64,000 nucleotides of DNA from a virus, in the IMG/VR virus record IMGVR_UViG_3300025645_000060, positions 1 through 64,000 of that record, one strand, 5' to 3'. Position 1 is the first letter of the stretch, and each line of letters opens with the position of its first letter. The notes beneath the pieces were generated by a model. The model saw only the letters and a program-made list of their open reading frames with translations. It did not search any database and was not told the DNA's origin. This document shows, one piece after another, positions 1-64,000 of the stretch. The position numbers and the translations under genes are program-made.

Positions 1-119
1 GATTTTCCTCCATAATTTGATTTTTTTAATTTTAAAAAAGCTCCGCAGCTAAAAAATAGATACTGTAGATAACAGTAGATACGATGTCATACGAGTACGA
101 CACATATCATCTGCCGTTA
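1..119. repeat. 119-bp perfect direct repeat, left copy
   Basis: These bases are identical to 51859-51977. The repeat holds, read on the minus strand, an attC-like inverted repeat (about 67-122), a short AGCT-gcgg-AGCT hairpin followed by T residues, and the first 13 bases (start codon at 11-13) of a minus-strand gene that here runs off the window edge but is complete at the right copy (51641-51871). The last three bases are the stop codon of the HNH gene. Because the window begins exactly where the repeat begins, this is probably a contig end. 119 is also a k-mer length used by common metagenome assemblers, so the repeat may mark a closed circle of about 51,858 bp. Confidence 0.95.
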
Positions 120-467
120 TATAGAATCTATAAACTCTTGGAAATTATCACCCTCTAGTCTACTTGAGTACCACCTTACTCGCATCCAGTTTTTAAATTC
201 CTCGAAAGACATATGACACTTATTGCACAGGATCTCTAGATTCTTCATATCCCATGAAAACTCTGACATTCCGACCTCTTGTGCATACTTTACTGACACT
301 ATATGAGACGCTGCTAGTCCCTCACCATTAACACCACACCTTTCGCAGAACAAGTAGCCCTTCAAGTCAATAAACATTACCTTGTAGTCATGCTTAGTAG
401 CAGTAGTTTTCTTGTCTATTGCTCGCTTGGTTACTCGTTCTCCGTTAGATGTTTGGTATGTGTTCAT
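117..467 (-). CDS. HNH-type endonuclease, phage
   Basis: A 116-aa protein with an HNH-like zinc-finger nuclease pattern: a CERC pair near residue 42, ASHIVS in place of the usual DHI centre, then NLEILCNKCHMSFEE with the second CxxC pair. HNH proteins nick or cut DNA; in phages they serve in packaging or as mobile nucleases, and which applies here cannot be told. The first His is preceded by Ser rather than Asp, so activity is uncertain. The start is 2 bp after the SSB-like gene's stop, so it ends that operon. Its stop codon is the last three bases of the attC-like repeat, placing it directly against the cassette array if phage A is circular. Confidence 0.75.
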   Translation of the reverse strand: MNTYQTSNGERVTKRAIDKKTTATKHDYKVMFIDLKGYLFCERCGVNGEGLAASHIVSVKYAQEVGMSEFSWDMKNLEILCNKCHMSFEEFKNWMRVRWYSSRLEGDNFQEFIDSI

Positions 468-469
468 TT

Positions 470-832
470 TTAGAAAGGAAGATCATCGTCGGCTGATGAA
501 CCACTCTCTACTGGTGGCGCAGTAGCATCTTCAGTTCCTACTTTAGTTACTCTCCAACAAGATAGGCTAGTGAACACTTTATCTGCACCATCTTTTGTGT
601 AGTGGTTGCACTTTAGTTGAAACTCCACATCCACCATATCTCCAACCTCATTAAATTCAACGAATTTATCTAAGTGCTCAACGTAATCTTTTCCTTTAAA
701 TAGTTCAAACTCCACTATATTTGACCATGCCTCTCCTGTGTCTATTCTAAATGACAACTTTTCTGCTCCAGAGTCGAATGACATCTTATCTGATATTGAA
801 ATAATTCTTCCTACTATATTATAATTTGGCAT
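470..832 (-). CDS. ssb: Single-stranded DNA-binding protein (DUF3127-like)
   Basis: A 120-aa protein resembling the DUF3127 OB-fold family: an N-terminal strand-rich region (GRIISISDKMSF), a central FELFKGKDYVEHLDKF segment and a GDMVDVEFQLK strand. It ends in a flexible tail finishing DDDLPF, the acidic tip by which bacterial SSBs recruit repair and replication partners. Inferred role: coat ssDNA during phage replication and recombination, consistent with the DnaB, exonuclease and annealing genes in the same region. It lies just downstream of a strong hairpin terminator (852-891), so expression may depend on read-through or processing. Confidence 0.8.
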   Translation of the reverse strand: MPNYNIVGRIISISDKMSFDSGAEKLSFRIDTGEAWSNIVEFELFKGKDYVEHLDKFVEFNEVGDMVDVEFQLKCNHYTKDGADKVFTSLSCWRVTKVGTEDATAPPVESGSSADDDLPF

Positions 833-851
833 AATGCACTTTTGAAATGAT

Positions 852-891
852 AAAAAAAAGAGGGGAGTAAATCACTAAAAAAACTCCCCTC
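852..891 (-). terminator. Rho-independent terminator
   Basis: On the minus strand a perfect 9-bp stem (GAGGGGAGT, 883-891, with ACTCCCCTC, 860-868) is followed by eight T residues. It sits after the 95-aa gene and before the SSB-like gene. Confidence 0.85.
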
Positions 892-922
892 AACCAACTA
901 AAACTAAAAATATGAAATTATC

Positions 923-1210
923 TTATAAGGCAACACCCTCCAACTTCTGCCACTCTCCAATGGCGAAGTCAGAAAGCTGCTTTAGATTCTTATCTTTATC
1001 TAACATAGACGCATCCTCTATTAATTCACAGAGTCTATCTGAGTTATATTTTGACTCATGACTCTTGTTGCTGACGTTGTAAACTGCCGCAAGTATACTG
1101 CTGATACTATCAATATCAAACTCATCTAAGCCATTAAATGACTGTCCGAGATCAATATCTGTTAAGTCTCTCAACTCTCGGTATACAAATTCTAATGTTA
1201 ATTCATTCAT
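923..1210 (-). CDS. Hypothetical acidic protein (95 aa)
   Basis: I do not recognise this protein. It is acidic, predicted mostly helical and without Cys motifs or membrane segments. It stands alone between an upstream hairpin element (1225-1332) and a strong downstream terminator, so it looks like a separately controlled single-gene transcript inside the replication region. The gene ends 22 bp before the terminator stem. The start at 1210 is the first ATG after the upstream hairpin. Confidence 0.7.
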   Translation of the reverse strand: MNELTLEFVYRELRDLTDIDLGQSFNGLDEFDIDSISSILAAVYNVSNKSHESKYNSDRLCELIEDASMLDKDKNLKQLSDFAIGEWQKLEGVAL

Positions 1211-1224
1211 TTCGCTGTCTTTTT

Positions 1225-1332
1225 AAAAAGAAGAAGTTCAGATGGCAGCGAAGCGTATCGAGCATTGAGAATGTCGAGCATCCGAAGCTTCTTCTATATC
1301 TTTTGTTGAATTGCTTCGCTGATACAAATATA
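1225..1332 (-). ncRNA. Promoter plus long hairpin ending in a T-run (possible small RNA or attenuator)
   Basis: On the minus strand a Bacteroidetes -7 box (TATATTTG, 1332-1325) is followed by about 90 nt that folds into an imperfect hairpin: AGAAGAAGCTTCGGATG (1295-1279) pairs with CATCTGAACTTCTTCT (1244-1229) and is followed by T residues. Inside it, TCGACATT can pair with AATGCTCGA. The very 5' end (CAGCGAAGC, 1321-1313) is a perfect complement of GCTTCGCTG (1254-1246) next to the 3' arm, so a competing fold or pseudoknot is possible. It could be a small RNA or a leader attenuating the 95-aa gene. Confidence 0.55.
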
Positions 1333-1343
1333 GTTCTTTTTAT

Positions 1344-2711
1344 TTAAAAAAAGACTTCTGATGTGTTTTTATTCATTTTATTTTCAACAAAGTCTTTTGA
1401 ACCACCCATCCAATCGTTTTGATCGTGCAGTTTTTCAAACCTAGAGAAGTTAGGAACAAATGTGCATTCTACTACGTCAGTTCCTCCATTTCTATTTTTA
1501 GCAATACTAACATGAGTAAGACCCTCTGTTGCCCCTTCGATTCCGTAGTAATCATCTCTATGAAGAAATATTGCTATATCCACAGACTCTTCTATCTCTC
1601 CAGAACCCCTAAGGTCAGACAATGTTGGTATCCTAACAGTATCCATAGTAGGACGTTTTAATTGCCACAGCAGTATTACAAATATATTTAAGTCTTTTGC
1701 TATCTCTTTCAGTGCATTACACGTAGCACCGATCTCTTCGTCTGATCTCTTATTGCCAGTGAGTAGATTGTGTTTCATTAGCTTCCCATGATCGACTATC
1801 ATATACTCTAATGGCGTTTTTGCCATTATGCTCATCAGCTTACTCTTTAACGCTAGAGCATTTATTCCTGTCTTATCATCAAAGAAAAACAATTTATCCA
1901 TCATAGAGAATAATTCGTCAAACTGAACAGAATTATACTCACCTAACTCAATCTCTCCATCGACAAGTTTTGAAAACTCTATCGAATATCTACAAGCAGC
2001 CGTTCTCTTCCACCCCTCAACCGTAGTCATCTCTAAGTTCTGAAACAGCCCTGCCATACCTTGATTAGCTAAGTTGTTCTGGATTGTAGTAGCAAACATA
2101 CTTTTACCCATAGATGGTCTAGCACCAATCACCACTAAGTTTCCTTTCCTTACCTTGACCACATCGTCTATCGCACTTATTCCTGTCATTCCCACACCAG
2201 ACTCGACTTTACCTTGAATCTCGTCTAAGAATTGCTTTTTTATATCAGATAGCGATCTAACAGGTGTAGTATCTACAGATTCATTCAGCCCTTTCTCTAG
2301 GTTTGCTATTATTTCTGCGTTCAGTTTCTCCCCTTTGTAAGATTCACTTAAAGCCTCATGACTCAACCTTATAATCTCCCTTGTCTTAAACCGATCGACG
2401 ATTATCGAAACATGGCTATCTATTCCAGAGAACGTAGTAGGGTTTGATAAATCAAGCAGTGTACTTATCCCACCAATAGATTCAAACTTACCTTCCTTCT
2501 TTAAATCTTCCATTATGGTAATCGTGTCAATAGCTGATCCTGCCTTGAATAGCCTCTCCATTGAAGCGTAAATAGTTTGATGCTTGTGCGAGTAGAAACA
2601 CTTGGAAGTAAGTTTTGACTCGTGAATAATGAATAGAGATCCTGTATTCATTAAATTGCCTATAACTATCTCTTCAGACTCTATTGCTTTTGGTTCTCTA
2701 TCTCCTTGCAT
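1344..2711 (-). CDS. dnaB: Replicative DNA helicase, DnaB family
   Basis: A 455-aa protein with the usual DnaB layout. The N-terminal helical domain covers about residues 10-110. After a linker comes the RecA-type ATPase domain with Walker A GARPSMGKS (196-204), Walker B in EYMIVDHGKLM (about 302-312) and the family motif LSDLRGSGEIEE (364-375) followed by the arginine region IFLHRDD. Hexameric DnaB proteins unwind the fork 5' to 3' and contact primase. Walker B has His after Asp where Tyr is usual. The start overlaps the end of the upstream loader-like gene by 14 bp, which implies translational coupling. No primase gene is obvious in phage A, so host DnaG is probably used. Confidence 0.93.
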   Translation of the reverse strand: MQGDREPKAIESEEIVIGNLMNTGSLFIIHESKLTSKCFYSHKHQTIYASMERLFKAGSAIDTITIMEDLKKEGKFESIGGISTLLDLSNPTTFSGIDSHVSIIVDRFKTREIIRLSHEALSESYKGEKLNAEIIANLEKGLNESVDTTPVRSLSDIKKQFLDEIQGKVESGVGMTGISAIDDVVKVRKGNLVVIGARPSMGKSMFATTIQNNLANQGMAGLFQNLEMTTVEGWKRTAACRYSIEFSKLVDGEIELGEYNSVQFDELFSMMDKLFFFDDKTGINALALKSKLMSIMAKTPLEYMIVDHGKLMKHNLLTGNKRSDEEIGATCNALKEIAKDLNIFVILLWQLKRPTMDTVRIPTLSDLRGSGEIEESVDIAIFLHRDDYYGIEGATEGLTHVSIAKNRNGGTDVVECTFVPNFSRFEKLHDQNDWMGGSKDFVENKMNKNTSEVFF

Positions 2712-3411
2712 TGTACTTGCTTTTTGGTTGAACTGATTCTTTATTGAAGTTTCTGCTTGCCCAAGCTTTTAATCGCCTGGCAGTATCCCATGACTTATTT
2801 GTAGTTAACCTCAGTTTACCACTTGCTGTAGGTTCACTCCAGTAGTTGTAAAACTCTAAAAGTAGAGGATTAGTGTATTCTGCCCTAAAATTACCTAACT
2901 CTAATTTAAAGTCATTCTCAGTCCACTGTTTGAATGTTTTCTTTTTAGGAGATGTAGGCGCAGGAGCTTTAGCGACCTCTTTCTTATTCTTTATATCATT
3001 TACATTAACAGTAACAGTATCATTAACAGCGAGTTTTGCGAGGTCTTGCGAGGTTAGCGATCGCTCTTCTCGCTTAGCGACATTTTGCGACATTTCTTCT
3101 GCATCTTCTAGTGTAAGTTCTCCATTAACAACCTTAGTGTAAAGTGCTAAGTGGTAGCGTTTTAGGTTACCCTTTCTACCAGATATACTTCTTTCCCCTT
3201 TCTTTTCACTCCACGTACACAAGTCTCTTTTTAGTTGCAATTCTATTGGTTTCCATGCTGTCAATATCAACCTATCGTCCATAATCGGACTCATATCGTT
3301 CACGTATTCCAAGAGATGTTGGAAAAGCATACCCTTCTCTTCATTGGTTAAATGCTCTATAGAGTGTATCATGTCAGCGTACAGAACAAAGCTTTTTTTA
3401 TCTTTTGCCAT
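2698..3411 (-). CDS. DUF6291-like protein, probable helicase-loading partner
   Basis: A 237-aa protein. The N-terminus has the pattern SFVLYADM...LTNEEKGMLFQHLLEYVND and a later GERSISGRKGN segment, as in the phage DUF6291 family. A low-complexity Lys/Pro/Thr linker (about 145-165) leads to a C-terminal domain with FYNYWSEPTASGKLRLTTNKSWDTARRLKAW, which resembles the C-terminal region of phage replication-initiation proteins. It overlaps dnaB by 14 bp. This position and build match phage initiator/loader proteins that bring DnaB to the origin. The family assignment rests on pattern recognition; the loader role is inferred from context. Confidence 0.65.
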   Translation of the reverse strand: MAKDKKSFVLYADMIHSIEHLTNEEKGMLFQHLLEYVNDMSPIMDDRLILTAWKPIELQLKRDLCTWSEKKGERSISGRKGNLKRYHLALYTKVVNGELTLEDAEEMSQNVAKREERSLTSQDLAKLAVNDTVTVNVNDIKNKKEVAKAPAPTSPKKKTFKQWTENDFKLELGNFRAEYTNPLLLEFYNYWSEPTASGKLRLTTNKSWDTARRLKAWASRNFNKESVQPKSKYNARR

Positions 3412-3944
3412 TATGATTTTATTTTATTGATATGACTATTCAGTGCTATCTTATATGCCTGTGCAGCTTCTCGTTCTTCAATAAAGTAACCTAAATGCTT
3501 CGCTTTTCCATTGATATAGATTCTCGACACCCATTTCCCTAAATTACAATACCAAGAAACCCCAATATGCTCAGAAGTTCCACTTTTTTTGTCTTTACTT
3601 AGATTCTCTCTGGTAGATATCAACTGTAAGTTTTCTACCCTATTGTCAGTCTTAATATTGTTAATGTGGTCTACCACTACCTTATTTCCACTAGGAATGT
3701 GATCTAAAAATGACATTGCTACTAATTGGTGTACGGAGACTGCTCTCTTCACACCAAGTTTAGTAAGTGTAGTACCTAAATAGCCATAGACGTTAATAGA
3801 TAGTGATTTTACTTTACCGTTGAATAATCTACCATTAGAAGAAAGTCTATCAAGAGACCGTATCCTGCCCATTGAAGACGCCATGTAAAGTCCTTCATAG
3901 TTTGGTATTTCACGCCAAACCTCCGTTGATTCATATTTTTCCAT
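3411..3944 (-). CDS. Homing endonuclease, NUMOD4-HNH-AP2 type
   Basis: A 177-aa protein with three modules: a NUMOD4 motif at the N-terminus (EVWREIPNYEGLYMASSMGR), an HNH core (VHQLVAMSFL...VVVDHINNIKTDNRVENLQLIS), and a C-terminal AP2-like DNA-binding segment (HIGVSWYCNLGKWVSRIYI...LGYF). These free-standing genes spread by cutting alleles that lack them. I start it at the ATG at 3944 because a longer reading frame from 3983 would begin inside a terminator hairpin. Its stop overlaps the next gene's start by 1 bp. The gene interrupts the replication operon and is flanked upstream by its own promoter/terminator element, typical of an inserted mobile gene. Confidence 0.88.
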   Translation of the reverse strand: MEKYESTEVWREIPNYEGLYMASSMGRIRSLDRLSSNGRLFNGKVKSLSINVYGYLGTTLTKLGVKRAVSVHQLVAMSFLDHIPSGNKVVVDHINNIKTDNRVENLQLISTRENLSKDKKSGTSEHIGVSWYCNLGKWVSRIYINGKAKHLGYFIEEREAAQAYKIALNSHINKIKS

Positions 3945-3954
3945 ATTAAAACAA

Positions 3955-4009
3955 TAAAAAAGGCTCAATCTCAGTTGACGCATCTACTCGTCAGCCGAAA
4001 TTAAGCCTT
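3955..4009 (-). terminator. Long hairpin with T-run
   Basis: On the minus strand AAGGCTTAATTTCGGCTGACG (4009-3989) pairs over 21 bp (several G-U pairs, one mismatch) with 3980-3960 and is followed by five T residues. It terminates transcripts coming from the 97-aa gene at 4061 and insulates the homing endonuclease gene. Confidence 0.8.
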
Positions 4010-4026
4010 TGTTTTCTTTGATCGTA

Positions 4027-4059
4027 CAAATGTAGATGACGTACGTTGATGCAAATATA
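4027..4059 (-). promoter_or_regulatory. Bacteroidetes-type promoter directly before the hairpin
   Basis: On the minus strand TTTG (4055-4052), 17 nt, TACATTTG (4034-4027) matches the -33/-7 pattern. Expected transcription starts near 4020 and would meet the terminator hairpin at once, giving either a hairpin RNA of about 60-65 nt or low read-through into the homing endonuclease. Confidence 0.5.
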
Positions 4060-4060
4060 A

Positions 4061-4354
4061 CTAAAAAAAACGTTCTGGAGGCTTAATCTCTTGATATATG
4101 TGCTTTTTCTCTCCTTGAGTTAGGTTTTTAGGCTTGTATCCATTGAGTTTTGGGTCGTTAGGAGTAAGCGCACCCTTTGTTTTGTACTCCTTTATTTTCA
4201 GCCTATCATTCAAATAAGATATCTTCCTCACGTTATAATGCTTCCGTACTGTAATGACAGAACAATCTGATATCTTTGCCATCTCAGATATAGGAATCTT
4301 CAGCCTATTTGCTATAATAAAGTCTATCTGCTTCTTAGTTAAATCTTTTCTCAT
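4061..4354 (-). CDS. Small helix-turn-helix protein (97 aa)
   Basis: The N-terminal half contains a helix-turn-helix-like segment (ISEMAKISDCSVITVRKHYN, about residues 22-41) and the C-terminus is basic. A phage B protein (57881-58273) has a similar layout: 'I.F.L.NR...P...IA' followed by a turn and 'TVR', and both end with a stretch containing IHQEIK or IYQEIK. Probably a DNA-binding regulator or assembly factor of unknown target. The upstream 52-aa ORF ends 2 bp before its start. Confidence 0.6.
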   Translation of the reverse strand: MRKDLTKKQIDFIIANRLKIPISEMAKISDCSVITVRKHYNVRKISYLNDRLKIKEYKTKGALTPNDPKLNGYKPKNLTQGEKKHIYQEIKPPERFF

Positions 4355-4356
4355 TA

Positions 4357-4515
4357 TCAGTTTTTGTACTTATAAATAATTTCAATTGGAATATCTAAGT
4401 CGCCCTTGTCTATGTTCCTTATTTCGTCATACACTTTGTCTAAGTTTTTTGGGTCGTTAAGTCTAGTATCAACAAACCACCAATTTAGTATATCTCTCCT
4501 ATCTTCCTCTGTCAT
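4357..4515 (-). CDS. Small hypothetical protein (52 aa)
   Basis: An ATG at 4515 opens a 52-aa frame beginning MTEEDRRDILNWWFVDTRLN and ending TGA at 4357-4359, two bases before the next start. It fills the gap between two neighbouring genes exactly (10 bp after the previous stop), which is the main reason to accept it. Acidic N-terminus, no recognised motif. Confidence 0.65.
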   Translation of the reverse strand: MTEEDRRDILNWWFVDTRLNDPKNLDKVYDEIRNIDKGDLDIPIEIIYKYKN

Positions 4516-4525
4516 TTTCTGAATT

Positions 4526-4990
4526 TTAGTTTAATAAGTTCTTGAGTTGTTCCTCAAACTGCTCCAGATCGTCATTTGAGCCGTTCTGAGCCACTTTTGA
4601 TATATATTGGTCTACTATGTTATTGAGACTCGCAATTAGCCCTGTAAGTGACTTGTCTGACTCTCTGATCCTTTTACGCAGTTTAGCTAATTGTTTAGCA
4701 TGATTCTTTTCGAGAACCTTTAGCCGTTTCTTGAAGTAATTAGGATCGCTTGTATCTTCCACGCACTGAATAGGGATAGCGTATACCAATTTTTCTTCTG
4801 ACTTATCCTCTGGAATCTCAACGTATACAGAACTGCCATCTTTGTCTACCATTACGACATTGACAATCTTCTCTGCTAGTAGGGCAGCTATAGATCTCCT
4901 TTGATCCATATTCCTGTAAAACTTTCTAGCCTTGAAGATTTCTCTTATGTCTCCATACCCTCTTAACAGAACATTGTCGCCTTCTTTCAT
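4526..4990 (-). CDS. Hypothetical protein with coiled coil (154 aa)
   Basis: I do not recognise it. The N-terminal half (about 1-80) looks like a small beta-rich domain (GDNVLLRGYGDI, VVMVDKDGSSVYVEI). Residues about 85-150 are charged and heptad-like (KKRLKVLEKNHAKQLAKLRK), predicting a coiled coil. It starts 1 bp after the winged-helix gene's stop, so the two are probably co-translated. Confidence 0.6.
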   Translation of the reverse strand: MKEGDNVLLRGYGDIREIFKARKFYRNMDQRRSIAALLAEKIVNVVMVDKDGSSVYVEIPEDKSEEKLVYAIPIQCVEDTSDPNYFKKRLKVLEKNHAKQLAKLRKRIRESDKSLTGLIASLNNIVDQYISKVAQNGSNDDLEQFEEQLKNLLN

Positions 4991-4991
4991 T

Positions 4992-5306
4992 TTACATCAT
5001 TTTTAAGATAAGGAATACCATCTCTTCTGTATTCTTATTTATAGAGTACGTAACATTCTTACCATCTCGCTTAAACTTAACTAATCCCAACTCTTTCATT
5101 AATCCCAATTTACGAGAACACATCGATTGCTCAATACGAAGATTGCAATACAACTCGGTTACTGTCTGTGGAGTTTGGGATAGCCTTAAATATATTGACC
5201 TTACCGTAGAGTTTGATAGGGACTTCCCTATTATCTCCATTCGTTTAATTTTCCTTCTGTTAAAGAATATATCGTCTACCGTATCAAATTCTATTACTCT
5301 ATTCAT
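4992..5306 (-). CDS. Winged-helix transcription regulator, ArsR-like
   Basis: A 104-aa protein. Residues about 30-95 fit an ArsR/MarR-type winged helix: RSIYLRLSQTPQTVTELYCNL, recognition helix SMCSRKLGLMKELGLVKFKR and a wing (DGKNVTYSI). No metal-binding Cys pair of classic ArsR sensors is seen. It lies between the exonuclease gene and a coiled-coil gene in the early operon, so early-gene control is likely. A second, only loosely similar winged-helix protein is encoded at 35692 on the other strand; together they could form an early/late switch (inference). Confidence 0.72.
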   Translation of the reverse strand: MNRVIEFDTVDDIFFNRRKIKRMEIIGKSLSNSTVRSIYLRLSQTPQTVTELYCNLRIEQSMCSRKLGLMKELGLVKFKRDGKNVTYSINKNTEEMVFLILKMM

Positions 5307-5307
5307 T

Positions 5308-6297
5308 TTATTTGCTTAATTCAGTTAAATAATCGCCAGTAGCTACCATACTTTCCTTTCTACTAATCTTTACGTCCAATACGGTATCTTTGTATGCTTC
5401 TAGCCTTCTTGTGTACTCTATGATCCACTCTGGATCTTTCAGTACCTTCTTTATAATCAGTCTGTCTAATGCTCCAAACTCATCATACTCATCCCCTGCC
5501 ATGTAGTCGTTCTCATTTAAAGTGAACACCAAGTAAGCAACAGGTTTGTCAAACAGAACCATATATGCCTGCATTTGATGATAATACTCTTTTTGCGCTG
5601 CATCCAGGTTCGGATCGCCAGTAGTCCTATCTGTCAACTCGAACGCTCTTTGCTTGTTGAACGTAAATGCATCATACGGATTCTTAATGTCAATAATACA
5701 ATCAGTTTCATCACACACTATATCTGGCGTTCCTCTAAGAAGTAAGTCACAATCAGTCTTAGTCTCTTCGCACTTCTTAAAGTTTCTTCCTGTAACTGCA
5801 TTCAACTGAGTAATACTAAATGGCTCATTCGCTATACCATGATTAGTGTACTTTGAATTAGTGTTCTTCTCTACTTTGTACGACTGAGCAGTAAGAGATT
5901 CCTCAATAGCAGTTCTTACAGTCTTGCCTAACTTCGGATTGTCTCTGCGATCTATAAGGTCTTGTAGTTCAGCCTCCATGTTATCTGTCAATGGCTTATA
6001 TGGCTTTCCTTTGTCATCTGAAGCAGCAATCATCGCTCCGTTCTTACGCTCAAGCAAAGTACTCAGTTTGCTAGACTGAACATCACTCAGCCCAAACTTA
6101 CCACTCATAAATTTACTAGACGATGAAGCATGGACGAATACCTCCATGTCAGCAATATCCTCTGTGTGGCTACCACTTTTCATCTCTGATGACTTCGGCT
6201 TCTGAACCTCCATCTCTAGCAGCACATCATACATATCATCGTCTGAGTCAGAAAGCCCTTGAATGCTATCCATCCATTTATTATCCGTAGATTTCAT
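5308..6297 (-). CDS. Recombination exonuclease, YqaJ/PD-(D/E)XK-like
   Basis: A 329-aa protein with an acidic N-terminal extension (about 1-45) before the nuclease. Visible nuclease elements are SSSSKFMSGKFGL, the tract GTPDIVCDETDCIIDIKNP (metal-binding Asp and D-x-K) and YYHQMQAYMVLF, the helix that closes the active site in YqaJ/lambda-exo-like enzymes. Such enzymes resect a DNA strand to expose ssDNA for an annealing protein. The next upstream gene encodes that annealing-type partner and overlaps this gene by 17 bp, a classic two-component phage recombination pair. Confidence 0.78.
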   Translation of the reverse strand: MKSTDNKWMDSIQGLSDSDDDMYDVLLEMEVQKPKSSEMKSGSHTEDIADMEVFVHASSSSKFMSGKFGLSDVQSSKLSTLLERKNGAMIAASDDKGKPYKPLTDNMEAELQDLIDRRDNPKLGKTVRTAIEESLTAQSYKVEKNTNSKYTNHGIANEPFSITQLNAVTGRNFKKCEETKTDCDLLLRGTPDIVCDETDCIIDIKNPYDAFTFNKQRAFELTDRTTGDPNLDAAQKEYYHQMQAYMVLFDKPVAYLVFTLNENDYMAGDEYDEFGALDRLIIKKVLKDPEWIIEYTRRLEAYKDTVLDVKISRKESMVATGDYLTELSK

Positions 6298-6853
6298 CAG
6301 CCTTGTTGTTTAGTTCTGATCCAAATATCTTACCGATCTTCTTCACAGCGTTAGAAAATGCAAAACCCATAGCCGCAGGGACTACTTTGTGCAACCCTGT
6401 TGCATTTATACGTTCAAAATCAATAGCATTCCTAGCACCACTAATTTGCTCTTTTGTCTCTTTGTCGTACTTTGCCGCCTCAAGTTGTATTGGAGCAGCA
6501 CCAACTCCGCAGTAAGACATCCACCCAAAGAAAGGGTGAAGTACCTTAACCTCAACGCTCACTACAATACTGTTTCCTAATATCTTAGGCTCTCCTTGCT
6601 GAATCACTTGGTGTGCAGGGAACAACTCTCTCAGTAATGACTCTCCTATTCTAATTGGTACATACTTAATCTTCTGACCAAAAGACTTTTCTTTAATCCA
6701 CTCCGATTTTGGTGAGTGAGCAATAAGAGCCTTCAGTTCTTCATTTGTATTGTACTTAGCAACCATGTCGAAACCGCCTTCATCGTTAGATACTTTCCTT
6801 TGTGGGAATAATTCATAAGGAACTACTTGCCCTTTGTGTTCTATTAGTTCCAT
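6281..6853 (-). CDS. Single-strand annealing protein (Rad52/Erf-like)
   Basis: A 190-aa protein. The C-terminal half, NAIDFERINATGLHKVVPAAMGFAFSNAVKKIGKIFG, shows the 'A..A..nA.KkIG..fG' helix found at the end of the core of many phage annealing proteins; the central region (GNSIVVSVEVKVLHPFFGWM) supplies the beta strands. It overlaps the exonuclease gene, so the two form a recombinase pair that would pair complementary ssDNA at replication ends. The exact superfamily (Rad52, Erf or RecT) cannot be settled by eye. Confidence 0.65.
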   Translation of the reverse strand: MELIEHKGQVVPYELFPQRKVSNDEGGFDMVAKYNTNEELKALIAHSPKSEWIKEKSFGQKIKYVPIRIGESLLRELFPAHQVIQQGEPKILGNSIVVSVEVKVLHPFFGWMSYCGVGAAPIQLEAAKYDKETKEQISGARNAIDFERINATGLHKVVPAAMGFAFSNAVKKIGKIFGSELNNKADEIYG

Positions 6854-6854
6854 A

Positions 6855-7106
6855 TTACTTAGCGTTTTTTAATAGTTCAGAATTAGCCTTTACTACACCC
6901 TCTAGTTCGATAACCTTATCGCAAAAACTGGCAACACCAAGGTCGATCATAAGGAGGTACACCTGGTTCTTGTGTATCAACCCATCAGATACTCTATCGT
7001 ATGCTGCTTTATACCGATCACAGAACTCCAAAAGTCCTATTGGCATCAAAACAGTCATCCTCTTAGACTCATTATCTTTAAAATTACTCATTCTTAATTC
7101 ACTCAT
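6855..7106 (-). CDS. Hypothetical protein (83 aa)
   Basis: First gene of the early minus-strand operon, 1 bp before the annealing protein gene. A longer frame from 7145 would begin with TTG inside the promoter box, so I choose the ATG at 7106 (another ATG at 7091 is possible). It contains MTVLMPIGLLEFCDRYKAAYDRV and a C-terminal helix, and is not recognised. Confidence 0.6.
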   Translation of the reverse strand: MSELRMSNFKDNESKRMTVLMPIGLLEFCDRYKAAYDRVSDGLIHKNQVYLLMIDLGVASFCDKVIELEGVVKANSELLKNAK

Positions 7107-7142
7107 GATATTCAATTGTTTAGTTAATAATTTATTAGAACT

Positions 7143-7174
7143 CAAATATACAAATAAATTATTCTTTATTGCAA
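7143..7174 (-). promoter_or_regulatory. Promoter of the early operon
   Basis: On the minus strand TTG (about 7174-7172), 21 nt, TATATTTG (7150-7143), a good Bacteroidetes match. Predicted start near 7136, about 30 nt before the ATG at 7106. Confidence 0.65.
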
Positions 7175-7203
7175 CTATTTAATAAATACTTGTGAAATAA
7201 AAT

Positions 7204-7236
7204 AAAAAAACACCTACTGAATTAACAATAGGTGTT
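7204..7236 (-). terminator. Rho-independent terminator
   Basis: On the minus strand AACACCTA (7236-7229) pairs perfectly with TAGGTGTT (7216-7209), followed by seven T residues. It ends the 107-aa gene's transcript before the early operon promoter. Confidence 0.88.
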
Positions 7237-7269
7237 AGGTAATTACAAACCAGAATAAAAAAAAGTATA

Positions 7270-7593
7270 TTATTGCGTAGGCTCGTAGTCTTTAGGTACG
7301 ATTACCTCTAGTTGCTCTATGGCTGCTTTTAGATTGGGTATTGCTCTTTCTACAATGTCCTCTTGTGCATTTCGCATCTTTGGAATCCTTTCTTCTAAGT
7401 CATCCCAGCTTTCTTGCTGCTTGTCTAATGCGTTCTTGAAGTCGTTTAAGTGAGAATGTGCTATTCTCATAGCTTCTTCTTTGGTTTTTCCTTCCCATCT
7501 AGTTTCAGTGGTTGCTCCATCCTCTTTCCTATACGAACTAACTGTCAAGTTGCAAGTTTCGTCTTTGTTCTCTGTAAATGATACCTTTACCAT
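7270..7593 (-). CDS. Hypothetical protein (107 aa)
   Basis: Not recognised. It has an N-terminal beta-hairpin-like region (KVSFTENKDETCNLTVSSYR) and a long charged helical C-terminal half (about 45-100). It has its own promoter (7620-7627) and terminator (7204-7236), so it is a single-gene transcript between the late and early operons. Confidence 0.65.
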   Translation of the reverse strand: MVKVSFTENKDETCNLTVSSYRKEDGATTETRWEGKTKEEAMRIAHSHLNDFKNALDKQQESWDDLEERIPKMRNAQEDIVERAIPNLKAAIEQLEVIVPKDYEPTQ

Positions 7594-7619
7594 ACTTTTT
7601 GATTTTAATGATTAAAGGA

Positions 7620-7627
7620 CAAATATA
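7620..7627 (-). promoter_or_regulatory. Promoter -7 box
   Basis: TATATTTG on the minus strand, 26 nt before the ATG at 7593; the -33 box is only weakly visible. Confidence 0.5.
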
Positions 7628-7683
7628 CAATAAGTATTGCAATAAAGCGACATAACACCTTATCGCAATACTTATATGTAATC

Positions 7684-7893
7684 TTATTTAGCATCTTCGA
7701 TAGCGTGTCTACCTCCGTTCTTTGTAAAACCGTAGATAGTGATAGCTGCTCCTGCAATAGTCTCGACTGCTGCCCAAATACCGTCTAGATTTTGATTGGC
7801 GAACTCAAAAATATCCACGAAGTTGTCTAATCCAAATAAAGTCAACACAGTACCTACCGCAGTAAGGATGTGTCTAATTGCTGATTTTGTCAT
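7684..7893 (-). CDS. Holin-like small membrane protein
   Basis: A 69-aa protein with two hydrophobic stretches, IRHILTAVGTVLTLFGL (about 5-21) and WAAVETIAGAAITIYGF (about 40-56), joined by an acidic loop, and a charged C-terminus. This size and topology resemble small class II phage holins that permeabilise the inner membrane. It is the last gene of the late operon, as expected for lysis genes, but the endolysin candidate lies elsewhere (48571-48969). The holin call is from topology only. Confidence 0.5.
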   Translation of the reverse strand: MTKSAIRHILTAVGTVLTLFGLDNFVDIFEFANQNLDGIWAAVETIAGAAITIYGFTKNGGRHAIEDAK

Positions 7894-7921
7894 AATAAAT
7901 ATATTTAATGATTAAAAAAAA

Positions 7922-8260
7922 TTATTGTTGATCTCTAATTATTATTCTGCGTTCTACCTTCCTTTTCATTTTTTTAAAACTTTTCAATTCTTCTTGTAAC
8001 TGAATAATCATATCGTCAATGTGAATTAAGTTTTCATCTAAACTTGTGTTAATTCTGTCGTAGACAATTGTCAAGCTATCTTTCAAAAATACTGCGTCTG
8101 TTTCTGCCATCGGTTTATATAACGATGTGCGTGTTATGTCGTCGTCATATTCAACTATTCTAACTTTACTTTCATCGCCAGACCCTACGATCGATATCGC
8201 ATACTGAGCCGTAGATGTAAAACTAAACGCCGCTAAAAAAATTATTAAAATTACTTTCAT
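7922..8260 (-). CDS. Exported coiled-coil protein, possible spanin
   Basis: A 112-aa protein with a signal peptide (MKVILIIFLAAFSFTSTAQ, cleavage expected before Gln19) and a C-terminal basic coiled coil (IQLQEELKSFKKMKRKVERR). There is no lipobox Cys. An exported, helical protein beside a holin-like gene could be a periplasmic spanin component bridging inner and outer membranes at lysis, or one more member of the block of secreted proteins encoded upstream. Confidence 0.5.
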   Translation of the reverse strand: MKVILIIFLAAFSFTSTAQYAISIVGSGDESKVRIVEYDDDITRTSLYKPMAETDAVFLKDSLTIVYDRINTSLDENLIHIDDMIIQLQEELKSFKKMKRKVERRIIIRDQQ

Positions 8261-8279
8261 TTGTTAAAATATTTATTGA

Positions 8280-11200
8280 TTAATTGATTCTATTTAAAAT
8301 GAGCCTTACATCATTGTATGTATAGTCAGCGTCAGTTGTACTGTCTAACTCTAAAGATATAGCATCGTTCGCCGATAGGTTCAAATGATACGTATAGGCA
8401 ATGGCTGAATTTACGTCCGCCGCTTTTATTTTTACAGACCTATCTAGTGTCCCATTTATTAAAATATTAACAGACAATATTTCGTCGGCCGTATAGCTAC
8501 CAATATTACCAGAAAAAGACACCTCCCAAATCCCAGCATTAGTAACCTCGATATCTTCGCCAGTTGTTATATCTGTGTTAGTATTAATATCTGATCCGAA
8601 TACCGCATTAAATAAAACTTGTGTCGCCGCCGTAGATGATATAGTATTCAATCCAGTTTCAGCACCACCGTAACCAGTAGCGATTAAATCTGTTTCTACG
8701 ATATGACCATCAGCATCGAACGCAGCATTTTTTGTAGCTGCGCCAACAATCCGATCTGAGATTGCCAACGACCCAGTAATCTCCACTTCCTCAGTAACAA
8801 AATCACCAAAAATTAATGGTTGGTCTTGATACATCCCGATCGCTAATTTATAATTTCCTGCGGCATCTGTTCCATCTGTATATCCTTGACGATAACCTAA
8901 CAATATCGAATTGTGCAAATTGGCTAGTTCTCCATATCCATTTTCATAGCCTATCATAATTGATCGTTTTAGTGACCCCGTGCAATTATATCCGTTCCTA
9001 AACCCATGAATGAACGCAGATTCCATATTCCCACCGACATAAGCGTTCTGGTAACCGCTTAAAAAAGTGTAATCTAAATCAGCAGTTGTGGAGTTAGCCG
9101 CATTAAAATAACCTACCGCAAAACTATAATCTGAATCTAATGCTTTTTCTGCGTTATTTCTTCCGACCATAAAGTTATGCGTCATGTCCGCAGTCGTTGT
9201 CGATAAATTTCTATCTCCAGCCAAAAATGAATATGTAATAGAACTGGCATCCGCTGCGTTCCTATAGCCACTCATAAAATTATACCCAACAGATGTGGCA
9301 TCTTGTGCATTGTAAGCACCGTTATAAAACTCATAGTAGGAGTTACCAGTGTTACTATATGCATTGTTTAGCCCAAACGCAGTACTGCCGTAAATACCTG
9401 AATTAGTGTTGTAATAGTTACTGTGACCGCTGATTGTAGCATAGTTGAGAGTAGCCGTCCCAACATAGCCGTTCCTAAACCCATTGATAAAAGAATAATC
9501 TGCATCCGTCGCAGATGGAAAGTTTTGGAGACCATTTACAAAAAGATAAGACGATGGAGTAGTCATATTCTTAAAGTTATCTAAACCATTAGAAAACGTA
9601 TAATTCAGACTTGTCGAACTTTTAAAATTACCTTGTCCTGCCGAAAAATTATAATTGCCGCTAGTTATTGCCGCCAAATTGTCTATCCCGAAATTAGTAT
9701 TAGCTAACCCGCTATCTTTTGGAAATTCTTGTGTAAAAACGCCATTCATCGCTAATGAGTTCTCAACTTCTACCCCGCCTGCCCTATTAAATGCCATTAA
9801 GTCGAATAATGATGGCGAACCAGTTGTTGCGTTGTTAGATTCTAAGTATAACTTATTCCCAATGCCGTCCAACCTAAATCTAAAACCATAGGAAAAAGTG
9901 GCACTACTATTTTCGACAAAGTTAATTTCTGCCGCTTGAGATACGTTTCCACTCCTTCCTAAAAATAAACTTGCGCCGTCTGTTCCATTTGTGTTTGTTA
10001 ATATCGTCTGACCATCTATGTGTAACTTTGCTTGCGGATTAGTATTCCCGATCCCAACATTCCCATCAGAATAAACTGCGTCTAATGGATCAGTACCATC
10101 TACAAACTTTCCATCAGCCGTAGTCAAATCTACTTCAACTAACTGACCGTTAGCGTCAAACGCTGCTGACTTTGTAGCTGCACCGCCTATTCGGTCTGAT
10201 ACGTGCAATTCTCCGTTTACCGTCAATTCATCCGTTGCAAAATCGCCATAAATTAAAGGCGTCGTCGTATTACTATTATCTATGTATAATTTGTTAGAGC
10301 CTGTTTCTAACGAACCCGCATTAAAGCCAAGATATACCCCATAATCACCAGCAGCAATCGCCCCTGAGTTATACCCAAAACAAGAGTTACCTATACCACT
10401 CGTTTTCCCCGCAAAAGAACCAACTACCGTACTAAAGTCACCGACCGAAACTGATCCCGCTTCATTCCCAATTACCACCGACCTATCTATGTCTGTGTCT
10501 CCATCACCCGCATCATATCCAATTATTACACTTTTCTCGCCAGTGGTATTAGATACCCCCGCCGATGAACCGATAAACACATTAAACCGTCCGCTTGTAT
10601 TACCTAATCCAGCCAAATAACCAATAAATGTATTATTGATCCCTGTATTAGACTGACCAGCTAAGTGACCAATTGCTAATAGACTACCACCTGTGTTGTT
10701 TTTACCCGCCCTATATCCTATCGCCGTAGACGTTCCAGCCGTACCGTTCATCAAAGCCTCAAAACCGACACCTATATTACTTGCTTGTATATTATTTGCT
10801 CCTGCATCCTCCCCGATAAATACACTCTTTGATGTATTTGCAAAATCTATATATCCGTTCCCTATGATTAGATCAGCGTATGGACTTAATCCGCTTGTAC
10901 CGATAGCTGCTTTCCCGTTAACTTCTAGATCACCTACTACATCTAAAGTTGCGCTAGGTGTGTTCGTTCCGATTCCAATATTTCCACTTGGAAACGAAAT
11001 GTCTCCAATCGCACTTCGTTCAACCCTCATAAATGTATTTGGTACATCGCTTAACACTCTATTAAATACTATATCGTTTTCTGTACTACCTTCAAACCCG
11101 ATAGAAAAACCCCTTGTTTCATTACTAGCACCCGACATCTTAAATGGATTAGAATCTATAGTTTCTGCCCTTATCTCTAGTCGTTCATCGGGTGTATTCG

Positions 11201-12503
11201 TTCCGATACCTACATAACCATCCATATAAACGGCGTCTAATGGATCAGTACCATCTACGAATTTACCGCCAGACGAACCACCATTATTTTGAACAAATTC
11301 TAATAAACCGACTATGTTAGTAGTATCTTGAATTTCATTTGTCGGATCGAAATCTGCGTCGTTTACATCATCGGTGAATGAACCGCCACTATTAGATAAC
11401 GTGACCGTTTGCCCAACTTTCGATATAGTTTGAATCTCATTCGTAATACTACCATCAACTTCCGTTTCCAAGTATCCATTGTTGTCAGCGAAAGCGTCTA
11501 CTTGTGCCTCTGTCAATTGTGTGTCTGTATCAACAGTCTTAGTCACCGAACCTCCACCGTTCGATAAAGTAAATGTCGCTCCGTTATCTGTTAATGTCTG
11601 TAATTCATTTGATATGCTACCATCGACTTCTGTTTCCAGGTATCCATTATTGTCAGCATAAGCGTCTACTTGAGCCTCTGATAATTGTGTGTCTGTGTTA
11701 TCCAAATAGGGTTCTAAATCTACTGAATTGCCATTTTCAATCATTAGCCAATCACTGACTATATCTATCATCTGATCATCTGTGCCGCTATCATCTAAAC
11801 TCGATAGATCAATAAAATGCGTCGTAGTATTATCACTTAATGATAATTTTAGGATGTTATCCAATCCAAAAGAATGGACATCGAATCCCTGTAACTCGTT
11901 AGTTGAATCTAGATCATTATCTATACTTATGTGATAATTCCCACTAGTGTCTGTTCCTATTCCATCCGCTATACTATTGTTTTGCACAAAATCTAATAAC
12001 CCAACTATTTCGTTTGTGTCTTGGATTTCATTATTTGGGTCGAAATCTGCATCATTTGGCGATGTAATATATCCAGCCCCATTAGTTAATTGATTGTTGT
12101 TCGTGGGTATAATAGGTAGGTTAGTCAAATCATTATAGTCTTTATCCCATGCCGAATATATAGGGTCGGTTTCAAAGGCATTAACTTCTGCTTGACTCAG
12201 TTGGCTATCATCATCGCCATCTGCTATATCTGTAGGTATACCAACTATAGTAGCCCATAACGTAGAGCCTCCGATCTCTACCCATTTAACAGATCCTTTG
12301 TAGTAAACGGCATCCTCACTGACAATATATGCTATATGACCATCATACACAAATGGTATAGTAGCAGTATCCGCTAATGTATTTATTTTTGCCCTTAAAT
12401 CAAGCGGAGAAGAAATATTAGCTTCAAAGCTAGTGTTTATTGTAATTTGACTACTAGCAGAAATTGCAAGTAAAGTTAATGCTAAACATAATGTATATCT
12501 CAT
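8280..12503 (-). CDS. Giant secreted adhesin-like / tail-fibre protein (1407 aa)
   Basis: It begins with a signal peptide (MRYTLCLALTLLAISASSQ, cleavage before Gln). Residues about 30-150 are nearly the same as in the next upstream gene. Then come two copies of a repeat (TDTQLTEAQVDAFADNNGYLETE), a region of YadA-head-like repeats of the form IGxxAGxxNTxG (about 560-770), a second repetitive region rich in GYxN/GxxN motifs (about 980-1240), and a C-terminal beta domain (about 1300-1407). The repeats suggest a trimeric beta-roll stalk that binds surfaces. Position suggests a fibre; the signal peptide suggests export through Sec. Both cannot be simply true unless the protein is displayed on the cell, which is unusual for a phage. 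Confidence 0.7.
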   Translation of the reverse strand: MRYTLCLALTLLAISASSQITINTSFEANISSPLDLRAKINTLADTATIPFVYDGHIAYIVSEDAVYYKGSVKWVEIGGSTLWATIVGIPTDIADGDDDSQLSQAEVNAFETDPIYSAWDKDYNDLTNLPIIPTNNNQLTNGAGYITSPNDADFDPNNEIQDTNEIVGLLDFVQNNSIADGIGTDTSGNYHISIDNDLDSTNELQGFDVHSFGLDNILKLSLSDNTTTHFIDLSSLDDSGTDDQMIDIVSDWLMIENGNSVDLEPYLDNTDTQLSEAQVDAYADNNGYLETEVDGSISNELQTLTDNGATFTLSNGGGSVTKTVDTDTQLTEAQVDAFADNNGYLETEVDGSITNEIQTISKVGQTVTLSNSGGSFTDDVNDADFDPTNEIQDTTNIVGLLEFVQNNGGSSGGKFVDGTDPLDAVYMDGYVGIGTNTPDERLEIRAETIDSNPFKMSGASNETRGFSIGFEGSTENDIVFNRVLSDVPNTFMRVERSAIGDISFPSGNIGIGTNTPSATLDVVGDLEVNGKAAIGTSGLSPYADLIIGNGYIDFANTSKSVFIGEDAGANNIQASNIGVGFEALMNGTAGTSTAIGYRAGKNNTGGSLLAIGHLAGQSNTGINNTFIGYLAGLGNTSGRFNVFIGSSAGVSNTTGEKSVIIGYDAGDGDTDIDRSVVIGNEAGSVSVGDFSTVVGSFAGKTSGIGNSCFGYNSGAIAAGDYGVYLGFNAGSLETGSNKLYIDNSNTTTPLIYGDFATDELTVNGELHVSDRIGGAATKSAAFDANGQLVEVDLTTADGKFVDGTDPLDAVYSDGNVGIGNTNPQAKLHIDGQTILTNTNGTDGASLFLGRSGNVSQAAEINFVENSSATFSYGFRFRLDGIGNKLYLESNNATTGSPSLFDLMAFNRAGGVEVENSLAMNGVFTQEFPKDSGLANTNFGIDNLAAITSGNYNFSAGQGNFKSSTSLNYTFSNGLDNFKNMTTPSSYLFVNGLQNFPSATDADYSFINGFRNGYVGTATLNYATISGHSNYYNTNSGIYGSTAFGLNNAYSNTGNSYYEFYNGAYNAQDATSVGYNFMSGYRNAADASSITYSFLAGDRNLSTTTADMTHNFMVGRNNAEKALDSDYSFAVGYFNAANSTTADLDYTFLSGYQNAYVGGNMESAFIHGFRNGYNCTGSLKRSIMIGYENGYGELANLHNSILLGYRQGYTDGTDAAGNYKLAIGMYQDQPLIFGDFVTEEVEITGSLAISDRIVGAATKNAAFDADGHIVETDLIATGYGGAETGLNTISSTAATQVLFNAVFGSDINTNTDITTGEDIEVTNAGIWEVSFSGNIGSYTADEILSVNILINGTLDRSVKIKAADVNSAIAYTYHLNLSANDAISLELDSTTDADYTYNDVRLILNRIN

Positions 12504-12504
12504 A

Positions 12505-14382
12505 TTATTCCTTAAATTGGTAACTACCGTTGGCAGTTGTTAAATTATTAAGTTTGTATAAAGTGTAGTCGTGAGTCCAATTATTAACCAAACCACTACT
12601 ACTCACACTTATAGTTGTCTTTGTGAAAGACGATCTAATCTCAAAGCCATTGGGGTCTAAAATACTACTAAGATCGTCATCAGACCAAGCGGTAGGAGTT
12701 AAATAGTATATATAAGCATTACTTCCACTTATTGTCACAGTTTTATTACCCTCTGTAGCTACAAGTTTTGTCAAGTCTGCATACGGATCGCCACTACTAT
12801 TATAGTCCGTTGAACTCATCCCATAAATCACTGGGTAAACCCCTCTCACCGTTCTTGAGCTACTTGTTGTATTGCCACTATCCCCATTTCTCGTCCAATC
12901 TTGGTTAGCTTGGAAAGTGTAAGTCGTTACCGCTGTAGGGGCAAATGTCTCACTATGTGAAAAGGTAGTATTCGAGCCAAAAGTAGAAACTACTACTCCG
13001 CTTCGTTTTACCTCTCCATTTGACAATGTAGAACCGCCTAAGTTAGTTACCGTTCCACTATAAGAAATTGATTGGCTTGTTCCTATCTCATAGGTTGCGC
13101 TTGTTCCAGAAAATGAGATTGTTGTCTGAGGGTTCTCAACATACCACCAATCTAACCACCCATCAACAGTACTAGTGCCTAACACTGCTCCAACCTCTGG
13201 CACTCTCAATATGGCTCTATCGCCATCAAAAGCCCCACCACTTCCATATGTCTCAACGAACTCTTGTAGTCCATCTATATTAGATGTGTCTTGAATTTCA
13301 TTTGTGGGATCAAAGTCAGCGTCATTTACTGCATCTGTATACGAACCGCCTCCATCTGACAATGTAACTGTAGAGCCAACTTTACTGATCGTTTGTAACT
13401 CATTCGTAACACTCCCATCCACCTCAGATTCTAAGTAACCATTATTATCTGCAAATGCATCTACTTGTGCCTCAGTTAGTTGCGTGTCGGTGTCTACGGT
13501 TTTTACTATAGTACCTCCCCCATCAGATAACGTAAATGTTGCACCGCCATCTGTTAAAGTTTGTAATTCGTTACTAATGCTTCCATCAACTTCTGTTTCC
13601 AGGTAACCATTGTTATCTGCGAAAGCATCTACTTGCGCTTCGGTCAATTGAGTATTAGTGTCTACTGTTTTTGTAACTGTTCCACCACCATCAGATAATG
13701 TAAATGTTGCCCCGACATCTGTCAATGTTTGAATTTCATTGTCAATGCTACCATCGACCTCCGTTAATAAATAGCCATTATTACCAGCATAAGCATCTAC
13801 TTGTGCCTCTGACAATTGGGTATCTGTATCTACTGTTTTTGTAACTGAGCCACCGCCATCAGATAACGTAAATGTCGCACCAACATCTGTTAATGTTTGT
13901 AATTCATTTGTAGGATCAAAATCTGCATCATTCGGTGACGTAATAAATCCACTATCATTAACTAATTCACTTGTATTAGATGGTATGATTGGTAAGTTAG
14001 TCAAATCATTATAGTCTTTATCCCATGCCGAATATATAGGGTCGGTTTCAAAGGCATTAACTTCTGCTTGGCTCAGTTGGCTATCATCATCGCCATCTGC
14101 TATATCTGTAGGTATACCAACTATAGTAGCCCACTCCGCTACACCTCCTACTTCAATCCATTTAACTGAATTTTTGAAATATAAAACATCTTCACTTACT
14201 ACATAAGCTATACTACCATCATACACAAATGGTATAGTCGCAGTATCTGCTAATGTGTTTATTTTAGACCTCAAATCTAAAGGCGCCGCAATGTTTGGTT
14301 TAAAATTAGTATTTACTGTAATTTGCGATGCAGCAAACTGCGCAATAAATAATCCTAAAAAAATCAATATTGTATTCTTCAT
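12505..14382 (-). CDS. Secreted repeat protein with tail-type C-terminal domain (625 aa)
   Basis: Signal peptide MKNTILIFLGLFIAQFAASQ, then an N-terminal domain shared with the 1407-aa protein, then three full copies plus a partial copy of a 56-aa repeat (about residues 159-350; each copy has LQTLTDxGATFTLSDGGG and TQLxEAQVDA). The C-terminal 250 residues match the C-terminal half of the next upstream protein (PVIYGMSSTDYN; YIYYLTPTAWSDDDLSSIL; GLVNNWTHDYTLYKLNNLTTA), probably a receptor- or ligand-binding domain. The gap to the downstream gene is 1 bp and to the upstream gene 1 bp. Confidence 0.68.
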   Translation of the reverse strand: MKNTILIFLGLFIAQFAASQITVNTNFKPNIAAPLDLRSKINTLADTATIPFVYDGSIAYVVSEDVLYFKNSVKWIEVGGVAEWATIVGIPTDIADGDDDSQLSQAEVNAFETDPIYSAWDKDYNDLTNLPIIPSNTSELVNDSGFITSPNDADFDPTNELQTLTDVGATFTLSDGGGSVTKTVDTDTQLSEAQVDAYAGNNGYLLTEVDGSIDNEIQTLTDVGATFTLSDGGGTVTKTVDTNTQLTEAQVDAFADNNGYLETEVDGSISNELQTLTDGGATFTLSDGGGTIVKTVDTDTQLTEAQVDAFADNNGYLESEVDGSVTNELQTISKVGSTVTLSDGGGSYTDAVNDADFDPTNEIQDTSNIDGLQEFVETYGSGGAFDGDRAILRVPEVGAVLGTSTVDGWLDWWYVENPQTTISFSGTSATYEIGTSQSISYSGTVTNLGGSTLSNGEVKRSGVVVSTFGSNTTFSHSETFAPTAVTTYTFQANQDWTRNGDSGNTTSSSRTVRGVYPVIYGMSSTDYNSSGDPYADLTKLVATEGNKTVTISGSNAYIYYLTPTAWSDDDLSSILDPNGFEIRSSFTKTTISVSSSGLVNNWTHDYTLYKLNNLTTANGSYQFKE

Positions 14383-14383
14383 A

Positions 14384-15568
14384 TTATCTGTTATATATGT
14401 ATGCTGCTCCAGATGCAGTAGTTAAATTATTTAATTTATATAGCTTATAATCTTGCGTCCAGTTATTAACTAAGCCTGTACTTGTAACACTTACGTCATA
14501 AGCAGTGAATGATGGCGTAACATCAAATCCGTTAGCGTCTATAATGCTATTTACAGTGTAGTCACTCCAGCTTTTAGGTATTAAGATGTAAATATACTCA
14601 TTTGTTCCTGTCATTGTTAATCCAGTTTGGTTTCCTTCTGAAATAATCCTCTTAGACCAAATACTGTACGGAACTGAACCTCCATTGTAGACTGTAGCAC
14701 TCATTCCCCATAACACAGGATGAACACTACTAACTGACCTTGAAGCCGTTGCCGTACCGCTACTAGACCCTCCAGCCGCACATATACTACCAGTGTTATT
14801 CCATGCAGCAGAGGCACTGTAGGTCTTATACTGTGCTGTTGTTGGAGCAAAAGTTATAGCTTTACTGTAAGATATACCACTCCATGGCGTAGCGTCAACC
14901 AACTGCGTTGTAATAGTGTAGTCGCACACATTTGTCAATGTTCCAGATAGTGTATAATTATTTGACGTTCCCACCTCTACAACAGTAGGTGAAAAATAAT
15001 TCATAGTCAATGTTGGGTTGGTTGCGTTGCCGATGTAGTGCCAATCCAACCATTCTCTAAATGTAGTAGCTTCAAAATTATCGCCTATGTCCATTACCCT
15101 TGAGATAACTCTATCTCCATTATATAGGCTATCCATACCGCCCCCTCCTCCTAAACTCCTATAGTAAGAATCTATACACTGACGGTCACTATCAGTAATA
15201 CCACTAATTAGGTGAGAAACTAAACTTTCAGTTTCTTGAAGTATGGCACAAACTCCTGTATTCAACGTAGTGTTCCCTCCTTTGTGTAGTTTTAATGTAA
15301 TCTCATTGGCGAACAATGATACAAGTTCGGTAACTTCATACCTCTGGCAATTTTTCCATACAACTATATTCATTGTCTCAGACAAGTCTGTCCCAATAAA
15401 GTTGTTACTGAAGTCGGTAATTAGAAAAGTTGCTGTTATTGTATCATTGGATTCTGAAGGAGAGGTCGTGATCTGACCTTGAAATCCCGCTAATGGGATT
15501 ACTGTTTGAGCATAACTGCAAACACTAGTTGTGAATACTGCTAGCATCAATATCAATATCTTATTCAT
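14384..15568 (-). CDS. Secreted protein with tail-type C-terminal domain (394 aa)
   Basis: Signal peptide MNKILILMLAVFTTSVCSYAQ, a short N-terminal beta domain (about 25-140, like the Ig-like domain of upper-baseplate proteins: ITATFLITDFS), a Gly-rich linker (GGGGGM), then the C-terminal domain shared with the 625-aa protein (VLWGMSATVYNGGS; YIYILIPKSWSDYTVNSII; LYKLNNLTTA). The repeated combination of a constant C-terminal module with different N-termini suggests module exchange between neighbouring genes. Confidence 0.65.
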   Translation of the reverse strand: MNKILILMLAVFTTSVCSYAQTVIPLAGFQGQITTSPSESNDTITATFLITDFSNNFIGTDLSETMNIVVWKNCQRYEVTELVSLFANEITLKLHKGGNTTLNTGVCAILQETESLVSHLISGITDSDRQCIDSYYRSLGGGGGMDSLYNGDRVISRVMDIGDNFEATTFREWLDWHYIGNATNPTLTMNYFSPTVVEVGTSNNYTLSGTLTNVCDYTITTQLVDATPWSGISYSKAITFAPTTAQYKTYSASAAWNNTGSICAAGGSSSGTATASRSVSSVHPVLWGMSATVYNGGSVPYSIWSKRIISEGNQTGLTMTGTNEYIYILIPKSWSDYTVNSIIDANGFDVTPSFTAYDVSVTSTGLVNNWTQDYKLYKLNNLTTASGAAYIYNR

Positions 15569-15587
15569 ACCTTATGTTTATTTTAAA

Positions 15588-16901
15588 TTACGACCTTCCC
15601 CCTATATTTATTTCAGTAGTGAGTTCTGCTGTTATGTCATTAGGATTGCTCATGTTAGCCACTTGTATCTTAACGTAATCATTTAGATCTAATACTACCC
15701 TAGCAGGAAAAGAATAAAACGCTACATCTCTACCTCCAGATAGATTATTGACAACCTTCTGCACAGATTTATAATCTACAAAAGTACTAGCAGAATCATC
15801 CCATACTACTATCTTCACTCGTATATCGTCATTCGCTACACTATCAAAAGTTCCAGTAATAAATACGTTATAATCTCTTGGAGTGTCACCTAAATGTCTC
15901 AATTGTCCATTAGCAGGACTGTCGAAATGGGACAATGACGATGTATCAAAAGTTCCAGCTAAATCAACAAAAGTTCCTTGTGTGCTTATTTCTGTAGCGA
16001 CTTCTGACGAAACGGTAAGTGTTCCTCCGACAAACGTATTGTGTATACCAATATTATCTTTCCATATACTCTTTGGGTCAGTAGCATCAATATTAGGAGT
16101 TATATTGGTGTCAGTGGAATCTAAAACTCCGTTTCTTGTAATAATGCAACCTGTCAATTGCAATGTAGAGGTATTTATAATATTCGCTGGTGAAAAGTCG
16201 AAAAAAGACACACTAGCATTCAGATCTACATTTTGATTAGTTCTAAATCTAGAAGCCATTGTAAATGTACCTCCAGCTTTATAAAGCGAATAATTACCAT
16301 CGGATAACCCTCTGACTATACAAGTGTCTATGAAGTAACCACCGACCCACTCACCGTCTAACGTGAGTTCTGGTGTCCCTCCAAACCTTCCAGTACCAGA
16401 TTCTAACCCTTGTCTATAATTGAAGATAGTACCTAATGATGTACAGTTGTTCCAGTTTATTCTAGAGACTTCGATAGCACCAAATCCAGTATTACTAGAT
16501 AAGTCATACACTTGAGATGATGCTCCAGACACATCTACATAAAAGTCACTTAGGAGTACATTTCCAGATCCTCCTACTGGCGAAGTGAACAAAGTATAGT
16601 TGTCTTCCGTAGACACTAAACCAGAAACATCGAAATTGTATCCACTGATATACAATCCTCCTACTGGCACTTCAATGGAAGTAGATCCCATGTCAATAAC
16701 GCCATCCAAGAAGTATTCCTTAGTGCTGTCTATAGTTCCAAAATCGGAGGCTTGTTTAACTATTACTCTATTGTCCAAAACAATAGTCTCTTCTGGATTA
16801 GATTCCTCTCCAACAATTACATTTACGCAGCTTGTTATTTCAGAAACTACAACCTCCATGTTTTGGCTTGTCTCTTCTATTATTATTATTAACTCACTCA
16901 T
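15588..16901 (-). CDS. Tail-associated beta-rich structural protein (437 aa)
   Basis: No signal peptide. Long central stretch of short beta strands and Asn/Gly turns (about 60-330: IDMGSTSIEVPVGGLYISGY, NTSTLQLTGCIITRNGV), suggesting a beta-helix or beta-solenoid, then a C-terminal strand-rich domain (VFITGTFDSVANDDIRVKI) like small beta-sandwich trimer domains of phage appendages. Likely part of the tail tip. It overlaps the upstream Ig-like gene by 4 bp (ATGA). Confidence 0.58.
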   Translation of the reverse strand: MSELIIIIEETSQNMEVVVSEITSCVNVIVGEESNPEETIVLDNRVIVKQASDFGTIDSTKEYFLDGVIDMGSTSIEVPVGGLYISGYNFDVSGLVSTEDNYTLFTSPVGGSGNVLLSDFYVDVSGASSQVYDLSSNTGFGAIEVSRINWNNCTSLGTIFNYRQGLESGTGRFGGTPELTLDGEWVGGYFIDTCIVRGLSDGNYSLYKAGGTFTMASRFRTNQNVDLNASVSFFDFSPANIINTSTLQLTGCIITRNGVLDSTDTNITPNIDATDPKSIWKDNIGIHNTFVGGTLTVSSEVATEISTQGTFVDLAGTFDTSSLSHFDSPANGQLRHLGDTPRDYNVFITGTFDSVANDDIRVKIVVWDDSASTFVDYKSVQKVVNNLSGGRDVAFYSFPARVVLDLNDYVKIQVANMSNPNDITAELTTEINIGGRS

Positions 16902-17233
16902 ATGCTTACATCTTTTAGTACATTAATTTCTCCGTTCACTATAGTTGAAATAACGCCATTGGAATAGGTTATTTCTATATCGTAATCATAACAGCCTGCT
17001 ACACTAAACACAAATGGCTCTAACGTAAAAACTCCAGTAGTGGGATCGGACACTGCAATCCCACTGCCTATTGTCTTTGCAATCAGCAATTTGCCCCTCT
17101 TGAACGCTACTTTTATTGCAGCCCCTGTTAAGTCCACAGGAGCGTCTGGAGTAACTGTTTTTACAGTAAAGTCTGTACTTGGCATTGTGTCTCCTCTTGG
17201 AATGTCCTTGAAGTTATATTTTCCTATGCTCAT
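16898..17233 (-). CDS. BppU-like Ig-fold baseplate domain protein (111 aa)
   Basis: The sequence follows the N-terminal domain of upper baseplate proteins: 'IPRGDTMPSTDFTVKTVTPDAPVDLTGAAIKVAFKRG' then 'GVFTLEPFVFSVAGCYDYDIEIT'. RGDT followed by DLTGA is the recognisable pattern. It probably attaches receptor-binding parts to the tail tip. It overlaps the next gene by 4 bp. Confidence 0.68.
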   Translation of the reverse strand: MSIGKYNFKDIPRGDTMPSTDFTVKTVTPDAPVDLTGAAIKVAFKRGKLLIAKTIGSGIAVSDPTTGVFTLEPFVFSVAGCYDYDIEITYSNGVISTIVNGEINVLKDVSI

Positions 17234-17255
17234 CTTTTTATATTGTTTTGGTTAT

Positions 17256-17930
17256 CTAAAACTTTAAGTGTACCTGCTGAGTACTTGCTATTAAGAAATC
17301 TTTTATTGCTATCTCTAAGTCACTGCCATCCCCACCACCAAATGCACTGATCCCAACATCTACATTAGCATATCCGTCAGTACTGTATAAGACAGGGCTA
17401 TTTCTACTCATCGCACCTGTAACTCCACTACCAACAGCCACATTAGGAAGCAGTAAGTTCTCTACCGCAGAATTAAATCCTCTATCTCCAGCATAATCTA
17501 GTAATATATAGTAGTCATTATTTACGTCTAGCGCAGTAGATGACATTTTTATTTGGACATCTATTAAATCAACACCAGAAGGTACTGTTACGGTTAGTTC
17601 TCCTGCGGCTGCATTCTCTACTATTGTTACTCCTGCTCCTGTAGCCCACACTTCAACAAAGGTAACTCCGTCCGATAAGGAGTATTGGAAGTTACTATTA
17701 GAGCCTACCGCAGTCCAATTGCTATTAGTTCCTATGTCTGACTCTGGACAAGTGTAAAGTGCATCATTAGTGTAGTCATATATAACCTTCAGTCTAGGCT
17801 GAGATGTGATTACTCCGTTTGGATTGCCGTCGCTGTAGTAAATTGAAACGCTCTGTCCATTTAAAGTTCCTAATATAGTTGGAATAAGTGCCATAATCAG
17901 TATTATATTTTTAATTGTTAAGTTTTCCAA
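17256..17930 (-). CDS. Secreted/structural protein of tail region (224 aa)
   Basis: The N-terminus (MENLTIKNIILIMALIPTI...LNGQ) looks like a signal peptide with cleavage before Gln, followed by a beta-rich body (YYSDGNPNGVITSQPRLKVIYDY, GVTIVENAAAGELTVTVPSGV). It lies in the tail-tip gene run and 8 bp after the preceding gene. Function unknown. Confidence 0.55.
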   Translation of the reverse strand: MENLTIKNIILIMALIPTILGTLNGQSVSIYYSDGNPNGVITSQPRLKVIYDYTNDALYTCPESDIGTNSNWTAVGSNSNFQYSLSDGVTFVEVWATGAGVTIVENAAAGELTVTVPSGVDLIDVQIKMSSTALDVNNDYYILLDYAGDRGFNSAVENLLLPNVAVGSGVTGAMSRNSPVLYSTDGYANVDVGISAFGGGDGSDLEIAIKDFLIASTQQVHLKF

Positions 17931-17938
17931 GAAGTATA

Positions 17939-18679
17939 TTACGCCAATATACCTAAATTTGCCGTTATAATTGAGAAGTCTTGCGAATCGCTTAATTCTA
18001 ATACCATATGGAAGGTTTCTTCTAGGTCTACTTTCTGAACATAACTAAAGTCTATCGTCATTGGGTTATTTAAGTCAAAAAGCTTAGTTAGTGAGTTGCC
18101 ATTACTCCCAATGATACTCAGTGTAGCAGAAGTAGGAAACTCCAGTGCATTTATTGTCACAGAGCCACTAATAGTGACGTACCCTGCAATCAATACTCTT
18201 GGCATATTCTCTGCATCAGCATTAGTCTGTACATAATCTACATTTAAAGGACTCCCTTCTGTAATGTTTAGTGGTATAGTCAGTAGAGATGTGTCAGTGT
18301 AACTTATTGACGCTCCAACTTCACCTAGTACCGCTAAATTGCAAGCCCCTGCGACTTTAGTTGATGGAGATGAATCATTAGTAAGTAATACTACTTTTAG
18401 CCATGTTCCGCTGGGATTGTATAGAAACCCAACTTCATCAACTGCTGTCACAACTCCCCCAAAATTAACCCAAGTTCCTGCCGTATTAAACCAATACTTC
18501 TGCCTATCTAGCGCACTAGGTGAATCAGATGCAGGGGTAGTTAGTACACCACCGAAATCGTAAGTTCCTACTTGGTCTATAATCTCCTTTCTAAGCAACT
18601 GATCCTGCTCGGCAGTTATCTCGTTGTTGTTATTCGTCTTTATGGTGTTACCAACCGTACTTTTTAATGTTTCCCACAT
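17939..18679 (-). CDS. Putative tail fibre/tail tip protein (246 aa)
   Basis: Residues about 40-110 contain DRQKYWFNTAGTWVNFGGV and FLYNPSGTWLKVVLL, short Trp/Gly-rich strands common in tail-fibre necks. The C-terminal half is a beta domain. I start at the ATG at 18679, 4 bp after the upstream stop; a longer frame from 18712 would overlap that gene by 29 bp. Confidence 0.52.
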   Translation of the reverse strand: MWETLKSTVGNTIKTNNNNEITAEQDQLLRKEIIDQVGTYDFGGVLTTPASDSPSALDRQKYWFNTAGTWVNFGGVVTAVDEVGFLYNPSGTWLKVVLLTNDSSPSTKVAGACNLAVLGEVGASISYTDTSLLTIPLNITEGSPLNVDYVQTNADAENMPRVLIAGYVTISGSVTINALEFPTSATLSIIGSNGNSLTKLFDLNNPMTIDFSYVQKVDLEETFHMVLELSDSQDFSIITANLGILA

Positions 18680-18683
18680 AGTT

Positions 18684-20006
18684 CTATATATTGTAATCTG
18701 CTGAATAATCATCGCTATACTCCCCTCTGAGTGACGATTCCATTGTTTTATTAGTAGTACTGAATACTGTATCAGAATAATACTCTATTTCTACTTCAGT
18801 GTAATTTCTGTCATTCCACTCATTATTCATAGTCATCTTATCTATGTATATCAGATCGCCATCTTGAGTAAGAACCTCTATGTTGTGGTGTATAGGTATC
18901 AGTCTGAATGCCTTAAATTCCTCCTTTCTAAGTACAGTAAAGTGTCTATGGAAGATTTCTGAGTCCACCCTCTGAACATACTTATACCCATCATTTCGTT
19001 TCTCTCTAAATACATACTCTACCTCTTCCCCTCCTACATCATTATTGATATACCACCAATACTTAAAGCCATCAGCGAAATCTATATGTCTAGGGTTTCT
19101 TCTGTCATTGTATGCTATCGGCTCATTGTGCCAATATGTTATCTTCACGAAGTTATCTAGGTAGCCTTTTACGCTAAACCATTCACTGTTCCACGATTGG
19201 GAATCCCATACAATCTCTAATCTGTATGTTCCATCCGCAATACTTAATACGTCCAATCCATCATATTTCAAACTATTGTATCGTCTCCCATCAAAAGCAC
19301 CGTATAACTTAACTGCTCCATGAGATTGGTCTGTTGCAGCATCTTCCCAAGTATATACATCTGCGCCTTGGATAACTGTCTTTACATATCGTACTTCATC
19401 ACCTATACCATTATCTTGTTCATAAAGAGCCTTACTGCTCCCTACTAAACTAAAAAAACCATTAATACTACTTATTCTTAGAAACTTATTTGTAGCAGAA
19501 TTGTATGCAGTAGGAAGTTCAAATACCACTTTAGTTGGACTACTGCTTGATATTATAACTGACTTAGTGACAGTTCTTTGTACAGTACCTACTTTAGCAT
19601 CCCATATCTCTAACGTAAATGTACTCGGAGTGTAACCAACCACACCTTGAATCAACAACTCTACATGACTGATTGTATTTGCTTCAGTTCCTATACTGAA
19701 TCCGTACCCATAAGTATCTCCTAAAACTGAATGCGTGTAATCTGTAACTTCTGACCCAGAATACTTGTCAAGAAATTCAACATCTCGCACAGACAGAATA
19801 GAAGAAACATCAGTACTAACATCTGCACTATCAATAAGTGTTGCTATTGGCGATACTGCTCCGCTACCTACTGAATCTACATTGCAGTTCAATTGAAATG
19901 GAAATAGCTTATCACTAACTATCGGCAATAACTTTACTCCTGTCGGAATACAACCTATCCCATCTGTATTATCCTCTTGAAAAACTATTGGATTAATATT
20001 CGTCAT
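18684..20006 (-). CDS. Tail protein, possible receptor-binding/baseplate component (440 aa)
   Basis: Not assigned to a family. Strand-rich throughout, with a carbohydrate-binding-like region at about 100-220 (FSIGTEANTISHVELLIQGVVGY; DQSHGAVKLYGAFDGRRYN) and a C-terminal region rich in Tyr/Trp/Asp (FADGFKYWWYINNDVGGEEVE). Position directly after the distal tail gene, with a 14-bp overlap, suggests a tail-tip or baseplate protein. Confidence 0.52.
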   Translation of the reverse strand: MTNINPIVFQEDNTDGIGCIPTGVKLLPIVSDKLFPFQLNCNVDSVGSGAVSPIATLIDSADVSTDVSSILSVRDVEFLDKYSGSEVTDYTHSVLGDTYGYGFSIGTEANTISHVELLIQGVVGYTPSTFTLEIWDAKVGTVQRTVTKSVIISSSSPTKVVFELPTAYNSATNKFLRISSINGFFSLVGSSKALYEQDNGIGDEVRYVKTVIQGADVYTWEDAATDQSHGAVKLYGAFDGRRYNSLKYDGLDVLSIADGTYRLEIVWDSQSWNSEWFSVKGYLDNFVKITYWHNEPIAYNDRRNPRHIDFADGFKYWWYINNDVGGEEVEYVFREKRNDGYKYVQRVDSEIFHRHFTVLRKEEFKAFRLIPIHHNIEVLTQDGDLIYIDKMTMNNEWNDRNYTEVEIEYYSDTVFSTTNKTMESSLRGEYSDDYSADYNI

Positions 20007-22062
20007 GTCTCAGTTTTATTACAACAACCCCATCATTGTCGATAGTTACAGAATCTATTTTACCGTTACCCTCTCTAGTACGTATCAGCCCTTGAACGTC
20101 ACTTATTGGTACACTGTGCGTTATCGTCTCTTCTTTCAGTCTAGCCCTGCTCTTAGCAGCCCCATAGTTCGTCGTAGAGCCACCTTCTCCATATAAGTGG
20201 TACTTTCCTATAGCTTTCGTCATTGCAAGTCCACCATTGATCAATCTGTCATCAAAGATAATATTGTCGTTTTGATCTACCTCTATCACTAACACCCCAT
20301 CATTCGACACATCTTGTAACAATATAGTGATTAAATCTATATTCATCTTCCCTACTGCCTTATCGTCATTTCCATCTTCTATGTATGGACTATCAGTAAT
20401 AACAGTAGCTTCGTACAATTCGTTATGTTTATTCTGGAATTTCCATATTTTATTCTTCTTGCTCTCTTCCTTGACAAATGTAAATTCGTCTCCATATATA
20501 CTTCTGCCGTTCCAAGAGTTGGTTTCGCTTACAAGATCAGTTGTTACCTTATCTCCCATATAGCTACCGCCATTGTCAAAAAATGAATAATGTTCAACCC
20601 TCAATTCTCCGCCATAAATATCCCAGTAGCAGTTATACACTCGCTCTAAAAATAGGAGCATATCAGCAATGGTTAATATCTGCTTGGTTGCTGGCTCATC
20701 GTAGTTCTTTACTTTTATATTTGATAATGGAGTTAAGTATAATTTTCTATTATCTTTAAGTGGAGTTAATCCGTTTAGAAAACTTGAATTTACTGTCAGC
20801 CCTGTCATATCTGATAATACATCCTCGAAGTCATAAAACAATGCTGTTTGCTCACCTTGTGCCAAAAGCAATATATCCTTTACTTCATCCTTTAAATTAA
20901 AGAAAAGACCTCCGTATTTCCAATAATTATCCATTATAGGTAGTAACCCATTTACCCCTATTGGTCTATCAAAGTACTTACCTGCGTAGAGTGGGCTTTG
21001 GTCACTGCACAGTCCAAACTCCCCTCTATCATCATCAAAGTCATCTGAGAAAAACCATATATCGTTAGGAATACTAGAAATGTCAAACCCAAGATTCTGT
21101 TTTAATAAATCCCGCTGTTGGTCGTTACTATGTATTAAAGCGTGTGTGTATGCACTATTCGGCAATGTATCGTCACCATTTAACTCGATAGTACTCCATC
21201 CAGGAACTTGCTCTTTTGTTGTAATTATCCTAAACTTAGGATTTACATAAGAATAAATTAGTAACTTATCCGTACTATCGTCTACATTAGACATAACTAC
21301 AGCATCCCCATATGCCGTACTTTGACTAAACAGTGGGTTATTGTCAAATGATAAGTCACTCTTATAAAGAGTGGTTACAGTTACAAACTGTATATAGTAT
21401 TTTCCAGTTTCTTCTTCCCAAACAAGAGTATATGAGGATGGTAACCCTCCCTCATTTTGTAGTCTTGCCTTAGGATTAGTGCCACCGAAAGATTCTATTG
21501 GTATATATATGCCCCCAACAGGATGTAATGGTACAGGATCATCTAGCTGTTGAACAATGAAACATTTATTCCCAAACAATGAACCTTCTAAGAGTTCGTA
21601 CCATCCATTTCCTTCCAATGCGCTACTTGAGTCAGACTGAAAAACCACTTCATTAGTAATTGAAGATATTATACCGTTACCCCAATAAAACTGCACTATA
21701 GGTGCATATGGAATGTTTAGTTCTCTCTTTATATACTTGTTGTCGGCTATGTTAACCTCTGTATTCAGTTTCCCTTTTACATCAGCGTAGTCTCCAATAA
21801 CAGTAACCTTTGCCGTTACTACTCTGTCACCTCTTCTTATTACGCAGTCATTCTTATAGAACTTGTATCTAGTTGTTCCATCCCACAGAATAAACTCAGT
21901 CTCATAATCTGCATTAATAATCAAGTCAGCATCACCATTAGAGAACTCAACACTATCCAATGTAGTCTCATAGTTAAATGACACATCCTTCTTTATAGTC
22001 TTAGTGCCATAAAGAGGGTGCGTTTCATATGTAATGTCATTAAACTTTAACTGACTAGCCAT
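19993..22062 (-). CDS. Distal tail / baseplate hub-like protein (689 aa)
   Basis: Follows the tape measure gene with an 8-bp overlap, the usual place of distal-tail and tail-associated proteins. The N-terminus (LKFNDITYETHPLYGTKTIKKDVSFNY) and the central segment (ILTIADMLLFLERVYNCYWDIYGGELRVEHYSFF) resemble hub-like proteins of Bacteroidetes siphophages. No peptidase motif was seen. The C-terminus ends with a short Ig-like segment (GKIDSVTIDNDGVVVIKL). Confidence 0.58.
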   Translation of the reverse strand: MASQLKFNDITYETHPLYGTKTIKKDVSFNYETTLDSVEFSNGDADLIINADYETEFILWDGTTRYKFYKNDCVIRRGDRVVTAKVTVIGDYADVKGKLNTEVNIADNKYIKRELNIPYAPIVQFYWGNGIISSITNEVVFQSDSSSALEGNGWYELLEGSLFGNKCFIVQQLDDPVPLHPVGGIYIPIESFGGTNPKARLQNEGGLPSSYTLVWEEETGKYYIQFVTVTTLYKSDLSFDNNPLFSQSTAYGDAVVMSNVDDSTDKLLIYSYVNPKFRIITTKEQVPGWSTIELNGDDTLPNSAYTHALIHSNDQQRDLLKQNLGFDISSIPNDIWFFSDDFDDDRGEFGLCSDQSPLYAGKYFDRPIGVNGLLPIMDNYWKYGGLFFNLKDEVKDILLLAQGEQTALFYDFEDVLSDMTGLTVNSSFLNGLTPLKDNRKLYLTPLSNIKVKNYDEPATKQILTIADMLLFLERVYNCYWDIYGGELRVEHYSFFDNGGSYMGDKVTTDLVSETNSWNGRSIYGDEFTFVKEESKKNKIWKFQNKHNELYEATVITDSPYIEDGNDDKAVGKMNIDLITILLQDVSNDGVLVIEVDQNDNIIFDDRLINGGLAMTKAIGKYHLYGEGGSTTNYGAAKSRARLKEETITHSVPISDVQGLIRTREGNGKIDSVTIDNDGVVVIKLRHDEY

Positions 22063-25000
22063 GTATGTATGTTTTAGTGTTTCCGTTTGTAACTATTTCT
22101 ACTCCATTAGAGTATATAACATTCTTGCCTTTTCTACCTCTGCGATCCCTAGACTTAAAGTAATCTAAAAGACCATCATTGTTTACCTCAGTAGTGTTAG
22201 TCCAATAGTTAACGTCATTCTCTCTGCTCATGTCCATGTCCATAGGATCATAAGTTCCAGATTTCAGTTGCTTAAATAAACTAGGCATTACGTTCTTGTA
22301 TTTCTTTGTAGCAGACTTAGGTAATATCATCATACTCTCACCTCTCTCTACTCTTCTCTGTCTACCATCTTTAGTCATTCCTAGAGACATATCATTGCCA
22401 CTCTTGTGAGAACCACCATAATCAAACTCTTCATACGCACCACCAGCATACTCTTTAGTTAAGTTGTTCGCTCTGATCTTAGCCGCAGCATACGCACCAA
22501 ACATCAACCCTACAAGTGGAATAGATATAAATGGATTACCTACTTGACTGAATATCTTACTTGCTGCTGTAGCTAAATTGACTGTCTGCTCAATACTCTG
22601 AATAGTCTGTTGTTCTTTCTGTGCCGCTTTCTGTTCTTTAAGTGCTTGCGCTTGTATCTTCTTCTTTGCAGCAAGTTCAGCCTCCGCAGTAGTTACTGAA
22701 TTGGCAAATCCTGCATTCCTAGCAGCTATCTCTCTATTCAATGCTTGCTCCGCACTAGCAACCTCTCTGTTGGCTGCCGACACATTCTGATCCGCAACTT
22801 GCTTTCTGAAATTGGCAAAGTCTGTCAACTGCTTCTTAGCATAAGCAAATGCATCACCTACAGCTTGCTTGCTCTTATCGTCTACATCGATTCCTAATAG
22901 GTCGTATAAGTCCTTATCTTCTTTCGCCTCTCCTTTTTTCAGTATATTCTCTCTCTCCTTGTCTATTTTTGCCAAATTAGCTTTAAATAGTTCAGCATCT
23001 GAAGCAGTAAGGTCTTTACTAACGAATGTCCTTTGGAACAAATCAAACTCCAGCCTTTTCTTTTCTAGGTCATTATCAGACAAAGCAGTTTCAAATGGCG
23101 TAGGGGTTTTTGCTGATTTAGCAAAATTATTCGCCCTTTCAGCTTGTTGTTTTTTGTCAAATTCAGCTAAATTACTCTCGTAAAGTTTCCTTCTATCTTG
23201 TTCCGCTTTCTTAATCCTAGCTAAATTCTCTTTCTCTAGCCTATCCTCTATTTTCTTTAACCCTCTTGCGTAGAAAGCTAAAATTAACAACTTGTTATCA
23301 ATGTGCCTTCCAAATACTTCTGTATCTAAATCTAGTTGCTCTCGCTCTCTTTCTGTACGATCCTCTATAAAGTCAATATTTAGTTGTCTTTGTTTATCTA
23401 ACTTACCTTGAGCCTTCTTGTCGTACTTCTCTTCGATCTTCTGTATCTCACGTTGATACTTCTCTTCTATACCTACCGTACTAACTTTCAACTGCTCAAA
23501 CTCTCTAATTAGCTTGTCGTTCTTTATTTCTAATAATGCCAACTCACGAGTTTCATCATCCTCTATTAATTGCGCTCTCAGTGTTCTACGCTTAAATTCA
23601 TCTGAAATGGCTTTATCGGCAGCAGCTTTTCTTGCTCTGTCAGCAGCAATTTCTTCTTTAGAAAGTACTTTTGGCTTATCTTTCCCTCTACCTCCAATGC
23701 CCAATCCTAATCTTGCAAGAATCTTATCCCTAGCACTATCGCCTCTGTCTCCAAAAACCCTGTCAACTTGCGGATCGTCTCTGTACAGTTCGTATAACTC
23801 CTTAGTTTTAGTTAGTAATTCATCTTCTTTAGCAAGTTGCTTATCCAATAATTCGTTATACCTTTTAGCGAAAAGTTCTCTAGTTGTTAAGCCTTCCTCA
23901 TCTACTGTTCTTGGAGTTCTGCCATTTACTACTCCTGCTCTCTCTAAAGCACTCAGCCCTTCTGCACCCTCAACTTGAAATCTTACTTGCTTATCTATTA
24001 TCTTATCCCTCCTTGCTTGAATCTTATCTACCTCTTCTTGCTGTAGCCTTGCAGCTATGTTTCTTCGAATTGCAGCATTGACATTTTCTTGAGCATTTTC
24101 TAAATCTTCTAATCCACTTTTCTCCAAGTCTATATTTTTCAATATATCTGGATGCATACGGAGCAACTCTAAGTAAATCTCTTGCCTACGTTCGAGAGGT
24201 ATATTAAAATCTTTCAGTGCATCAAATAACTGACCTGTCTTTTTCTTTTCCACTCCCAACTCTATATTCAAATCCTTAACAGATTCTGATAGTTTGTCGT
24301 GTACATTTATGGATTCAACCATTGACTCATTCAATGCGTAGACCCCAATAGCAACAGCGGTTATTACTGTAAGAGCCACACCGAATGGATTTAAAGACAT
24401 TGCTATACGTAACTCAGTTAAAGACAAAGCCATCGCATTTTGCGCTCTAGTTGTCGCAATAACACCTAGCTTATATGCCAATAACGCTGGAAGTGCGATC
24501 GCAAGTCCTTTTCCTAGCAGCACCAGCGCACCAATATTATCTTTAATGGCTTTTGCTCCTGCTGTAAGAGCATCGAAGAAATCCTTAAATACACCTGCTC
24601 CATCTAACTCTTTGACCAAGTTTACTATTGCAGTCTCAAACCTTCCTTGCGCTGCGACAAGATTGTCTACCTTATTTACATTCTCTATTCCATATGTTTT
24701 CTCTAACTCTCTAGCAAACTTAGGTAGTGCATCAGAAGCAAGAACCTCTCCCTTCTTTATCATATCTGCCAACTCCTTAGTTGTAACATTTAAAGCCCTC
24801 GCCATGATCTCTACTGAACCTGGTAAACTATCACCTAATTGCTGCCTAAGTTCCTCTGCTGATACTGTACCCTTTGACATAATCTGCTCGAGCGCATTGA
24901 ATACCCTATCTGTCTTTGCTGCTTCTAATCCGAGTACAGCCGCAGACTTAGCTACAGAGTCAAATATCTGCTGTTGATCTTCCATTGAAAGAGTACTAGA

Positions 25001-26026
25001 TTTAGACGCTGCATTAAACCTCAAGTAAGCCTTACTAAGTACCAGTATGTTTTGACCGTATTTCTCAGCTGTCTCTGCTAAAAACTGCTGCACTTGTGCA
25101 TTCTCTTGTAGGTTTGGGATAGTCTTTTCAAATGCAAGATTCAGTGAATCTAACTTCTTAGTATCTGTAAATACCTTTCTGAACAATTCAGCAGCTTGAG
25201 TAACTGAAAAGTACACCGCAATTAAATTCCTTAAACTAGCCCCTACACTACGAAGTGACCCAGAATAATTACCTACGGATAAAGTATTTTTGCCAGTCGC
25301 CTCTTGCAATCTCTTCATTTGCTCTCTGATCCTAATTGCTTGAGCCTCCATGTCTCTGCCACTTGCCGTATTCTTGCGCCTAGCTGTACCCATTGCGTTC
25401 AGCTTAATTTTTAATAGGTCATACTGAGCCGCTAGTTGATTGTATGACCCTACCTCCGCATTATTAATCGTTACTTGTAGTCTAGCTAGGTTAGCTGCCT
25501 TCTTCTTTTCTTTATTAGTTAGGTCTATCTCGGCTTTCAGTTTAGCCATTGTCTTAATCAGCTTCTTCCCAGCCTCACCTGTTGCGTTATTTGCTCGAAC
25601 TAACTTATCGAAATCGTCCGAAGCTGTTTTAAGCGACTTCTTTAATGCTGATATTGAACTTTCGTGAGCTTCGTTAGCCTTCGCTGCCTCTCTAGCTTCT
25701 TTTGCCGCTTTAGCAGTTGCCGCAGCAGCCGCCTTCTGTGCCTTAGTGTAATCGTCTATTGACTTGTCGATGCCCTTTATCTTAGACTCCATCAACTCGT
25801 ACTGCTTCGTTAATTCAGCAACCTTTGTTAGTAGCTTACCGAACTCTTCCTTCTGAACACCTAGAACTACATTTGTTTTAGAGAAAGATGATTGGAGATC
25901 GCCTGCTTTAGCTACTATATCCTTTTTCACTTCTACATAGGTTTCTTTTAGGGCTTTCAATTGTTTTATAGCATCATCTATTTCTTGCCCACCTCCATAT
26001 AAATCTTTTGCCGTTATCTTACTCAT
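22055..26026 (-). CDS. Tail tape measure protein (1323 aa)
   Basis: Longest helical protein of the tail module. The N-terminal third is coiled coil (residues 1-250). The TMP core at about 255-470 contains LRNLIAVYFSVTQAAELFRK and KSAAVLGLEAAKTDRVFNALEQIMSKGTVSAEELRQQLGDSL, a pattern of the phage tape-measure N-terminal domain. Hydrophobic helices occur at about 490-570 (ALVLLGKGLAIALPALLAYKLGV; VALTVITAVAIGVYAL), then long charged coiled coil, and a further hydrophobic stretch near 1195-1225. Its length fixes tail length. It starts 1 bp after the frameshifted tail chaperone frame. Confidence 0.93.
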   Translation of the reverse strand: MSKITAKDLYGGGQEIDDAIKQLKALKETYVEVKKDIVAKAGDLQSSFSKTNVVLGVQKEEFGKLLTKVAELTKQYELMESKIKGIDKSIDDYTKAQKAAAAATAKAAKEAREAAKANEAHESSISALKKSLKTASDDFDKLVRANNATGEAGKKLIKTMAKLKAEIDLTNKEKKKAANLARLQVTINNAEVGSYNQLAAQYDLLKIKLNAMGTARRKNTASGRDMEAQAIRIREQMKRLQEATGKNTLSVGNYSGSLRSVGASLRNLIAVYFSVTQAAELFRKVFTDTKKLDSLNLAFEKTIPNLQENAQVQQFLAETAEKYGQNILVLSKAYLRFNAASKSSTLSMEDQQQIFDSVAKSAAVLGLEAAKTDRVFNALEQIMSKGTVSAEELRQQLGDSLPGSVEIMARALNVTTKELADMIKKGEVLASDALPKFARELEKTYGIENVNKVDNLVAAQGRFETAIVNLVKELDGAGVFKDFFDALTAGAKAIKDNIGALVLLGKGLAIALPALLAYKLGVIATTRAQNAMALSLTELRIAMSLNPFGVALTVITAVAIGVYALNESMVESINVHDKLSESVKDLNIELGVEKKKTGQLFDALKDFNIPLERRQEIYLELLRMHPDILKNIDLEKSGLEDLENAQENVNAAIRRNIAARLQQEEVDKIQARRDKIIDKQVRFQVEGAEGLSALERAGVVNGRTPRTVDEEGLTTRELFAKRYNELLDKQLAKEDELLTKTKELYELYRDDPQVDRVFGDRGDSARDKILARLGLGIGGRGKDKPKVLSKEEIAADRARKAAADKAISDEFKRRTLRAQLIEDDETRELALLEIKNDKLIREFEQLKVSTVGIEEKYQREIQKIEEKYDKKAQGKLDKQRQLNIDFIEDRTEREREQLDLDTEVFGRHIDNKLLILAFYARGLKKIEDRLEKENLARIKKAEQDRRKLYESNLAEFDKKQQAERANNFAKSAKTPTPFETALSDNDLEKKRLEFDLFQRTFVSKDLTASDAELFKANLAKIDKERENILKKGEAKEDKDLYDLLGIDVDDKSKQAVGDAFAYAKKQLTDFANFRKQVADQNVSAANREVASAEQALNREIAARNAGFANSVTTAEAELAAKKKIQAQALKEQKAAQKEQQTIQSIEQTVNLATAASKIFSQVGNPFISIPLVGLMFGAYAAAKIRANNLTKEYAGGAYEEFDYGGSHKSGNDMSLGMTKDGRQRRVERGESMMILPKSATKKYKNVMPSLFKQLKSGTYDPMDMDMSRENDVNYWTNTTEVNNDGLLDYFKSRDRRGRKGKNVIYSNGVEIVTNGNTKTYIHG

Positions 26027-26027
26027 A

Positions 26028-26779
26028 CTATTTCTTTTTTGGTGGAGCGTTCTGTTTCTTAATGTTCTCCAATGTTCTATAAAAAGTAAGTGTTGTTACG
26101 AGTCTTGGATCACGAGGCATCTCTTTACCTATAATGAAACACATATCCTCGAACGCATTAACCGCCTTAACCTCTAGTCCATTAGATCCAGAGTATTTCT
26201 TAGGCTTAAAAAGCATAAATAAGTAATCCTCAACTCTCTCTATCTCTTCATCCACAGAACTACCCTGTATCTTATCCAACTGAAGCATAGCCCTTTTCTT
26301 CAAGTTACTCAAGTATTCTAAGTTCTTAGTACTAGACCCTAACTCTGGGAAGTAATGAGAGAACTCAAATTCGTTTTTTTTTTAACAGCAGCAAGTATTC
26401 TATCTATAAATCCAACCGTCACGTTATTAAGCACATTATCTATCAAGTCTTGAGCCTTATCATCAGTCATCAGCCCAACCTTCTTACCATTGATAGAGTG
26501 AATAATATAGCAAAATGCAATCATCTTTGGTGATATACTCTGCATTATAAATGCTAGGTTCTGTCTCAGATTCTCCATCTCCTGCCTAGCCTCTACTTTA
26601 TTCCCTTTCTCTATGTGAGCAATTATATTGCCCTGTTTGGCGTAGTAAGCATTCAAATCAGACCCTACACCAGCCTCAATCATTAGATTCTTATTGAAAT
26701 TCATGTGTTTGTAAGCAGGACGTTCCTCTATGCTGTCATAGATCTCAATTATCAACCCATTATGTTTCTCTTTTCTCAT
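26028..26779 (-). CDS. Tail assembly chaperone, long form made by -1 frameshift
   Basis: Two overlapping frames sit directly before the tape measure, as in lambda G/GT. Frame one (26339-26779) contains a run of ten A residues (26374-26383, coding Lys-Lys-Lys near residue 133-135). If the ribosome slips back one base there, reading continues without any stop through 26028, giving about 250 aa; the second frame has no good start of its own (only a TTG at 26312). The T-part begins NEFEFSHYF. GT-type proteins recruit tape measure during tail assembly. I saw the slip site and the open frame; the slip itself is inferred. Confidence 0.75.
26339..26779 (-). CDS. Tail assembly chaperone, short (G-like) form (146 aa)
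   Basis: The normally terminated product. Mostly helical, with LNAYYAKQGNIIAHIEKGNKVEARQEMENLRQNLAFI and a conserved-looking AFCYIIHSINGKKV segment. Its last 11 residues follow the A10 slip site and are lost in the long form. Confidence 0.75.
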   Translation of the reverse strand: MRKEKHNGLIIEIYDSIEERPAYKHMNFNKNLMIEAGVGSDLNAYYAKQGNIIAHIEKGNKVEARQEMENLRQNLAFIMQSISPKMIAFCYIIHSINGKKVGLMTDDKAQDLIDNVLNNVTVGFIDRILAAVKKKTNLSSLITSQS

Positions 26780-26790
26780 TTTATGATATT

Positions 26791-27630
26791 TTATTCCGTA
26801 AAGTTAACAAAAAACGGATCATAAATACCTTTAATTTCAATTGTCGACTCACTTAAACATAACATTAGGTGAGTTTTACCTCTTTTAAATGTATGTGCAT
26901 CACCTTTTTTTAAGATAATGCCAGATATTAAGTCTTTAATTGCTCCACTCTTAACTTTAAATGTCTCATTAAAGTCTGAGTGATGATGTTTAGCTAATTC
27001 TGACAAGGTTGACATCTTACAAACCCCATCCCAAGAACCATCGTTTTTACTTAATAGTTTAAGCGTAACTCCTTTTGAAAGTTCTACACACTTTCCTGTA
27101 GGAAGATTAAGTATATCCTTGTAAGAAACGTCTATATCTAATTCGTCTCCAAATTTATCTAGTGTAGATTGATACATCCCACTTAATGGCATATGAACCC
27201 CAATAACTACCAAAGGATCGTCTCCATCCCATTGAACAACCACACCATAGCACAAAACATCTAATACGCCATCGTATTTCTTATGATACCTAACTCGTTG
27301 CAAATACTCGTATTCCCCCTTTGATTCAACATGCTTACTAAAATTACTGTTAGCCAAAACAGCATCGCACGTAAACATTGTAGACTGCCAAGATAATGGG
27401 GTGCTTGGAAAATCGTGTTCTCCCTCGTACTGTAGCGACTCTCTAAATTTAGGGGAATACATCTCTACATTACTTTCAATATCCCATACCCAAAACCCTA
27501 ATGAATTATCATCTAGCCCAGACTTCATTAGTCTCGAAAAAGCTTGTTCGTAATTTGCTCCATTGATGCTTGATAGCATAAATTGAAGCTTGTGCATTGG
27601 AGTCATGTCGCATAATCTATCGTTAATCAT
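26791..27630 (-). CDS. PAS-domain protein with C-terminal cupin-like domain (279 aa)
   Basis: Residues about 25-150 read as a PAS fold: LGFWVWDIESNVEMYSPKF (signature start of PAS_3), a sW-containing helix region, YLQRVRYHKKYDGVLDVLCYG (the strand pair after the helical connector) and PLVVIGVHMPLS (last strand). Residues about 190-275 look like a small cupin barrel (LAKHHHSDFNETFKVKSGAIKDLI; LKKGDAHTFKRGKTHLMLC), with His residues that could hold metal. PAS domains sense ligands, redox or light. No kinase, cyclase or HTH domain follows. The gene sits inside the head-tail module with an 8-bp overlap to a membrane protein gene. Confidence 0.68.
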   Translation of the reverse strand: MINDRLCDMTPMHKLQFMLSSINGANYEQAFSRLMKSGLDDNSLGFWVWDIESNVEMYSPKFRESLQYEGEHDFPSTPLSWQSTMFTCDAVLANSNFSKHVESKGEYEYLQRVRYHKKYDGVLDVLCYGVVVQWDGDDPLVVIGVHMPLSGMYQSTLDKFGDELDIDVSYKDILNLPTGKCVELSKGVTLKLLSKNDGSWDGVCKMSTLSELAKHHHSDFNETFKVKSGAIKDLISGIILKKGDAHTFKRGKTHLMLCLSESTIEIKGIYDPFFVNFTE

Positions 27631-27925
27631 TGCTCTTTCTCTTTATAAATTCACGAACCTTTAGTATCACATTAGTATATCGACTGTCATCACCAAATTC
27701 ATCTTCAAACATAGTAAGCATCATGTCCACACCAGTCACTAACTGAGATGTACGGACTCGCTCGTTAGCAATCTCTACCTCAAGTTTTCGTATTTTTTCT
27801 TTACAGCTAACCTCAGATTCAATTTCCTTCTTTTTTATTAAGAAGTTCCAACCTTCCTTACCCCAAATTGTGGCTATAAAAGTACCTACAGATGCCAAAC
27901 CCCCAACTATTACACTATTCTCCAT
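27623..27925 (-). CDS. Membrane-anchored coiled-coil protein (100 aa)
   Basis: N-terminal hydrophobic segment (SVIVGGLASVGTFIATIWG, about 4-22) followed by a charged coiled coil (EVSCKEKIRKLEVEIANERV). It overlaps the PAS-cupin gene by 8 bp, so the two proteins may act together, perhaps at the membrane. Its topology would also fit a holin- or spanin-like role. Confidence 0.55.
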   Translation of the reverse strand: MENSVIVGGLASVGTFIATIWGKEGWNFLIKKKEIESEVSCKEKIRKLEVEIANERVRTSQLVTGVDMMLTMFEDEFGDDSRYTNVILKVREFIKRKSND

Positions 27926-27951
27926 TACTTATATTTTACAAAAGGGTATTA

Positions 27952-28524
27952 TTAAATACAAAAAGACAATTTCTCTACTTCTAAATTAAGCCTAAATCCT
28001 CCGTATGGTCGCATATGTGATTGCTCCTCCAACTCTTCATAGAAATAACCATTGTAAATATCCTCTACCTTATCTTGAAACCCCAAAACCTTTACCTTTG
28101 AGTTATTCCATGAATGATTCTTTAGCGCAGACAACACCTCGTACTTTACGTTCTCACTAGTCTTTATTTCAGAATCGTCTCCGTACACGTCTCTGAAATT
28201 AAACCAAAATACTATTCCTATCTCGTATGTAGACTTTACTATTTTAGCACCTACATCCTTAACGTACTGCCTCTTAAAGTCTATATACGAGAAATTCCCA
28301 AGTTCCTCATCTGGGAATAGTTCCAGATAGGTATCATTATCTAATGCAACGGCAGGATAGAACCTCCTTTTGGTTCTTTCTATGTATTTGTTAGAGCCGA
28401 ATCCACGTTCCCTCTTCTCAACTTTGCCATATGAAGTCGTTAACCAAGGAAGTCCGCACTCAAACGCTTCTGCAATCTCGATACAAACAAGATCCGCTAA
28501 TTTAGGTTCTACTATATTCATCAT
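27952..28524 (-). CDS. Putative tail terminator / head-tail joining protein (190 aa)
   Basis: Position between a minor structural gene and the tail chaperones, and size, fit a tail terminator. The sequence is mixed alpha/beta (ADLVCIEIAEAFECGLPWL; IVKSTYEIGIVFWFNFRDVYGD). A 4-bp overlap (ATGA-type) joins it to the preceding gene. No family-specific motif was found. Confidence 0.45.
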   Translation of the reverse strand: MMNIVEPKLADLVCIEIAEAFECGLPWLTTSYGKVEKRERGFGSNKYIERTKRRFYPAVALDNDTYLELFPDEELGNFSYIDFKRQYVKDVGAKIVKSTYEIGIVFWFNFRDVYGDDSEIKTSENVKYEVLSALKNHSWNNSKVKVLGFQDKVEDIYNGYFYEELEEQSHMRPYGGFRLNLEVEKLSFCI

Positions 28525-28985
28525 CCTAGTATTGATTTTACAAAATTATTAATTAATATAGGCTTTACCTTCTCTGCTAATATAGCCTTGTCCTCTTCAC
28601 TAAGTCCAAATAATTCCCCATCTTCCTCGTACTTAGATAATAACCCTGCTTGATACTTACTATCAGTATTAATGACTTCAATTGAGCCTCCATCTAAAGA
28701 ATCTTTGTCATCACGAATCAATTCAAACGATCTTGAAAACGCTCCTGTTTCATATAAATCTGGCGTATAAGTACCTTTTCTTCGAGCAGTGTATGGATGA
28801 TAGTTTGGCGTAATAACCTTTCCAGAAACATACATACTTTTCTCGCTTATCCTATCAGAGTTCATTTTCTTTACCTCTTCATAGAAGCTCTCCATTACTA
28901 TCGTAAGTGCAGCAGACTGTGGATTAAAATCTTCAAGAGATTCAATCAAAGAGTCTATCTTCACTAATGGATCATCTGATTGCAC
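28521..28985 (-). CDS. Putative tail completion/neck protein (154 aa)
   Basis: Resembles gp10-type neck proteins in size and content: an N-terminal helix (LTIVMESFYEEVKKMNSDRI), then YTPDLYETGAFSRSFELIRDDKD and a C-terminal helix. Overlaps the upstream gene by 14 bp. Assignment rests mainly on gene order. Confidence 0.45.
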   Translation of the reverse strand: MQSDDPLVKIDSLIESLEDFNPQSAALTIVMESFYEEVKKMNSDRISEKSMYVSGKVITPNYHPYTARRKGTYTPDLYETGAFSRSFELIRDDKDSLDGGSIEVINTDSKYQAGLLSKYEEDGELFGLSEEDKAILAEKVKPILINNFVKSILG

Positions 28986-30183
28986 TGTTTCTCACTTTTT
29001 GCTTAACGCAGCCTTGACAAACTCTATCCATGCCACTCAAGTCTACGTTTAATGTATTCAGTCTACGATTATACTCATAGACAAGTCCGTTCTTATGTCC
29101 ATCTGGATTACCTTCTATCGCAAACAGAATCTCATTCTTGTTCCACTCCATATTCTTAGTGTGTCGATTAATCTTAACCCCTGCATTGTAAGCCATCTCC
29201 TTGAGCATATTTACACCCATTCGATAGTACAGACAATCAGCAAACAGAATCTTCTGCTCTATAAGGAAGTCAGTAGGGTCGCACGTTACGTTAAATTTGA
29301 AGTTAAGTCCAAAGTTACTCTCGTTAGTCCAATCGTTGAAGTCAGTATCCCATGTCTCATTAAAACCTTGATCTGCCTTGAATCCAGAAACCTTTACGTA
29401 ATTACCCATACTCCATGTTCCACCGTAGTAGCTAGTTATGGGTACTCCACTTATGGCAGATTCATCATATACCAAATAGTACTTAGAGTCTGACTCTAGA
29501 TCTAAAGATACATCATGCCACTGCTCTTGATTAGGAGTTGTGTACACTAGGCTGATTGTTTGAACAGGGAACAGATTGCCAAACTTGAATAGCTTCAAAC
29601 TCAACGTTTGAGCCTCACTAAAGTGGGTGGCTATCTTGTGTACAGAAGTCTTTAATCCACTACTGTATGGCAAACTGAAATAATGACCCACAATCTTATC
29701 GCTAAGTATATAGTCATCCCCAATCATTATATTGGTAAATAACTTTCCGTTACCCAATAAATTTCTCGCCCCTAGTGTTTTTGCCCTAAGTGTTTTCCAG
29801 TCTGAGATAACATCTCCAATAGCACCCTCAGTTTTCTCTCTAAGCCACTCTGTGGCATAATCGTATGCTTTCCAATACAATGTATCACTTGTCGGCTGTG
29901 CGCTTACAGAGACGGCTACACGCTTAAATAAAGATCCTCCGTCATCAACTAAGTCTCCTACCGCATAGTCTACTTTCAACACATCGAACGCTGGGTATAC
30001 AAATTCACTATCATCTTCTATCAAGCACTCTATATTAGAGTAGGTCAACATTGGATGGATGTCGTTAAACCACAACCCACTATCGCTAGTGAGCATATCT
30101 GTAATCTGCATCCCACTAGGGTTCTTATTCTGCTTCCATCCATTTACTGATAGGAAATCTGTCTTGAGTAGCGTTATATCCAT
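28972..30183 (-). CDS. Head-proximal structural protein (403 aa)
   Basis: First gene after the major capsid gene and its terminator. The N-terminal region contains WLREKTEGAIGDVISDWKTLRAK, resembling head-tail adaptor segments; the middle is a strand-rich domain (about 190-300) and the C-terminus has CQGCVKQK, a CxxC pair. Possibly an adaptor with an inserted carbohydrate-binding domain. Not identified with certainty. Confidence 0.45.
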   Translation of the reverse strand: MDITLLKTDFLSVNGWKQNKNPSGMQITDMLTSDSGLWFNDIHPMLTYSNIECLIEDDSEFVYPAFDVLKVDYAVGDLVDDGGSLFKRVAVSVSAQPTSDTLYWKAYDYATEWLREKTEGAIGDVISDWKTLRAKTLGARNLLGNGKLFTNIMIGDDYILSDKIVGHYFSLPYSSGLKTSVHKIATHFSEAQTLSLKLFKFGNLFPVQTISLVYTTPNQEQWHDVSLDLESDSKYYLVYDESAISGVPITSYYGGTWSMGNYVKVSGFKADQGFNETWDTDFNDWTNESNFGLNFKFNVTCDPTDFLIEQKILFADCLYYRMGVNMLKEMAYNAGVKINRHTKNMEWNKNEILFAIEGNPDGHKNGLVYEYNRRLNTLNVDLSGMDRVCQGCVKQKVRNSAIR

Positions 30184-30195
30184 GATGTTGTTGTA

Positions 30196-30233
30196 TTAAA
30201 AAAGGGGCTAACCTATAACTAGGCTTGCCCCTT
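30196..30233 (-). terminator. Terminator after major capsid gene
   Basis: On the minus strand AAGGGGC (30233-30227) pairs with GCCCCTT (30208-30202), with an inner GCCT/AGGT stem, followed by T residues. It lies between the capsid stop and the next gene and probably reduces expression of the genes behind the capsid gene. Confidence 0.78.
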
Positions 30234-30269
30234 CACCTTAAATATCAAAATTGAAAAAGAATATCAGTA

Positions 30270-31364
30270 TTAAACTGCAATATCAAACTTAATAATTCCA
30301 GATGGTATAGTAGCTGGCGCACTATTGTACTTTGTGAATAACGCAATATCAAATGCGAAATCAACTACTTCCATAGCAGTTCTAGTTAAGTACTCAGTTC
30401 CTGCTCCTAGATCGTTTGCTTCTCCATCTCCAAGAGAAACTACATCGTCATACTCGTAAGTACCTACGTTGAAGTTTATTCCAGGAAGATTTACTTGCCC
30501 CCATCTGTGACCATCACCAGTAGTAGTTCCATAAATTGAGTCTGGCTCAACTCTAGTAAGCATACCTAATGTTCCATCCTCGATAGCATAAGCTGTCGCA
30601 GATTTCCCTGTTGCGTTTGTGATCGCATTAGAGAAAGACCAATTATAGCCATCAAGAAGATACGCTCTGTTCTCACTATTGTAAGCACCAAATCCTTCCA
30701 TTCTACTAGCGATAGATCTTAAACCTTGATTACCAACAATGTCCATGCGGTTAGGCTCGAAGTCATTAGAAATCATCATTGATCCCAAATCGTGAAGTAT
30801 AACTGAGTCTTTCAGTTTCGCACCAACACCTACTTCAGATACAACATCTTCTTCCCACTCGTGACCACCTACAGTAGTTACTCCAGAAGCTGCTGCACCT
30901 CCTTCTACTCCACCGATAATCTGAGTCTTTCCTGCATCTAACGCAGTAACAGCCATCCCATCAAGTGTAGACATCAACTTAGAGATGAATGCTCTCATCT
31001 TGTGGTTGAAATCCATCTGATAGTCAATATCGTTGTTGAAGTGTTGTCTAGGATACATTCTAAAGCCATAAGCTAAAGTTGTAAACACTACAGTATAGAA
31101 TGCTGAAGTATTCTCGTCAGCAGCTATAGTAATTGGTCTAGTAGACCTAATCGTCACATCCTTGTAATTAAGGACTGGCATCTTCAATGCTCTACCCATA
31201 CTAACTCCTGCCTTTTGGCGTAAGTCCTCTGTGATAAATGACATTGCTCCTTGCGACTGTCTTGCAAATGTGTTGAAAGCCCCTGCTCTCGTAATTTTAA
31301 TTTCGTTGCTATCAAATTCGGGGTTTGCTGATCGAAATTCTTGTGATAATGTTGCTAATAACAT
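30270..31364 (-). CDS. Major capsid protein (364 aa)
   Basis: Placed after portal and scaffold genes and before a strong terminator, as expected for the most abundant virion protein. The composition is typical of an HK97-fold capsid: an N-terminal arm, LRQKAGVSMGRALKMPVLNYKDVTI, and a strand-rich core (YYTVVFTTLAYGFRMYPRQHF-like stretch near residue 90-110; EVGVGAKLKDSVILHDLGSM). No protease cleavage site is evident and a separate scaffold gene precedes it. Confidence 0.78.
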   Translation of the reverse strand: MLLATLSQEFRSANPEFDSNEIKITRAGAFNTFARQSQGAMSFITEDLRQKAGVSMGRALKMPVLNYKDVTIRSTRPITIAADENTSAFYTVVFTTLAYGFRMYPRQHFNNDIDYQMDFNHKMRAFISKLMSTLDGMAVTALDAGKTQIIGGVEGGAAASGVTTVGGHEWEEDVVSEVGVGAKLKDSVILHDLGSMMISNDFEPNRMDIVGNQGLRSIASRMEGFGAYNSENRAYLLDGYNWSFSNAITNATGKSATAYAIEDGTLGMLTRVEPDSIYGTTTGDGHRWGQVNLPGINFNVGTYEYDDVVSLGDGEANDLGAGTEYLTRTAMEVVDFAFDIALFTKYNSAPATIPSGIIKFDIAV

Positions 31365-31437
31365 AGTATCAAGTATTTATTGATTAAAAAAAATATTTCG
31401 CAGTAATGACCCCTTTTACTTGTTGCGTGTTCATTGT

Positions 31438-32352
31438 TTATTGCATTGGTAAGGCTTTCACCTCTGGCGTATTATACATCTCTGTGAAAGCTGCTTGGTA
31501 TTTGTCTCCACCTTTGGCAATTCCTCTACTCGCCAAGTCAGCCTCAATAGCTATTCTTGCCTCGTCTTTAGTACTTGCTGATCCAAGACTCTGAGTTTTT
31601 GACTCTGCTCCCTTCACTCCTGTACCGTTACTCTTTTTCCCTGCATCAACATAGTTGCCAACCTCTCTCATAATCAACTCTTTAGTCGAGTATGGGTTAT
31701 TGGCATTCTGTGGATTAACAAGTAACTTTCCTGCTTTATCTCTCCATTGGTATATAGGCTCTGTTGCCGTACCAATATTCTCTACATCGTGCGTCTGTAG
31801 CAACCTGTCAGTTTTCATCTGCACTATATCAAGAAACTCGTCCTCTCCATAGCCAGACTTAGGCTTTAGCCCTGCCGTTGCTCCACTTATCTCACTGTTT
31901 AGACCTAGCATTAATGTCGCCTTGTCTCTATCGGCAAGTTGCGTTGCAAAATCAGCCTCAAGAGTAGAGATTTGAGAATTAAATGCCTCTATCTTTGTAT
32001 TGGCATCAATCAACTCTTGTTTTGTCGCCTCAAACTGAGCAGCAGAAACCTTGTCCCCACTTCCATCAGCTAACTGTGCTGCTAGAGTTTCATTCTTACT
32101 AGAGAGAGTGTCTATCTGACCTTTGTATTCGGCATAAGCCCTTTTCATATAGTCATAATATTTCTCTCCTTGATTCTTTGGGATGCCTGTAGCTTCAAGC
32201 ACATCAGTTTCTATACCTTGTGCATCTCTTCCAGTTTTCTCTCCCAATACGATATCTTCATCATTTTTAGATAATGTCTCAATCGCACTAATTTGTTCAG
32301 CAGTAAGGTCTTTCAATACTTCTTGCTGTAATATGATATCCTTCTTTAACAT
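31438..32352 (-). CDS. Head scaffolding protein (304 aa)
   Basis: Acidic, helical and lacking hydrophobic core stretches. A coiled coil covers about residues 80-150 (DTLSSKNETLAAQLADGSGDK; AFNSQISTLEADFATQLADR), followed by a Gly/Ser/Lys-rich linker (GKKSNGTGVKGAESKTQSLG) and a helical C-terminus. Position immediately before the major capsid gene is the usual place for the scaffold that guides procapsid assembly. Confidence 0.72.
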   Translation of the reverse strand: MLKKDIILQQEVLKDLTAEQISAIETLSKNDEDIVLGEKTGRDAQGIETDVLEATGIPKNQGEKYYDYMKRAYAEYKGQIDTLSSKNETLAAQLADGSGDKVSAAQFEATKQELIDANTKIEAFNSQISTLEADFATQLADRDKATLMLGLNSEISGATAGLKPKSGYGEDEFLDIVQMKTDRLLQTHDVENIGTATEPIYQWRDKAGKLLVNPQNANNPYSTKELIMREVGNYVDAGKKSNGTGVKGAESKTQSLGSASTKDEARIAIEADLASRGIAKGGDKYQAAFTEMYNTPEVKALPMQ

Positions 32353-32378
32353 TGACTCTTTATGTTTGGTTAATAATA

Positions 32379-32693
32379 TTATCTACTCTTAGTTTTCTTC
32401 GGCTTCAATCCTTCTAAGTACTCTGCGTGATCAAACTTTATTCGATCTGGCATAGAGGTAACCTTTACTATCGTAAGCCCTTGTGTACGGTGGTACTTTA
32501 AAAAGTTTGTCTCAAACGCCCTTGCGTCAGTAATAAACTCATACGGCTTAGACTTCTTCGTTGGTGGATCAATGCCATTAGATGGCTCATATTCAATCCT
32601 CTCTATCTGAAGGATAACCTTGTCAGAAGTATTCTTCTCAACTACTGGCGCAGCCTTTTTGACTACTTTCTTTACAACTTTTTCATCACTCAT
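32379..32693 (-). CDS. Hypothetical head-module protein (104 aa)
   Basis: Lys-rich N-terminus (KVVKKVVKKAAPVVEKN) followed by a small domain (VILQIERIEYEPSNG; TQGLTIVKVTSMPDRIKFDHAEYL). It overlaps the portal gene by 8 bp and precedes the scaffold gene. May be a minor head protein or head decoration factor; not recognised. Confidence 0.55.
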   Translation of the reverse strand: MSDEKVVKKVVKKAAPVVEKNTSDKVILQIERIEYEPSNGIDPPTKKSKPYEFITDARAFETNFLKYHRTQGLTIVKVTSMPDRIKFDHAEYLEGLKPKKTKSR

Positions 32694-34446
32694 TTACTGT
32701 GTTATTTAATGGTTCTTCAATAATGATTGGCTTCGGATCTCCAATGTATGTTTTAATCACATCTCGAATCTTAGCTATTTTTCTGTCAAAAGACAATTTA
32801 ATTCCATCTTCGTCATATGCTTGACTCGCAAAGTGAGTAACATCACCATTCTCTCTCTCGAATCTCTTTATATAACTTGTCAAGTTAACCTTTGTCATGT
32901 AATCCTTAAAGTCTATATATCCCATAGAATACATACTCGTAACAGCATCTTCCCATAAGTGCCTAAAAGGATCAATATGACTAATGATCATCTCTCTTTG
33001 TATCTTCTCTGGAGCGTGCCTATGCTTTGTCTCGTAGTACTGATCTAACAACCCATCTAGTATAGTACCATCAAGTTTCTTAGCCCTAGCCTCTATATAA
33101 AGATTCAACATCATGTCTGCACTTACCATAAAGAACTCAGTTCCATAATTCACACTGCAATTCGTAAAGAAACTTCCGTATCTAAGCTCGCATATAGTAG
33201 TATCAACCCATTGGTGGGCTTGCTCTAAAGAACGCTTAACTTTCAATATGGCAGCTTTACCTTGCTCCATCAGACTCATTACTTGAGTAACATTCACCGC
33301 CTGGTCACTTGTAACCTCTATCGGATTTCCTGTAACCGCAGTAATGAACTGTCTCCTTCTCCTTGTTTCCTCTTCCACAAGATACTTTAGAGTAAGTACG
33401 TCAGTCTGAATAATGCCTGCTGGTGGCGTAATCATGGGATCATCCTTACTACTCGGTGGATCTACCTCAATTAAACTCCCTGCTCCTGTAAGGCTGCTTT
33501 CAGCACATACTGGGCATTTCTCTGGCGAATTACCTCGCATGACGTTGATGCCATCATTTGTCTTTAAGTACCCACCGCTACAACTAGCATTGTCATGATC
33601 CCTAGTAAAGTCGCACTCTTGCGTATACTGCCAATAGATAGGAAAACTACCATGACTGTCAGCAATCTTCTTGCTAGTCATAATAAATTGCAAGTAGTCT
33701 AAATTACCAACCTCTCCACTAATGGGTGATCGCATCACGCCCTTTTCTCCGTCTTTCAAATGATCACTAAGGAAGAATCTAGCAGGACATCTGCCTAATC
33801 CATGCTCTGAACTTGACAACTCTTTAGCATACAAGTCTCCAACAAACATATCAAACACTTGAAAGTGGGTTTCATCTACATGGACATACTTATTATCTCC
33901 AATGCTATACACCAACCAATCAAACTGCTCGTCTGCTCCACCGTAATCTACAACACTCGTAACGTCAACGAAATAAACATATGGCTCTGGTCGTAGACCC
34001 TCTTGCTCCGCAGGCAAATCAACAACCATTACGCTATTGTGCCTACTCTTCAGTTTACTCCATGCGTCTCTACGCCAGAATGTCTTACTATCTAAAGTAT
34101 CTATACGATACCTCATCCAATCCTCTTCAACATCTTTGTCAGTAAAGTGACAATGGTAAACAGGATCACGCCCATCATAAACTTTCTCTAATAGATTAAA
34201 TGATTCACCTGTAAGTGAAACTGTATCTATAGGGAAATCTAAATAAGCCCTAAAGTTCTGAGCCTTATCTTTCGGCAGCCTTCTATCGACACTTTTTAAG
34301 AATCGTTTTAAGGCATGACTCTGACTAGACTCTTGCTGTGCATCTACATGAAATCTTACCCTTTCTTCATGTCTAGATGCTCTCTGTAGAGCCAACTTGT
34401 TCTTTGGACTCTCCAGTTTCGCCTTGAGTTGATTTACTGTTACCAT
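32686..34446 (-). CDS. Portal protein (586 aa)
   Basis: The ring protein at the capsid vertex through which DNA is packaged. Evidence is position (before scaffold and capsid), length, and the long helical stem region (LKYLVEEETRRRRQFITAVTG; VNVTQVMSLMEQGKAAILKVKRSLEQ) typical of portals. An inserted segment with spaced Cys (ASCSGGY ... EKCPVCAES, about residues 285-320) looks like a zinc ribbon, seen in portals of some Bacteroidetes phages. I use the ATG at 34446; an ATG at 34485 would increase the overlap with the upstream small gene from 74 to 113 bp. Confidence 0.75.
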   Translation of the reverse strand: MVTVNQLKAKLESPKNKLALQRASRHEERVRFHVDAQQESSQSHALKRFLKSVDRRLPKDKAQNFRAYLDFPIDTVSLTGESFNLLEKVYDGRDPVYHCHFTDKDVEEDWMRYRIDTLDSKTFWRRDAWSKLKSRHNSVMVVDLPAEQEGLRPEPYVYFVDVTSVVDYGGADEQFDWLVYSIGDNKYVHVDETHFQVFDMFVGDLYAKELSSSEHGLGRCPARFFLSDHLKDGEKGVMRSPISGEVGNLDYLQFIMTSKKIADSHGSFPIYWQYTQECDFTRDHDNASCSGGYLKTNDGINVMRGNSPEKCPVCAESSLTGAGSLIEVDPPSSKDDPMITPPAGIIQTDVLTLKYLVEEETRRRRQFITAVTGNPIEVTSDQAVNVTQVMSLMEQGKAAILKVKRSLEQAHQWVDTTICELRYGSFFTNCSVNYGTEFFMVSADMMLNLYIEARAKKLDGTILDGLLDQYYETKHRHAPEKIQREMIISHIDPFRHLWEDAVTSMYSMGYIDFKDYMTKVNLTSYIKRFERENGDVTHFASQAYDEDGIKLSFDRKIAKIRDVIKTYIGDPKPIIIEEPLNNTVNE

Positions 34447-34582
34447 CTTTCTTAGCTTTTGGTTGAATCCACTCAAATCCTCCATCAGTATTCTTCGCCA
34501 TTATTCTTTCGGCATGAATCTTATTAGTAATACAATCCCCTTGTATCGGATGAGTTAGTAAAAATTTTATTTTTTTAGTCAT
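34373..34582 (-). CDS. Small head-module protein (69 aa)
   Basis: Reads MTKKIKFLLTHPIQGDCI... then a hydrophilic Lys/Ser/Glu-rich tail. It starts 9 bp after the 220-aa gene's stop and overlaps the portal start. Codon spacing and position support a real gene; function unknown. Confidence 0.55.
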   Translation of the reverse strand: MTKKIKFLLTHPIQGDCITNKIHAERIMAKNTDGGFEWIQPKAKKDGNSKSTQGETGESKEQVGSTESI

Positions 34583-34591
34583 GTTTAACTA

Positions 34592-35254
34592 TTATACGTA
34601 AGTAAGTAAGTCAAAATCAGTAAAGTCTGAGGCTGGTATTACCGCAACTGTATTCGACCAATTATCTAGAAGCTGAAAAGAAATGGCATTGTAATCTACA
34701 TCGTCATAACCTCCAGCTACCTTGTTACCTACGTTAAATTGCTGAATTGGAATAGGTGCTATAGTTCCAACATTTGTAACATCATCTACTGCTGCCATCA
34801 GCTTCCCATCGGCAGATATCATATATACACCAAGATTAGTGAAATCCTCATTTCTTAAAGTCTTTAGTGCAGTAATTACATCTTGTCTTGCACTTAGCAC
34901 TTGAGCCTCAAATTCTGTCGGCTCGTAACCTAGACTGATTGGTACACCACCATAAGAATCATTACCGCCTCTAGCAGTCCTAACTGTACCATCTGTAAAT
35001 GCTGGTGATTCTGTGAATGGGCTAAACTGAGCCTTAGTTCCATCAACCGCTGCTGTCAATCCATCCCATGTGGCTACAACTCCGAAACCTCCTACCCCAA
35101 TACCTGCTACAATAGTATTAGGAGTTCCATCAACTTGCAATCTTTGAAAGATCAATCGCTGAACTTTTCCGAAATGTTCACAAGATGAAGAAGGGATGTC
35201 TGGAATTACTGTATTTGTCGCTCCACAGAGTATTAATGTGCTGAAATTAATCAT
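34592..35254 (-). CDS. Virion structural protein, possible major tail protein (220 aa)
   Basis: First gene of the late operon. Strand-rich with small residues (TIVAGIGVGGFGVVATWDG; KVAGGYDDVDYNAISFQLLDNW). No other gene between capsid and tape measure looks like a tail-tube protein, so this may be the major tail protein placed in an uncommon position before the portal; a head decoration protein is the alternative. A promoter 60-70 bp upstream should drive it strongly. Confidence 0.48.
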   Translation of the reverse strand: MINFSTLILCGATNTVIPDIPSSSCEHFGKVQRLIFQRLQVDGTPNTIVAGIGVGGFGVVATWDGLTAAVDGTKAQFSPFTESPAFTDGTVRTARGGNDSYGGVPISLGYEPTEFEAQVLSARQDVITALKTLRNEDFTNLGVYMISADGKLMAAVDDVTNVGTIAPIPIQQFNVGNKVAGGYDDVDYNAISFQLLDNWSNTVAVIPASDFTDFDLLTYV

Positions 35255-35314
35255 CGTAAGTAAAATTTAATTTTTTATAAATAACTATCTCCTACCCATC
35301 GAAGCTATGAAATA

Positions 35315-35322
35315 CAAAGATA
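35315..35322 (-). promoter_or_regulatory. Probable late-operon promoter
   Basis: TATCTTTG on the minus strand (35322-35315), a TAnnTTTG match with start expected near 35308, giving a leader of about 50 nt before the ATG at 35254. The whole run of structural genes down to 7684 is on this strand with no other strong promoter visible. Confidence 0.55.
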
Positions 35323-35440
35323 TAACAATATTTTACACTTAAAATGATCTTAGTGACAGAATCTTATTTTGAATATAAAAATAGTTGCGTAATTGTAATG
35401 AGATAAAGATATTTTATATTACATTTGTTTTATATTAAAA

Positions 35441-35466
35441 AACCCCTACCAACTAGTGATAGGGGC
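35441..35466 (-). terminator. Rho-independent terminator
   Basis: On the minus strand CCCCTA (35466-35461) and TAGGGG (35450-35445 region) form the stem, followed by six T residues. It ends the 48-aa gene's transcript just before the late promoter. Confidence 0.82.
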
Positions 35467-35506
35467 TAGATAGACCTAATGCTCACCTCAGAAGCGGATG
35501 GTTAGT

Positions 35507-35653
35507 CTAATAGTTCTTGAAATCTCTCCTATAATACTCTTCTAGAGCATCTTCGTCGCATTCAATAGACGATTCAGCGTATGGTTTAGCTTTGAAAAAG
35601 ACAGATACTAGTGTAGCGGAAGTGATAGCTAGAGATATAGTTAGTAAATACAT
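35507..35653 (-). CDS. 48-aa single-pass membrane peptide on its own transcript
   Basis: An ATG at 35653 begins MYLLTISLAITSATLVSVFF, a hydrophobic anchor or signal peptide, followed by a charged tail ending YRRDFKNY. The promoter box TATATTTG (35666-35659) ends only 5 bp before the ATG, so the mRNA would be nearly or fully leaderless. A terminator follows at 35441-35466. Promoter, ORF and terminator together make this a well-supported small gene, though its role is unknown. Confidence 0.72.
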   Translation of the reverse strand: MYLLTISLAITSATLVSVFFKAKPYAESSIECDEDALEEYYRRDFKNY

Positions 35654-35658
35654 AGTCA

Positions 35659-35666
35659 CAAATATA
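35659..35666 (-). promoter_or_regulatory. Promoter -7 box of the 48-aa gene
   Basis: TATATTTG on the minus strand; the ATG follows after 5 nt. Confidence 0.6.
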
Positions 35667-35691
35667 TTAAATTGAAACTAAATAAAAGAAT

Positions 35692-36072
35692 ATGAGAATA
35701 AACAATTCAAAAGCCACCGTAAGAGGTGAAGAGATCATCCTAGAAGGGATGCCAAATGTAAATATTGAGACTTTAGCCTACTTAAACAGAGCATTTAATC
35801 ATGAGCATAGAAAGAAGATAATAAGTGTCATACTAGAGAATGATAACAAATTGTCTGTTAAAGAGATATTCGTTCTGTCTGGATCATACTCTCAACCTGC
35901 CACATCTCAACACCTAGCAATACTGAGAGCGGCAAACTTGGTCACATCTAAAAGAGGCGAGTACTCTATACTGAATGGTTCTTTTAACTACTACTCCGTA
36001 AATGTTGATTATCTAAATCGTGTGGCTAATGCACTAGAAAGTATTTCTGAACCATTTAAAACTGAATCATGA
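35692..36072 (+). CDS. Winged-helix regulator, ArsR-like (126 aa)
   Basis: Residues about 35-115 fit an ArsR-type winged helix: FNHEHRKKIISVILENDNKLS, then SVKEIFVLSG, recognition helix SQPATSQHLAILRAANLV and wing TSKRGEYSIL...YYSVN. No metal-binding Cys. It heads a four-gene plus-strand operon that faces away from the late operon, so it may control the switch at this divergent region. Ends with ATGA overlap to the next gene. Confidence 0.78.
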   Translation: MRINNSKATVRGEEIILEGMPNVNIETLAYLNRAFNHEHRKKIISVILENDNKLSVKEIFVLSGSYSQPATSQHLAILRAANLVTSKRGEYSILNGSFNYYSVNVDYLNRVANALESISEPFKTES

Positions 36073-36281
36073 AAATAAAAACTGAAAATTACTGGGCGTG
36101 TATACGCTGTAAAGCAAACTCACTAGAACCAACGCAGAAAATGATCCCATGCCCCAGAGGTGGCTGCGAAGCTAGGATTAATGGCAAAATAACCACAGAA
36201 CTTAGGCTATTTGACAAAAATGAGTTCGAGGTAGCGAATAATGAAGAAATAACACCTTATACCTTTAAAACTAAAAACTGA
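36069..36281 (+). CDS. Small zinc-finger-like protein (70 aa)
   Basis: Two Cys pairs, CIRC near residue 11 and CPRGGC near residue 28, suggest a zinc ribbon; the rest is beta-strand-like. It overlaps the regulator gene by 4 bp, and its leader carries AAACTGAA before the ATG. It may be a partner of the regulator; function unknown. Confidence 0.6.
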   Translation: MKIKTENYWACIRCKANSLEPTQKMIPCPRGGCEARINGKITTELRLFDKNEFEVANNEEITPYTFKTKN

Positions 36282-36286
36282 AAATC

Positions 36287-36553
36287 ATGACAGAAAAACA
36301 ACTAGACAAAGGAAATGAAACATTCCAAGCAATAATGGATTGCGAATATGATATAGCGGAACTGAATAACCTCTATGAACACGTGAGCAATAAAGGAAGT
36401 GTAGTGCTAGATGTAAAAGGAAATACAGCAGAATATGGTAAGCCTATGGCAATAACCCTAGATACCAAAGGATTTCTAGATTTCTACAAGACACATCTAA
36501 GACGCCTAAGAGATAAACAGGAGACACTGAATCAAGAATTTAAAAACATATAA
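36287..36553 (+). CDS. Hypothetical helical protein (88 aa)
   Basis: Not recognised. N- and C-terminal helices rich in Glu/Lys (TFQAIMDCEYDIAELNNLYEH; THLRRLRDKQETLNQEF). It starts 5 bp after the zinc-finger gene, with AAACTGAAAATC before the ATG. Confidence 0.62.
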   Translation: MTEKQLDKGNETFQAIMDCEYDIAELNNLYEHVSNKGSVVLDVKGNTAEYGKPMAITLDTKGFLDFYKTHLRRLRDKQETLNQEFKNI

Positions 36554-36568
36554 CAAAAATACAATATC

Positions 36569-36889
36569 ATGAACACAGAAAGAGAAACAAGAACAAAAGA
36601 CGTAAGCCTATACTTTGATTGGGATGGTGGAGTGGAAATATCTCAAATGAAGAAAGATCTAGATGACGCACTGAAGCTAGGAGCAACCCATATGTATATA
36701 GGAATAGAAGAAGGATGGGATGAGGATACCAGTATGCTAGAAGTGTCAGCAACATACGAAGAATTAGAGACAGATGAGCAGTACGAACAAAGAATAGCCC
36801 TACTGAAACAGGGAGAAGAAAAGGCAAAAGCCTACGACCTCAGAATTCTAGCTGAACTGAAAGCTAAATACGAAACTGAAATTCAATAA
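36569..36889 (+). CDS. Hypothetical acidic protein (106 aa)
   Basis: Not recognised. VSLYFDWDGGVEISQMKKD-type start, an alpha/beta segment (GATHMYIGIEEG) and a long charged C-terminal helix. Last gene of the plus-strand operon, followed by a terminator. Confidence 0.62.
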   Translation: MNTERETRTKDVSLYFDWDGGVEISQMKKDLDDALKLGATHMYIGIEEGWDEDTSMLEVSATYEELETDEQYEQRIALLKQGEEKAKAYDLRILAELKAKYETEIQ

Positions 36890-36911
36890 TCAAACCCAAA
36901 AAATCTCAGAC

Positions 36912-36944
36912 GCCCTACCGAATTATATTTGGTGGGGCATTTTT
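36912..36944 (+). terminator. Rho-independent terminator
   Basis: GCCCTACC (36912-36919) pairs with GGTGGGGC (36931-36938), one G-T pair, followed by ATTTTT. It ends the plus-strand operon. Confidence 0.85.
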
Positions 36945-37267
36945 ATACATCCCTCGCAATAATTAGCCCAAATTCCCATATAACGGAATACCTGGCAAAT
37001 ACACCCCAAAATATATAATTCCAACTAATTAAGCGAACGCAGTATTATATTCTGAATACACTGAATATAGCAGTACAACCTCAACACACACCCCTTTTTT
37101 ACCCCTACCCTTTTTGGAAATGAATCAGAAAAAATTTTAGGATGGGGTAAAGGGCGATAGATCTTTTCTTGAGGTATCAACACCCCAAAACAAGAGTAAT
37201 AAGGTCTTTATATAGGGTTATATGGCGACCACACCGTATTATTATGATGTGATCGCCAGGTATTGCC
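36945..37267. other. Non-coding region between convergent genes
   Basis: No convincing ORF. A hairpin, GGCGACCACAC (37224-37234) with ATGTGATCGCC (37247-37257), stands near the stop of the minus-strand coiled-coil gene but lacks a T-run. Further in, TTTACCCC and GGGGTAAA (about 37094 and 37144) are complementary across a 40-nt loop. Confidence 0.5.
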
Positions 37268-37651
37268 CTATTTTGTTCTGTTTGAACATTCTCGGTATGC
37301 ATTTAATACCTTGTTTTGACTACTTATTAATCTATCTTGAGCACTTCGGTCGTTTGATAGTTCTAGTATTCGCCATGCATACCTTTCATTTTCTTGCTTC
37401 AGTCTGCTAATTGTGGCGTCTCTTTTGCTTATCTTATCGCTTAATATATCTATGTCATCTTCTAGCACTTCTATATTATCATTTCTTTCTTGTATCAATG
37501 CATTAAGACTACTTACCTCTGCATTTCTATATCTTAGCGTCTTAGTCAGCTGCGCCTCTGACTTAGATAGTAGAGTGTTTTCTCTCTGAAGTTCTTGTAT
37601 CTTACTACTTATGTTTGTTAGTTCCTCAATTACTTGCTTGATTATATTCAT
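37268..37651 (-). CDS. Coiled-coil protein (127 aa)
   Basis: Almost entirely heptad-patterned (LQRENTLLSKSEAQLTKTL; IEVLEDDIDILSDKISKRD). No membrane segment. Possibly a structural or regulatory scaffold; function unknown. Confidence 0.62.
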   Translation of the reverse strand: MNIIKQVIEELTNISSKIQELQRENTLLSKSEAQLTKTLRYRNAEVSSLNALIQERNDNIEVLEDDIDILSDKISKRDATISRLKQENERYAWRILELSNDRSAQDRLISSQNKVLNAYRECSNRTK

Positions 37652-37707
37652 TGTATTGTTTATTTAGTTGTTAATTAATTGATTGTTAGGTTATTGTATG
37701 CGGTCAG

Positions 37708-37905
37708 TTAATCAACTGCTATATGTGTAACTTGGCTTCCTGCTAGTTCACATAATACCACCGTTACATCATACGCTTTTCTTGCCTTAAAGAGTCTTGC
37801 AGCCTTATCTCTAGCTTGTATGCTAGTACTAGCATATACGTCAAGCGTTTTGCCCTTATAGAATGCCTTGTATCCGTTTAAGTTGTTATTGTCTGTATTA
37901 GTCAT
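37708..37905 (-). CDS. Small conserved phage protein (65 aa)
   Basis: The core YKAFYKGKTLDVYASTSIQA...KAYDVTVVLCELAGSQVTHIAVD resembles a widespread phage family of unknown function with the same strand-helix-strand pattern. No catalytic motif. Confidence 0.62.
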   Translation of the reverse strand: MTNTDNNNLNGYKAFYKGKTLDVYASTSIQARDKAARLFKARKAYDVTVVLCELAGSQVTHIAVD

Positions 37906-38199
37906 ATTAGTAATTTTTTGAAAAATGAAAATTTGTTTTCTTGTGTAAATTCTTACATATACCCTTATTAATTAAATTGTATTGTGTGTTATATAGGTGG
38001 TGTGTATACTCTTTATGGTTGTGTATTGTCTTATAGTACTGTGGTATTCATTTTGCGCTATATATGGACTCCGTTGTATTCTTATTATTGTACTTGTATT
38101 GTATACATTGTTATCTGTTACCGTTTCCCTTGTATTGTAGGAGTATCTATCTTTTATATGTATTGTTTCTCCCTTAGGTAGTTTTGAACAGCATTCTTT
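37906..38199. other. Non-coding stretch with repeated TGTATTGT
   Basis: No credible gene. The octamer TGTATTGT occurs at 37979, 38022, 38095, 38131 and 38159, and again at 37652 before the coiled-coil gene start. Minus-strand reading is ACAATACA. Possibly protein-binding sites or low-complexity drift. Confidence 0.4.
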
Positions 38200-38361
38200 T
38201 CAGTTTTTACCCTTTTTTTTCTCTAATTTGTCAAAGTTTACCTTTATTTCATTCAACCATGCTAATTTCTCTATTTGTAACTCGAGTATAGCGCTATCTA
38301 TTTGTTTTATACGCTCTTTTGATATGGTAATTTGTGCCCTAATTAATATGTTATTTTCCAT
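38200..38361 (-). CDS. Small helical protein (53 aa)
   Basis: ATG at 38361 opens MENNILIRAQITISKERIKQ..., a coiled-coil-like, Lys-rich small protein ending in TGA at 38200-38202. It follows the 19-aa hydrophobic ORF after 4 bp. Accepted for its tight fit and heptad pattern. Confidence 0.5.
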   Translation of the reverse strand: MENNILIRAQITISKERIKQIDSAILELQIEKLAWLNEIKVNFDKLEKKKGKN

Positions 38362-38365
38362 TTTT

Positions 38366-38425
38366 TCACTTATTTTTGATTATTAGATAAATTGGTACGA
38401 ATATTAAAAATAGTATTATATCCAT
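38366..38425 (-). CDS. 19-aa hydrophobic peptide
   Basis: A tiny frame, MDIILFLIFVPIYLIIKNK, forming one membrane helix with a basic end. It lies 18 bp after the 200-aa gene and 4 bp before the 53-aa gene, so it fits an operon. One of several such peptides in this window. Confidence 0.4.
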   Translation of the reverse strand: MDIILFLIFVPIYLIIKNK

Positions 38426-38443
38426 GTTTTTAAATTTAATAGG

Positions 38444-39046
38444 TTAATTGATTAGATATTGGTTATTTTGTGCGGATAGCCATATGATTGCTTGGTACTC
38501 AAAACCATAAATCCCGATTTTTTCAGCCTTTTTAATGGTTAATTTCTTAATTTGGTCATATGCTAACTTCCCTATTGCTGCGGATTTTATACTTTTTAAT
38601 TCTAATAAACAAGCTCTAATATGCCAAATATCCACAGTAACATTAGTACTATCTAAGTGTGCAATATTTCTAACAAAATTATAAGTCTTTCGGCTATCTT
38701 CAGTTATTGCAATTTCTCCACGTCCTAAAGCGAATGCCTTAAATTTATTTTTATGGAAAGTGCATACTTTCACATCTTCAGCATTCTTTCCCTCTTTTAT
38801 AGCCTCTAAGACTGTAATAGCATCTTTTAAGTTTTGTATCCATTTGTTACGTGGTGAAAGTGATGATACTATAGAGGCTACTATTAATGGTGTCGTATTG
38901 TATATTTTCGCATTCTCTACACAAAATTGATTCGCTTGCTCATACCATTTCTTGCCATTCGCTTGATCTTCTAATGTAGATGCGTTAAATATTATATCTA
39001 AGTTTTTAGATATTTTTGATAATTCGTATTTTGTTAGTTTTTTCAT
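38444..39046 (-). CDS. Phage protein with SPRNKW motif (DUF7178-like, 200 aa)
   Basis: Helical protein containing IVASIVSSLSPRNKWIQNLKDA, the S-P-R-x-x-W-x-x-N block that marks a family common in phages (I recall it as DUF7178; function unknown, with a helical layout that reminds of HhH DNA glycosylases). Later conserved-looking parts are FALGRGEIAITEDSRKTYNFVRNI and VTVDIWHIRA. Start chosen at the ATG at 39046 because a longer frame from 39094 overlaps the upstream gene. Confidence 0.6.
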   Translation of the reverse strand: MKKLTKYELSKISKNLDIIFNASTLEDQANGKKWYEQANQFCVENAKIYNTTPLIVASIVSSLSPRNKWIQNLKDAITVLEAIKEGKNAEDVKVCTFHKNKFKAFALGRGEIAITEDSRKTYNFVRNIAHLDSTNVTVDIWHIRACLLELKSIKSAAIGKLAYDQIKKLTIKKAEKIGIYGFEYQAIIWLSAQNNQYLIN

Positions 39047-39071
39047 ATCCTTTCTTTTTATGTTCTTTTTT

Positions 39072-39527
39072 TTATGACTGGTAAAAACTCCCAATCTTTA
39101 CATACATTTCTGCTTTCATTTTCCTATATTCTTTTTTCTGGTAATTTGTACCAATTTGGTTAGTTGGTATATATATTGTTTTTTTATTATCTATATTGTA
39201 TATGGCTTCTTGGTTATTTTCCATACCTTGAATTATTGCCGTCTTAAGATCCTGTATATTTGTAGAAATATCAAAAATACATATTTCTTTATCTATCCAA
39301 AGACCAAAATATTTATCTTTTTTTAAGTTGTAAGCATACTTAAAAATGTAACTCTTTAGTAAAGGTTTAACATCTTCAATAGATGTTATTAATTCGCTAC
39401 CCTTATCGCTCACCATATACCCACTTTTAGGCACTAAATAGTTACCTTTTGCGTCGATTAAATTAGGATTAAATGATATACCCTTATTGTCAATGATGTA
39501 CTTTGCTACTTGTTTTAAATTCCTCAT
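39072..39527 (-). CDS. Hypothetical protein (151 aa)
   Basis: Not recognised. Alpha/beta composition (YFGLWIDKEICIFDIST; AIYNIDNKKTIYIPTNQIG). First gene of a short minus-strand run toward 38200. Confidence 0.6.
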   Translation of the reverse strand: MRNLKQVAKYIIDNKGISFNPNLIDAKGNYLVPKSGYMVSDKGSELITSIEDVKPLLKSYIFKYAYNLKKDKYFGLWIDKEICIFDISTNIQDLKTAIIQGMENNQEAIYNIDNKKTIYIPTNQIGTNYQKKEYRKMKAEMYVKIGSFYQS

Positions 39528-39860
39528 TTTTAAAAGTTTTATAAATTAGCTAACTACCAATTATAATTCAAATATCGTATTAATATCTGATATATTCTAG
39601 TTATTGCGAAAAAAAGATATATTTTTATTATTGTAATATGTTTTGATCATATACACTATATAAAGGAACACACACGCACGTAACTAAAATTTTCACATAT
39701 GCAAATATTTCTTTGCCTAAATTTTGCCGTTAACACATATGAATTTATACAATATGATGAATCCAATCTACTTAGTGTACATTTGACACTATCCTTAGTG
39801 TAGATCTCACACGAACCTGGTTGTCCTAGTATCTCTATCGTCAGAAAATGCAGCCTCGTT
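39528..39860. other. Non-coding region before the repeat array
   Basis: AT-rich. A 73-codon frame on the minus strand (39656-39877) has a composition unlike neighbouring proteins and runs into the repeat array, so I do not accept it. No other feature recognised. Confidence 0.5.
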
Positions 39861-39967
39861 TTCCCTAGAAAGCCCATTGGGCAAATTCCCTAGAAATCGC
39901 TCTGGGCAAATTTCCCTAGAAAGTCCGTTGGGCAAATTTTATTTCCCTAGAGATCGCATTGGGCAAA
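39861..39967. repeat. Four 25-bp repeats upstream of a promoter
   Basis: Copies at 39861-39885, 39886-39910, 39912-39936 and 39943-39967 share TTCCCTAGAAA/G, a variable centre and TGGGCAAA. The first copy contains the palindrome GCCCATTGGGC. The array ends 2 bp before the -33 box of the promoter for the gene at 40028, a typical place for operator or activator sites. Confidence 0.8.
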
Positions 39968-39969
39968 AG

Positions 39970-39999
39970 TTTGTTTTTGTTATTTTATTACTATATTTA
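39970..39999 (+). promoter_or_regulatory. Bacteroidetes-type promoter
   Basis: TTTG (39970-39973), 18 nt, TATATTTA (39992-39999; one mismatch to TAnnTTTG). Start expected near 40006, about 22 nt before the ATG at 40028. Confidence 0.6.
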
Positions 40000-40027
40000 C
40001 ACAATAAACAACATAAAATTAATTGAG

Positions 40028-40336
40028 ATGAAAAGAAATATAACGGTAGAACACTTCGATCACGTATACTTAGAGTTAGTTGGAAGTGCGTATTACGGTA
40101 ACGATTGGGATAGTCTGTTCTACTTTAGAGTTCCTATAGATAAGATTGAGTGTTGGTTAGTTGGTAAGGGTCTGGTAGGTTCTGTTTCAGTTGATGCTCT
40201 GAACGACGATGGTGATCACACTACTTACGAATCTGTTGTTACTATGGGTGACTATATGGATGAATACTTTGATGATTCTGTTCTCTCTGAGTACTTGAGT
40301 GAGCATAATATTCAGACTGTGATACCTAGCGAGTGA
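40028..40336 (+). CDS. Hypothetical acidic protein (102 aa)
   Basis: Lone plus-strand gene directly after the 25-bp repeat array and promoter. Reads MKRNITVEHFDHVYLELVGS and ends with an acidic segment (YMDEYFDDSVLSEYLSEH). ATG at 40028 chosen since an upstream frame start would lie in the repeats. Acidic pI and single-gene control would fit an anti-host or DNA-mimic protein, but this is only a guess. Confidence 0.6.
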   Translation: MKRNITVEHFDHVYLELVGSAYYGNDWDSLFYFRVPIDKIECWLVGKGLVGSVSVDALNDDGDHTTYESVVTMGDYMDEYFDDSVLSEYLSEHNIQTVIPSE

Positions 40337-40470
40337 TTCTAGCGATGTTATGCCAAAACATATACTATCATGCCACAGAACACAAGAAAGCCCCTTAGAT
40401 CGTGTCTGAGAGGCTCAATTGATGTTTGCTGTGAGTGAATGGTTGCTATCTTTGTCTTGTGTGTATGGTA

Positions 40471-40662
40471 TTAGTGTTTGTTTGTTACTAACATATGGTT
40501 CAGTTTACCATACTCTCTAGAAAATCGAGTTTGCAAATATTTTCCAGTTTGCAATTTTTTTCTGGTTTGCAAAATAATTCCAGTTTGCAAATCTTTTTCA
40601 GTTTCCAATTTATTCTCAGTTTGAAAACCTAGTTTGAAAATTATTCCCGCTAGAACTTCCAC
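40471..40662 (-). CDS. Possible hexapeptide-repeat protein (63 aa)
   Basis: A GTG-started frame overlapping the end of the 88-aa gene by 13 bp. The 18-bp DNA repeat gives a 6-aa repeat with Leu-Gln-Thr at the same place (DLQTGI, ILQTRK, KLQTGK, YLQTRF). The frame stays open because the repeat is 18 bp. It may be a real short repeat protein or only a by-product of a DNA-level iteron array. Confidence 0.3.
   Translation of the reverse strand: MEVLAGIIFKLGFQTENKLETEKDLQTGIILQTRKKLQTGKYLQTRFSREYGKLNHMLVTNKH
40527..40647. repeat. 18-bp tandem iteron-like array
   Basis: Six units start at 40527, 40545, 40563, 40581, 40599 and 40617, exactly 18 bp apart, then a shorter one at 40630. Minus-strand core TTGCAAACTGG with AT-rich spacers. 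A related sequence, ATAATTTTCAAACT, also stands alone in the leaders of the two upstream genes (40965-40979 and 41380-41394). Confidence 0.8.
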
Positions 40663-40916
40663 TTTCCATTATGACCCTCTTCCTCTAGGTCGAATACCTC
40701 CGCAGGGTTGGTTAGGTCTACTTCCTTAATCTTATAGGCTATAGGCATTTTTAAATGCGTATCAGATAGATCTTTTGGATCAAGTTCTGCCAACCATGTC
40801 TTGCAAAATCGTTTAGCTGGAGTACCTAGACATATCATTCCATCATTATCCCTAGAATTTGAGATCACTTTGAATAGGTTCTCTAGTACTTCCTGGTTTA
40901 CTGTTACTCTTTTCAT
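40650..40916 (-). CDS. Hypothetical protein (88 aa)
   Basis: Not recognised. Starts MKRVTVNQEVLENLFKVISN, with LGTPAKRFCKTWLAELDPKDL in the middle and an acidic end. Its leader has AAACTGAA before the ATG and an iteron-like motif. Last 13 bases overlap the hexapeptide frame. Confidence 0.58.
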   Translation of the reverse strand: MKRVTVNQEVLENLFKVISNSRDNDGMICLGTPAKRFCKTWLAELDPKDLSDTHLKMPIAYKIKEVDLTNPAEVFDLEEEGHNGKWKF

Positions 40917-40974
40917 TTCAGTTTATTGTTTAATTGATTATCGTGCCTAGAGGCGATAAAATTCAGTTTGAAAA

Positions 40975-41358
40975 TTATTTTATAAGTTTTAATTCCTCAC
41001 CAGTTAGTGCGAAGTATAGGTTTTGTAGTTGGTGTATGTATTTGAGCCTCATCAAATAGTTCCCATCAAGGAAGTATTTTTCTCCATCTGGACTTACTGT
41101 TAGTTCTCTTGATGACTCCCCTAGTATGTACGATGGTTCTATTTCCATTGTTATCTTGTAGCCCACCCCAAAAAACCGATTTTGTGTTACAAGCCCAAAC
41201 TTCAATAGCCAATCTTTAGTAATGGGTATTGGTTCATAGAGTTGAGATGGCTCACCTAAAGTGTAACATATATTACTTATTGTCTTAGGGGATACGGTTA
41301 AAGTACTCCCCATAAATTTAATTTTATTCCCTATCCTTAATTCTGTTGCTTTAATCAT
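40975..41358 (-). CDS. Conserved Bacteroidetes phage protein, ELRIGN type (127 aa)
   Basis: Begins MIKATELRIGNKIKF, continues with PIPITKDWLLKFGLV and ends YIHQLQNLYFALTGEEL. This combination is widespread in Bacteroidetes phages and prophages; its function is unknown. Stop codon lies within a copy of the iteron-like leader motif of the next gene. Confidence 0.72.
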   Translation of the reverse strand: MIKATELRIGNKIKFMGSTLTVSPKTISNICYTLGEPSQLYEPIPITKDWLLKFGLVTQNRFFGVGYKITMEIEPSYILGESSRELTVSPDGEKYFLDGNYLMRLKYIHQLQNLYFALTGEELKLIK

Positions 41359-41395
41359 GAGTTCCTATATTCTATTTTGAGTTTGAAAATTATTT

Positions 41396-41431
41396 GTAAA
41401 AAACGGAGCGCAGGGCAAACCATACACGCTC
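41396..41431 (-). terminator. Rho-independent terminator
   Basis: On the minus strand GGAGCG (41431-41426) pairs with CGCTCC (41409-41404), followed by GTTTTTT. It ends transcription from the 41481-43111 genes. Confidence 0.72.
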
Positions 41432-41480
41432 CTAGAAAACTACATTAATCAATCTCAATGATTAATAAATCTTATATTTC

Positions 41481-41765
41481 TTACTGACCATCATGCCATC
41501 CCTTATCATACGCATCATCCATATCTTTCTCAGAGTATCGGATCTTATATTTCTTAGCCCATTTTCTAACGACATCTTCTCTTAGTACTGACCTGTGAGG
41601 CGTGTACAATCCTCCAAAATCTGGCTCTAAAAACCTTTTCTTTACTTGTGGAATCCAAGAAAAACGAAGCTGATGGTAATGTTCTAACATCGTTATAGTC
41701 TCCAAGTCTCCTTCTTCCCTTGCTTTCCTTATTCTTGCGTTTACTTCCTTTGTGGTTGGGTACAT
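41481..41765 (-). CDS. Hypothetical protein (94 aa)
   Basis: Not recognised. Basic N-terminal helix (VNARIRKAREEGDLETITML) and a C-terminal segment ending YDKGWHDGQ. Leader AAAAACTGAACT before the ATG. Starts 10 bp after the mini membrane ORF. Confidence 0.58.
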   Translation of the reverse strand: MYPTTKEVNARIRKAREEGDLETITMLEHYHQLRFSWIPQVKKRFLEPDFGGLYTPHRSVLREDVVRKWAKKYKIRYSEKDMDDAYDKGWHDGQ

Positions 41766-41775
41766 AGTTCAGTTT

Positions 41776-41847
41776 TTAATACATATCATCGTCAAAAAAC
41801 ATGGCGAAGAATGCTATGATAAAAATCAATTGTATCAATTCAATCAT
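41776..41847 (-). CDS. 23-aa hydrophobic peptide
   Basis: MIELIQLIFIIAFFAMFFDDDMY: one membrane helix with an acidic end. Its ATG overlaps the stop of the preceding 53-aa gene (TAATG), which suggests translational coupling. Confidence 0.45.
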   Translation of the reverse strand: MIELIQLIFIIAFFAMFFDDDMY

Positions 41848-42008
41848 TAGTTCTGCAATTTAAGGTTCTCGGACTGAACCATACCCTTCTCGTCAATGAG
41901 ATGTCCATACTTCTTGTATATAGCTTCATATGTTACGTCATATACTTGACATAACTTATGTACGTGTACTTCGTTTGTGTATACTCTTAATTTTGAATTA
42001 GATGCCAT
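41847..42008 (-). CDS. 53-aa protein shared with phage B
   Basis: ATG at 42008, leader CTAAAAACTGAAAATT. Residues 15-44 (VHVHKLCQVYDVTYEAIYKK and YGHLIDEKGMV) closely match the phage B protein at 58382-58579 (IHIHKLIQMYNLTYQKAYKK, YGHLIDEKGMV). The helix-turn-helix-like pattern suggests a small DNA-binding protein. The match between two otherwise different phages is the main evidence that it is real. Confidence 0.78.
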   Translation of the reverse strand: MASNSKLRVYTNEVHVHKLCQVYDVTYEAIYKKYGHLIDEKGMVQSENLKLQN

Positions 42009-42013
42009 AATTT

Positions 42014-42499
42014 TCAGTTTTTAGGGTTTTTAATATTAGTTAAGTTTATGTACAAGTCAGAATCTATTGGCGACCAACTACCATCTAGCTTCTTGCACTC
42101 CATCCCAACAGAACCAACCAAGCTAAATGTCTCTCCTATATCAGAAAAGCCGCCTTGCACAATGTTGCCCCATGGGGAAACTACTCCACCTTCTCCACAT
42201 TCAGAATTAATCGTGTTGATATTGTACTCGTGTATTCCTAATTCCATAGATTCGTCTAAATCATCTGCAATTAACACGAAGCTAACTTTATTGCCATCTG
42301 GCATTATTCCTTCGACATTCACTTTGAATCGGTAACCACCATAACAAAACACTTTTTCCTCTGCGTATACAATTGGATCATAAATGGTGTCTCCAGCGAC
42401 ATAAATAAAGTTGTCTTCTAGGTGATCATTATTTACACATGACGACATATTGATAACAAACCATGAGGCTAGGAATATTGTAATAAATAATTTTCTCAT
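42014..42499 (-). CDS. Phage-encoded lipoprotein (161 aa)
   Basis: N-terminus MRKLFITIFLASWFVINMSSC shows a lipoprotein signal peptide with lipobox ending in Cys21, so the mature protein would be lipid-anchored. The rest is strand-rich with few features. Phage lipoproteins are often superinfection-exclusion factors that block receptors (established for T5 Llp), or outer spanins; with no inner spanin next to it, exclusion is the more likely guess. Confidence 0.68.
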   Translation of the reverse strand: MRKLFITIFLASWFVINMSSCVNNDHLEDNFIYVAGDTIYDPIVYAEEKVFCYGGYRFKVNVEGIMPDGNKVSFVLIADDLDESMELGIHEYNINTINSECGEGGVVSPWGNIVQGGFSDIGETFSLVGSVGMECKKLDGSWSPIDSDLYINLTNIKNPKN

Positions 42500-42541
42500 T
42501 TCTTTAGTTTTTTAAGTAAATAATCATCTACACTTATTTTA

Positions 42542-43111
42542 TTATGACCAAGGATCAATTGGAAATCCTTGATGCTGTAATTCTTCTCTTTGCTCGTCTG
42601 TCATTTCAACGCCATTGTATTCAGCATATGAGATGTAAGAATCCTCAACCTCTCCATCATTCGATATTTCGACATTCTGAACCAAAGACCAATCGTACTT
42701 GTTATTCTCACTTACATACTTGTCAATCCATGACTTCTCCGCATCGTTTACTTCATATACAGAAACTTCTACCTTCTCAGAACCTGCACCAATAGTATGA
42801 CCCTTTAGAGTCTTTCTAGACCACTCCTTGCAGAAGTTCTCCGCTTGTTTTATAGTTTGAAAAATTAATTTGGCAGTTGAATGTGTTTCCTTTTTTACTT
42901 TCATCGCATCCCATCCGTTATTTACAGCAACGTCACTCCAGAACGCATTCTTCTCTTCAGTTTCTGACCAATTAAATGCGCCAGACAAAACATCGCCTAA
43001 ATTATCACGTAAACTTGGTGCATCTAATGTACCTTCTGCTCTTGAGTAATATATTGCTCTTCCACTTAACTCTTGTGGCAATTCTAGTAACCAATCTTTA
43101 ACCGTTTTCAT
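42542..43111 (-). CDS. Hypothetical acidic protein (189 aa)
   Basis: Not recognised. N-terminus MKTVKDWLLELPQELSGRAI, an ETHSTAKLIFQTIKQAENFCKEW helix near the middle, acidic C-terminus ending QGFPIDPWS. A TATATTTA box lies about 34 nt upstream. Confidence 0.6.
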   Translation of the reverse strand: MKTVKDWLLELPQELSGRAIYYSRAEGTLDAPSLRDNLGDVLSGAFNWSETEEKNAFWSDVAVNNGWDAMKVKKETHSTAKLIFQTIKQAENFCKEWSRKTLKGHTIGAGSEKVEVSVYEVNDAEKSWIDKYVSENNKYDWSLVQNVEISNDGEVEDSYISYAEYNGVEMTDEQREELQHQGFPIDPWS

Positions 43112-43195
43112 AACTCTTAGTTGTTTAGTGAGTTGTAAATATAGTATAAGTTTTCACTTTATCCTAACTTTTAAACAAAAAAGATGCAAAAAACA

Positions 43196-44539
43196 TTAAT
43201 TTCTTCTTCTAAGACCTACTTTTCTTTTAACTAATCTTCTGAATCCGTATCGTGAGGCATCAAGCAAGTGATTCCATGTGTCAATTGGAATATCACTTTT
43301 CTTATCGTTCCACTCGTAGTTATTTAATTCAGATTTTAGATTATTGGAGTTGGGGTCTACAATTATCAAGTATTGCTTCATCTCTCTTATGTCCTCTACA
43401 ATGATGTTTTTGACCGCTTTCTGTATGTTATACCCACTCTTTTGTATTCTTTTTATAGTCCTCCCTTCATTCGTGTCACATACAATCAATGAAACCTTAC
43501 TTATACCTACCTTGTGAAGTTGGTTCTCTACCTCGTCCAACTCAGTTTCGTAGATATATTCTTTAAGATAAATCTTCCTCTGCCTTCTATCTACAGCAAC
43601 TCGGACTACTGCTAAAGGGTCTGCATAGCCAAAATCTAGTCCATACACAGATGGTATTCGTTCATTAAATTTTCCTTCTATCCAATTGTCAAATATCACC
43701 CCTTCAGCCCTTTCCCTCCATCCACCTATATAATTCTTGTAGTAGTGGCTATCGTGCCGTATGATATTCAGTTCATTGATTAGTTCAATTTCACTCCTTA
43801 CCCATTCATCTTTGGACTTAGCTAACCTCTCGTTTAGTTCCTCTAAGTAGCTGTTCGCTTTACTTAACCAATCTTTAGGTAAGTAACCCAGTTCCTCTGC
43901 AATATGATAAGTAGTGTGTATGTGTTCAACGGATGGGTCATTTGACATTGTGACATTAAACCCATGCACAACCTTTTGTTTGCTCTTAGGTCTTATCCAT
44001 TTCTGATATATGAAGTGTTCTTTGGTAGTAGGATTCATTATCCATATAACTCTGTTCTGTTTTTCTGAAGAACGAACCGAATCATCAATAATGTTAAATT
44101 TAGCTTCATCCTTGAAATCCTCACCTTCCTCTACTACCCATGTTGTTATACCATGTATAGACTTTAGGTTTGCAGTCTGATCACCACTAGATGTATTAAT
44201 ACCCCTAAATAGGATAAATGATCCATTGGTCTTATTGGTCGCTCGGTCTGCTGTTATGTGGAAGTCTCCCTCTACCCCTAACCTTTGTACACAAGCCCTA
44301 AATTCTGGTATAATAGAATCATTCGCTGAACGGAGTATGTACCTGGTAAACAAGATACCATGCCCAGCCTCATATGATAGTCGGACGACAAAATCATGCG
44401 TTGTGGACGACTTCAAACTACCCCTACCACCAGTAAGTAATATATACCTACGTTTTGTAGTATACATAGGCTTAAATGATATATGGATAGGTATTGTCTT
44501 TACATCATTCTCTTCTGTAAGCAGTGGATCATATCCCAT
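43196..44539 (-). CDS. terL: Terminase large subunit (447 aa)
   Basis: The packaging motor and nuclease. Walker A-like GGRGSLKS (37-44), Walker B hydrophobic strand ending VVEEGED (about residues 130-136), coupling segment IWIMNPTTKEHF, and nuclease domain beginning YGLDFGYADPLAVV (about 290) with a later IVCDTNEGRTI. The length matches PBSX-type terminases (Terminase_3/Terminase_6C). It overlaps the small subunit's stop by 1 base. Confidence 0.95.
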   Translation of the reverse strand: MGYDPLLTEENDVKTIPIHISFKPMYTTKRRYILLTGGRGSLKSSTTHDFVVRLSYEAGHGILFTRYILRSANDSIIPEFRACVQRLGVEGDFHITADRATNKTNGSFILFRGINTSSGDQTANLKSIHGITTWVVEEGEDFKDEAKFNIIDDSVRSSEKQNRVIWIMNPTTKEHFIYQKWIRPKSKQKVVHGFNVTMSNDPSVEHIHTTYHIAEELGYLPKDWLSKANSYLEELNERLAKSKDEWVRSEIELINELNIIRHDSHYYKNYIGGWRERAEGVIFDNWIEGKFNERIPSVYGLDFGYADPLAVVRVAVDRRQRKIYLKEYIYETELDEVENQLHKVGISKVSLIVCDTNEGRTIKRIQKSGYNIQKAVKNIIVEDIREMKQYLIIVDPNSNNLKSELNNYEWNDKKSDIPIDTWNHLLDASRYGFRRLVKRKVGLRRRN

Positions 44540-45147
44540 TATTCCTCTTCTTCTGTTTCACCGCCAATCCAAGAGATTAATGGTATGTTCTGTTTGCCTT
44601 TTGTGAGTTCTCCTGCATCCTTTCTCCAATGTTCGTCATCATTCTCTAGCCTGCGAGTAATAAGCCCCTCAGATGGCTTAATATACTGTTGAGCGATTTT
44701 CACTTCCTGGGCTACCCACTCTTCCTCTCCCTTCATGTTTAGGACTTTCACCATCTTCTTAGACTCCAAGTCAACAAAGTAACCTTCCATTAGTCTCTGG
44801 GCAGAGCTTCTTGCTGTATTGCGCTCAGTTTGCATCCTCAACTCTTTCTTCTGCGACTGAGCATCCTCAATCATCCTTGCAATCTCTTTATTGTCTCGCT
44901 TCCAATGATGCAATGTTGATCTTTGAAAATTCATTTTAGATGCGGCACTATCCATACTTTCTCCATCAGATAAGTATATAGCCACAAATGCCTCTACAAC
45001 CTCTTTCTTGTGATCATTAGACAGGGTTATACCTTTGCATGGCATTGGAATCCTAACACCCTCAGTTGTAGGCAATCCATCATTACTTATAGATGGTACT
45101 TGTACGGTATACCTTCTTACCGTTTTTCTCTTATATTTCTTAGCCAT
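44539..45147 (-). CDS. terS: Terminase small subunit (202 aa)
   Basis: Lies directly before terL. Residues about 50-85 contain a helix-turn-helix (DSAASKMNFQRSTLHHWKRD) for binding the packaging site, then a long helical segment (IARMIEDAQSQKKELRMQTE) for oligomerisation, and an acidic C-terminus (GGETEEEE) that would contact the large subunit. Basic N-terminus. Confidence 0.85.
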   Translation of the reverse strand: MAKKYKRKTVRRYTVQVPSISNDGLPTTEGVRIPMPCKGITLSNDHKKEVVEAFVAIYLSDGESMDSAASKMNFQRSTLHHWKRDNKEIARMIEDAQSQKKELRMQTERNTARSSAQRLMEGYFVDLESKKMVKVLNMKGEEEWVAQEVKIAQQYIKPSEGLITRRLENDDEHWRKDAGELTKGKQNIPLISWIGGETEEEE

Positions 45148-45162
45148 ACACTTAAAGCTTTT

Positions 45163-45420
45163 TTAATTCATACTGTACGTTACACCACCATCGTAATATA
45201 TCTTGTACAATGAAGATAATTGATCGTAATCTTCGTTAACTATTAGCACTGTATCATCTCTTAATACTAATTTACAGTACTCCAACTCATCAGATAGTGG
45301 CATATTTAAAGATGGCATATACTCTTGCACACTTAACACATCAGACATATGCATAACCAATCTGTTGGAATACACATTGTTTAAATCATCCCAACTCATA
45401 TTAACAACTTCAATTACCAT
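45163..45420 (-). CDS. Hypothetical protein (85 aa)
   Basis: Not recognised. Strand-helix composition (MHMSDVLSVQEYMPSL; LVLRDDTVLIVNEDYDQL). Lies 15 bp from terS. Confidence 0.52.
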   Translation of the reverse strand: MVIEVVNMSWDDLNNVYSNRLVMHMSDVLSVQEYMPSLNMPLSDELEYCKLVLRDDTVLIVNEDYDQLSSLYKIYYDGGVTYSMN

Positions 45421-45425
45421 ATTAA

Positions 45426-45629
45426 TTATTTGTCTGAACGAAATAAATTTATAATCCTCAACATAAGCTTACCTAACTTTATCCACTTAGATAAACTAAA
45501 CCACCTCAATGGGCTATACTTCCCTCCAGGGAACACAATGACAACACCTTCCATTACTATATTAAGTACCAACACGAATAAAGTATCCTTCTCTAAAGGT
45601 GACATTTCATCTACTTTCCTATATTTCAT
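45426..45629 (-). CDS. Small membrane protein (67 aa)
   Basis: One hydrophobic segment (TLFVLVLNIVMEGVVIVF, about 16-33) and a basic C-terminus (WIKLGKLMLRIINLFRSDK). It overlaps the DUF5675-like gene by 4 bp, and the two could be a lysis pair. The topology would fit a small holin. Confidence 0.5.
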   Translation of the reverse strand: MKYRKVDEMSPLEKDTLFVLVLNIVMEGVVIVFPGGKYSPLRWFSLSKWIKLGKLMLRIINLFRSDK

Positions 45630-46054
45630 ATTTCTATTATTGTTATAGTTGTTTTATTTACGTTCATATCCTCCATTACCTTCTGCATCCTAACTTTAGT
45701 AGCCATCGAGTTCCTTACGTCTGGTTCATTATCATCATCTATCTTGATATGCATATCTCCAACAAGTATACATCCTTCTATCTGTCTAAAGAAATTACCT
45801 TGATGTATCTTAACCTCAGACCTATTGGGTACTTGCTTCAGTTCCCAAGAATACCCAAATTTAGGGGAGTACTCCAATACAATTGGATAAGTTCCTTCTG
45901 GCACACAAGAAATGTCCTTCCTATTGTTTCTCCACGCTAATTCTAATGTTTTGCACTTAAACAGTATCTTCGCTCCATGCATTATATATAGATTACCCAA
46001 CTTTTGATGTGGATGATCCTCTGATCTAACTAATAAGAATTGTGTTACCTCCAT
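45626..46054 (-). CDS. DUF5675-like protein, possible cell-wall enzyme (142 aa)
   Basis: Carries the family pattern: LELAWRNNRKDISCVPEGTYP, VPNRSEVKIHQGNFFRQIEGCILVG. The conserved IHxGN...GC arrangement resembles the catalytic Cys/His layout of small L,D-transpeptidase-like proteins, though the biochemical function of the family is not established to my knowledge. Position beside a membrane protein and near the endolysin suggests a role at the cell wall. Confidence 0.7.
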   Translation of the reverse strand: MEVTQFLLVRSEDHPHQKLGNLYIMHGAKILFKCKTLELAWRNNRKDISCVPEGTYPIVLEYSPKFGYSWELKQVPNRSEVKIHQGNFFRQIEGCILVGDMHIKIDDDNEPDVRNSMATKVRMQKVMEDMNVNKTTITIIEI

Positions 46055-46086
46055 TTTGTGATGATTTTATTCCGTAAAACTACAAA

Positions 46087-46311
46087 TTATAACTCACTTA
46101 CACAAGATTGGCATAGATTCCTACCCTTACCAGATGTATCTATTGCATAACTAACAGTTTTTGTCGCTGTATCATTCCACACCCTTTTGCATCCATCACA
46201 CTTAGTCTTGCAAGGCAATCCTCTATAACACATCTTAAATTCTGATATGCCATACCTATCCACCCATACCTTACTAGAGTCTATTTGAAAATCTTCGTAA
46301 CCCATTTCCAT
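46087..46311 (-). CDS. Small Cys-rich protein (74 aa)
   Basis: CxxC pairs CDGC (residue 39-42) and CQSC (67-70) suggest a zinc ribbon (KTKCDGCKRVWNDT ... NLCQSCVSEL). Overlaps the upstream gene by about 31 bp. Possibly DNA- or protein-binding. Confidence 0.55.
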   Translation of the reverse strand: MEMGYEDFQIDSSKVWVDRYGISEFKMCYRGLPCKTKCDGCKRVWNDTATKTVSYAIDTSGKGRNLCQSCVSEL

Positions 46312-46619
46312 GTTTTTTTAACGATAGAACCTATAACACTATCGGTTTTTCGTATGTAATTATCATTACTTTCTTTTGCTAAAGCCAACCTCTCGGCTAT
46401 AATCTTATTTATCTCAGCATTGTCAGCATTGATCTTATCGAGATTATCCATAACGCTCTTACAGTAGTCCACTACAGCATCCTCTCCTTTAATTCTGTAT
46501 ATCTTCTTCATTTGACGATACCTACAGTTTGCATGGGGAAATCCATTCTTGTCGATACTTATGTCTAATGGCATTGAGTTTGCCAAGTCTCTAAACTGCT
46601 TTAATTTTTGCTTCTTCAT
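46281..46619 (-). CDS. Hypothetical helical protein (112 aa)
   Basis: Not recognised. Basic, mainly helical, with an amphipathic C-terminus (IGSIVKKTWKWVTKIFK) that could touch membranes. Its end overlaps the Cys-rich gene. Confidence 0.52.
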   Translation of the reverse strand: MKKQKLKQFRDLANSMPLDISIDKNGFPHANCRYRQMKKIYRIKGEDAVVDYCKSVMDNLDKINADNAEINKIIAERLALAKESNDNYIRKTDSVIGSIVKKTWKWVTKIFK

Positions 46620-46702
46620 ATTCGTTATACTGATCCGTTAAAGAATTGTGGTCTATTTTTCCCATTATTCCATATAAAAACAACCATAATTAGTATTGTA
46701 CC

Positions 46703-47083
46703 CTAACATCGCCTTACTTTAGAGCAGTTTTCACTAAAAGTTATCCATTGTATATTCCCTATTAAATACCCTTTCTCTGGGTCTATCCTATCTATACTAG
46801 GGCATATTCTCCTTTCGTAGCTTACAGATTCCCACTTATCAAATAACACATTAAATTCATTACTATTTAATGAAAATTCATAGAATAAATCTTTATCTAG
46901 TATTTCCAAGCCTAAATAAAGATGATTTTTATTCTTAGTCACACCCGTAACTCTGCTTTTCATATTCCTATAACACCTAACTAAAAACCCTTTCTTTGTT
47001 TTTTCGTATTTCTTAGTGTTTTTATTGTTGTCTTTAACTCTTCTTAATCTTTGCTTTTTGTTTTCAATTTCTCGTTTTGTCAT
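46703..47083 (-). CDS. HNH-like nuclease, putative mobile (126 aa)
   Basis: The end of the protein, PSIDRIDPEKGYLIGNIQWITFSEN, is the recognisable 'SIDRID...GY..GNIqwit...N' block of a small phage HNH-like endonuclease family; the N-terminus is very basic. It has its own promoter (47103-47110), as is usual for inserted nuclease genes. Confidence 0.6.
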   Translation of the reverse strand: MTKREIENKKQRLRRVKDNNKNTKKYEKTKKGFLVRCYRNMKSRVTGVTKNKNHLYLGLEILDKDLFYEFSLNSNEFNVLFDKWESVSYERRICPSIDRIDPEKGYLIGNIQWITFSENCSKVRRC

Positions 47084-47102
47084 ATCTTATATGTTTAAGA
47101 TA

Positions 47103-47110
47103 CAAATATA
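47103..47110 (-). promoter_or_regulatory. Promoter -7 box
   Basis: TATATTTG on the minus strand; start expected near 47096, about 13 nt before the ATG at 47083. Confidence 0.5.
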
Positions 47111-47134
47111 CAAAACAATCATGTTAATCACGAA

Positions 47135-48403
47135 TCATTTCCACTTAAAATAATAAGGGTGCGAATGGTAGCAATCTTCCTTAAAATTGAAATTATAAAA
47201 ACCGCTTATACCTTTTTTGAAATTAGTTTGAACCCAATTAGATGAAGGACTAAAAGCAGGGAAATTCCAATATTTGAATTTTTGAGATGTGGAGTTATCA
47301 AATATATCTTGATGGCTATCTCCTTTAATAAAGTATATTTCTAAATCTTTACTAACTAAATTGTTATCATATAGATAGTTCTCTATTTTTTCAATCTGAA
47401 TAGCATCTAATTTAGGCTTAAACCCAAACTTTAAATTTTTGCCATCCTTACCATGAGTAGATACAAATACTTTATTACCGTACACGTAATGATTTATAAA
47501 TTTACGTTGGTTAGTTATGTTTACATTATTATACTTATACTCTATAAACTTCTTAAATGATGAATTAACCACATAAGAAAAGCTTCCAGAATGGTTGTCA
47601 TCACAAATATTTATAACATCAATCTGTGAGTAATGCTTTACTAATTCGTCAATTAATCGAACCTTAAAAGATAACCCAACATCGAAAGCTTTTTCGTTAT
47701 CCATGTTTTGAGGTAACTCATGCCCTTTACGTACCGTTTCGCCATCCCATCCATCCATGAAATCACCTAAATCAAATAAAATTAATTTATTAGACTTCTT
47801 ATTTTCTATTATTTTACTTGCGTAAATAGATAACCTTTCTTCAACTTCGTACTCATCCCATTTACCCCCATATAAACCGTACCCATTAGGATTTGGATTC
47901 ATTGCAATATGGGTATCAGTAAAGACAGAAACATCAAAAAGATAACTACTATCAATATCTTTGACAGTTGTTTTAATAGGTTTCGTTCCTTTATATAACT
48001 CCTCTATTGATTCGCTTAACAAATTAACTAAATCAGGTTCTTTGTTATCTGTTGTGTTTTCTCTAAATAGTATATTGAAAAACGGTGTTCCAGTATGAGA
48101 TACTAACTTATAACTCTTAACATCCTCTCTAGGTAAGCTGTAAAACTCGCAATACTCATCTATATCAAGCATCTTACCTGTCACGAAATTCCAAGCACTT
48201 AATACAAATGGTTTCGGATCATCAACTACCTTAGTAGACTTTGCTTTTTTGACAGATTTCTTCTTTCGATCTGAAATACCAATAAAATCTCTTTGCTCTT
48301 GAGTAATATAATACCTAGCAGTATCCCTACCTTCATCGTTACTCTTTACTTCTAAACCCAAAGACTTCGCTTCCTCTGGCATTAACCTAGTTCTTACTTT
48401 CAT
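47135..48403 (-). CDS. Calcineurin-like phosphoesterase with N-terminal DNA-binding-like domain (422 aa)
   Basis: Metal-binding motifs in order: FTDTHIA (DxH, about 162), LGDFMDG (GDxxD, about 207), NICDDNHSG (N-H, about 270), VSTHGKDG (H, about 320) and IKGDSHQD (about 365). The N-terminal part (RTRLMPEEAKSLGLEVKSND...ARYYITQEQRDFIGI) is shared with the truncated phage B protein at 63402 (RTRLKSIQAEVLGLKVKKND...ARYYLNESQRIELGL). Such phage enzymes hydrolyse phosphodiesters or nucleotides; the substrate is unknown. Confidence 0.85.
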   Translation of the reverse strand: MKVRTRLMPEEAKSLGLEVKSNDEGRDTARYYITQEQRDFIGISDRKKKSVKKAKSTKVVDDPKPFVLSAWNFVTGKMLDIDEYCEFYSLPREDVKSYKLVSHTGTPFFNILFRENTTDNKEPDLVNLLSESIEELYKGTKPIKTTVKDIDSSYLFDVSVFTDTHIAMNPNPNGYGLYGGKWDEYEVEERLSIYASKIIENKKSNKLILFDLGDFMDGWDGETVRKGHELPQNMDNEKAFDVGLSFKVRLIDELVKHYSQIDVINICDDNHSGSFSYVVNSSFKKFIEYKYNNVNITNQRKFINHYVYGNKVFVSTHGKDGKNLKFGFKPKLDAIQIEKIENYLYDNNLVSKDLEIYFIKGDSHQDIFDNSTSQKFKYWNFPAFSPSSNWVQTNFKKGISGFYNFNFKEDCYHSHPYYFKWK

Positions 48404-48470
48404 TAACTTCAGTTTTTTTGTATGAAATAACAGACACTAACCCTAATTTGAATGGCTTGGTGAGTTATAT

Positions 48471-48593
48471 CTAATTCACTTTGTATACTTTTTTAGACTT
48501 ATCTAGTACCCCAACTTCTTGCTCGTGGTCAATGATACGAACTAATACGTGAGGAATACCATTTAAGTACTTAATTCTCTTCCTCTTTGCCAT
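48471..48593 (-). CDS. Small basic protein (40 aa)
   Basis: ATG at 48593 begins MAKRKRIKYLNGIPHVLVRI, ending in TAG at 48471. It overlaps the endolysin end by 23 bp. Basic N-terminus and clean strand-helix pattern suggest a real small gene. Confidence 0.5.
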   Translation of the reverse strand: MAKRKRIKYLNGIPHVLVRIIDHEQEVGVLDKSKKVYKVN

Positions 48594-48969
48594 ATATATC
48601 TTCTTTAAATTCTTCATAACGTATAAAATATCTTATATTCTGAAAATCTGAGCCAAAACCTCCATTGTACATCATCACCAACTGACTCTCAGTCGGCTCA
48701 AATCCATACTCTCTAGTAAATCTAGTATGTAGTATCTTTAAATACCCCTCTGCAACCACATAAGCCTTCTTGTAGTCAAGCATTTCTTCGTGTTGATAAC
48801 AGTAGCCGTAAGTGTCGTTAACGTCTTGTAGTGCCGCCCTATGTATCTGAAATGCCCCAATAGCATCAAAGTCGCAACTGTACTTGTTCCAATCTCCCAT
48901 TGCACATGGATCACTATTACTTTCAATTACAGAAATCACAGAAAGTATTATTGGTATTAATTTAATCAT
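48571..48969 (-). CDS. Endolysin, lytic transglycosylase-like (132 aa)
   Basis: After a short hydrophobic N-terminus (IKLIPIILSVISV), the protein has VIESNSDPCAMGD with the catalytic Glu of SLT-type enzymes, then FDAIGAFQIHRAALQDVND, the 'A-G-x-x-Q-I' block, and later ESQLVMMYNGG. These match small transglycosylase/lysozyme folds that cut peptidoglycan. The hydrophobic start could be a signal-anchor. I start at the ATG at 48969, as a frame from 48978 begins with TTG. Confidence 0.75.
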   Translation of the reverse strand: MIKLIPIILSVISVIESNSDPCAMGDWNKYSCDFDAIGAFQIHRAALQDVNDTYGYCYQHEEMLDYKKAYVVAEGYLKILHTRFTREYGFEPTESQLVMMYNGGFGSDFQNIRYFIRYEEFKEDIYGKEEEN

Positions 48970-48984
48970 TTCTCTCAAATCTAT

Positions 48985-49053
48985 TTATTTAGAAAGCGCA
49001 TATGCAATAAGCATCCATAACGCCAATTGACTTAACACTAAAAATTCCATCAT
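48985..49053 (-). CDS. 22-aa hydrophobic peptide
   Basis: MMEFLVLSQLALWMLIAYALSK: a single membrane helix. It starts about 27 bp beyond the last attC-like site and ends 15 bp before the endolysin start, so it may be a tiny holin-like partner. Confidence 0.42.
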   Translation of the reverse strand: MMEFLVLSQLALWMLIAYALSK

Positions 49054-49079
49054 ATTGTTTTATATTTTAGTTAAAAAAA

Positions 49080-49137
49080 AGATAACAGCCGATAAGATTC
49101 AACGCTAAAAAGCGCAGAACTTATCTATTCGTTTTTT
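49080..49137 (-). mobile_element. attC-like site 9 (degenerate)
   Basis: Nested inverted repeat GATAAG/CTTATC with CGCT/AGCG inside and GATAAC at one end; the other end reads GTTTTT, so the terminal box has decayed. Same family as the sites at 51022 and 49446. Confidence 0.55.
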
Positions 49138-49225
49138 TGCCTTCAACACGTGCTTATAGAATCGGCACAAAGCCTGTTCATATCTTTGCTTTGCTGAACT
49201 ATTAGCATAAGTACCATAAAAGTTT

Positions 49226-49420
49226 TCATTTCTTAAAATTTTCAATTAAGTAATCTCCTACTGATACTTCGTGCGGCTTTCCACTATTTCTTCCGTACCT
49301 TTCTTTATATTCTTTAATAATCTGATTCGCTTTTGCTTCGAGATTTTTATTGCCGATTATTTCCTCTAGTATATCTAATAATTTAATATACTTTTCTTTC
49401 AATCTGTTTTTTAGTTTCAT
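49226..49420 (-). CDS. Cassette ORF: small helical protein (64 aa)
   Basis: MKLKNRLKEKYIKLLDILEE... lies after attC-like site 8 (about 26 bp). A longer frame from 49561 reads through that site and overlaps the previous ORF, so the ATG at 49420 is chosen. Not recognised. Confidence 0.58.
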   Translation of the reverse strand: MKLKNRLKEKYIKLLDILEEIIGNKNLEAKANQIIKEYKERYGRNSGKPHEVSVGDYLIENFKK

Positions 49421-49445
49421 TGTATTTATAGTTGAGTTTGTGAAA

Positions 49446-49502
49446 AAATAACAGTCGAAGATCATGCCATCGGAAAGGACGGCAGATTTCTTAGCGTTGT
49501 GT
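49446..49502 (-). mobile_element. attC-like site 8
   Basis: Ends AATAAC (left) and GTTGTGT (right); inner arms CGAAGATC-ATGCC and GGC-AGAT-TTCTT. The preceding ORF stops 6 bp from its edge. Confidence 0.62.
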
Positions 49503-49508
49503 GTAATA

Positions 49509-49718
49509 CTAGCAACTACCATATCTGAAACTACCAAATCCTTCACCATCGCATTCCTCATCTACAAAGAATCCAAGTTTATCAAGTTCTTCAATATCTT
49601 CCTTACTTACTAATTCAGGGTTTATATCTACATAAAAGTAGTCGTGTTCACAATGGCTTGGGTTTCTTGGGTTGCCATATTTTAAAAGGATTTGTAATGC
49701 TTTAATTAAATCTTCCAT
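49509..49718 (-). CDS. Cassette ORF: small acidic protein (69 aa)
   Basis: MEDLIKALQILLKYGNPRNP... with HDYFYVDINPELVSKEDIEEL. Starts about 38 bp past site 7 and stops 6 bp before site 8. Not recognised. Confidence 0.62.
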   Translation of the reverse strand: MEDLIKALQILLKYGNPRNPSHCEHDYFYVDINPELVSKEDIEELDKLGFFVDEECDGEGFGSFRYGSC

Positions 49719-49755
49719 CTTATTTATTTAGTTTGTGGCTTAAATTCCGTACTAC

Positions 49756-49850
49756 ACACAACAATGTATATAGTTTATAAGCCAATTAATATTTGTTTTC
49801 AATTGTAATTTTCTGCTATGGCTTACAAAACCATATACTCAACGTTAGTA
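49756..49850 (-). mobile_element. attC-like site 7 (long type)
   Basis: Plus-strand ends ACACAAC and GTTAGTA; arms TGTATATAGTTTATAAGCC and GGCTTACAAAACCATATAC are complementary apart from a few unpaired bases, with a central AT-rich variable part. Confidence 0.68.
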
Positions 49851-49889
49851 ACAATTATTTTTTTTTGCCACCAAGCAGTACGCACTTAC

Positions 49890-50357
49890 TCAATCGTTAT
49901 TATAATGCTTTAAATAAGGCTGTTCTTTTTTGGTACATTTCTTTTTCCATCGTTTGTCTAAAAAGATTATATATCTAAATTGTCTTAGTGTTTCTTTTGT
50001 GGCTTTCTCTTTAAAACCACGCCTTTCCAACTCAGCCTTTTTATTTCGGTTGTTATTCGTTATTAAACTATTATGGTATGTTTTCCCCTCAAAGTTCCAG
50101 AAAGTACTTGTATGCTCACCAAAATAACTAAAATTAGCCGCTTGGTAAACAATACCTAAACCTCCACACCGTTCATCTGCAAAACTTTGAATCCACTTAA
50201 CAGTCTTGTATTTACCTTTAATGTATTTTATGCTATAACTTATGGCTTTACTTTCTGTATTTTTAACAGCCTTATCATCAAACCACATTCTATTAAGTTC
50301 CTTGTATTGGTTTAGTTTCGTTCCTGTAACTAAAGAGCCTCCGCTTTGTGGGTTCAT
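49890..50357 (-). CDS. Cassette ORF: Mom-like DNA modification protein, N-terminus missing (155 aa)
   Basis: The sequence ELNRMWFDDKAVKNTESKAI, IQSFADERCGGLGIVYQAAN and RQFRYIIFLDKRWKKKC, EQPYLKHY follows the C-terminal two thirds of phage Mom-type proteins, acyltransferase-fold enzymes that modify adenine and protect DNA from restriction. Full-length members carry about 60 more N-terminal residues that bind cofactor; here the frame begins at about 'GK..MNPQ' and an in-frame TGA lies seven codons before the ATG. So it is probably truncated, or a separate C-terminal piece. It sits in the cassette array before attC-like site 7. Confidence 0.65.
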   Translation of the reverse strand: MNPQSGGSLVTGTKLNQYKELNRMWFDDKAVKNTESKAISYSIKYIKGKYKTVKWIQSFADERCGGLGIVYQAANFSYFGEHTSTFWNFEGKTYHNSLITNNNRNKKAELERRGFKEKATKETLRQFRYIIFLDKRWKKKCTKKEQPYLKHYNND

Positions 50358-50606
50358 AGCATTATGCCGTTTACCTCAGTCATGTATTCTTTAAAAGTCA
50401 TATTCTCGTTATTTATACCGCCTCAGACGGTGTTTAGCTTTTTCGTTATCACATAAGTTAACAAACATAAATTAATGTAAACATATCTGACTACATTTTG
50501 AAATGGAGTAGCGATTAAAGTTTCACCTCAATAACCACCACTCCAAATAACCTGCCTTGGTAGCGACTCCAGAACATCAAATGATGCAACGACAGCAGCG
50601 ACTCAG
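50358..50606. other. Non-coding gap within the cassette array
   Basis: No clear attC-like site between the Vsr-like and Mom-like genes. It has an ACCGCCTCAGACGGT palindrome (about 50419-50433) and a GGAGT...ACTCC inverted repeat (around 50500-50572). Only a 14-codon frame overlaps the Mom-like start. The missing N-terminal part of the Mom-like gene is not found here in another frame. Confidence 0.5.
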
Positions 50607-50999
50607 CTAAGAGTCGATATCTTTAAATATATTTTCCAAGTCTTTCTTTAAATACTCGTAGTTCAGTGCAGTATATCTAAGAACCTTCCATCCTAGTATA
50701 GCTGCGTTATTGTACTTTTCGCAATCTTTACTGTAGCCTGTAATGGAAGTGTGTCGGCTCTTATGTCCTACAATTCCCTCATACTCTATAGCCACATTGA
50801 TACTCAGTATAGCAACATCAAATCTCCATCGCCTAGTCTTGTGGAATCTATGTTCTTCTACGTAGGCTATTTCCATCTCGTCAAGTATGTTCAGTATATT
50901 AACCAAACCAACAGGTCTATTGTCAACTAGATCTTCCGCTCCTTTTACTCTGCGCCCTTTATTCTTTAACTTCTCTACATCCTTTTTAGTCCATTTCAT
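50607..50999 (-). CDS. Cassette ORF: Vsr/DUF559-like nuclease (130 aa)
   Basis: EEHRFHKTRRWRFDVAILSI then VAIEYEGIVGHKSRHTSITG, followed by DCEKYNNAAILGWKVLRYTA, is the fold of Vsr/DUF559 endonucleases: the FD and EYEG acids bind metal, and GWKVLRYT is the closing strand. Such enzymes nick DNA at mismatches or junctions. It begins about 23 bp after attC-like site 5. Confidence 0.78.
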   Translation of the reverse strand: MKWTKKDVEKLKNKGRRVKGAEDLVDNRPVGLVNILNILDEMEIAYVEEHRFHKTRRWRFDVAILSINVAIEYEGIVGHKSRHTSITGYSKDCEKYNNAAILGWKVLRYTALNYEYLKKDLENIFKDIDS

Positions 51000-51021
51000 G
51001 TAACAAAAATACTAAAAAAAA

Positions 51022-51080
51022 AAATAACAGTCGATGAAGATTCAACGATAAGAATCGCAGAACTTATCTCTTCGTTGTGC
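51022..51080 (-). mobile_element. attC-like site 5
   Basis: Ends AATAAC and GTTGTGC; arms CGATgaAGAT...CGAT and ATCG...CTTATCtcTTCG. The preceding ORF stops 5 bp away. Confidence 0.66.
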
Positions 51081-51085
51081 GCAAT

Positions 51086-51313
51086 TTAAGCAACATCTGC
51101 ACTTTTATAGTCAGAAGGCTCAAATCCTGCGTTCCAAAAAAATAGTGTACCTCTTTTTAGTTTCTTTTTTGTGTCTTGATGCTCACATTCTACTTTCCTT
51201 TTTTCAATCGGTTTTTCGCACCTCTCACCATCTGAATTGATGAAGTAAACCAAGTCGCCTTCTTTTACTTCTTTACCATTTGATAATTTTGTCTTTTTAA
51301 ATAATCCGAACAT
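51086..51313 (-). CDS. Cassette ORF: small protein, copy A (75 aa)
   Basis: Paralogue of the protein at 52270-52500. Shared parts: TKLSNGKEVKEGDLVYFINS and TKLFNGTEVKEGDKIAFINS, then SDGERCE and RGTLFFWN/KGTLFFWN. ATG at 51313 lies 12 bp beyond attC-like site 4. It looks like a small beta-barrel domain (SH3-like size). Function unknown. Confidence 0.66.
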   Translation of the reverse strand: MFGLFKKTKLSNGKEVKEGDLVYFINSDGERCEKPIEKRKVECEHQDTKKKLKRGTLFFWNAGFEPSDYKSADVA

Positions 51314-51324
51314 AATAAAACTGC

Positions 51325-51455
51325 GCACAACATTGTATATAAATCAGTGGCGTTGTACGTCTTTTTAACCACTTTTAGCTGTTTTATTTAGTTTAAGCGT
51401 GTTGGCAATCTATCAGCTATTAATCGCCACCGCTTCATATACTTAGCCGTTATCT
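51325..51455 (-). mobile_element. attC-like site 4 (long type)
   Basis: Ends GCACAAC and GTTATCT; arms GTATATAAATCAGTGGCG and CGCCACCGCTTCATATAC pair with unpaired bases between blocks; 131 bp with a long variable centre. The preceding ORF stops 7 bp away. Confidence 0.68.
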
Positions 51456-51462
51456 ACAATAT

Positions 51463-51651
51463 CTATTTTGCCGCCCTCTTATATGTATTCACCCACACAA
51501 ACCTTCTGCATATATAACAAAATACCTGTGTATTGCCCGTTTTAATTTGCTTGTCTGCCCAATCGAACCATTGGTTATAACCATCTGGTTCTTTCATCTG
51601 ATGTTTTATATGTGGGTGTACACATATTGTGTCTTTCTTTTTAAAGCACAT
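51463..51651 (-). CDS. Cassette ORF: Cys-containing protein (62 aa)
   Basis: MCFKKKDTICVHPHIKHQMK with a CYIC pair near the end; possibly a zinc ribbon (C-x-H...CxxC). It overlaps the upstream ORF by 11 bp, forming a two-gene cassette, and stops 7 bp before site 4. Confidence 0.58.
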   Translation of the reverse strand: MCFKKKDTICVHPHIKHQMKEPDGYNQWFDWADKQIKTGNTQVFCYICRRFVWVNTYKRAAK

Positions 51652-51871
51652 ATTTATATACTATATATTCATTTATAAACTTGTACATATGGTCTAATCT
51701 CCAACCACCTTTAGTTTTCCATAGCCATGTAGTATAATCTTTTAGTATTTCAATTTCTTTTTTTTTGTATTTACCTTCTACTATATTGATAATCTCGTCA
51801 ATATCGCCTTGTAATAAGGTGACATTATGATTGTCTGCCATATAGTCAAATAGGTCTTGATTTTCCTCCAT
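51641..51871 (-). CDS. Cassette ORF: hypothetical protein (76 aa)
   Basis: MEENQDLFDYMADNHNVTLL..., helical and acidic at the start, ending WRLDHMYKFINEYIVYKYVL. Its first 13 bases lie inside the 119-bp repeat, so the same gene start appears at position 13 of the window. Confidence 0.6.
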   Translation of the reverse strand: MEENQDLFDYMADNHNVTLLQGDIDEIINIVEGKYKKKEIEILKDYTTWLWKTKGGWRLDHMYKFINEYIVYKYVL

Positions 51872-51977
51872 AATTTGATTTTTTTAATTTTAAAAAAGCT
51901 CCGCAGCTAAAAAATAGATACTGTAGATAACAGTAGATACGATGTCATACGAGTACGACACATATCATCTGCCGTTA
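51859..51977. repeat. 119-bp perfect direct repeat, right copy
   Basis: Identical to 1-119. Beyond it the sequences differ: the left copy continues into the HNH gene and the right copy into a cassette ORF. The attC-like part (51925-51980) ends exactly where identity ends, at GTTA, matching the expected crossover position of an attC site. Confidence 0.95.
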
Positions 51978-51980
51978 CCA
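51925..51980 (-). mobile_element. attC-like site 3 (in the 119-bp repeat)
   Basis: Minus strand: GTAACGGCAGATGATATGTG pairs imperfectly with GATGTCAT...AGATACTGTTATC reversed arm (ATAACaGtAGAT / ATCTgCcGTTAT). The ORF upstream stops 6 bp from the edge. Confidence 0.64.
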
Positions 51981-51986
51981 ATAATA

Positions 51987-52169
51987 CTAAATTTTAGTAC
52001 TATCAATTAACTCGTTGTATTCTTCAATCCACTCAATAGGTATTTTCATACTTGCATCGTAGTATCTTACAATTGCACCTCTTACTTCTTGTAGCCTTTC
52101 AAGTCTATTTACAAACTTAGGTTTCAATCCTATTGGTGGCATTTCTACTTTTTCGTGTTCTTTTTTCAT
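51987..52169 (-). CDS. Cassette ORF: hypothetical protein (60 aa)
   Basis: MKKEHEKVEMPPIGLKPKFV then NRLERLQEVRGAIVRYYDAS. Basic, helical, not recognised. Stops 6 bp before site 3; starts 44 bp after site 2. Confidence 0.6.
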   Translation of the reverse strand: MKKEHEKVEMPPIGLKPKFVNRLERLQEVRGAIVRYYDASMKIPIEWIEEYNELIDSTKI

Positions 52170-52213
52170 CTTTTCTATTTATTAAGTTATTTCTATTTAA
52201 TCCGTACTATTGG

Positions 52214-52265
52214 TAACAACACCTATACGCCATACAAATACAGGCGCATAGCCAAACCGTTATGC
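52214..52265 (-). mobile_element. attC-like site 2
   Basis: Ends GTAACAAC and GTTATGC; arms CTATACGCC and GGCGCATAG (GT pairs allowed) with a short loop. The preceding ORF stops 4 bp away. Confidence 0.68.
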
Positions 52266-52269
52266 GCAA

Positions 52270-52500
52270 TTAAACAATAAACGCATTCTTGTAATCTGAA
52301 ATATTAAATCCAATATTCCAGAAAAACAAAGTTCCTTTTTTCAGCCTTTCACCAGTATCATTGTGTGTTGTCTTAAATTTCCTACATTGTATTAAACCTT
52401 CGCATCTTTCACCATCTGAGTTTATAAAAGCAATCTTATCGCCTTCTTTTACCTCAGTACCATTAAATAGTTTTGTTTTTCTTTGCTTAAATAAGTTCAT
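52270..52500 (-). CDS. Cassette ORF: small protein, copy B (76 aa)
   Basis: Paralogue of the ORF at 51086-51313 (about half the residues the same over the full length, including FINSDGERCE and GTLFFWN.GF..SDYK). ATG at 52500 is used; a frame from 52527 begins inside attC-like site 1. Between sites 1 and 2, thus a single-gene cassette. Confidence 0.68.
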   Translation of the reverse strand: MNLFKQRKTKLFNGTEVKEGDKIAFINSDGERCEGLIQCRKFKTTHNDTGERLKKGTLFFWNIGFNISDYKNAFIV

Positions 52501-52518
52501 AATCAACCAATTAACGGC

Positions 52519-52612
52519 ACACAACATTGTATATAGTTAATGCGCCAATGAAGTTGAGTGCTTAATTCAATCGTTTGTTGTAGGCGCACTAACCATATAC
52601 CTACCGTTGTAC
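52519..52612 (-). mobile_element. attC-like site 1 (long type)
   Basis: Plus-strand ends ACACAAC and GTTGTAC; arms GTATATAGTTAATGCGCC and GGCGCACTAACCATATAC complementary with small bulges. The ORF upstream stops 4 bp away. Best example in the window. Confidence 0.72.
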
Positions 52613-52616
52613 GCCA

Positions 52617-52880
52617 TTAAAGCCTACTCCCCCAATAATCATCCCACAACTCTTGGTAATATTCATAGCTTTCTTGTTGGCAGTATTTGCAACCTATTGC
52701 ATAATTGCTTTCTTCATCTACATAAGCAGTATTCATTCTGTACCTTTTGGGGTATAAAAACCATCCATGCAAGGGGCAGTATCCCAACGCCCACCACACA
52801 AAACGGCGTACAACAATAAATAAACGCAATTGTTTACGCTCTTTCTGTTGCTTATGTGTTATATTTTCAAAGTCTTTCAT
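52617..52880 (-). CDS. Cassette ORF: Trp/Tyr-rich protein with CxxC (87 aa)
   Basis: MKDFENITHKQQKERKQLRL, a hydrophobic FVWWALGYCPLHGWFLY, then YAIGCKYCQQESYEYYQEL. Two Cys sites suggest zinc binding; the central segment may sit in a membrane. First cassette of the array, next to the small terminase gene of phage B. Confidence 0.58.
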   Translation of the reverse strand: MKDFENITHKQQKERKQLRLFIVVRRFVWWALGYCPLHGWFLYPKRYRMNTAYVDEESNYAIGCKYCQQESYEYYQELWDDYWGSRL

Positions 52881-52923
52881 TTTATCAAATTTAGTGTTCA
52901 ACTGCGTTTATTATCAACGTTAC

Positions 52924-53307
52924 CTACAGATCGTCACCAGCTTCATCTATTACATTATTCTTTGCTGCTGCCGCATCTAGTAACTTTCTATCTTTTGGAC
53001 TCAACCCAAAAAGACTAGATAGTTTAATGATATTCGCTATTGCTTTATTTCGGATCGCCACCTCTGGTCTAGCTTGTCTGTAATCATTACCAGCTATAAA
53101 TGTCAGGCCATCTTCTAATGCTTCATTACATATGTTAACAGTGTTTATCGCTTGCGCTAAAAGTGATAATGATATTTGATCTTTTTGCAGATCAATAGAC
53201 CCTTCCAGGTTAATTAATATTTGATCATATATTCTTTGATCTTCTTGCGCTCTTTTTATTAATTCCGCTTCGGTTGGTTTGTTTGATTTCAATTTTTTTA
53301 ATGCCAT
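52924..53307 (-). CDS. Terminase small subunit, P27-like (127 aa)
   Basis: Ends with the recognisable P27-type block IANIIKLSSLFGLSPKDRKLL, after a helical N-terminus (TEAELIKRAQEDQRIYDQIL). Unlike the phage A small terminase, which is a different family, so this belongs to a second packaging system. No matching large subunit is in the window; it would be expected beyond the HNH gene or lost. It marks the edge of the cassette array. Confidence 0.7.
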   Translation of the reverse strand: MALKKLKSNKPTEAELIKRAQEDQRIYDQILINLEGSIDLQKDQISLSLLAQAINTVNICNEALEDGLTFIAGNDYRQARPEVAIRNKAIANIIKLSSLFGLSPKDRKLLDAAAAKNNVIDEAGDDL

Positions 53308-53318
53308 TTTTTAAATTT

Positions 53319-53555
53319 TTAAAAAGATAATATTACAAAATCTTTATGTAAACCATATTTTTCACAATTTTTTAATATATATTTAATTTTTACTTTTATT
53401 TTTTTATTTGTGTAAAATTCGTTTTTAATTTCATGTAAAGTAATATAATCTCCAATTTTATAATTTTTAGAATTTTTTCTTAATTCAAAATTTTTATTTC
53501 CGTTTTTTATTTCTTTAAAATATTTAGATAAAATATCAAGATCGTGGTTTTTCAT
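53319..53555 (-). CDS. DUF3850-like ASCH-fold protein (78 aa)
   Basis: MKNHDLDILSKYFKEIKNGN, KNFELRKNSKNYKIGDYITL and GLHKDFVILSF follow the DUF3850 pattern (L.I...YF..i..G.K.FElRkn...y.vGD...l.E). ASCH-like folds bind RNA or modified nucleotides. I use the ATG at 53555, 1 bp after the ABC-GNAT stop; a frame from 53606 overlaps it. Coupled to the ABC-GNAT gene. Confidence 0.78.
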   Translation of the reverse strand: MKNHDLDILSKYFKEIKNGNKNFELRKNSKNYKIGDYITLHEIKNEFYTNKKIKVKIKYILKNCEKYGLHKDFVILSF

Positions 53556-53556
53556 T

Positions 53557-54726
53557 TTAAAAAATTGATAATTGATTTTGAGCAATTTCTTTATAAGCAT
53601 CAGCATTAAAAGTAATTAAATTTGTATTTGTTTCATTTTTATCACCAATAAATTTGTAAGATTTAGATATTCTTGTTGAAGTTTTAAATGTACCTGTAGA
53701 AGCAATTTTTTTCGATTGCATCATTTCTGCTTTTTTTTCTCCGTTGGTTCCCGATGTGAATAACCAATTATTAGATCTTTCAAATGATTTCCACAAAGCT
53801 GGATTTGATGTTTTTATATAAATAGTTTTATTGTCGTTTTTATAAACTTGACCAAACCAATTTACAAATTTAAAACCAATACCCATTCCCTGAAAATCTG
53901 GCAAAACTACCACTCTAGAAATCCTATATCCGTTTTTTATATTACCATGAGGAAAAGGAAGAATAGCCATAAAAGCTATTGGTTTATCATTATACAAACT
54001 TACAAAATTTTTAGCTGCTTTATTTAAATTTTCAGTTAGATAGTGATGTTGCTTGAATATATCCCAAGTTTCATATCTACATCGAAATATCTGTAATTCA
54101 ATTTTTGGTTTTCCTTGCCGAAGATAGTCCGTCTTCTCTAGACGGCCTTTTAGTGGAGAATAAGTCCAATCAGGTTGCAACCATTCCATAATGTCAAAAT
54201 GACAAGAAGCAAGAATTATTTTTTTGTTATTTCGCCGAATATATTTTTGTAAAGCGTTAGACATAGCTTTAGCGACATCTCTATCTACTACGGATGTAAA
54301 TTCATCTATCAATATTATATCTCCATTTTTTGCTTTTCCTACTTTATATGCTAATGAAGCTCTATATTGTTCTCCGTTTGATAATAAATTAAATGGTCTT
54401 AACCATGTTGGAACAGAAGCCAAACCCATAGCAGATAATAAAAAAGTAGCTTCTTTTGGTTCTAACCAATCAAAATTAGATATTAATGGTTTTTGTTCAT
54501 CAAATTTATCAATATTCAAATTTCCAAATTCTTTCAATAAAGTTGTTTTCCCAGTACCAGACCCACCATATATAACTCCTATATTCCAATCAAAAGTTTT
54601 ACATTCAGAAAAATTTATAGGAATTTTTACAATTGTTTCTTTTTTGTTTTGAATATCAAAAGCTTCATATATGTATTCAGTATACTTATCATTTATTATT
54701 TTATTTCTTTTTTCAATGTATTTCAT
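53557..54726 (-). CDS. ABC-type ATPase fused to GNAT acetyltransferase-like domain (389 aa)
   Basis: ABC domain: Walker A GGSGTGKT (54-61), signature LLSNGEQ (114-120), Walker B DIILIDEF (135-142) and H-switch ILASCH (171-176). Then a GNAT-like domain with HHYLTENLNKAAKNFVSLYN and the acyl-CoA-binding loop VVVLPDFQGMGIG (272-284). This fusion corresponds to the known 'ABC ATPase fused to predicted acetyltransferase' class (I recall COG2401). In phages such genes stand near terminases and are suspected to modify DNA or protein; no function is proven. No membrane domain, so it is not a transporter. Confidence 0.85.
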   Translation of the reverse strand: MKYIEKRNKIINDKYTEYIYEAFDIQNKKETIVKIPINFSECKTFDWNIGVIYGGSGTGKTTLLKEFGNLNIDKFDEQKPLISNFDWLEPKEATFLLSAMGLASVPTWLRPFNLLSNGEQYRASLAYKVGKAKNGDIILIDEFTSVVDRDVAKAMSNALQKYIRRNNKKIILASCHFDIMEWLQPDWTYSPLKGRLEKTDYLRQGKPKIELQIFRCRYETWDIFKQHHYLTENLNKAAKNFVSLYNDKPIAFMAILPFPHGNIKNGYRISRVVVLPDFQGMGIGFKFVNWFGQVYKNDNKTIYIKTSNPALWKSFERSNNWLFTSGTNGEKKAEMMQSKKIASTGTFKTSTRISKSYKFIGDKNETNTNLITFNADAYKEIAQNQLSIF

Positions 54727-54822
54727 AATTTTTATTTATTAAATTTTTGTTTTAAGCTCCCCTATAGTCAAAAAAGATAAAAAATGTGTGTGTGTTTATG
54801 CAGCCGTTTACACTGCCTCTCG

Positions 54823-55173
54823 CTAATTGCATTTCCAAGACGACCCCCTATGTGGAATTAATTCTTGGTCTATGTTCTTAACGCTTGTTATGTATATATC
54901 TCTTGATTCATCGCTGGATTTCTTCGCATGACAACCATTGCACAATGCTTGATGGTTGCGGATGTCCCAGAATGATCCGCCAATTCTTACTGGGATAATA
55001 TGATCTACACATCTTGACTGGCCACCACATCCAACACATTTAGGATTGTCCAATCTATATTGTTTACTATGCTTTCTCCAATCCATCGAATGATATACGC
55101 TTGTATCATGGTTGGCTTTACGTTTTGTTTGCTTTGGTTTAGTCCTTCTTGACCGCTTGTTCATTGATGGCAT
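54823..55173 (-). CDS. HNH endonuclease (116 aa)
   Basis: Basic N-terminus (KRSRRTKPKQTKRKANHD), then CVGC, CVDHIIPVRIGGSFWDIRNH and LCNGCHAKKS: the full HNH motif with both Cys pairs. It lies near the small terminase, the place of packaging-associated HNH proteins in many phages. In contrast to the HNH gene at 117, all catalytic residues are present. Confidence 0.85.
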   Translation of the reverse strand: MPSMNKRSRRTKPKQTKRKANHDTSVYHSMDWRKHSKQYRLDNPKCVGCGGQSRCVDHIIPVRIGGSFWDIRNHQALCNGCHAKKSSDESRDIYITSVKNIDQELIPHRGSSWKCN

Positions 55174-55215
55174 ACAAATATAACTATTTATTATTTAATG
55201 TCTTTTTCGCTTAAT

Positions 55216-55431
55216 GTGTACATAGTGTACATGATGTACGTTGAAATCTCTATTAGTATATAGAACTGTATATGTATATATATATATATATACATACGCT
55301 TTATTATATAAATATATATAGAAAAGGTATGTACACTATGTACACATTAGCTTATAGCTATATATACAAGGCGTTTCAAGGTGTACATACCTTAGATTCA
55401 ACTATGTACAAGGTATGTACACTATGTACAC
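55216..55431. repeat. Cluster of TGTACA-containing inverted/direct repeats
   Basis: Copies of GGTATGTACACTATGTACAC at 55326-55345 and 55412-55431, its inverted core GTGTACATAGTGTACAT at 55216-55232, and partial inverted copy GTGTACATACCTT at 55381-55393, with an alternating TA run (about 55272-55300). It fills the gap between the primase-helicase and HNH genes; it could be phage B's replication origin or an operator. Confidence 0.78.
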
Positions 55432-55439
55432 TTTTAGCC

Positions 55440-57815
55440 TTAAAATGGCATATCTTCATCAATATCACTAATATCTGTCTGTTCTGCTTTAAAATCTGTC
55501 TGATAAGATGTAAGATTTGGATCAACTCTTTTAATTTTCCAGCAACTTACCGGAACATTATTACCAGTTATAGATTTAAATCTCTTCCTTTTACCCTTCT
55601 CAAATCCTATTTCATTTAGTTTTATTCCTAATAATTGACCACTACATTCATATTTGTGCAGACCTAATAACTCCTTTATCTCATAAGTTGCACTAACATG
55701 ATCCTCACTAGACTCAAAATTCTCTATCAAAAACTCCTTAACCAAATCAACTTCTTTTAATTCATCTCTTGTGGATAGGTATTCCATCTCTTCATTGGTC
55801 GTACTGGTCAACATCGTCTTATCTTTAGCGTTATCATATATATACTTTAATTCAGACCATAAATTATCTATACCGCTTTCTTGTATCTTATCAAATGCTT
55901 CCTGGTCTCTATCATCTACTTTAAGCGGAAATACTCGCCTATTATCACGCTCATCGCTTCCTAACACGTTATTATCATTGGTTGTGGCACATAGTACCGC
56001 ATATCGTCTGTGTGTGTCTGTACTGCGCTGATATGGCGCTCTAAACGTTAATGTCTCAGAAGATAATACTGACTTAATCCAATCTTTGTCCTTGCTGCCA
56101 GTTCCAGTAATATCATCACGCAATACTAAAATATTCTCGCACATCATCGCTTTTGCATCCTCATCCTTGCGAGGAAAATCTTTAATAGTTATAAAATATT
56201 TATCTAATGATTTAGGCAATAGGTTTTTAAAAAAGTAAGTCTTTCCGTTGTTCATCTTGCCGGTCAATACCAACATTAGTTCGGCCGCTGATACTTGATA
56301 ACCAGATGTAAGAAATTGCAATAGCCATTTTGTAAATAGACCAAAACAAAGTTTCTTTTCATCTTCATTATCAAACTCTACATTTAGCGAATCAAACAAT
56401 TTGTAAATTGTTGACTGTTTGCCTACTGGCTCAATTGCAGTTAGTGAATCAAAATATTTTTCAAATGGATGATAGCTAGGCAAACGATCAGATTCTATAT
56501 AATCATAAACTAACTGCTTACTGATTTTTGGATTGTCCTTAACTATATCTAAATAAATAGAAACATAATCTCTTTCTTTCAATTGTATCAATTCTTTAGT
56601 TTCAACCCTATTTGTCATTAAATTAGTAACCAATCCAATCTTCTCAATATGTTGCTCAATAGTATCATATTGTTTATTATCTGCCTTTGTCTTTTCTTTT
56701 TTAAAAGCATCTTTGCCAGCATTAATGATCTGTCGCTGATCGGTTGAATCTGTTGAGTAAGCAGATAAATCAATTGCCATTAAGTCCATGATAGTATCAT
56801 GTGATGCAGTTGGAATTTCAGCATATTTAGTTTTTATCCTTTCTATTAAACTACTCGCTCCGGCATCCCATTGCTCGCCGTATCCATCATTATATAAATC
56901 TTTCGCATTACTAGTCATACTGTCTTTAGAAGTATCACCATAGCGCACCAAACATCTTAAAGCTGATGGAGAATAAGGTTGTTCTGGCTCAAATACTGTC
57001 GATGATGAAAACACCTTAAAAAGCCGCTTTTCTTTGTGGAAATTTCCGCTATACTTTGCATCTGTTTCCCCAGGGCGCAACCAATACGATCTTTGGTTAT
57101 CTTCATATACAAAGCTAAAACCAGCCGTATCCAATTCGTTCATCCAATCATCTTTCGCATTGTAATCTGTCCACGATGTTAGACGATAATCTTTGTCTGT
57201 TCTTGGTATATATGTCGGCTCAGATTTCTTAACGCTTGGCGCTTGATATTCGTTAAAATCTTTAGCAATATCAAATATGGCTTTTCTATCAAACCTTGAC
57301 CAATTAGGAATATTATCTAAGCTTGCGTTATACATTACAGAATAGTTTGGCGATGGTGGAGCAATTACATAACCGCCTTGTCCTCTTGTTTCTATCCTAA
57401 CCGGAATTACATTATTGGCTTTCTTCTTTTGCGCTAGCTTTAAATTTCCGCAACTAATATCATCTGGCGGATTATTCATATCAAAATCATTCCTAAAATA
57501 AATATGATATCCTTTTCTTGTTTTAATGGTTAAAATCATATGACCATTGCCATCAAAGTAATTTAGTATGGCATCATAAAATTGCGGAAATACGCTGGCA
57601 TCATCAATATCAATCACTTCTAAGTTATCGCTAATTGACCCGCAGATAACACCAATCATTTCCGATTTACCAAAATATTGAACTACTTCCGTTTCGCTCA
57701 TTTTAGCTTTTTGATATTTCTTCCAACTAGGCAAAGCTGGTTTTTTCTTTAAATCGCAAGGAATTACAGAAAGATTTTTATCAATAAATTGCTGCGCTTG
57801 TTTTTGTTGTATCAT
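55440..57815 (-). CDS. Primase-polymerase/helicase (Prim-Pol plus VirE/SF3-like, 791 aa)
   Basis: N-terminal Prim-Pol-type domain (about 1-190): LSVIPCDLKKKPALPSWK, VIDIDD (metal-binding acids) and IKTRKGYHIYFRN. Middle linker, then a helicase-like ATPase domain (about 480-680) with Walker A TGKMNNGKTYFFK, VLRDDITG, and CATTNDNNVLGSDERDNRRVFP, as in VirE/VapE and phage D5-type enzymes. It should start replication and unwind DNA. The C-terminus ends DEDMPF, like the acidic tip of SSB proteins. The start at 57815 is the ATG. Confidence 0.85.
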   Translation of the reverse strand: MIQQKQAQQFIDKNLSVIPCDLKKKPALPSWKKYQKAKMSETEVVQYFGKSEMIGVICGSISDNLEVIDIDDASVFPQFYDAILNYFDGNGHMILTIKTRKGYHIYFRNDFDMNNPPDDISCGNLKLAQKKKANNVIPVRIETRGQGGYVIAPPSPNYSVMYNASLDNIPNWSRFDRKAIFDIAKDFNEYQAPSVKKSEPTYIPRTDKDYRLTSWTDYNAKDDWMNELDTAGFSFVYEDNQRSYWLRPGETDAKYSGNFHKEKRLFKVFSSSTVFEPEQPYSPSALRCLVRYGDTSKDSMTSNAKDLYNDGYGEQWDAGASSLIERIKTKYAEIPTASHDTIMDLMAIDLSAYSTDSTDQRQIINAGKDAFKKEKTKADNKQYDTIEQHIEKIGLVTNLMTNRVETKELIQLKERDYVSIYLDIVKDNPKISKQLVYDYIESDRLPSYHPFEKYFDSLTAIEPVGKQSTIYKLFDSLNVEFDNEDEKKLCFGLFTKWLLQFLTSGYQVSAAELMLVLTGKMNNGKTYFFKNLLPKSLDKYFITIKDFPRKDEDAKAMMCENILVLRDDITGTGSKDKDWIKSVLSSETLTFRAPYQRSTDTHRRYAVLCATTNDNNVLGSDERDNRRVFPLKVDDRDQEAFDKIQESGIDNLWSELKYIYDNAKDKTMLTSTTNEEMEYLSTRDELKEVDLVKEFLIENFESSEDHVSATYEIKELLGLHKYECSGQLLGIKLNEIGFEKGKRKRFKSITGNNVPVSCWKIKRVDPNLTSYQTDFKAEQTDISDIDEDMPF

Positions 57816-57880
57816 AGTCTAATCCTCTTTAAAAAATAATGTAAAAAATAAAATCGCAAAAAGTATTTGAAGAAACAAAA

Positions 57881-58273
57881 TCATATTGCTACTTTTTTAA
57901 TTTCTTGATGAATCTTTGCGGCCCATGATAATGGTTTAATGTTATCCGGCTTTGAGTATGTTGGCCTAATTATTTTTTTTAAATTCTTTTTAGCACAATA
58001 ATTCCGAACATAATGAACTTTAACATTAAGATCAAATGATATTTCTTTATAAGTTTTTGACAAATAATTATCTTCGATATATTGTTTATCATCATCATGC
58101 AAGACAGTATATATCTCAAGATTATTTCTTTTGAAATAAGCTCTAACAGTTGGTCCTGGTCTATTTATTTTTTTGGCAATTTGATTGACCGGCATTGTAG
58201 TTCGGTTTTCTAGCATAAAAGCTATATCGCTTTCTGATAGTTTTTTGTTCTTTCTTCCAGTTTTTGTTTTCAT
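57881..58273 (-). CDS. Double helix-turn-helix protein (130 aa)
   Basis: Two HTH-like stretches: MPVNQIAKKINRPGPTVRAY (about 27-46) and KTYKEISFDLNVKVHYVRNY (about 73-92). End IHQEIKKVAI recalls the end of the phage A protein at 4061. Probably binds DNA near the replication genes of phage B. Confidence 0.62.
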   Translation of the reverse strand: MKTKTGRKNKKLSESDIAFMLENRTTMPVNQIAKKINRPGPTVRAYFKRNNLEIYTVLHDDDKQYIEDNYLSKTYKEISFDLNVKVHYVRNYCAKKNLKKIIRPTYSKPDNIKPLSWAAKIHQEIKKVAI

Positions 58274-58300
58274 AATTTAGTTTTAAACTTTTAAAAAAAT

Positions 58301-58337
58301 GCGGTGTAATGTCTTAAATTCGGTTTCACTACACCGC
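58301..58337 (-). terminator. Rho-independent terminator
   Basis: On the minus strand GCGGTGTA (58337-58330) pairs perfectly with TACACCGC (58308-58301), followed by seven T residues after one A. Confidence 0.85.
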
Positions 58338-58381
58338 TCCATATATCAGCGCAAAGCATACATATAGGATTAAAAAGTATT

Positions 58382-58579
58382 TTACAATTTCAATTCATCT
58401 CTATCCACCATTCCTTTTTCATCTATCAGATGGCCATATTTTTTATATGCTTTTTGATAAGTTAGATTATACATTTGAATCAGCTTATGAATATGAATTG
58501 AACGATTAAGATATCTATTAGCATCTTTTGGTATTGGTTTTGCAGATATTCTTCTTGAACTTATTTTACTTCTTGGCAT
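58382..58579 (-). CDS. Small HTH-like protein shared with phage A (65 aa)
   Basis: Basic N-terminus, then IHIHKLIQMYNLTYQKAYKK and YGHLIDEKGMV, matching the phage A protein at 41847-42008. The N-terminal 20 residues are specific to this copy. Confidence 0.75.
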   Translation of the reverse strand: MPRSKISSRRISAKPIPKDANRYLNRSIHIHKLIQMYNLTYQKAYKKYGHLIDEKGMVDRDELKL

Positions 58580-58601
58580 TACTTATTCTTTATTTTTTTA
58601 G

Positions 58602-58644
58602 AAAAGTTGAGAGCCGGAGTTTCGACCCTCCAGCCGCTCTCAAC
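58602..58644 (-). terminator. Rho-independent terminator
   Basis: On the minus strand GTTGAGAGC (58644-58636) pairs with GCTCTCAAC (58614-58606), followed by TTTTCT. Confidence 0.75.
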
Positions 58645-58693
58645 GAAACTACACTATCAAATTCGATACTTTTATCAAAATTGATAAACTTCT

Positions 58694-58786
58694 TTATGCT
58701 CCCATATTGATGAACCACCACAATGCCAGGATTACAAATATTTGTAATTTTAGCAAGTCAATAAATTTAATTTTTGGATTTTGCAT
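58694..58786 (-). CDS. 30-aa membrane peptide
   Basis: MQNPKIKFIDLLKLQIFVIL then ALWWFINMGA: an amphipathic start and one membrane helix. Leader AAACTAAAAC before the ATG is shared with other phage B genes, which supports it. Confidence 0.5.
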   Translation of the reverse strand: MQNPKIKFIDLLKLQIFVILALWWFINMGA

Positions 58787-58790
58787 AGTT

Positions 58791-59051
58791 TTAGTTTTTA
58801 TTATTTATTGATTCTAAAAAATGTTCTTCATCATCGAAACCTAATAATTGACAAATATAATCTGAGTTAAACCAAAATAAATCATTTATTTCTGTTTCAG
58901 TTGGTATATAACCACCGCCGCCATCTTTATATTCTTCTTCTAAAAAAACATCTAATATTTCTAATTGATTATAAGTTAATTTATCAGCTAACGATTTAGC
59001 GCCGGCCCAAAATTTAAATTCTTTTAAAGAAGTATTTGTAGTGTAAATCAT
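58791..59051 (-). CDS. Hypothetical acidic protein (86 aa)
   Basis: Not recognised. Helical start (SLKEFKFWAGAKSLADKLTY), GGGG turn and acidic end (LLGFDDEEHFLESINNK). Leader TTTAAACTAAAAATT before the ATG. Confidence 0.6.
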   Translation of the reverse strand: MIYTTNTSLKEFKFWAGAKSLADKLTYNQLEILDVFLEEEYKDGGGGYIPTETEINDLFWFNSDYICQLLGFDDEEHFLESINNKN

Positions 59052-59080
59052 AATTTTTAGTTTAAAATGTGAGATTAAAA

Positions 59081-59103
59081 AGAGGACTTATTTTTGTGCC
59101 TCT
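59081..59103 (-). terminator. Short hairpin terminator
   Basis: On the minus strand AGAGGC (59103-59098) pairs with GTCCTCT (59087-59081) partly, followed by five T residues. Confidence 0.55.
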
Positions 59104-59122
59104 GTAGGTTTTTATTTGTTCC

Positions 59123-59383
59123 TCATGTCCATTCTAAACGCTTTTGGGTATTTTTTATACATGATGAACCAAGATAAAAAATACCTTGTGACGCTTCTCC
59201 TATCGCCGCCATATCTTCTTCTGTAATGTGTGCTTCAACTACTTTTGGTCCTTCTATTGTATTAACTGCACAATCTTTATTCTCTAATGGTTTTCCGCAG
59301 CAAGCACAAGTGTTGTCGTTGTAACCATATTTATAGATGTTTCTATCAAAAGAAGCCGTTTGAATAAAATCTAATGTTTTCAT
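59123..59383 (-). CDS. Small zinc-binding-like protein (86 aa)
   Basis: CACCGKPL near residue 27 with further Cys (NKDCAV; SSCIKN) suggests a treble-clef or ribbon. The segment EAHITEEDMAAIGEASQGIFYLGSSCIK looks like the binding half. Its leader is the same 27 bp as that of the previous gene. Confidence 0.6.
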   Translation of the reverse strand: MKTLDFIQTASFDRNIYKYGYNDNTCACCGKPLENKDCAVNTIEGPKVVEAHITEEDMAAIGEASQGIFYLGSSCIKNTQKRLEWT

Positions 59384-59407
59384 AATTTTTAGTTTAAAAT
59401 GTGAGAT

Positions 59408-59696
59408 ATTTAATTAATTTAATGCAATATACAGCCAATAACTAATTGCTTGTATATTTTTTTGGCGATTATTTGAAAAAATATTGTAATTATCATAAAA
59501 ACCGATGTTCTTGACTGAAAACATTATGCTAAAATCAGCAAGATACCAATACCATTTTTTCTTTTAATACCATGACCAATAGCATATATCAAAGCGCTGT
59601 CCTCATTTGATCTATGGGTAATTCACCTTGTGAAGTGATGAAAATCTGTAATAATTGCGGAAAAAGACATAATAATATAATGATACTCATATTAGT
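59408..59696. other. Mostly non-coding region between divergent operons
   Basis: AT-rich. A 28-codon plus-strand frame (about 59610-59700, with CNNC) is possible but unsupported. Nothing else recognised. Confidence 0.4.
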
Positions 59697-59813
59697 TTAA
59701 TTGTAATGATAAGTAAATCCCATAATCGTTTCGGTTTGATCTTCATTAAAACATACGAGCAACACAGTTTCGTATAGCTTATATTCGACATAATCAATAA
59801 TAAATACATCCAT
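59697..59813 (-). CDS. Small protein (38 aa)
   Basis: ATG at 59813 gives MDVFIIDYVEYKLYETVLLV..., with a strand-rich pattern, ending TAA at 59697. The minus promoter box TACATTTG (59847-59840) lies about 27 nt upstream, which supports it. Confidence 0.45.
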   Translation of the reverse strand: MDVFIIDYVEYKLYETVLLVCFNEDQTETIMGFTYHYN

Positions 59814-59839
59814 AATAGTTTGTTACATTTTGTACTTTA

Positions 59840-59872
59840 CAAATGTAATAATAATTATTTTATATATTTGCA
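59840..59872. promoter_or_regulatory. Divergent promoter pair
   Basis: Plus strand TATATTTG (59863-59870) precedes the ATG at 59900. Minus strand TACATTTG (59847-59840) with TTG about 23 nt upstream (59872-59870) faces the other operon. Overlapping boxes imply mutual control. Confidence 0.6.
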
Positions 59873-59899
59873 ACATACAATTAAACTAAAATCTCAACT

Positions 59900-60199
59900 A
59901 TGAACAAAATCAAGAACATCAATTTCCGACTTACACCTTACGAGCATAAGATTATAATCTCTTATGAAAACCAATACAATAAGACTATTGTATTAACGCC
60001 TAATTACAATGATGTCTATGAATACGCCAAAATGAATAGCTGGCTTGAATGGATCGAAGATGATATCCGAGATGGCGATTTCATACAAAGCTATCGTTCA
60101 ATCACATTCCAACAATTATTGCAAGATCAAGATTTAGCAGATCAGTTATTTCATGATTACATCAATAAAATCTGCAAAGAAAACACTTGTCTATCCTAA
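59900..60199 (+). CDS. Hypothetical protein (99 aa)
   Basis: First gene of the plus-strand operon of phage B. INFRLTPYEHKIIISYENQY and a long helical end (FQQLLQDQDLADQLFHDYIN). Not recognised. A terminator at 60212-60244 follows it. Confidence 0.6.
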   Translation: MNKIKNINFRLTPYEHKIIISYENQYNKTIVLTPNYNDVYEYAKMNSWLEWIEDDIRDGDFIQSYRSITFQQLLQDQDLADQLFHDYINKICKENTCLS

Positions 60200-60211
60200 A
60201 AGTAGGATAAC

Positions 60212-60244
60212 CGGCGCAGTTTGTTCTATGGCTGCGCCGTTTTT
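60212..60244 (+). terminator. Rho-independent terminator
   Basis: CGGCGCAG (60212-60219) with CTGCGCCG (60232-60239), then five T residues. Confidence 0.88.
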
Positions 60245-60282
60245 AAATCAATTAATTATTTAATTTAAAAAAACTTATTACT

Positions 60283-60708
60283 ATGAGTAAATTATTAGAA
60301 AATGAAGTTACTGGATTAGAAATCTTTAATCCATCAAATTTAAAAGGTGTAAATTTAGCCGATTTGGAAGTTAGCCAAGTCAGCGACAATTCCGCTTATT
60401 GGTCACCAGTTGAAAAAGGCGAAACAAAATTAGTATTCTTTGATTCAATGACAGTTGAAACTATATCAGATTTAGAATCTGGAGAGGAAAAACTTTTGCC
60501 AACTGTACATCTTTGGGAGCAATCAGATAAAGGCGAACTTTCAAGAGTTTCAAATAGTTCTGCCAGACTTGTTGGCTTATTTGAGCGAATGAACTACAGA
60601 CAAGGAACGCCGTTAAAAATTACTTTTGCCGGAAAAGAAAAGAATAAGAACAATTCGTACCAATCCGATTCGTGGGATGTGCGCCAATTGTATCCAAAGA
60701 ATTCATAG
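60283..60708 (+). CDS. Putative ssDNA-binding protein (141 aa)
   Basis: OB-fold-like composition: AYWSPVEKGETKLVFFDSMT, LPTVHLWEQSDKGELSRVSN, GTPLKITFAGKEKNKNNSYQ and a closing SWDVRQLYP. It stands before an exonuclease and helicase, where phages keep their SSB. It has no acidic SSB tip; instead such a tip is on the primase-helicase of this phage. Confidence 0.6.
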   Translation: MSKLLENEVTGLEIFNPSNLKGVNLADLEVSQVSDNSAYWSPVEKGETKLVFFDSMTVETISDLESGEEKLLPTVHLWEQSDKGELSRVSNSSARLVGLFERMNYRQGTPLKITFAGKEKNKNNSYQSDSWDVRQLYPKNS

Positions 60709-60724
60709 TTTTAGTTTTAGGTTA

Positions 60725-60762
60725 GCCGGTTGACTTGTGAGATTGTCAACCGGCATTTTTTT
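60725..60762 (+). terminator. Rho-independent terminator
   Basis: GCCGGTTGAC (60725-60734) pairs perfectly with GTCAACCGGC (60745-60754), then A and a T-run. Confidence 0.9.
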
Positions 60763-60784
60763 AATTAATTTATAAAATTTAAAC

Positions 60785-60964
60785 ATGAAGTTTCTAAAAT
60801 ATATAGTTGTTAAATTCGATGGCGAACTTGAAATGCGCTTAATGAGATTAACTGAACCTATCAATATAGATAATAGCTACAACTATAGATTTGTAAGGGT
60901 AAAAAAAGAAAAATATCCTCATGAACTTATAGTTAAAGTAGACTGCATTCAATACGGCGAATAA
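60785..60964 (+). CDS. Small protein (59 aa)
   Basis: ATG at 60785: MKFLKYIVVKFDGELEMRLM..., strand-rich, ending TAA 12 bp before the exonuclease gene. Fills the gap between a terminator and the next gene. Confidence 0.62.
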   Translation: MKFLKYIVVKFDGELEMRLMRLTEPINIDNSYNYRFVRVKKEKYPHELIVKVDCIQYGE

Positions 60965-60976
60965 TAATAATAAACT

Positions 60977-61774
60977 ATGAACACAAGTATAAACCTATCA
61001 GAAATGATAACAGACGAACCGATCCTCACCGCTGATAGAGTAATAGATAATACTGTTACTTATCATTTTAGTATTGCTCAGAATACCCCAGAATGGGATG
61101 AAATAAGGAAAGGAAAAATTACGGCCTCACCGGCGAAATGCTTGTTAGTACATTCGGTTTTAAAAAGCGGAAAATCAGCAGTTGGATCAGTAGGAACTTT
61201 GGCAAAGGGCGCTATTACTTACGCCGAAAAAATAGCAAAACAAAGATACGCGCCGCGTTCAGGCGATGGTGATTTTAAGTTCTATTCGCAAGACATGGAG
61301 CGAGGACATGAGACTGAAGCGGCAGCCAATGAACTATTTCAAGAACGCACCGGGATCAAAACACAAGAGGTCGGATTCCTTAGTCGGAAATTAAAAGAGG
61401 TTGATCGGTTAATTGGATGCAGTCCAGATAGAATCATAATGGACGAGGAAACGTCCCTCATTAAAAGCGGATTAGAAATGAAGTCAGCTAACTCTGATAT
61501 TCATTGGGCGAGATTACGCAATCCTCAACTGTTAGTTGATGAACATATGGCGCAAGTGCAGTTTCAGATGTTTATATCAGGTGCAGGTAGCTGGTACTTG
61601 ACAAGCTATAACGCTAGTTATGACAGGCCAGAGGATAGACTTATAATATGTAAGATACTAAGAGATGATTTTATTATTGATAGATTCCATAATCAAGTGA
61701 TTGAGATGGAGAGTTACATTAATGATGTTTTATTCGATATAAATCATTTAGCAGAAATCGAAAAAGTATGGTAG
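60977..61774 (+). CDS. YqaJ-type recombination exonuclease (265 aa)
   Basis: Family motifs: QNTPEWDEIRKGKITASPA (start helix), FYSQDMERGHETEAAANELF, LIGCSPDRII (metal Asp), GLEMKSAN (E-x-K) and HMAQVQFQMFIS. These match YqaJ viral recombinases that resect DNA 5' to 3'. A different subtype from the phage A enzyme at 5308. Overlaps the helicase gene by 7 bp. Confidence 0.9.
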   Translation: MNTSINLSEMITDEPILTADRVIDNTVTYHFSIAQNTPEWDEIRKGKITASPAKCLLVHSVLKSGKSAVGSVGTLAKGAITYAEKIAKQRYAPRSGDGDFKFYSQDMERGHETEAAANELFQERTGIKTQEVGFLSRKLKEVDRLIGCSPDRIIMDEETSLIKSGLEMKSANSDIHWARLRNPQLLVDEHMAQVQFQMFISGAGSWYLTSYNASYDRPEDRLIICKILRDDFIIDRFHNQVIEMESYINDVLFDINHLAEIEKVW

Positions 61775-63039
61775 AATTAAGATCGTATCAAAGCCAAGCG
61801 GTATCGGATGGGCTGGAATTATTGCGAACAAATAAAATTGTTTGTTTGTCAATGGAAGTTCGGACAGGCAAGACATTAACCGCGTTAGCGTTGGCCGAAA
61901 AATACGGCGCTAAAAAAGTTTTATTCGTATCAAAAAAGAAAGCGATAGTAGAAGGGTCGATAAAAAAGGACTACGAACTATTAAAACCAGATTACGATAT
62001 CGCTTTTTGGAATTATGCGTCTTTACATAAAGTAGTTGGAAAGTTTGACATTGTGATTGTTGACGAAAGTCATTCCATTGCCGCTTTCCCCAAGCCAAGC
62101 AAAAGAGCGAAAATGCTCAAAGTCATTTGCAAAAATACTCCTATTATATATTTGTCCGGAACATTTACACCGGAATCATATAGTCAATTATACCATCAAT
62201 TTTGGATATCTTCACACTCGCCTTTTATAGCTTACTCTAATTTCTACAAATGGGCCAAAGATTATGTTTATGTCTACCAGAAAAGAATTGGCGCTTATAA
62301 AGTAAATAATTACGAGCGAGCAAACAAAACAAAAATAGATGCCAGAACAAAGCATTTGTTTTTATCTGTTAGCCAAGAAACTGCTGGATTCATACAACCG
62401 ATTAAAGAAATATTTTTGCAAGTTCCGATGAACTCAGTTCAGAAAGAAATGATTACTAATATTGATCAACGTGGATTCACTTCGTATGCCGGCGAGTTAT
62501 GTATTCCAGCCAATGGCGCAATCAAGCTAAGTAAGAAAGCGCAGATTAGCGGAGGAACTTGTATTATGGATGATGGTAGTGTGGCAGTTGTATCTAAGAA
62601 TAAGGTTAATTATATATATGACAGATTCCAAAAACCTAATAAAAGCGATACATCAGATAGATACAATGAATATAAGATTGCAATATTATATGTATACCAA
62701 GCGGAAGGAGATTTGCTAAAAGAAAAATTTACTAATTGGACATCTAACGAAGATATATTTAGAGAAAATGATGATGTTGTTTTTATTGCTCAGATTCGTT
62801 CTGCTCGTGAAGGAGTAGATTTATCTTCTGCGGATTGCTTAGTTATGTATTCAATTGATTTTTCTGCCACATCATATTTTCAAGGTAAAGCAAGAATACA
62901 ATCCAAGAACAGAACAAAGCCAGCCAGATTGTATTGGATATTCAGCGATGGAGGAATTGGTCCTTATGTATATTCAGCCGTAAGTAAGAAAAAGAACTTT
63001 ACACAATCTTATTATAATCAAGCGAAATATAATAAATGA
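61768..63039 (+). CDS. SF2 DNA helicase (423 aa)
   Basis: Motif I MEVRTGKTLTALALA (30-44), motif Ia VLFVSKKKAI, motif II IVDESH (about 95-100), motif III LSGTFTP (about 130), and in the second lobe SAREGVDLSSADCLVMYSID with YFQGKARIQS (motifs V/VI; arginine fingers). SNF2-like layout typical of phage helicases. It overlaps both neighbours (7 bp and 4 bp). Confidence 0.9.
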   Translation: MVELRSYQSQAVSDGLELLRTNKIVCLSMEVRTGKTLTALALAEKYGAKKVLFVSKKKAIVEGSIKKDYELLKPDYDIAFWNYASLHKVVGKFDIVIVDESHSIAAFPKPSKRAKMLKVICKNTPIIYLSGTFTPESYSQLYHQFWISSHSPFIAYSNFYKWAKDYVYVYQKRIGAYKVNNYERANKTKIDARTKHLFLSVSQETAGFIQPIKEIFLQVPMNSVQKEMITNIDQRGFTSYAGELCIPANGAIKLSKKAQISGGTCIMDDGSVAVVSKNKVNYIYDRFQKPNKSDTSDRYNEYKIAILYVYQAEGDLLKEKFTNWTSNEDIFRENDDVVFIAQIRSAREGVDLSSADCLVMYSIDFSATSYFQGKARIQSKNRTKPARLYWIFSDGGIGPYVYSAVSKKKNFTQSYYNQAKYNK

Positions 63040-63362
63040 GCGAATCAGCTATTCAAAAAATCATAGCCAAAAAATTAAGGAAAGCTGGTTTCCTTGTGAC
63101 GACAATGCCAGCACCATCTGGATGGCCAGACATAAGAGCATTCGGTGGTTTGAGAACTATATTAATCGAAGTAAAGCGAGAAAGCAAAAAGGCATCTCCG
63201 CTGCAAGAGGTAATGATGCAGAAATTTAAAGATGCTGGAGCAGAGGTGTACTTGATGGACAATATTTATATGGTTGATGATGTAATCTCTATGACATTAT
63301 CAGATGTGGTAGAGATGAGAATGAATGAGATATCAGACAATAATACCGATATGGACACTTAG
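63036..63362 (+). CDS. VRR-NUC nuclease (108 aa)
   Basis: IQKIIAKKLRKAGFLVTTMP, GWPDIRAFGG (metal Asp) and LIEVKRESKKASPLQ (E-x-K, then the helix with Q), then AGAEVYLMDN. The VRR-NUC fold is a structure-specific nuclease, often resolving branched DNA. It overlaps the helicase gene by 4 bp, forming an exonuclease-helicase-nuclease set. Confidence 0.9.
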   Translation: MSESAIQKIIAKKLRKAGFLVTTMPAPSGWPDIRAFGGLRTILIEVKRESKKASPLQEVMMQKFKDAGAEVYLMDNIYMVDDVISMTLSDVVEMRMNEISDNNTDMDT

Positions 63363-63401
63363 TGCATCGTATAATGTACAATAAATACTAAAAATAACCA
63401 A

Positions 63402-64000
63402 TGGCTAAGAAAACCAGAACAAGACTCAAGTCTATACAAGCAGAGGTTCTAGGATTAAAAGTAAAAAAGAATGATAAAGGTAGAGACTCCGCTAGATACT
63501 ATCTTAATGAATCGCAACGGATTGAGCTAGGTCTGCCAGCTATACCTAAAGAGCGTAGATTCGTAGAGATGATTAAAAAGTTCGATAAGAATGATAATAT
63601 CATTTCAAGGACTGAGAAGCTACAGAGCGAGCCGATAGATGTGCCTGATAATTTTGAAGTGACTCAAATAAGTACCAATACTACAAGTGGTATACAATGG
63701 ATAAGAACACGACCAAAAAAGGGCGTAGCAGGGGAGAATGATATAAAAGAGCTGCATGATAAATTCATAAAAGAAGTTAAAAAATACGCTTTTAAGTACC
63801 CTACTTTTAAAAGATCTAAATCAAAAGAAAGTCATTGCTTAGTTTTTGATCCTGCAGACATTCACATAGGTAAGATATGCAGCAGTTTTGAAACTGGAGA
63901 GACTTACAACAGCCAAATCGCAGTAAAAAGAGTAAAGGAAGGACTACATGGTATCTTAGATAAATCTAAAGGGTATAAAATAGATAAAATTATCTTTATC
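63402..64000 (+). CDS. Calcineurin-like phosphoesterase, cut by window end
   Basis: ATG at 63402. N-terminus RTRLKSIQAEVLGLKVKKND and ARYYLNESQRIELGL match the start of the phage A enzyme at 47135. It reaches the first metal motif (DPADIHIGK) and ends at the window edge after YKIDKIIFI. About 200 residues seen; the remainder is outside. Confidence 0.82.

Follow-up and report, generated by a model that had tools for sequence, protein, structure and literature searches.

The window, a 64,000-nucleotide stretch of a 68,946-base IMG/VR virus record, encodes an ABC-ATPase/GNAT fusion of 389 aa (53557..54726, minus strand) in an operon with a DUF3850 protein. On balance we favour the reading that the fusion is a Mom-like, ATP-dependent DNA base acyltransferase, accompanied by what is probably a modified-base reader. 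The main evidence that the enzyme would act on DNA as Mom does lies in the contexts that the two share, namely a right-end position beside Com in Mu-like phages and a ParB-like partner gene. If the reading is true, phages would have a further base modification, made by a route that ATP drives, and this would bear on their evasion of restriction.

Domains and motifs of the ABC-GNAT fusion

The PHROGs profile phrog_11143, whose function is listed as unknown, covers the fusion over its full length (aa 3-366, E 7e-142), and this match together with the intact ATPase and CoA motifs places the protein in the phrog_11143/ABC-GNAT group. In Pfam searches the N-terminal half gave generic P-loop matches only, and the GNAT family PF00583 matched aa 218-312 (E 4e-7), in agreement with the GNAT-like domain that the initial annotation had placed behind the ABC part. 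An AlphaFold2 model calculated with 46 sequences contains two folded domains (pLDDT 81.5, pTM 0.53), and a Foldseek search of the PDB returned the tRNA-modifying enzyme TmcA (2zpa, E 3e-8) as the best match, followed by ABC nucleotide-binding domains and GNATs. The ABC-type ATPase part spans approximately aa 1-200 (54127..54726, minus strand), and the GNAT part approximately aa 208-362 (53641..54105, minus strand).

Alignment of the fusion with its relatives located Walker A (GGSGTGKT, aa 54-61; 54544..54567), the ABC signature (LSNGE, aa 115-119; 54370..54384) and Walker B with the catalytic Asp-141 and Glu-142 (aa 137-142; 54301..54318), all on the minus strand. Walker A (G54, S56, G57, G59, K60), LSNGE115-119, D141-E142, SVVD145-148 and H176 are invariant in 46 relatives, so that the earlier statement that all ABC motifs are intact holds for Walker A and B, the signature, the D-loop and the H-loop. 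It needs amending in that the signature reads LSNGE(Q), departing from LSGGQ, and in that the single position inspected for the Q-loop showed no conserved glutamine. On the GNAT side, the same 46 relatives share invariant H228-Y229, within an HHYL motif (aa 227-230; 54037..54048, minus strand), R271, and the glycines G280 and G284 of a canonical acetyl-CoA loop (QGMGIG, aa 279-284; 53875..53892, minus strand).

Pfam detected no membrane domain in the fusion, nor in the adjoining DUF3850, terminase small-subunit and HNH genes, bearing out the claim that a transport domain is missing, and an ABC transporter was rejected for want of a membrane-domain family in the gene or a membrane partner. A known defence system was likewise rejected, PADLOC returning partial ATPase matches only. 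No other 1.4 kb of the window is as poor in GC as the fusion and the DUF3850 gene together (25.6% versus 36.0 ± 3.4%), and this AT-richness suggests acquired cargo. Two further window genes (51086-51328 and 52270-52527, minus strand), with short ORFs lying between them, encode similar small proteins of 80 and 85 aa with NGxEVKEGD and KRGTLFFWN stretches in common, and are probably paralogues.

Distribution of ABC-GNAT homologues

Homologues of the fusion were detected by tblastn in 61 phage records, including Nonlabens phage P12024S (70% identity), Tenacibaculum phage pT24 (51%), T4-like Vibrio and Aeromonas phages, and actinophages. The ABC and GNAT halves are separate, adjacent genes in lactococcal and streptococcal phages, where the first carries the label 'putative ABC-transporter' or 'ABC iron siderophore transporter' and the second is listed as a hypothetical or GNAT protein. 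The siderophore label on the ABC half, found in streptococcal and Oenococcus phages (L083:5866-6543, L098:3734-4411), receives no support from homology. Samples from IMG/VR comprised 80 close relatives of the window fusion and 80 loci from a branch retrieved with a homologue from a transposable phage of Pseudomonas. One genome scan supplied 80 bacterial or archaeal loci with ABC-GNAT, at least some of them in prophages, and a scan using the Leptospira homologue yielded one near-copy and nothing more.

A GNAT coupled with an ABC ATPase was predicted earlier, by Iyer and Aravind, to install an uncharacterised acyl mark on a base in DNA, with pT24 as a named case (PMC7824862 and its ref. 136). 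Since the domain pair had already been predicted as an acylation system in pT24, whose homologue is 51% identical, the idea behind the fusion is not new. The literature searched contained no characterised ABC+GNAT member or known product, and no description of the DUF3850 and nuclease-like associations or of the Com-adjacent placement reported below.

ABC-GNAT in the com-mom slot of Mu-like phages

A zinc-ribbon ORF lies directly upstream of ABC-GNAT in 68 of 80 loci of the mostly Mu-like, Pseudomonas-seeded branch, a count based on a CxxC...CxxC pattern and one Pfam-confirmed representative, which proved to be Com (PF10122, E 2e-15). No such ORF directly precedes the gene in any window-like locus. 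Among chromosomal or prophage homologues, Com precedes ABC-GNAT in 6 of 64. For contigs of this branch of at least 30 kb, ABC-GNAT falls within 2.5 kb of a contig end in 30 of 45, and a Mu-type transposase scored above cut-off in 20 of 45. Phage Mu carries com and mom within its last kilobase; in Pseudomonas aeruginosa phages, Mom occupies the right end of JD024, and in Komp_PAO1_1 ABC-GNAT follows the tail-fibre genes. The right-end, Com-adjacent position of ABC-GNAT in Mu-like relatives corresponds to the com-mom slot of Mu, which is not so in the window phage. Standing behind Com at the Mu-like right end, in the place that Mom takes in Mu, is strong context for a Mom-equivalent role.

The Mom profile matched none of these 45 contigs and none of 37 window-like contigs. 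The window itself serves as a positive control for these negatives, since the profile detects in it an N-terminally truncated Mom homologue (49890..50357, minus strand; PF25680 E 2.5e-46, profile positions 51-200 of 202; phrog_1384 E 2e-38). The N-terminal half of this remnant was not found in the 68.9-kb record, and a splitting intron was rejected on the basis that Rfam gave no group I or group II match. Loss of mom in a phage that carries ABC-GNAT is a possible explanation. The GNAT part of the fusion was rejected as a member of the Mom family (PF25680, phrog_1384), with no PF25680 match at E ≤ 1 and an hhalign probability of 0.6% (E 0.096); the non-significant hhalign alignment pairs HHYL with HYS of Mom. 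In another phage contig, a Mom-family gene (L219:2957-3571) was seen ~0.4 kb upstream of a DUF3850 gene.

ParB-like and other neighbours

ABC-GNAT has a ParB-like gene ahead of it in many lineages, among them Leptospira, Jace, Pmp13, MismyG and NHagos phages, as well as at 20 of 64 chromosomal loci, and in Psychrobacter phage Y8A a ParB-like gene precedes a Mom-family gene just before the terminase. ParB was absent from the window record, and neither Com nor a formyltransferase stands beside the window fusion.

In chromosomal relatives, a formyltransferase gene (PF00551) stands directly behind ABC-GNAT in 26 of 68 loci in place of DUF3850. Distant phages and prophages likewise carry formyltransferase-family genes (PF00551, phrog_9240) immediately after ABC-GNAT (L084:2312-2962, L089:5035-5508, L090:4981-5598), annotated as phosphoribosylglycinamide formyltransferase or tRNA-methyltransferase. 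The formyltransferase suggests that in other branches the product is sometimes altered further; literature searches on phrog_11143 and on GNATs with a formyltransferase returned nothing relevant. An aspartate decarboxylase gene (PF02261) stands directly behind ABC-GNAT at L093:4828-5253 and at one genome locus, and is a possible source of a beta-alanine group. A nucleoside 2-deoxyribosyltransferase gene was found upstream of an archaeal ABC-GNAT (L258:4615-5001), and such genes also occur near Mom in phages Liebe and PMBT69 (L373, L372).

A patchy DUF3850 partner

The DUF3850 gene of the window (53319..53555, minus strand; GC 14%) encodes a 78-aa ASCH/PUA-like protein (PF12961, E 1e-20), whose nearest solved structure is the ASCH-fold protein 3iuw (E 2e-15). 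Its ATG (53553-53555) is separated from the TAA of the fusion (53557-53559) by base 53556 alone, confirming both the 1-bp gap and the ASCH fold described initially.

The condition that the initial annotation set for its own refutation, a rare co-occurrence of the two genes, received a mixed answer. A DUF3850 gene lies downstream of the fusion in 18 of 80 close relatives, and in 17 of these it is a few bases from the fusion end or overlaps it, the remaining one (L032) being 203 bases away. A whole-contig scan of 37 relatives, biased in that four had been retrieved via DUF3850, found one DUF3850 gene in each of ten contigs, at positions fitting the ABC-GNAT neighbourhood, and none elsewhere. On a tree of 46 non-redundant relatives, which includes some sequences retrieved via DUF3850, a DUF3850-only label needs at least four changes and a label for family X alone (described below) at least five; the former count corresponds to at least four gains or losses of DUF3850. 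None of the Mu-like or chromosomal ABC-GNAT branches examined yielded a DUF3850 gene. In Streptococcus Javan523, MismyG and Oenococcus unk162, three Firmicutes phages, ASCH genes (PF04266) take its place behind ABC-GNAT, in what looks like independent recruitment. The pairing is real, patchy and non-obligatory.

This patchiness bears on a reading that we consider less likely than the favoured one and yet its most serious competitor, in which ABC-GNAT is a DNA modifier and DUF3850 is unrelated cargo, the slot being a hot spot for small AT-rich genes. The low GC of the gene fits such a reading, as does its absence from the Mu-like and chromosomal relatives examined; DUF3850 is moreover common, occurs in many other contexts, and showed no common neighbour away from ABC-GNAT. 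Against it, the slot is non-random: DUF3850 and family X are found there repeatedly, and where both are present either may come first; one lineage has DUF3850 joined to a nuclease-like domain, and the ASCH genes of the Firmicutes phages occupy the position behind ABC-GNAT.

Nuclease-like neighbours in relatives

Family X, a protein of ~150 aa without a significant Pfam or PHROG match, is encoded directly behind the fusion in many relatives (L024:3645-4118 and 20 other loci). It follows DUF3850 in L006, L012, L017, L018 and L020, and precedes it in L192, L193 and L196. A structure model of family X (pLDDT 85, pTM 0.83) weakly matched restriction enzymes in a Foldseek search of the PDB (HincII, E 0.015, probability 0.2), and matched VRR-NUC and PD-(D/E)XK proteins in BFVD with probabilities up to 1.0 but E ~5e-3 and TM 0.41-0.52. 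The motif D33-x14-D48-H-K50 is invariant at D33, D48 and K50, and family X is predicted from these weak structure matches to adopt a PD-(D/E)XK-like fold.

In a further set of loci (L033-L036, L231, L232 and L234; L033:3284-3961), DUF3850 is fused to a domain with the pattern D-x7-E-I-K-x16-Q-x3-Y, which has no profile match and which we take to be the motif order of a RecB-type nuclease. PDB profile searches with family X and with the DUF3850-fused domain of L033 returned nothing useful. In the window, the slot behind the fusion holds DUF3850 alone; no nuclease-like partner was found in the record, the search for family X having been run without a positive control.

The repeated presence of ASCH-type and nuclease-like partners is suggestive of a complete module for marking, reading and cutting. 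A more speculative proposal, which we hold to be rather unlikely, is that in phages related to that of the window a small PD-(D/E)XK-like nuclease makes up, with ABC-GNAT and DUF3850, a compact phage system that would mark self DNA with an acylated base and cut unmarked host or competitor DNA, with DUF3850 reading the mark; the window would then represent a reduced form lacking the nuclease.

Proposed mechanism and alternative substrates

In the favoured reading, of a Mom-like DNA base acyltransferase, ATP would let the ABC ATPase form a dimer on DNA, perhaps as a clamp, that offers a base, or a precursor nucleotide, to the GNAT domain for acylation from acyl-CoA. The resulting mark may shield phage DNA against host nucleases ahead of packaging. 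The PUA-like DUF3850 protein would have an accessory role, recognising the marked base and thereby tethering or regulating the enzyme; in relatives it might guide the nuclease encoded in the same slot. The domains, conserved motifs, operon, recurring partners and Com-adjacent placement of relatives are observations, and DNA as substrate, the acyl group, the coupling to ATP and the reading step are inferred. Points against this reading are the failure to detect a Mom relationship of the GNAT part, the top Foldseek match to TmcA, the lack of ParB in the window and of Com or a formyltransferase next to the fusion, and the fact that DUF3850 is missing from most close relatives and occurs in many other contexts.

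The initial annotation had left the substrate as DNA or tRNA. Of these, DNA is the more likely, as indicated by the Com slot, the ParB partners and the earlier prediction (PMC7824862); tRNA is less supported because no gene context points to it, though TmcA is the best single Foldseek match. That the fusion acylates RNA (tRNA or rRNA) much as the NTP-driven cytidine acetyltransferase TmcA does, with DUF3850 binding RNA, is improbable in our estimate. Besides the TmcA match, a weak GNAT_acetyltr_2 hit (E 0.049; 13.5 bits versus a cut-off of 24.6) and the frequent description of ASCH domains as RNA-binding (PMC12704722) speak for it; the partners, however, are on the DNA side (Com, ParB, HNH and terminase). 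Membership of TmcA itself was rejected despite the top fold match, GNAT_acetyltr_2 being below its cut-off and the TmcA helicase family, with its P-loop, being missing. Least probable of all is that the enzyme serves host takeover by acetylating proteins, in the way that Rac acts on RNA polymerase, a role often assigned to jumbo-phage GNATs (PMC7824862), which neither a nucleic-acid-type ABC ATPase nor the Com-adjacent position at the Mu end fits.

Comparison with known systems

The closest precedent is the set of predicted GNAT and ABC ATPase systems, which have the same domain pair and the same predicted role as the window fusion. The window operon differs in adding DUF3850, and the relatives in adding nuclease-like genes, while neither ParB nor Com stands beside the window fusion. 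TmcA, the tRNA(Met) cytidine acetyltransferase (2zpa), likewise joins a P-loop NTPase and a GNAT on one chain, but its P-loop belongs to the helicase class rather than the ABC class, its size and domain set are different, and its helicase part has no Pfam counterpart in the fusion.

PUA-type domains have been described as readers of modified bases and as fusions to nucleases (PMC7897488; PMC12839542). The PUA-type modification-dependent restriction enzymes, such as the EVE-HNH enzyme VcaM4I (PMC7897488), place a PUA-superfamily reader beside or fused to a nuclease, an arrangement seen in ABC-GNAT relatives and not in the window, where in the relatives DUF3850 accompanies family X or the domain with the RecB-like motif. 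Unlike in the VcaM4I type, the nuclease-like partners of ABC-GNAT relatives adjoin a modifying enzyme, and their nuclease role is a predicted one.

Mom of phage Mu is a GNAT-type enzyme like ABC-GNAT, shares with it the right-end slot behind Com in Mu-like phages and a ParB partner, and likewise has an H-Y motif close to where the GNAT part begins. It differs from the fusion in having neither an ATPase nor a canonical CoA loop, and the profile match between the two is non-significant.
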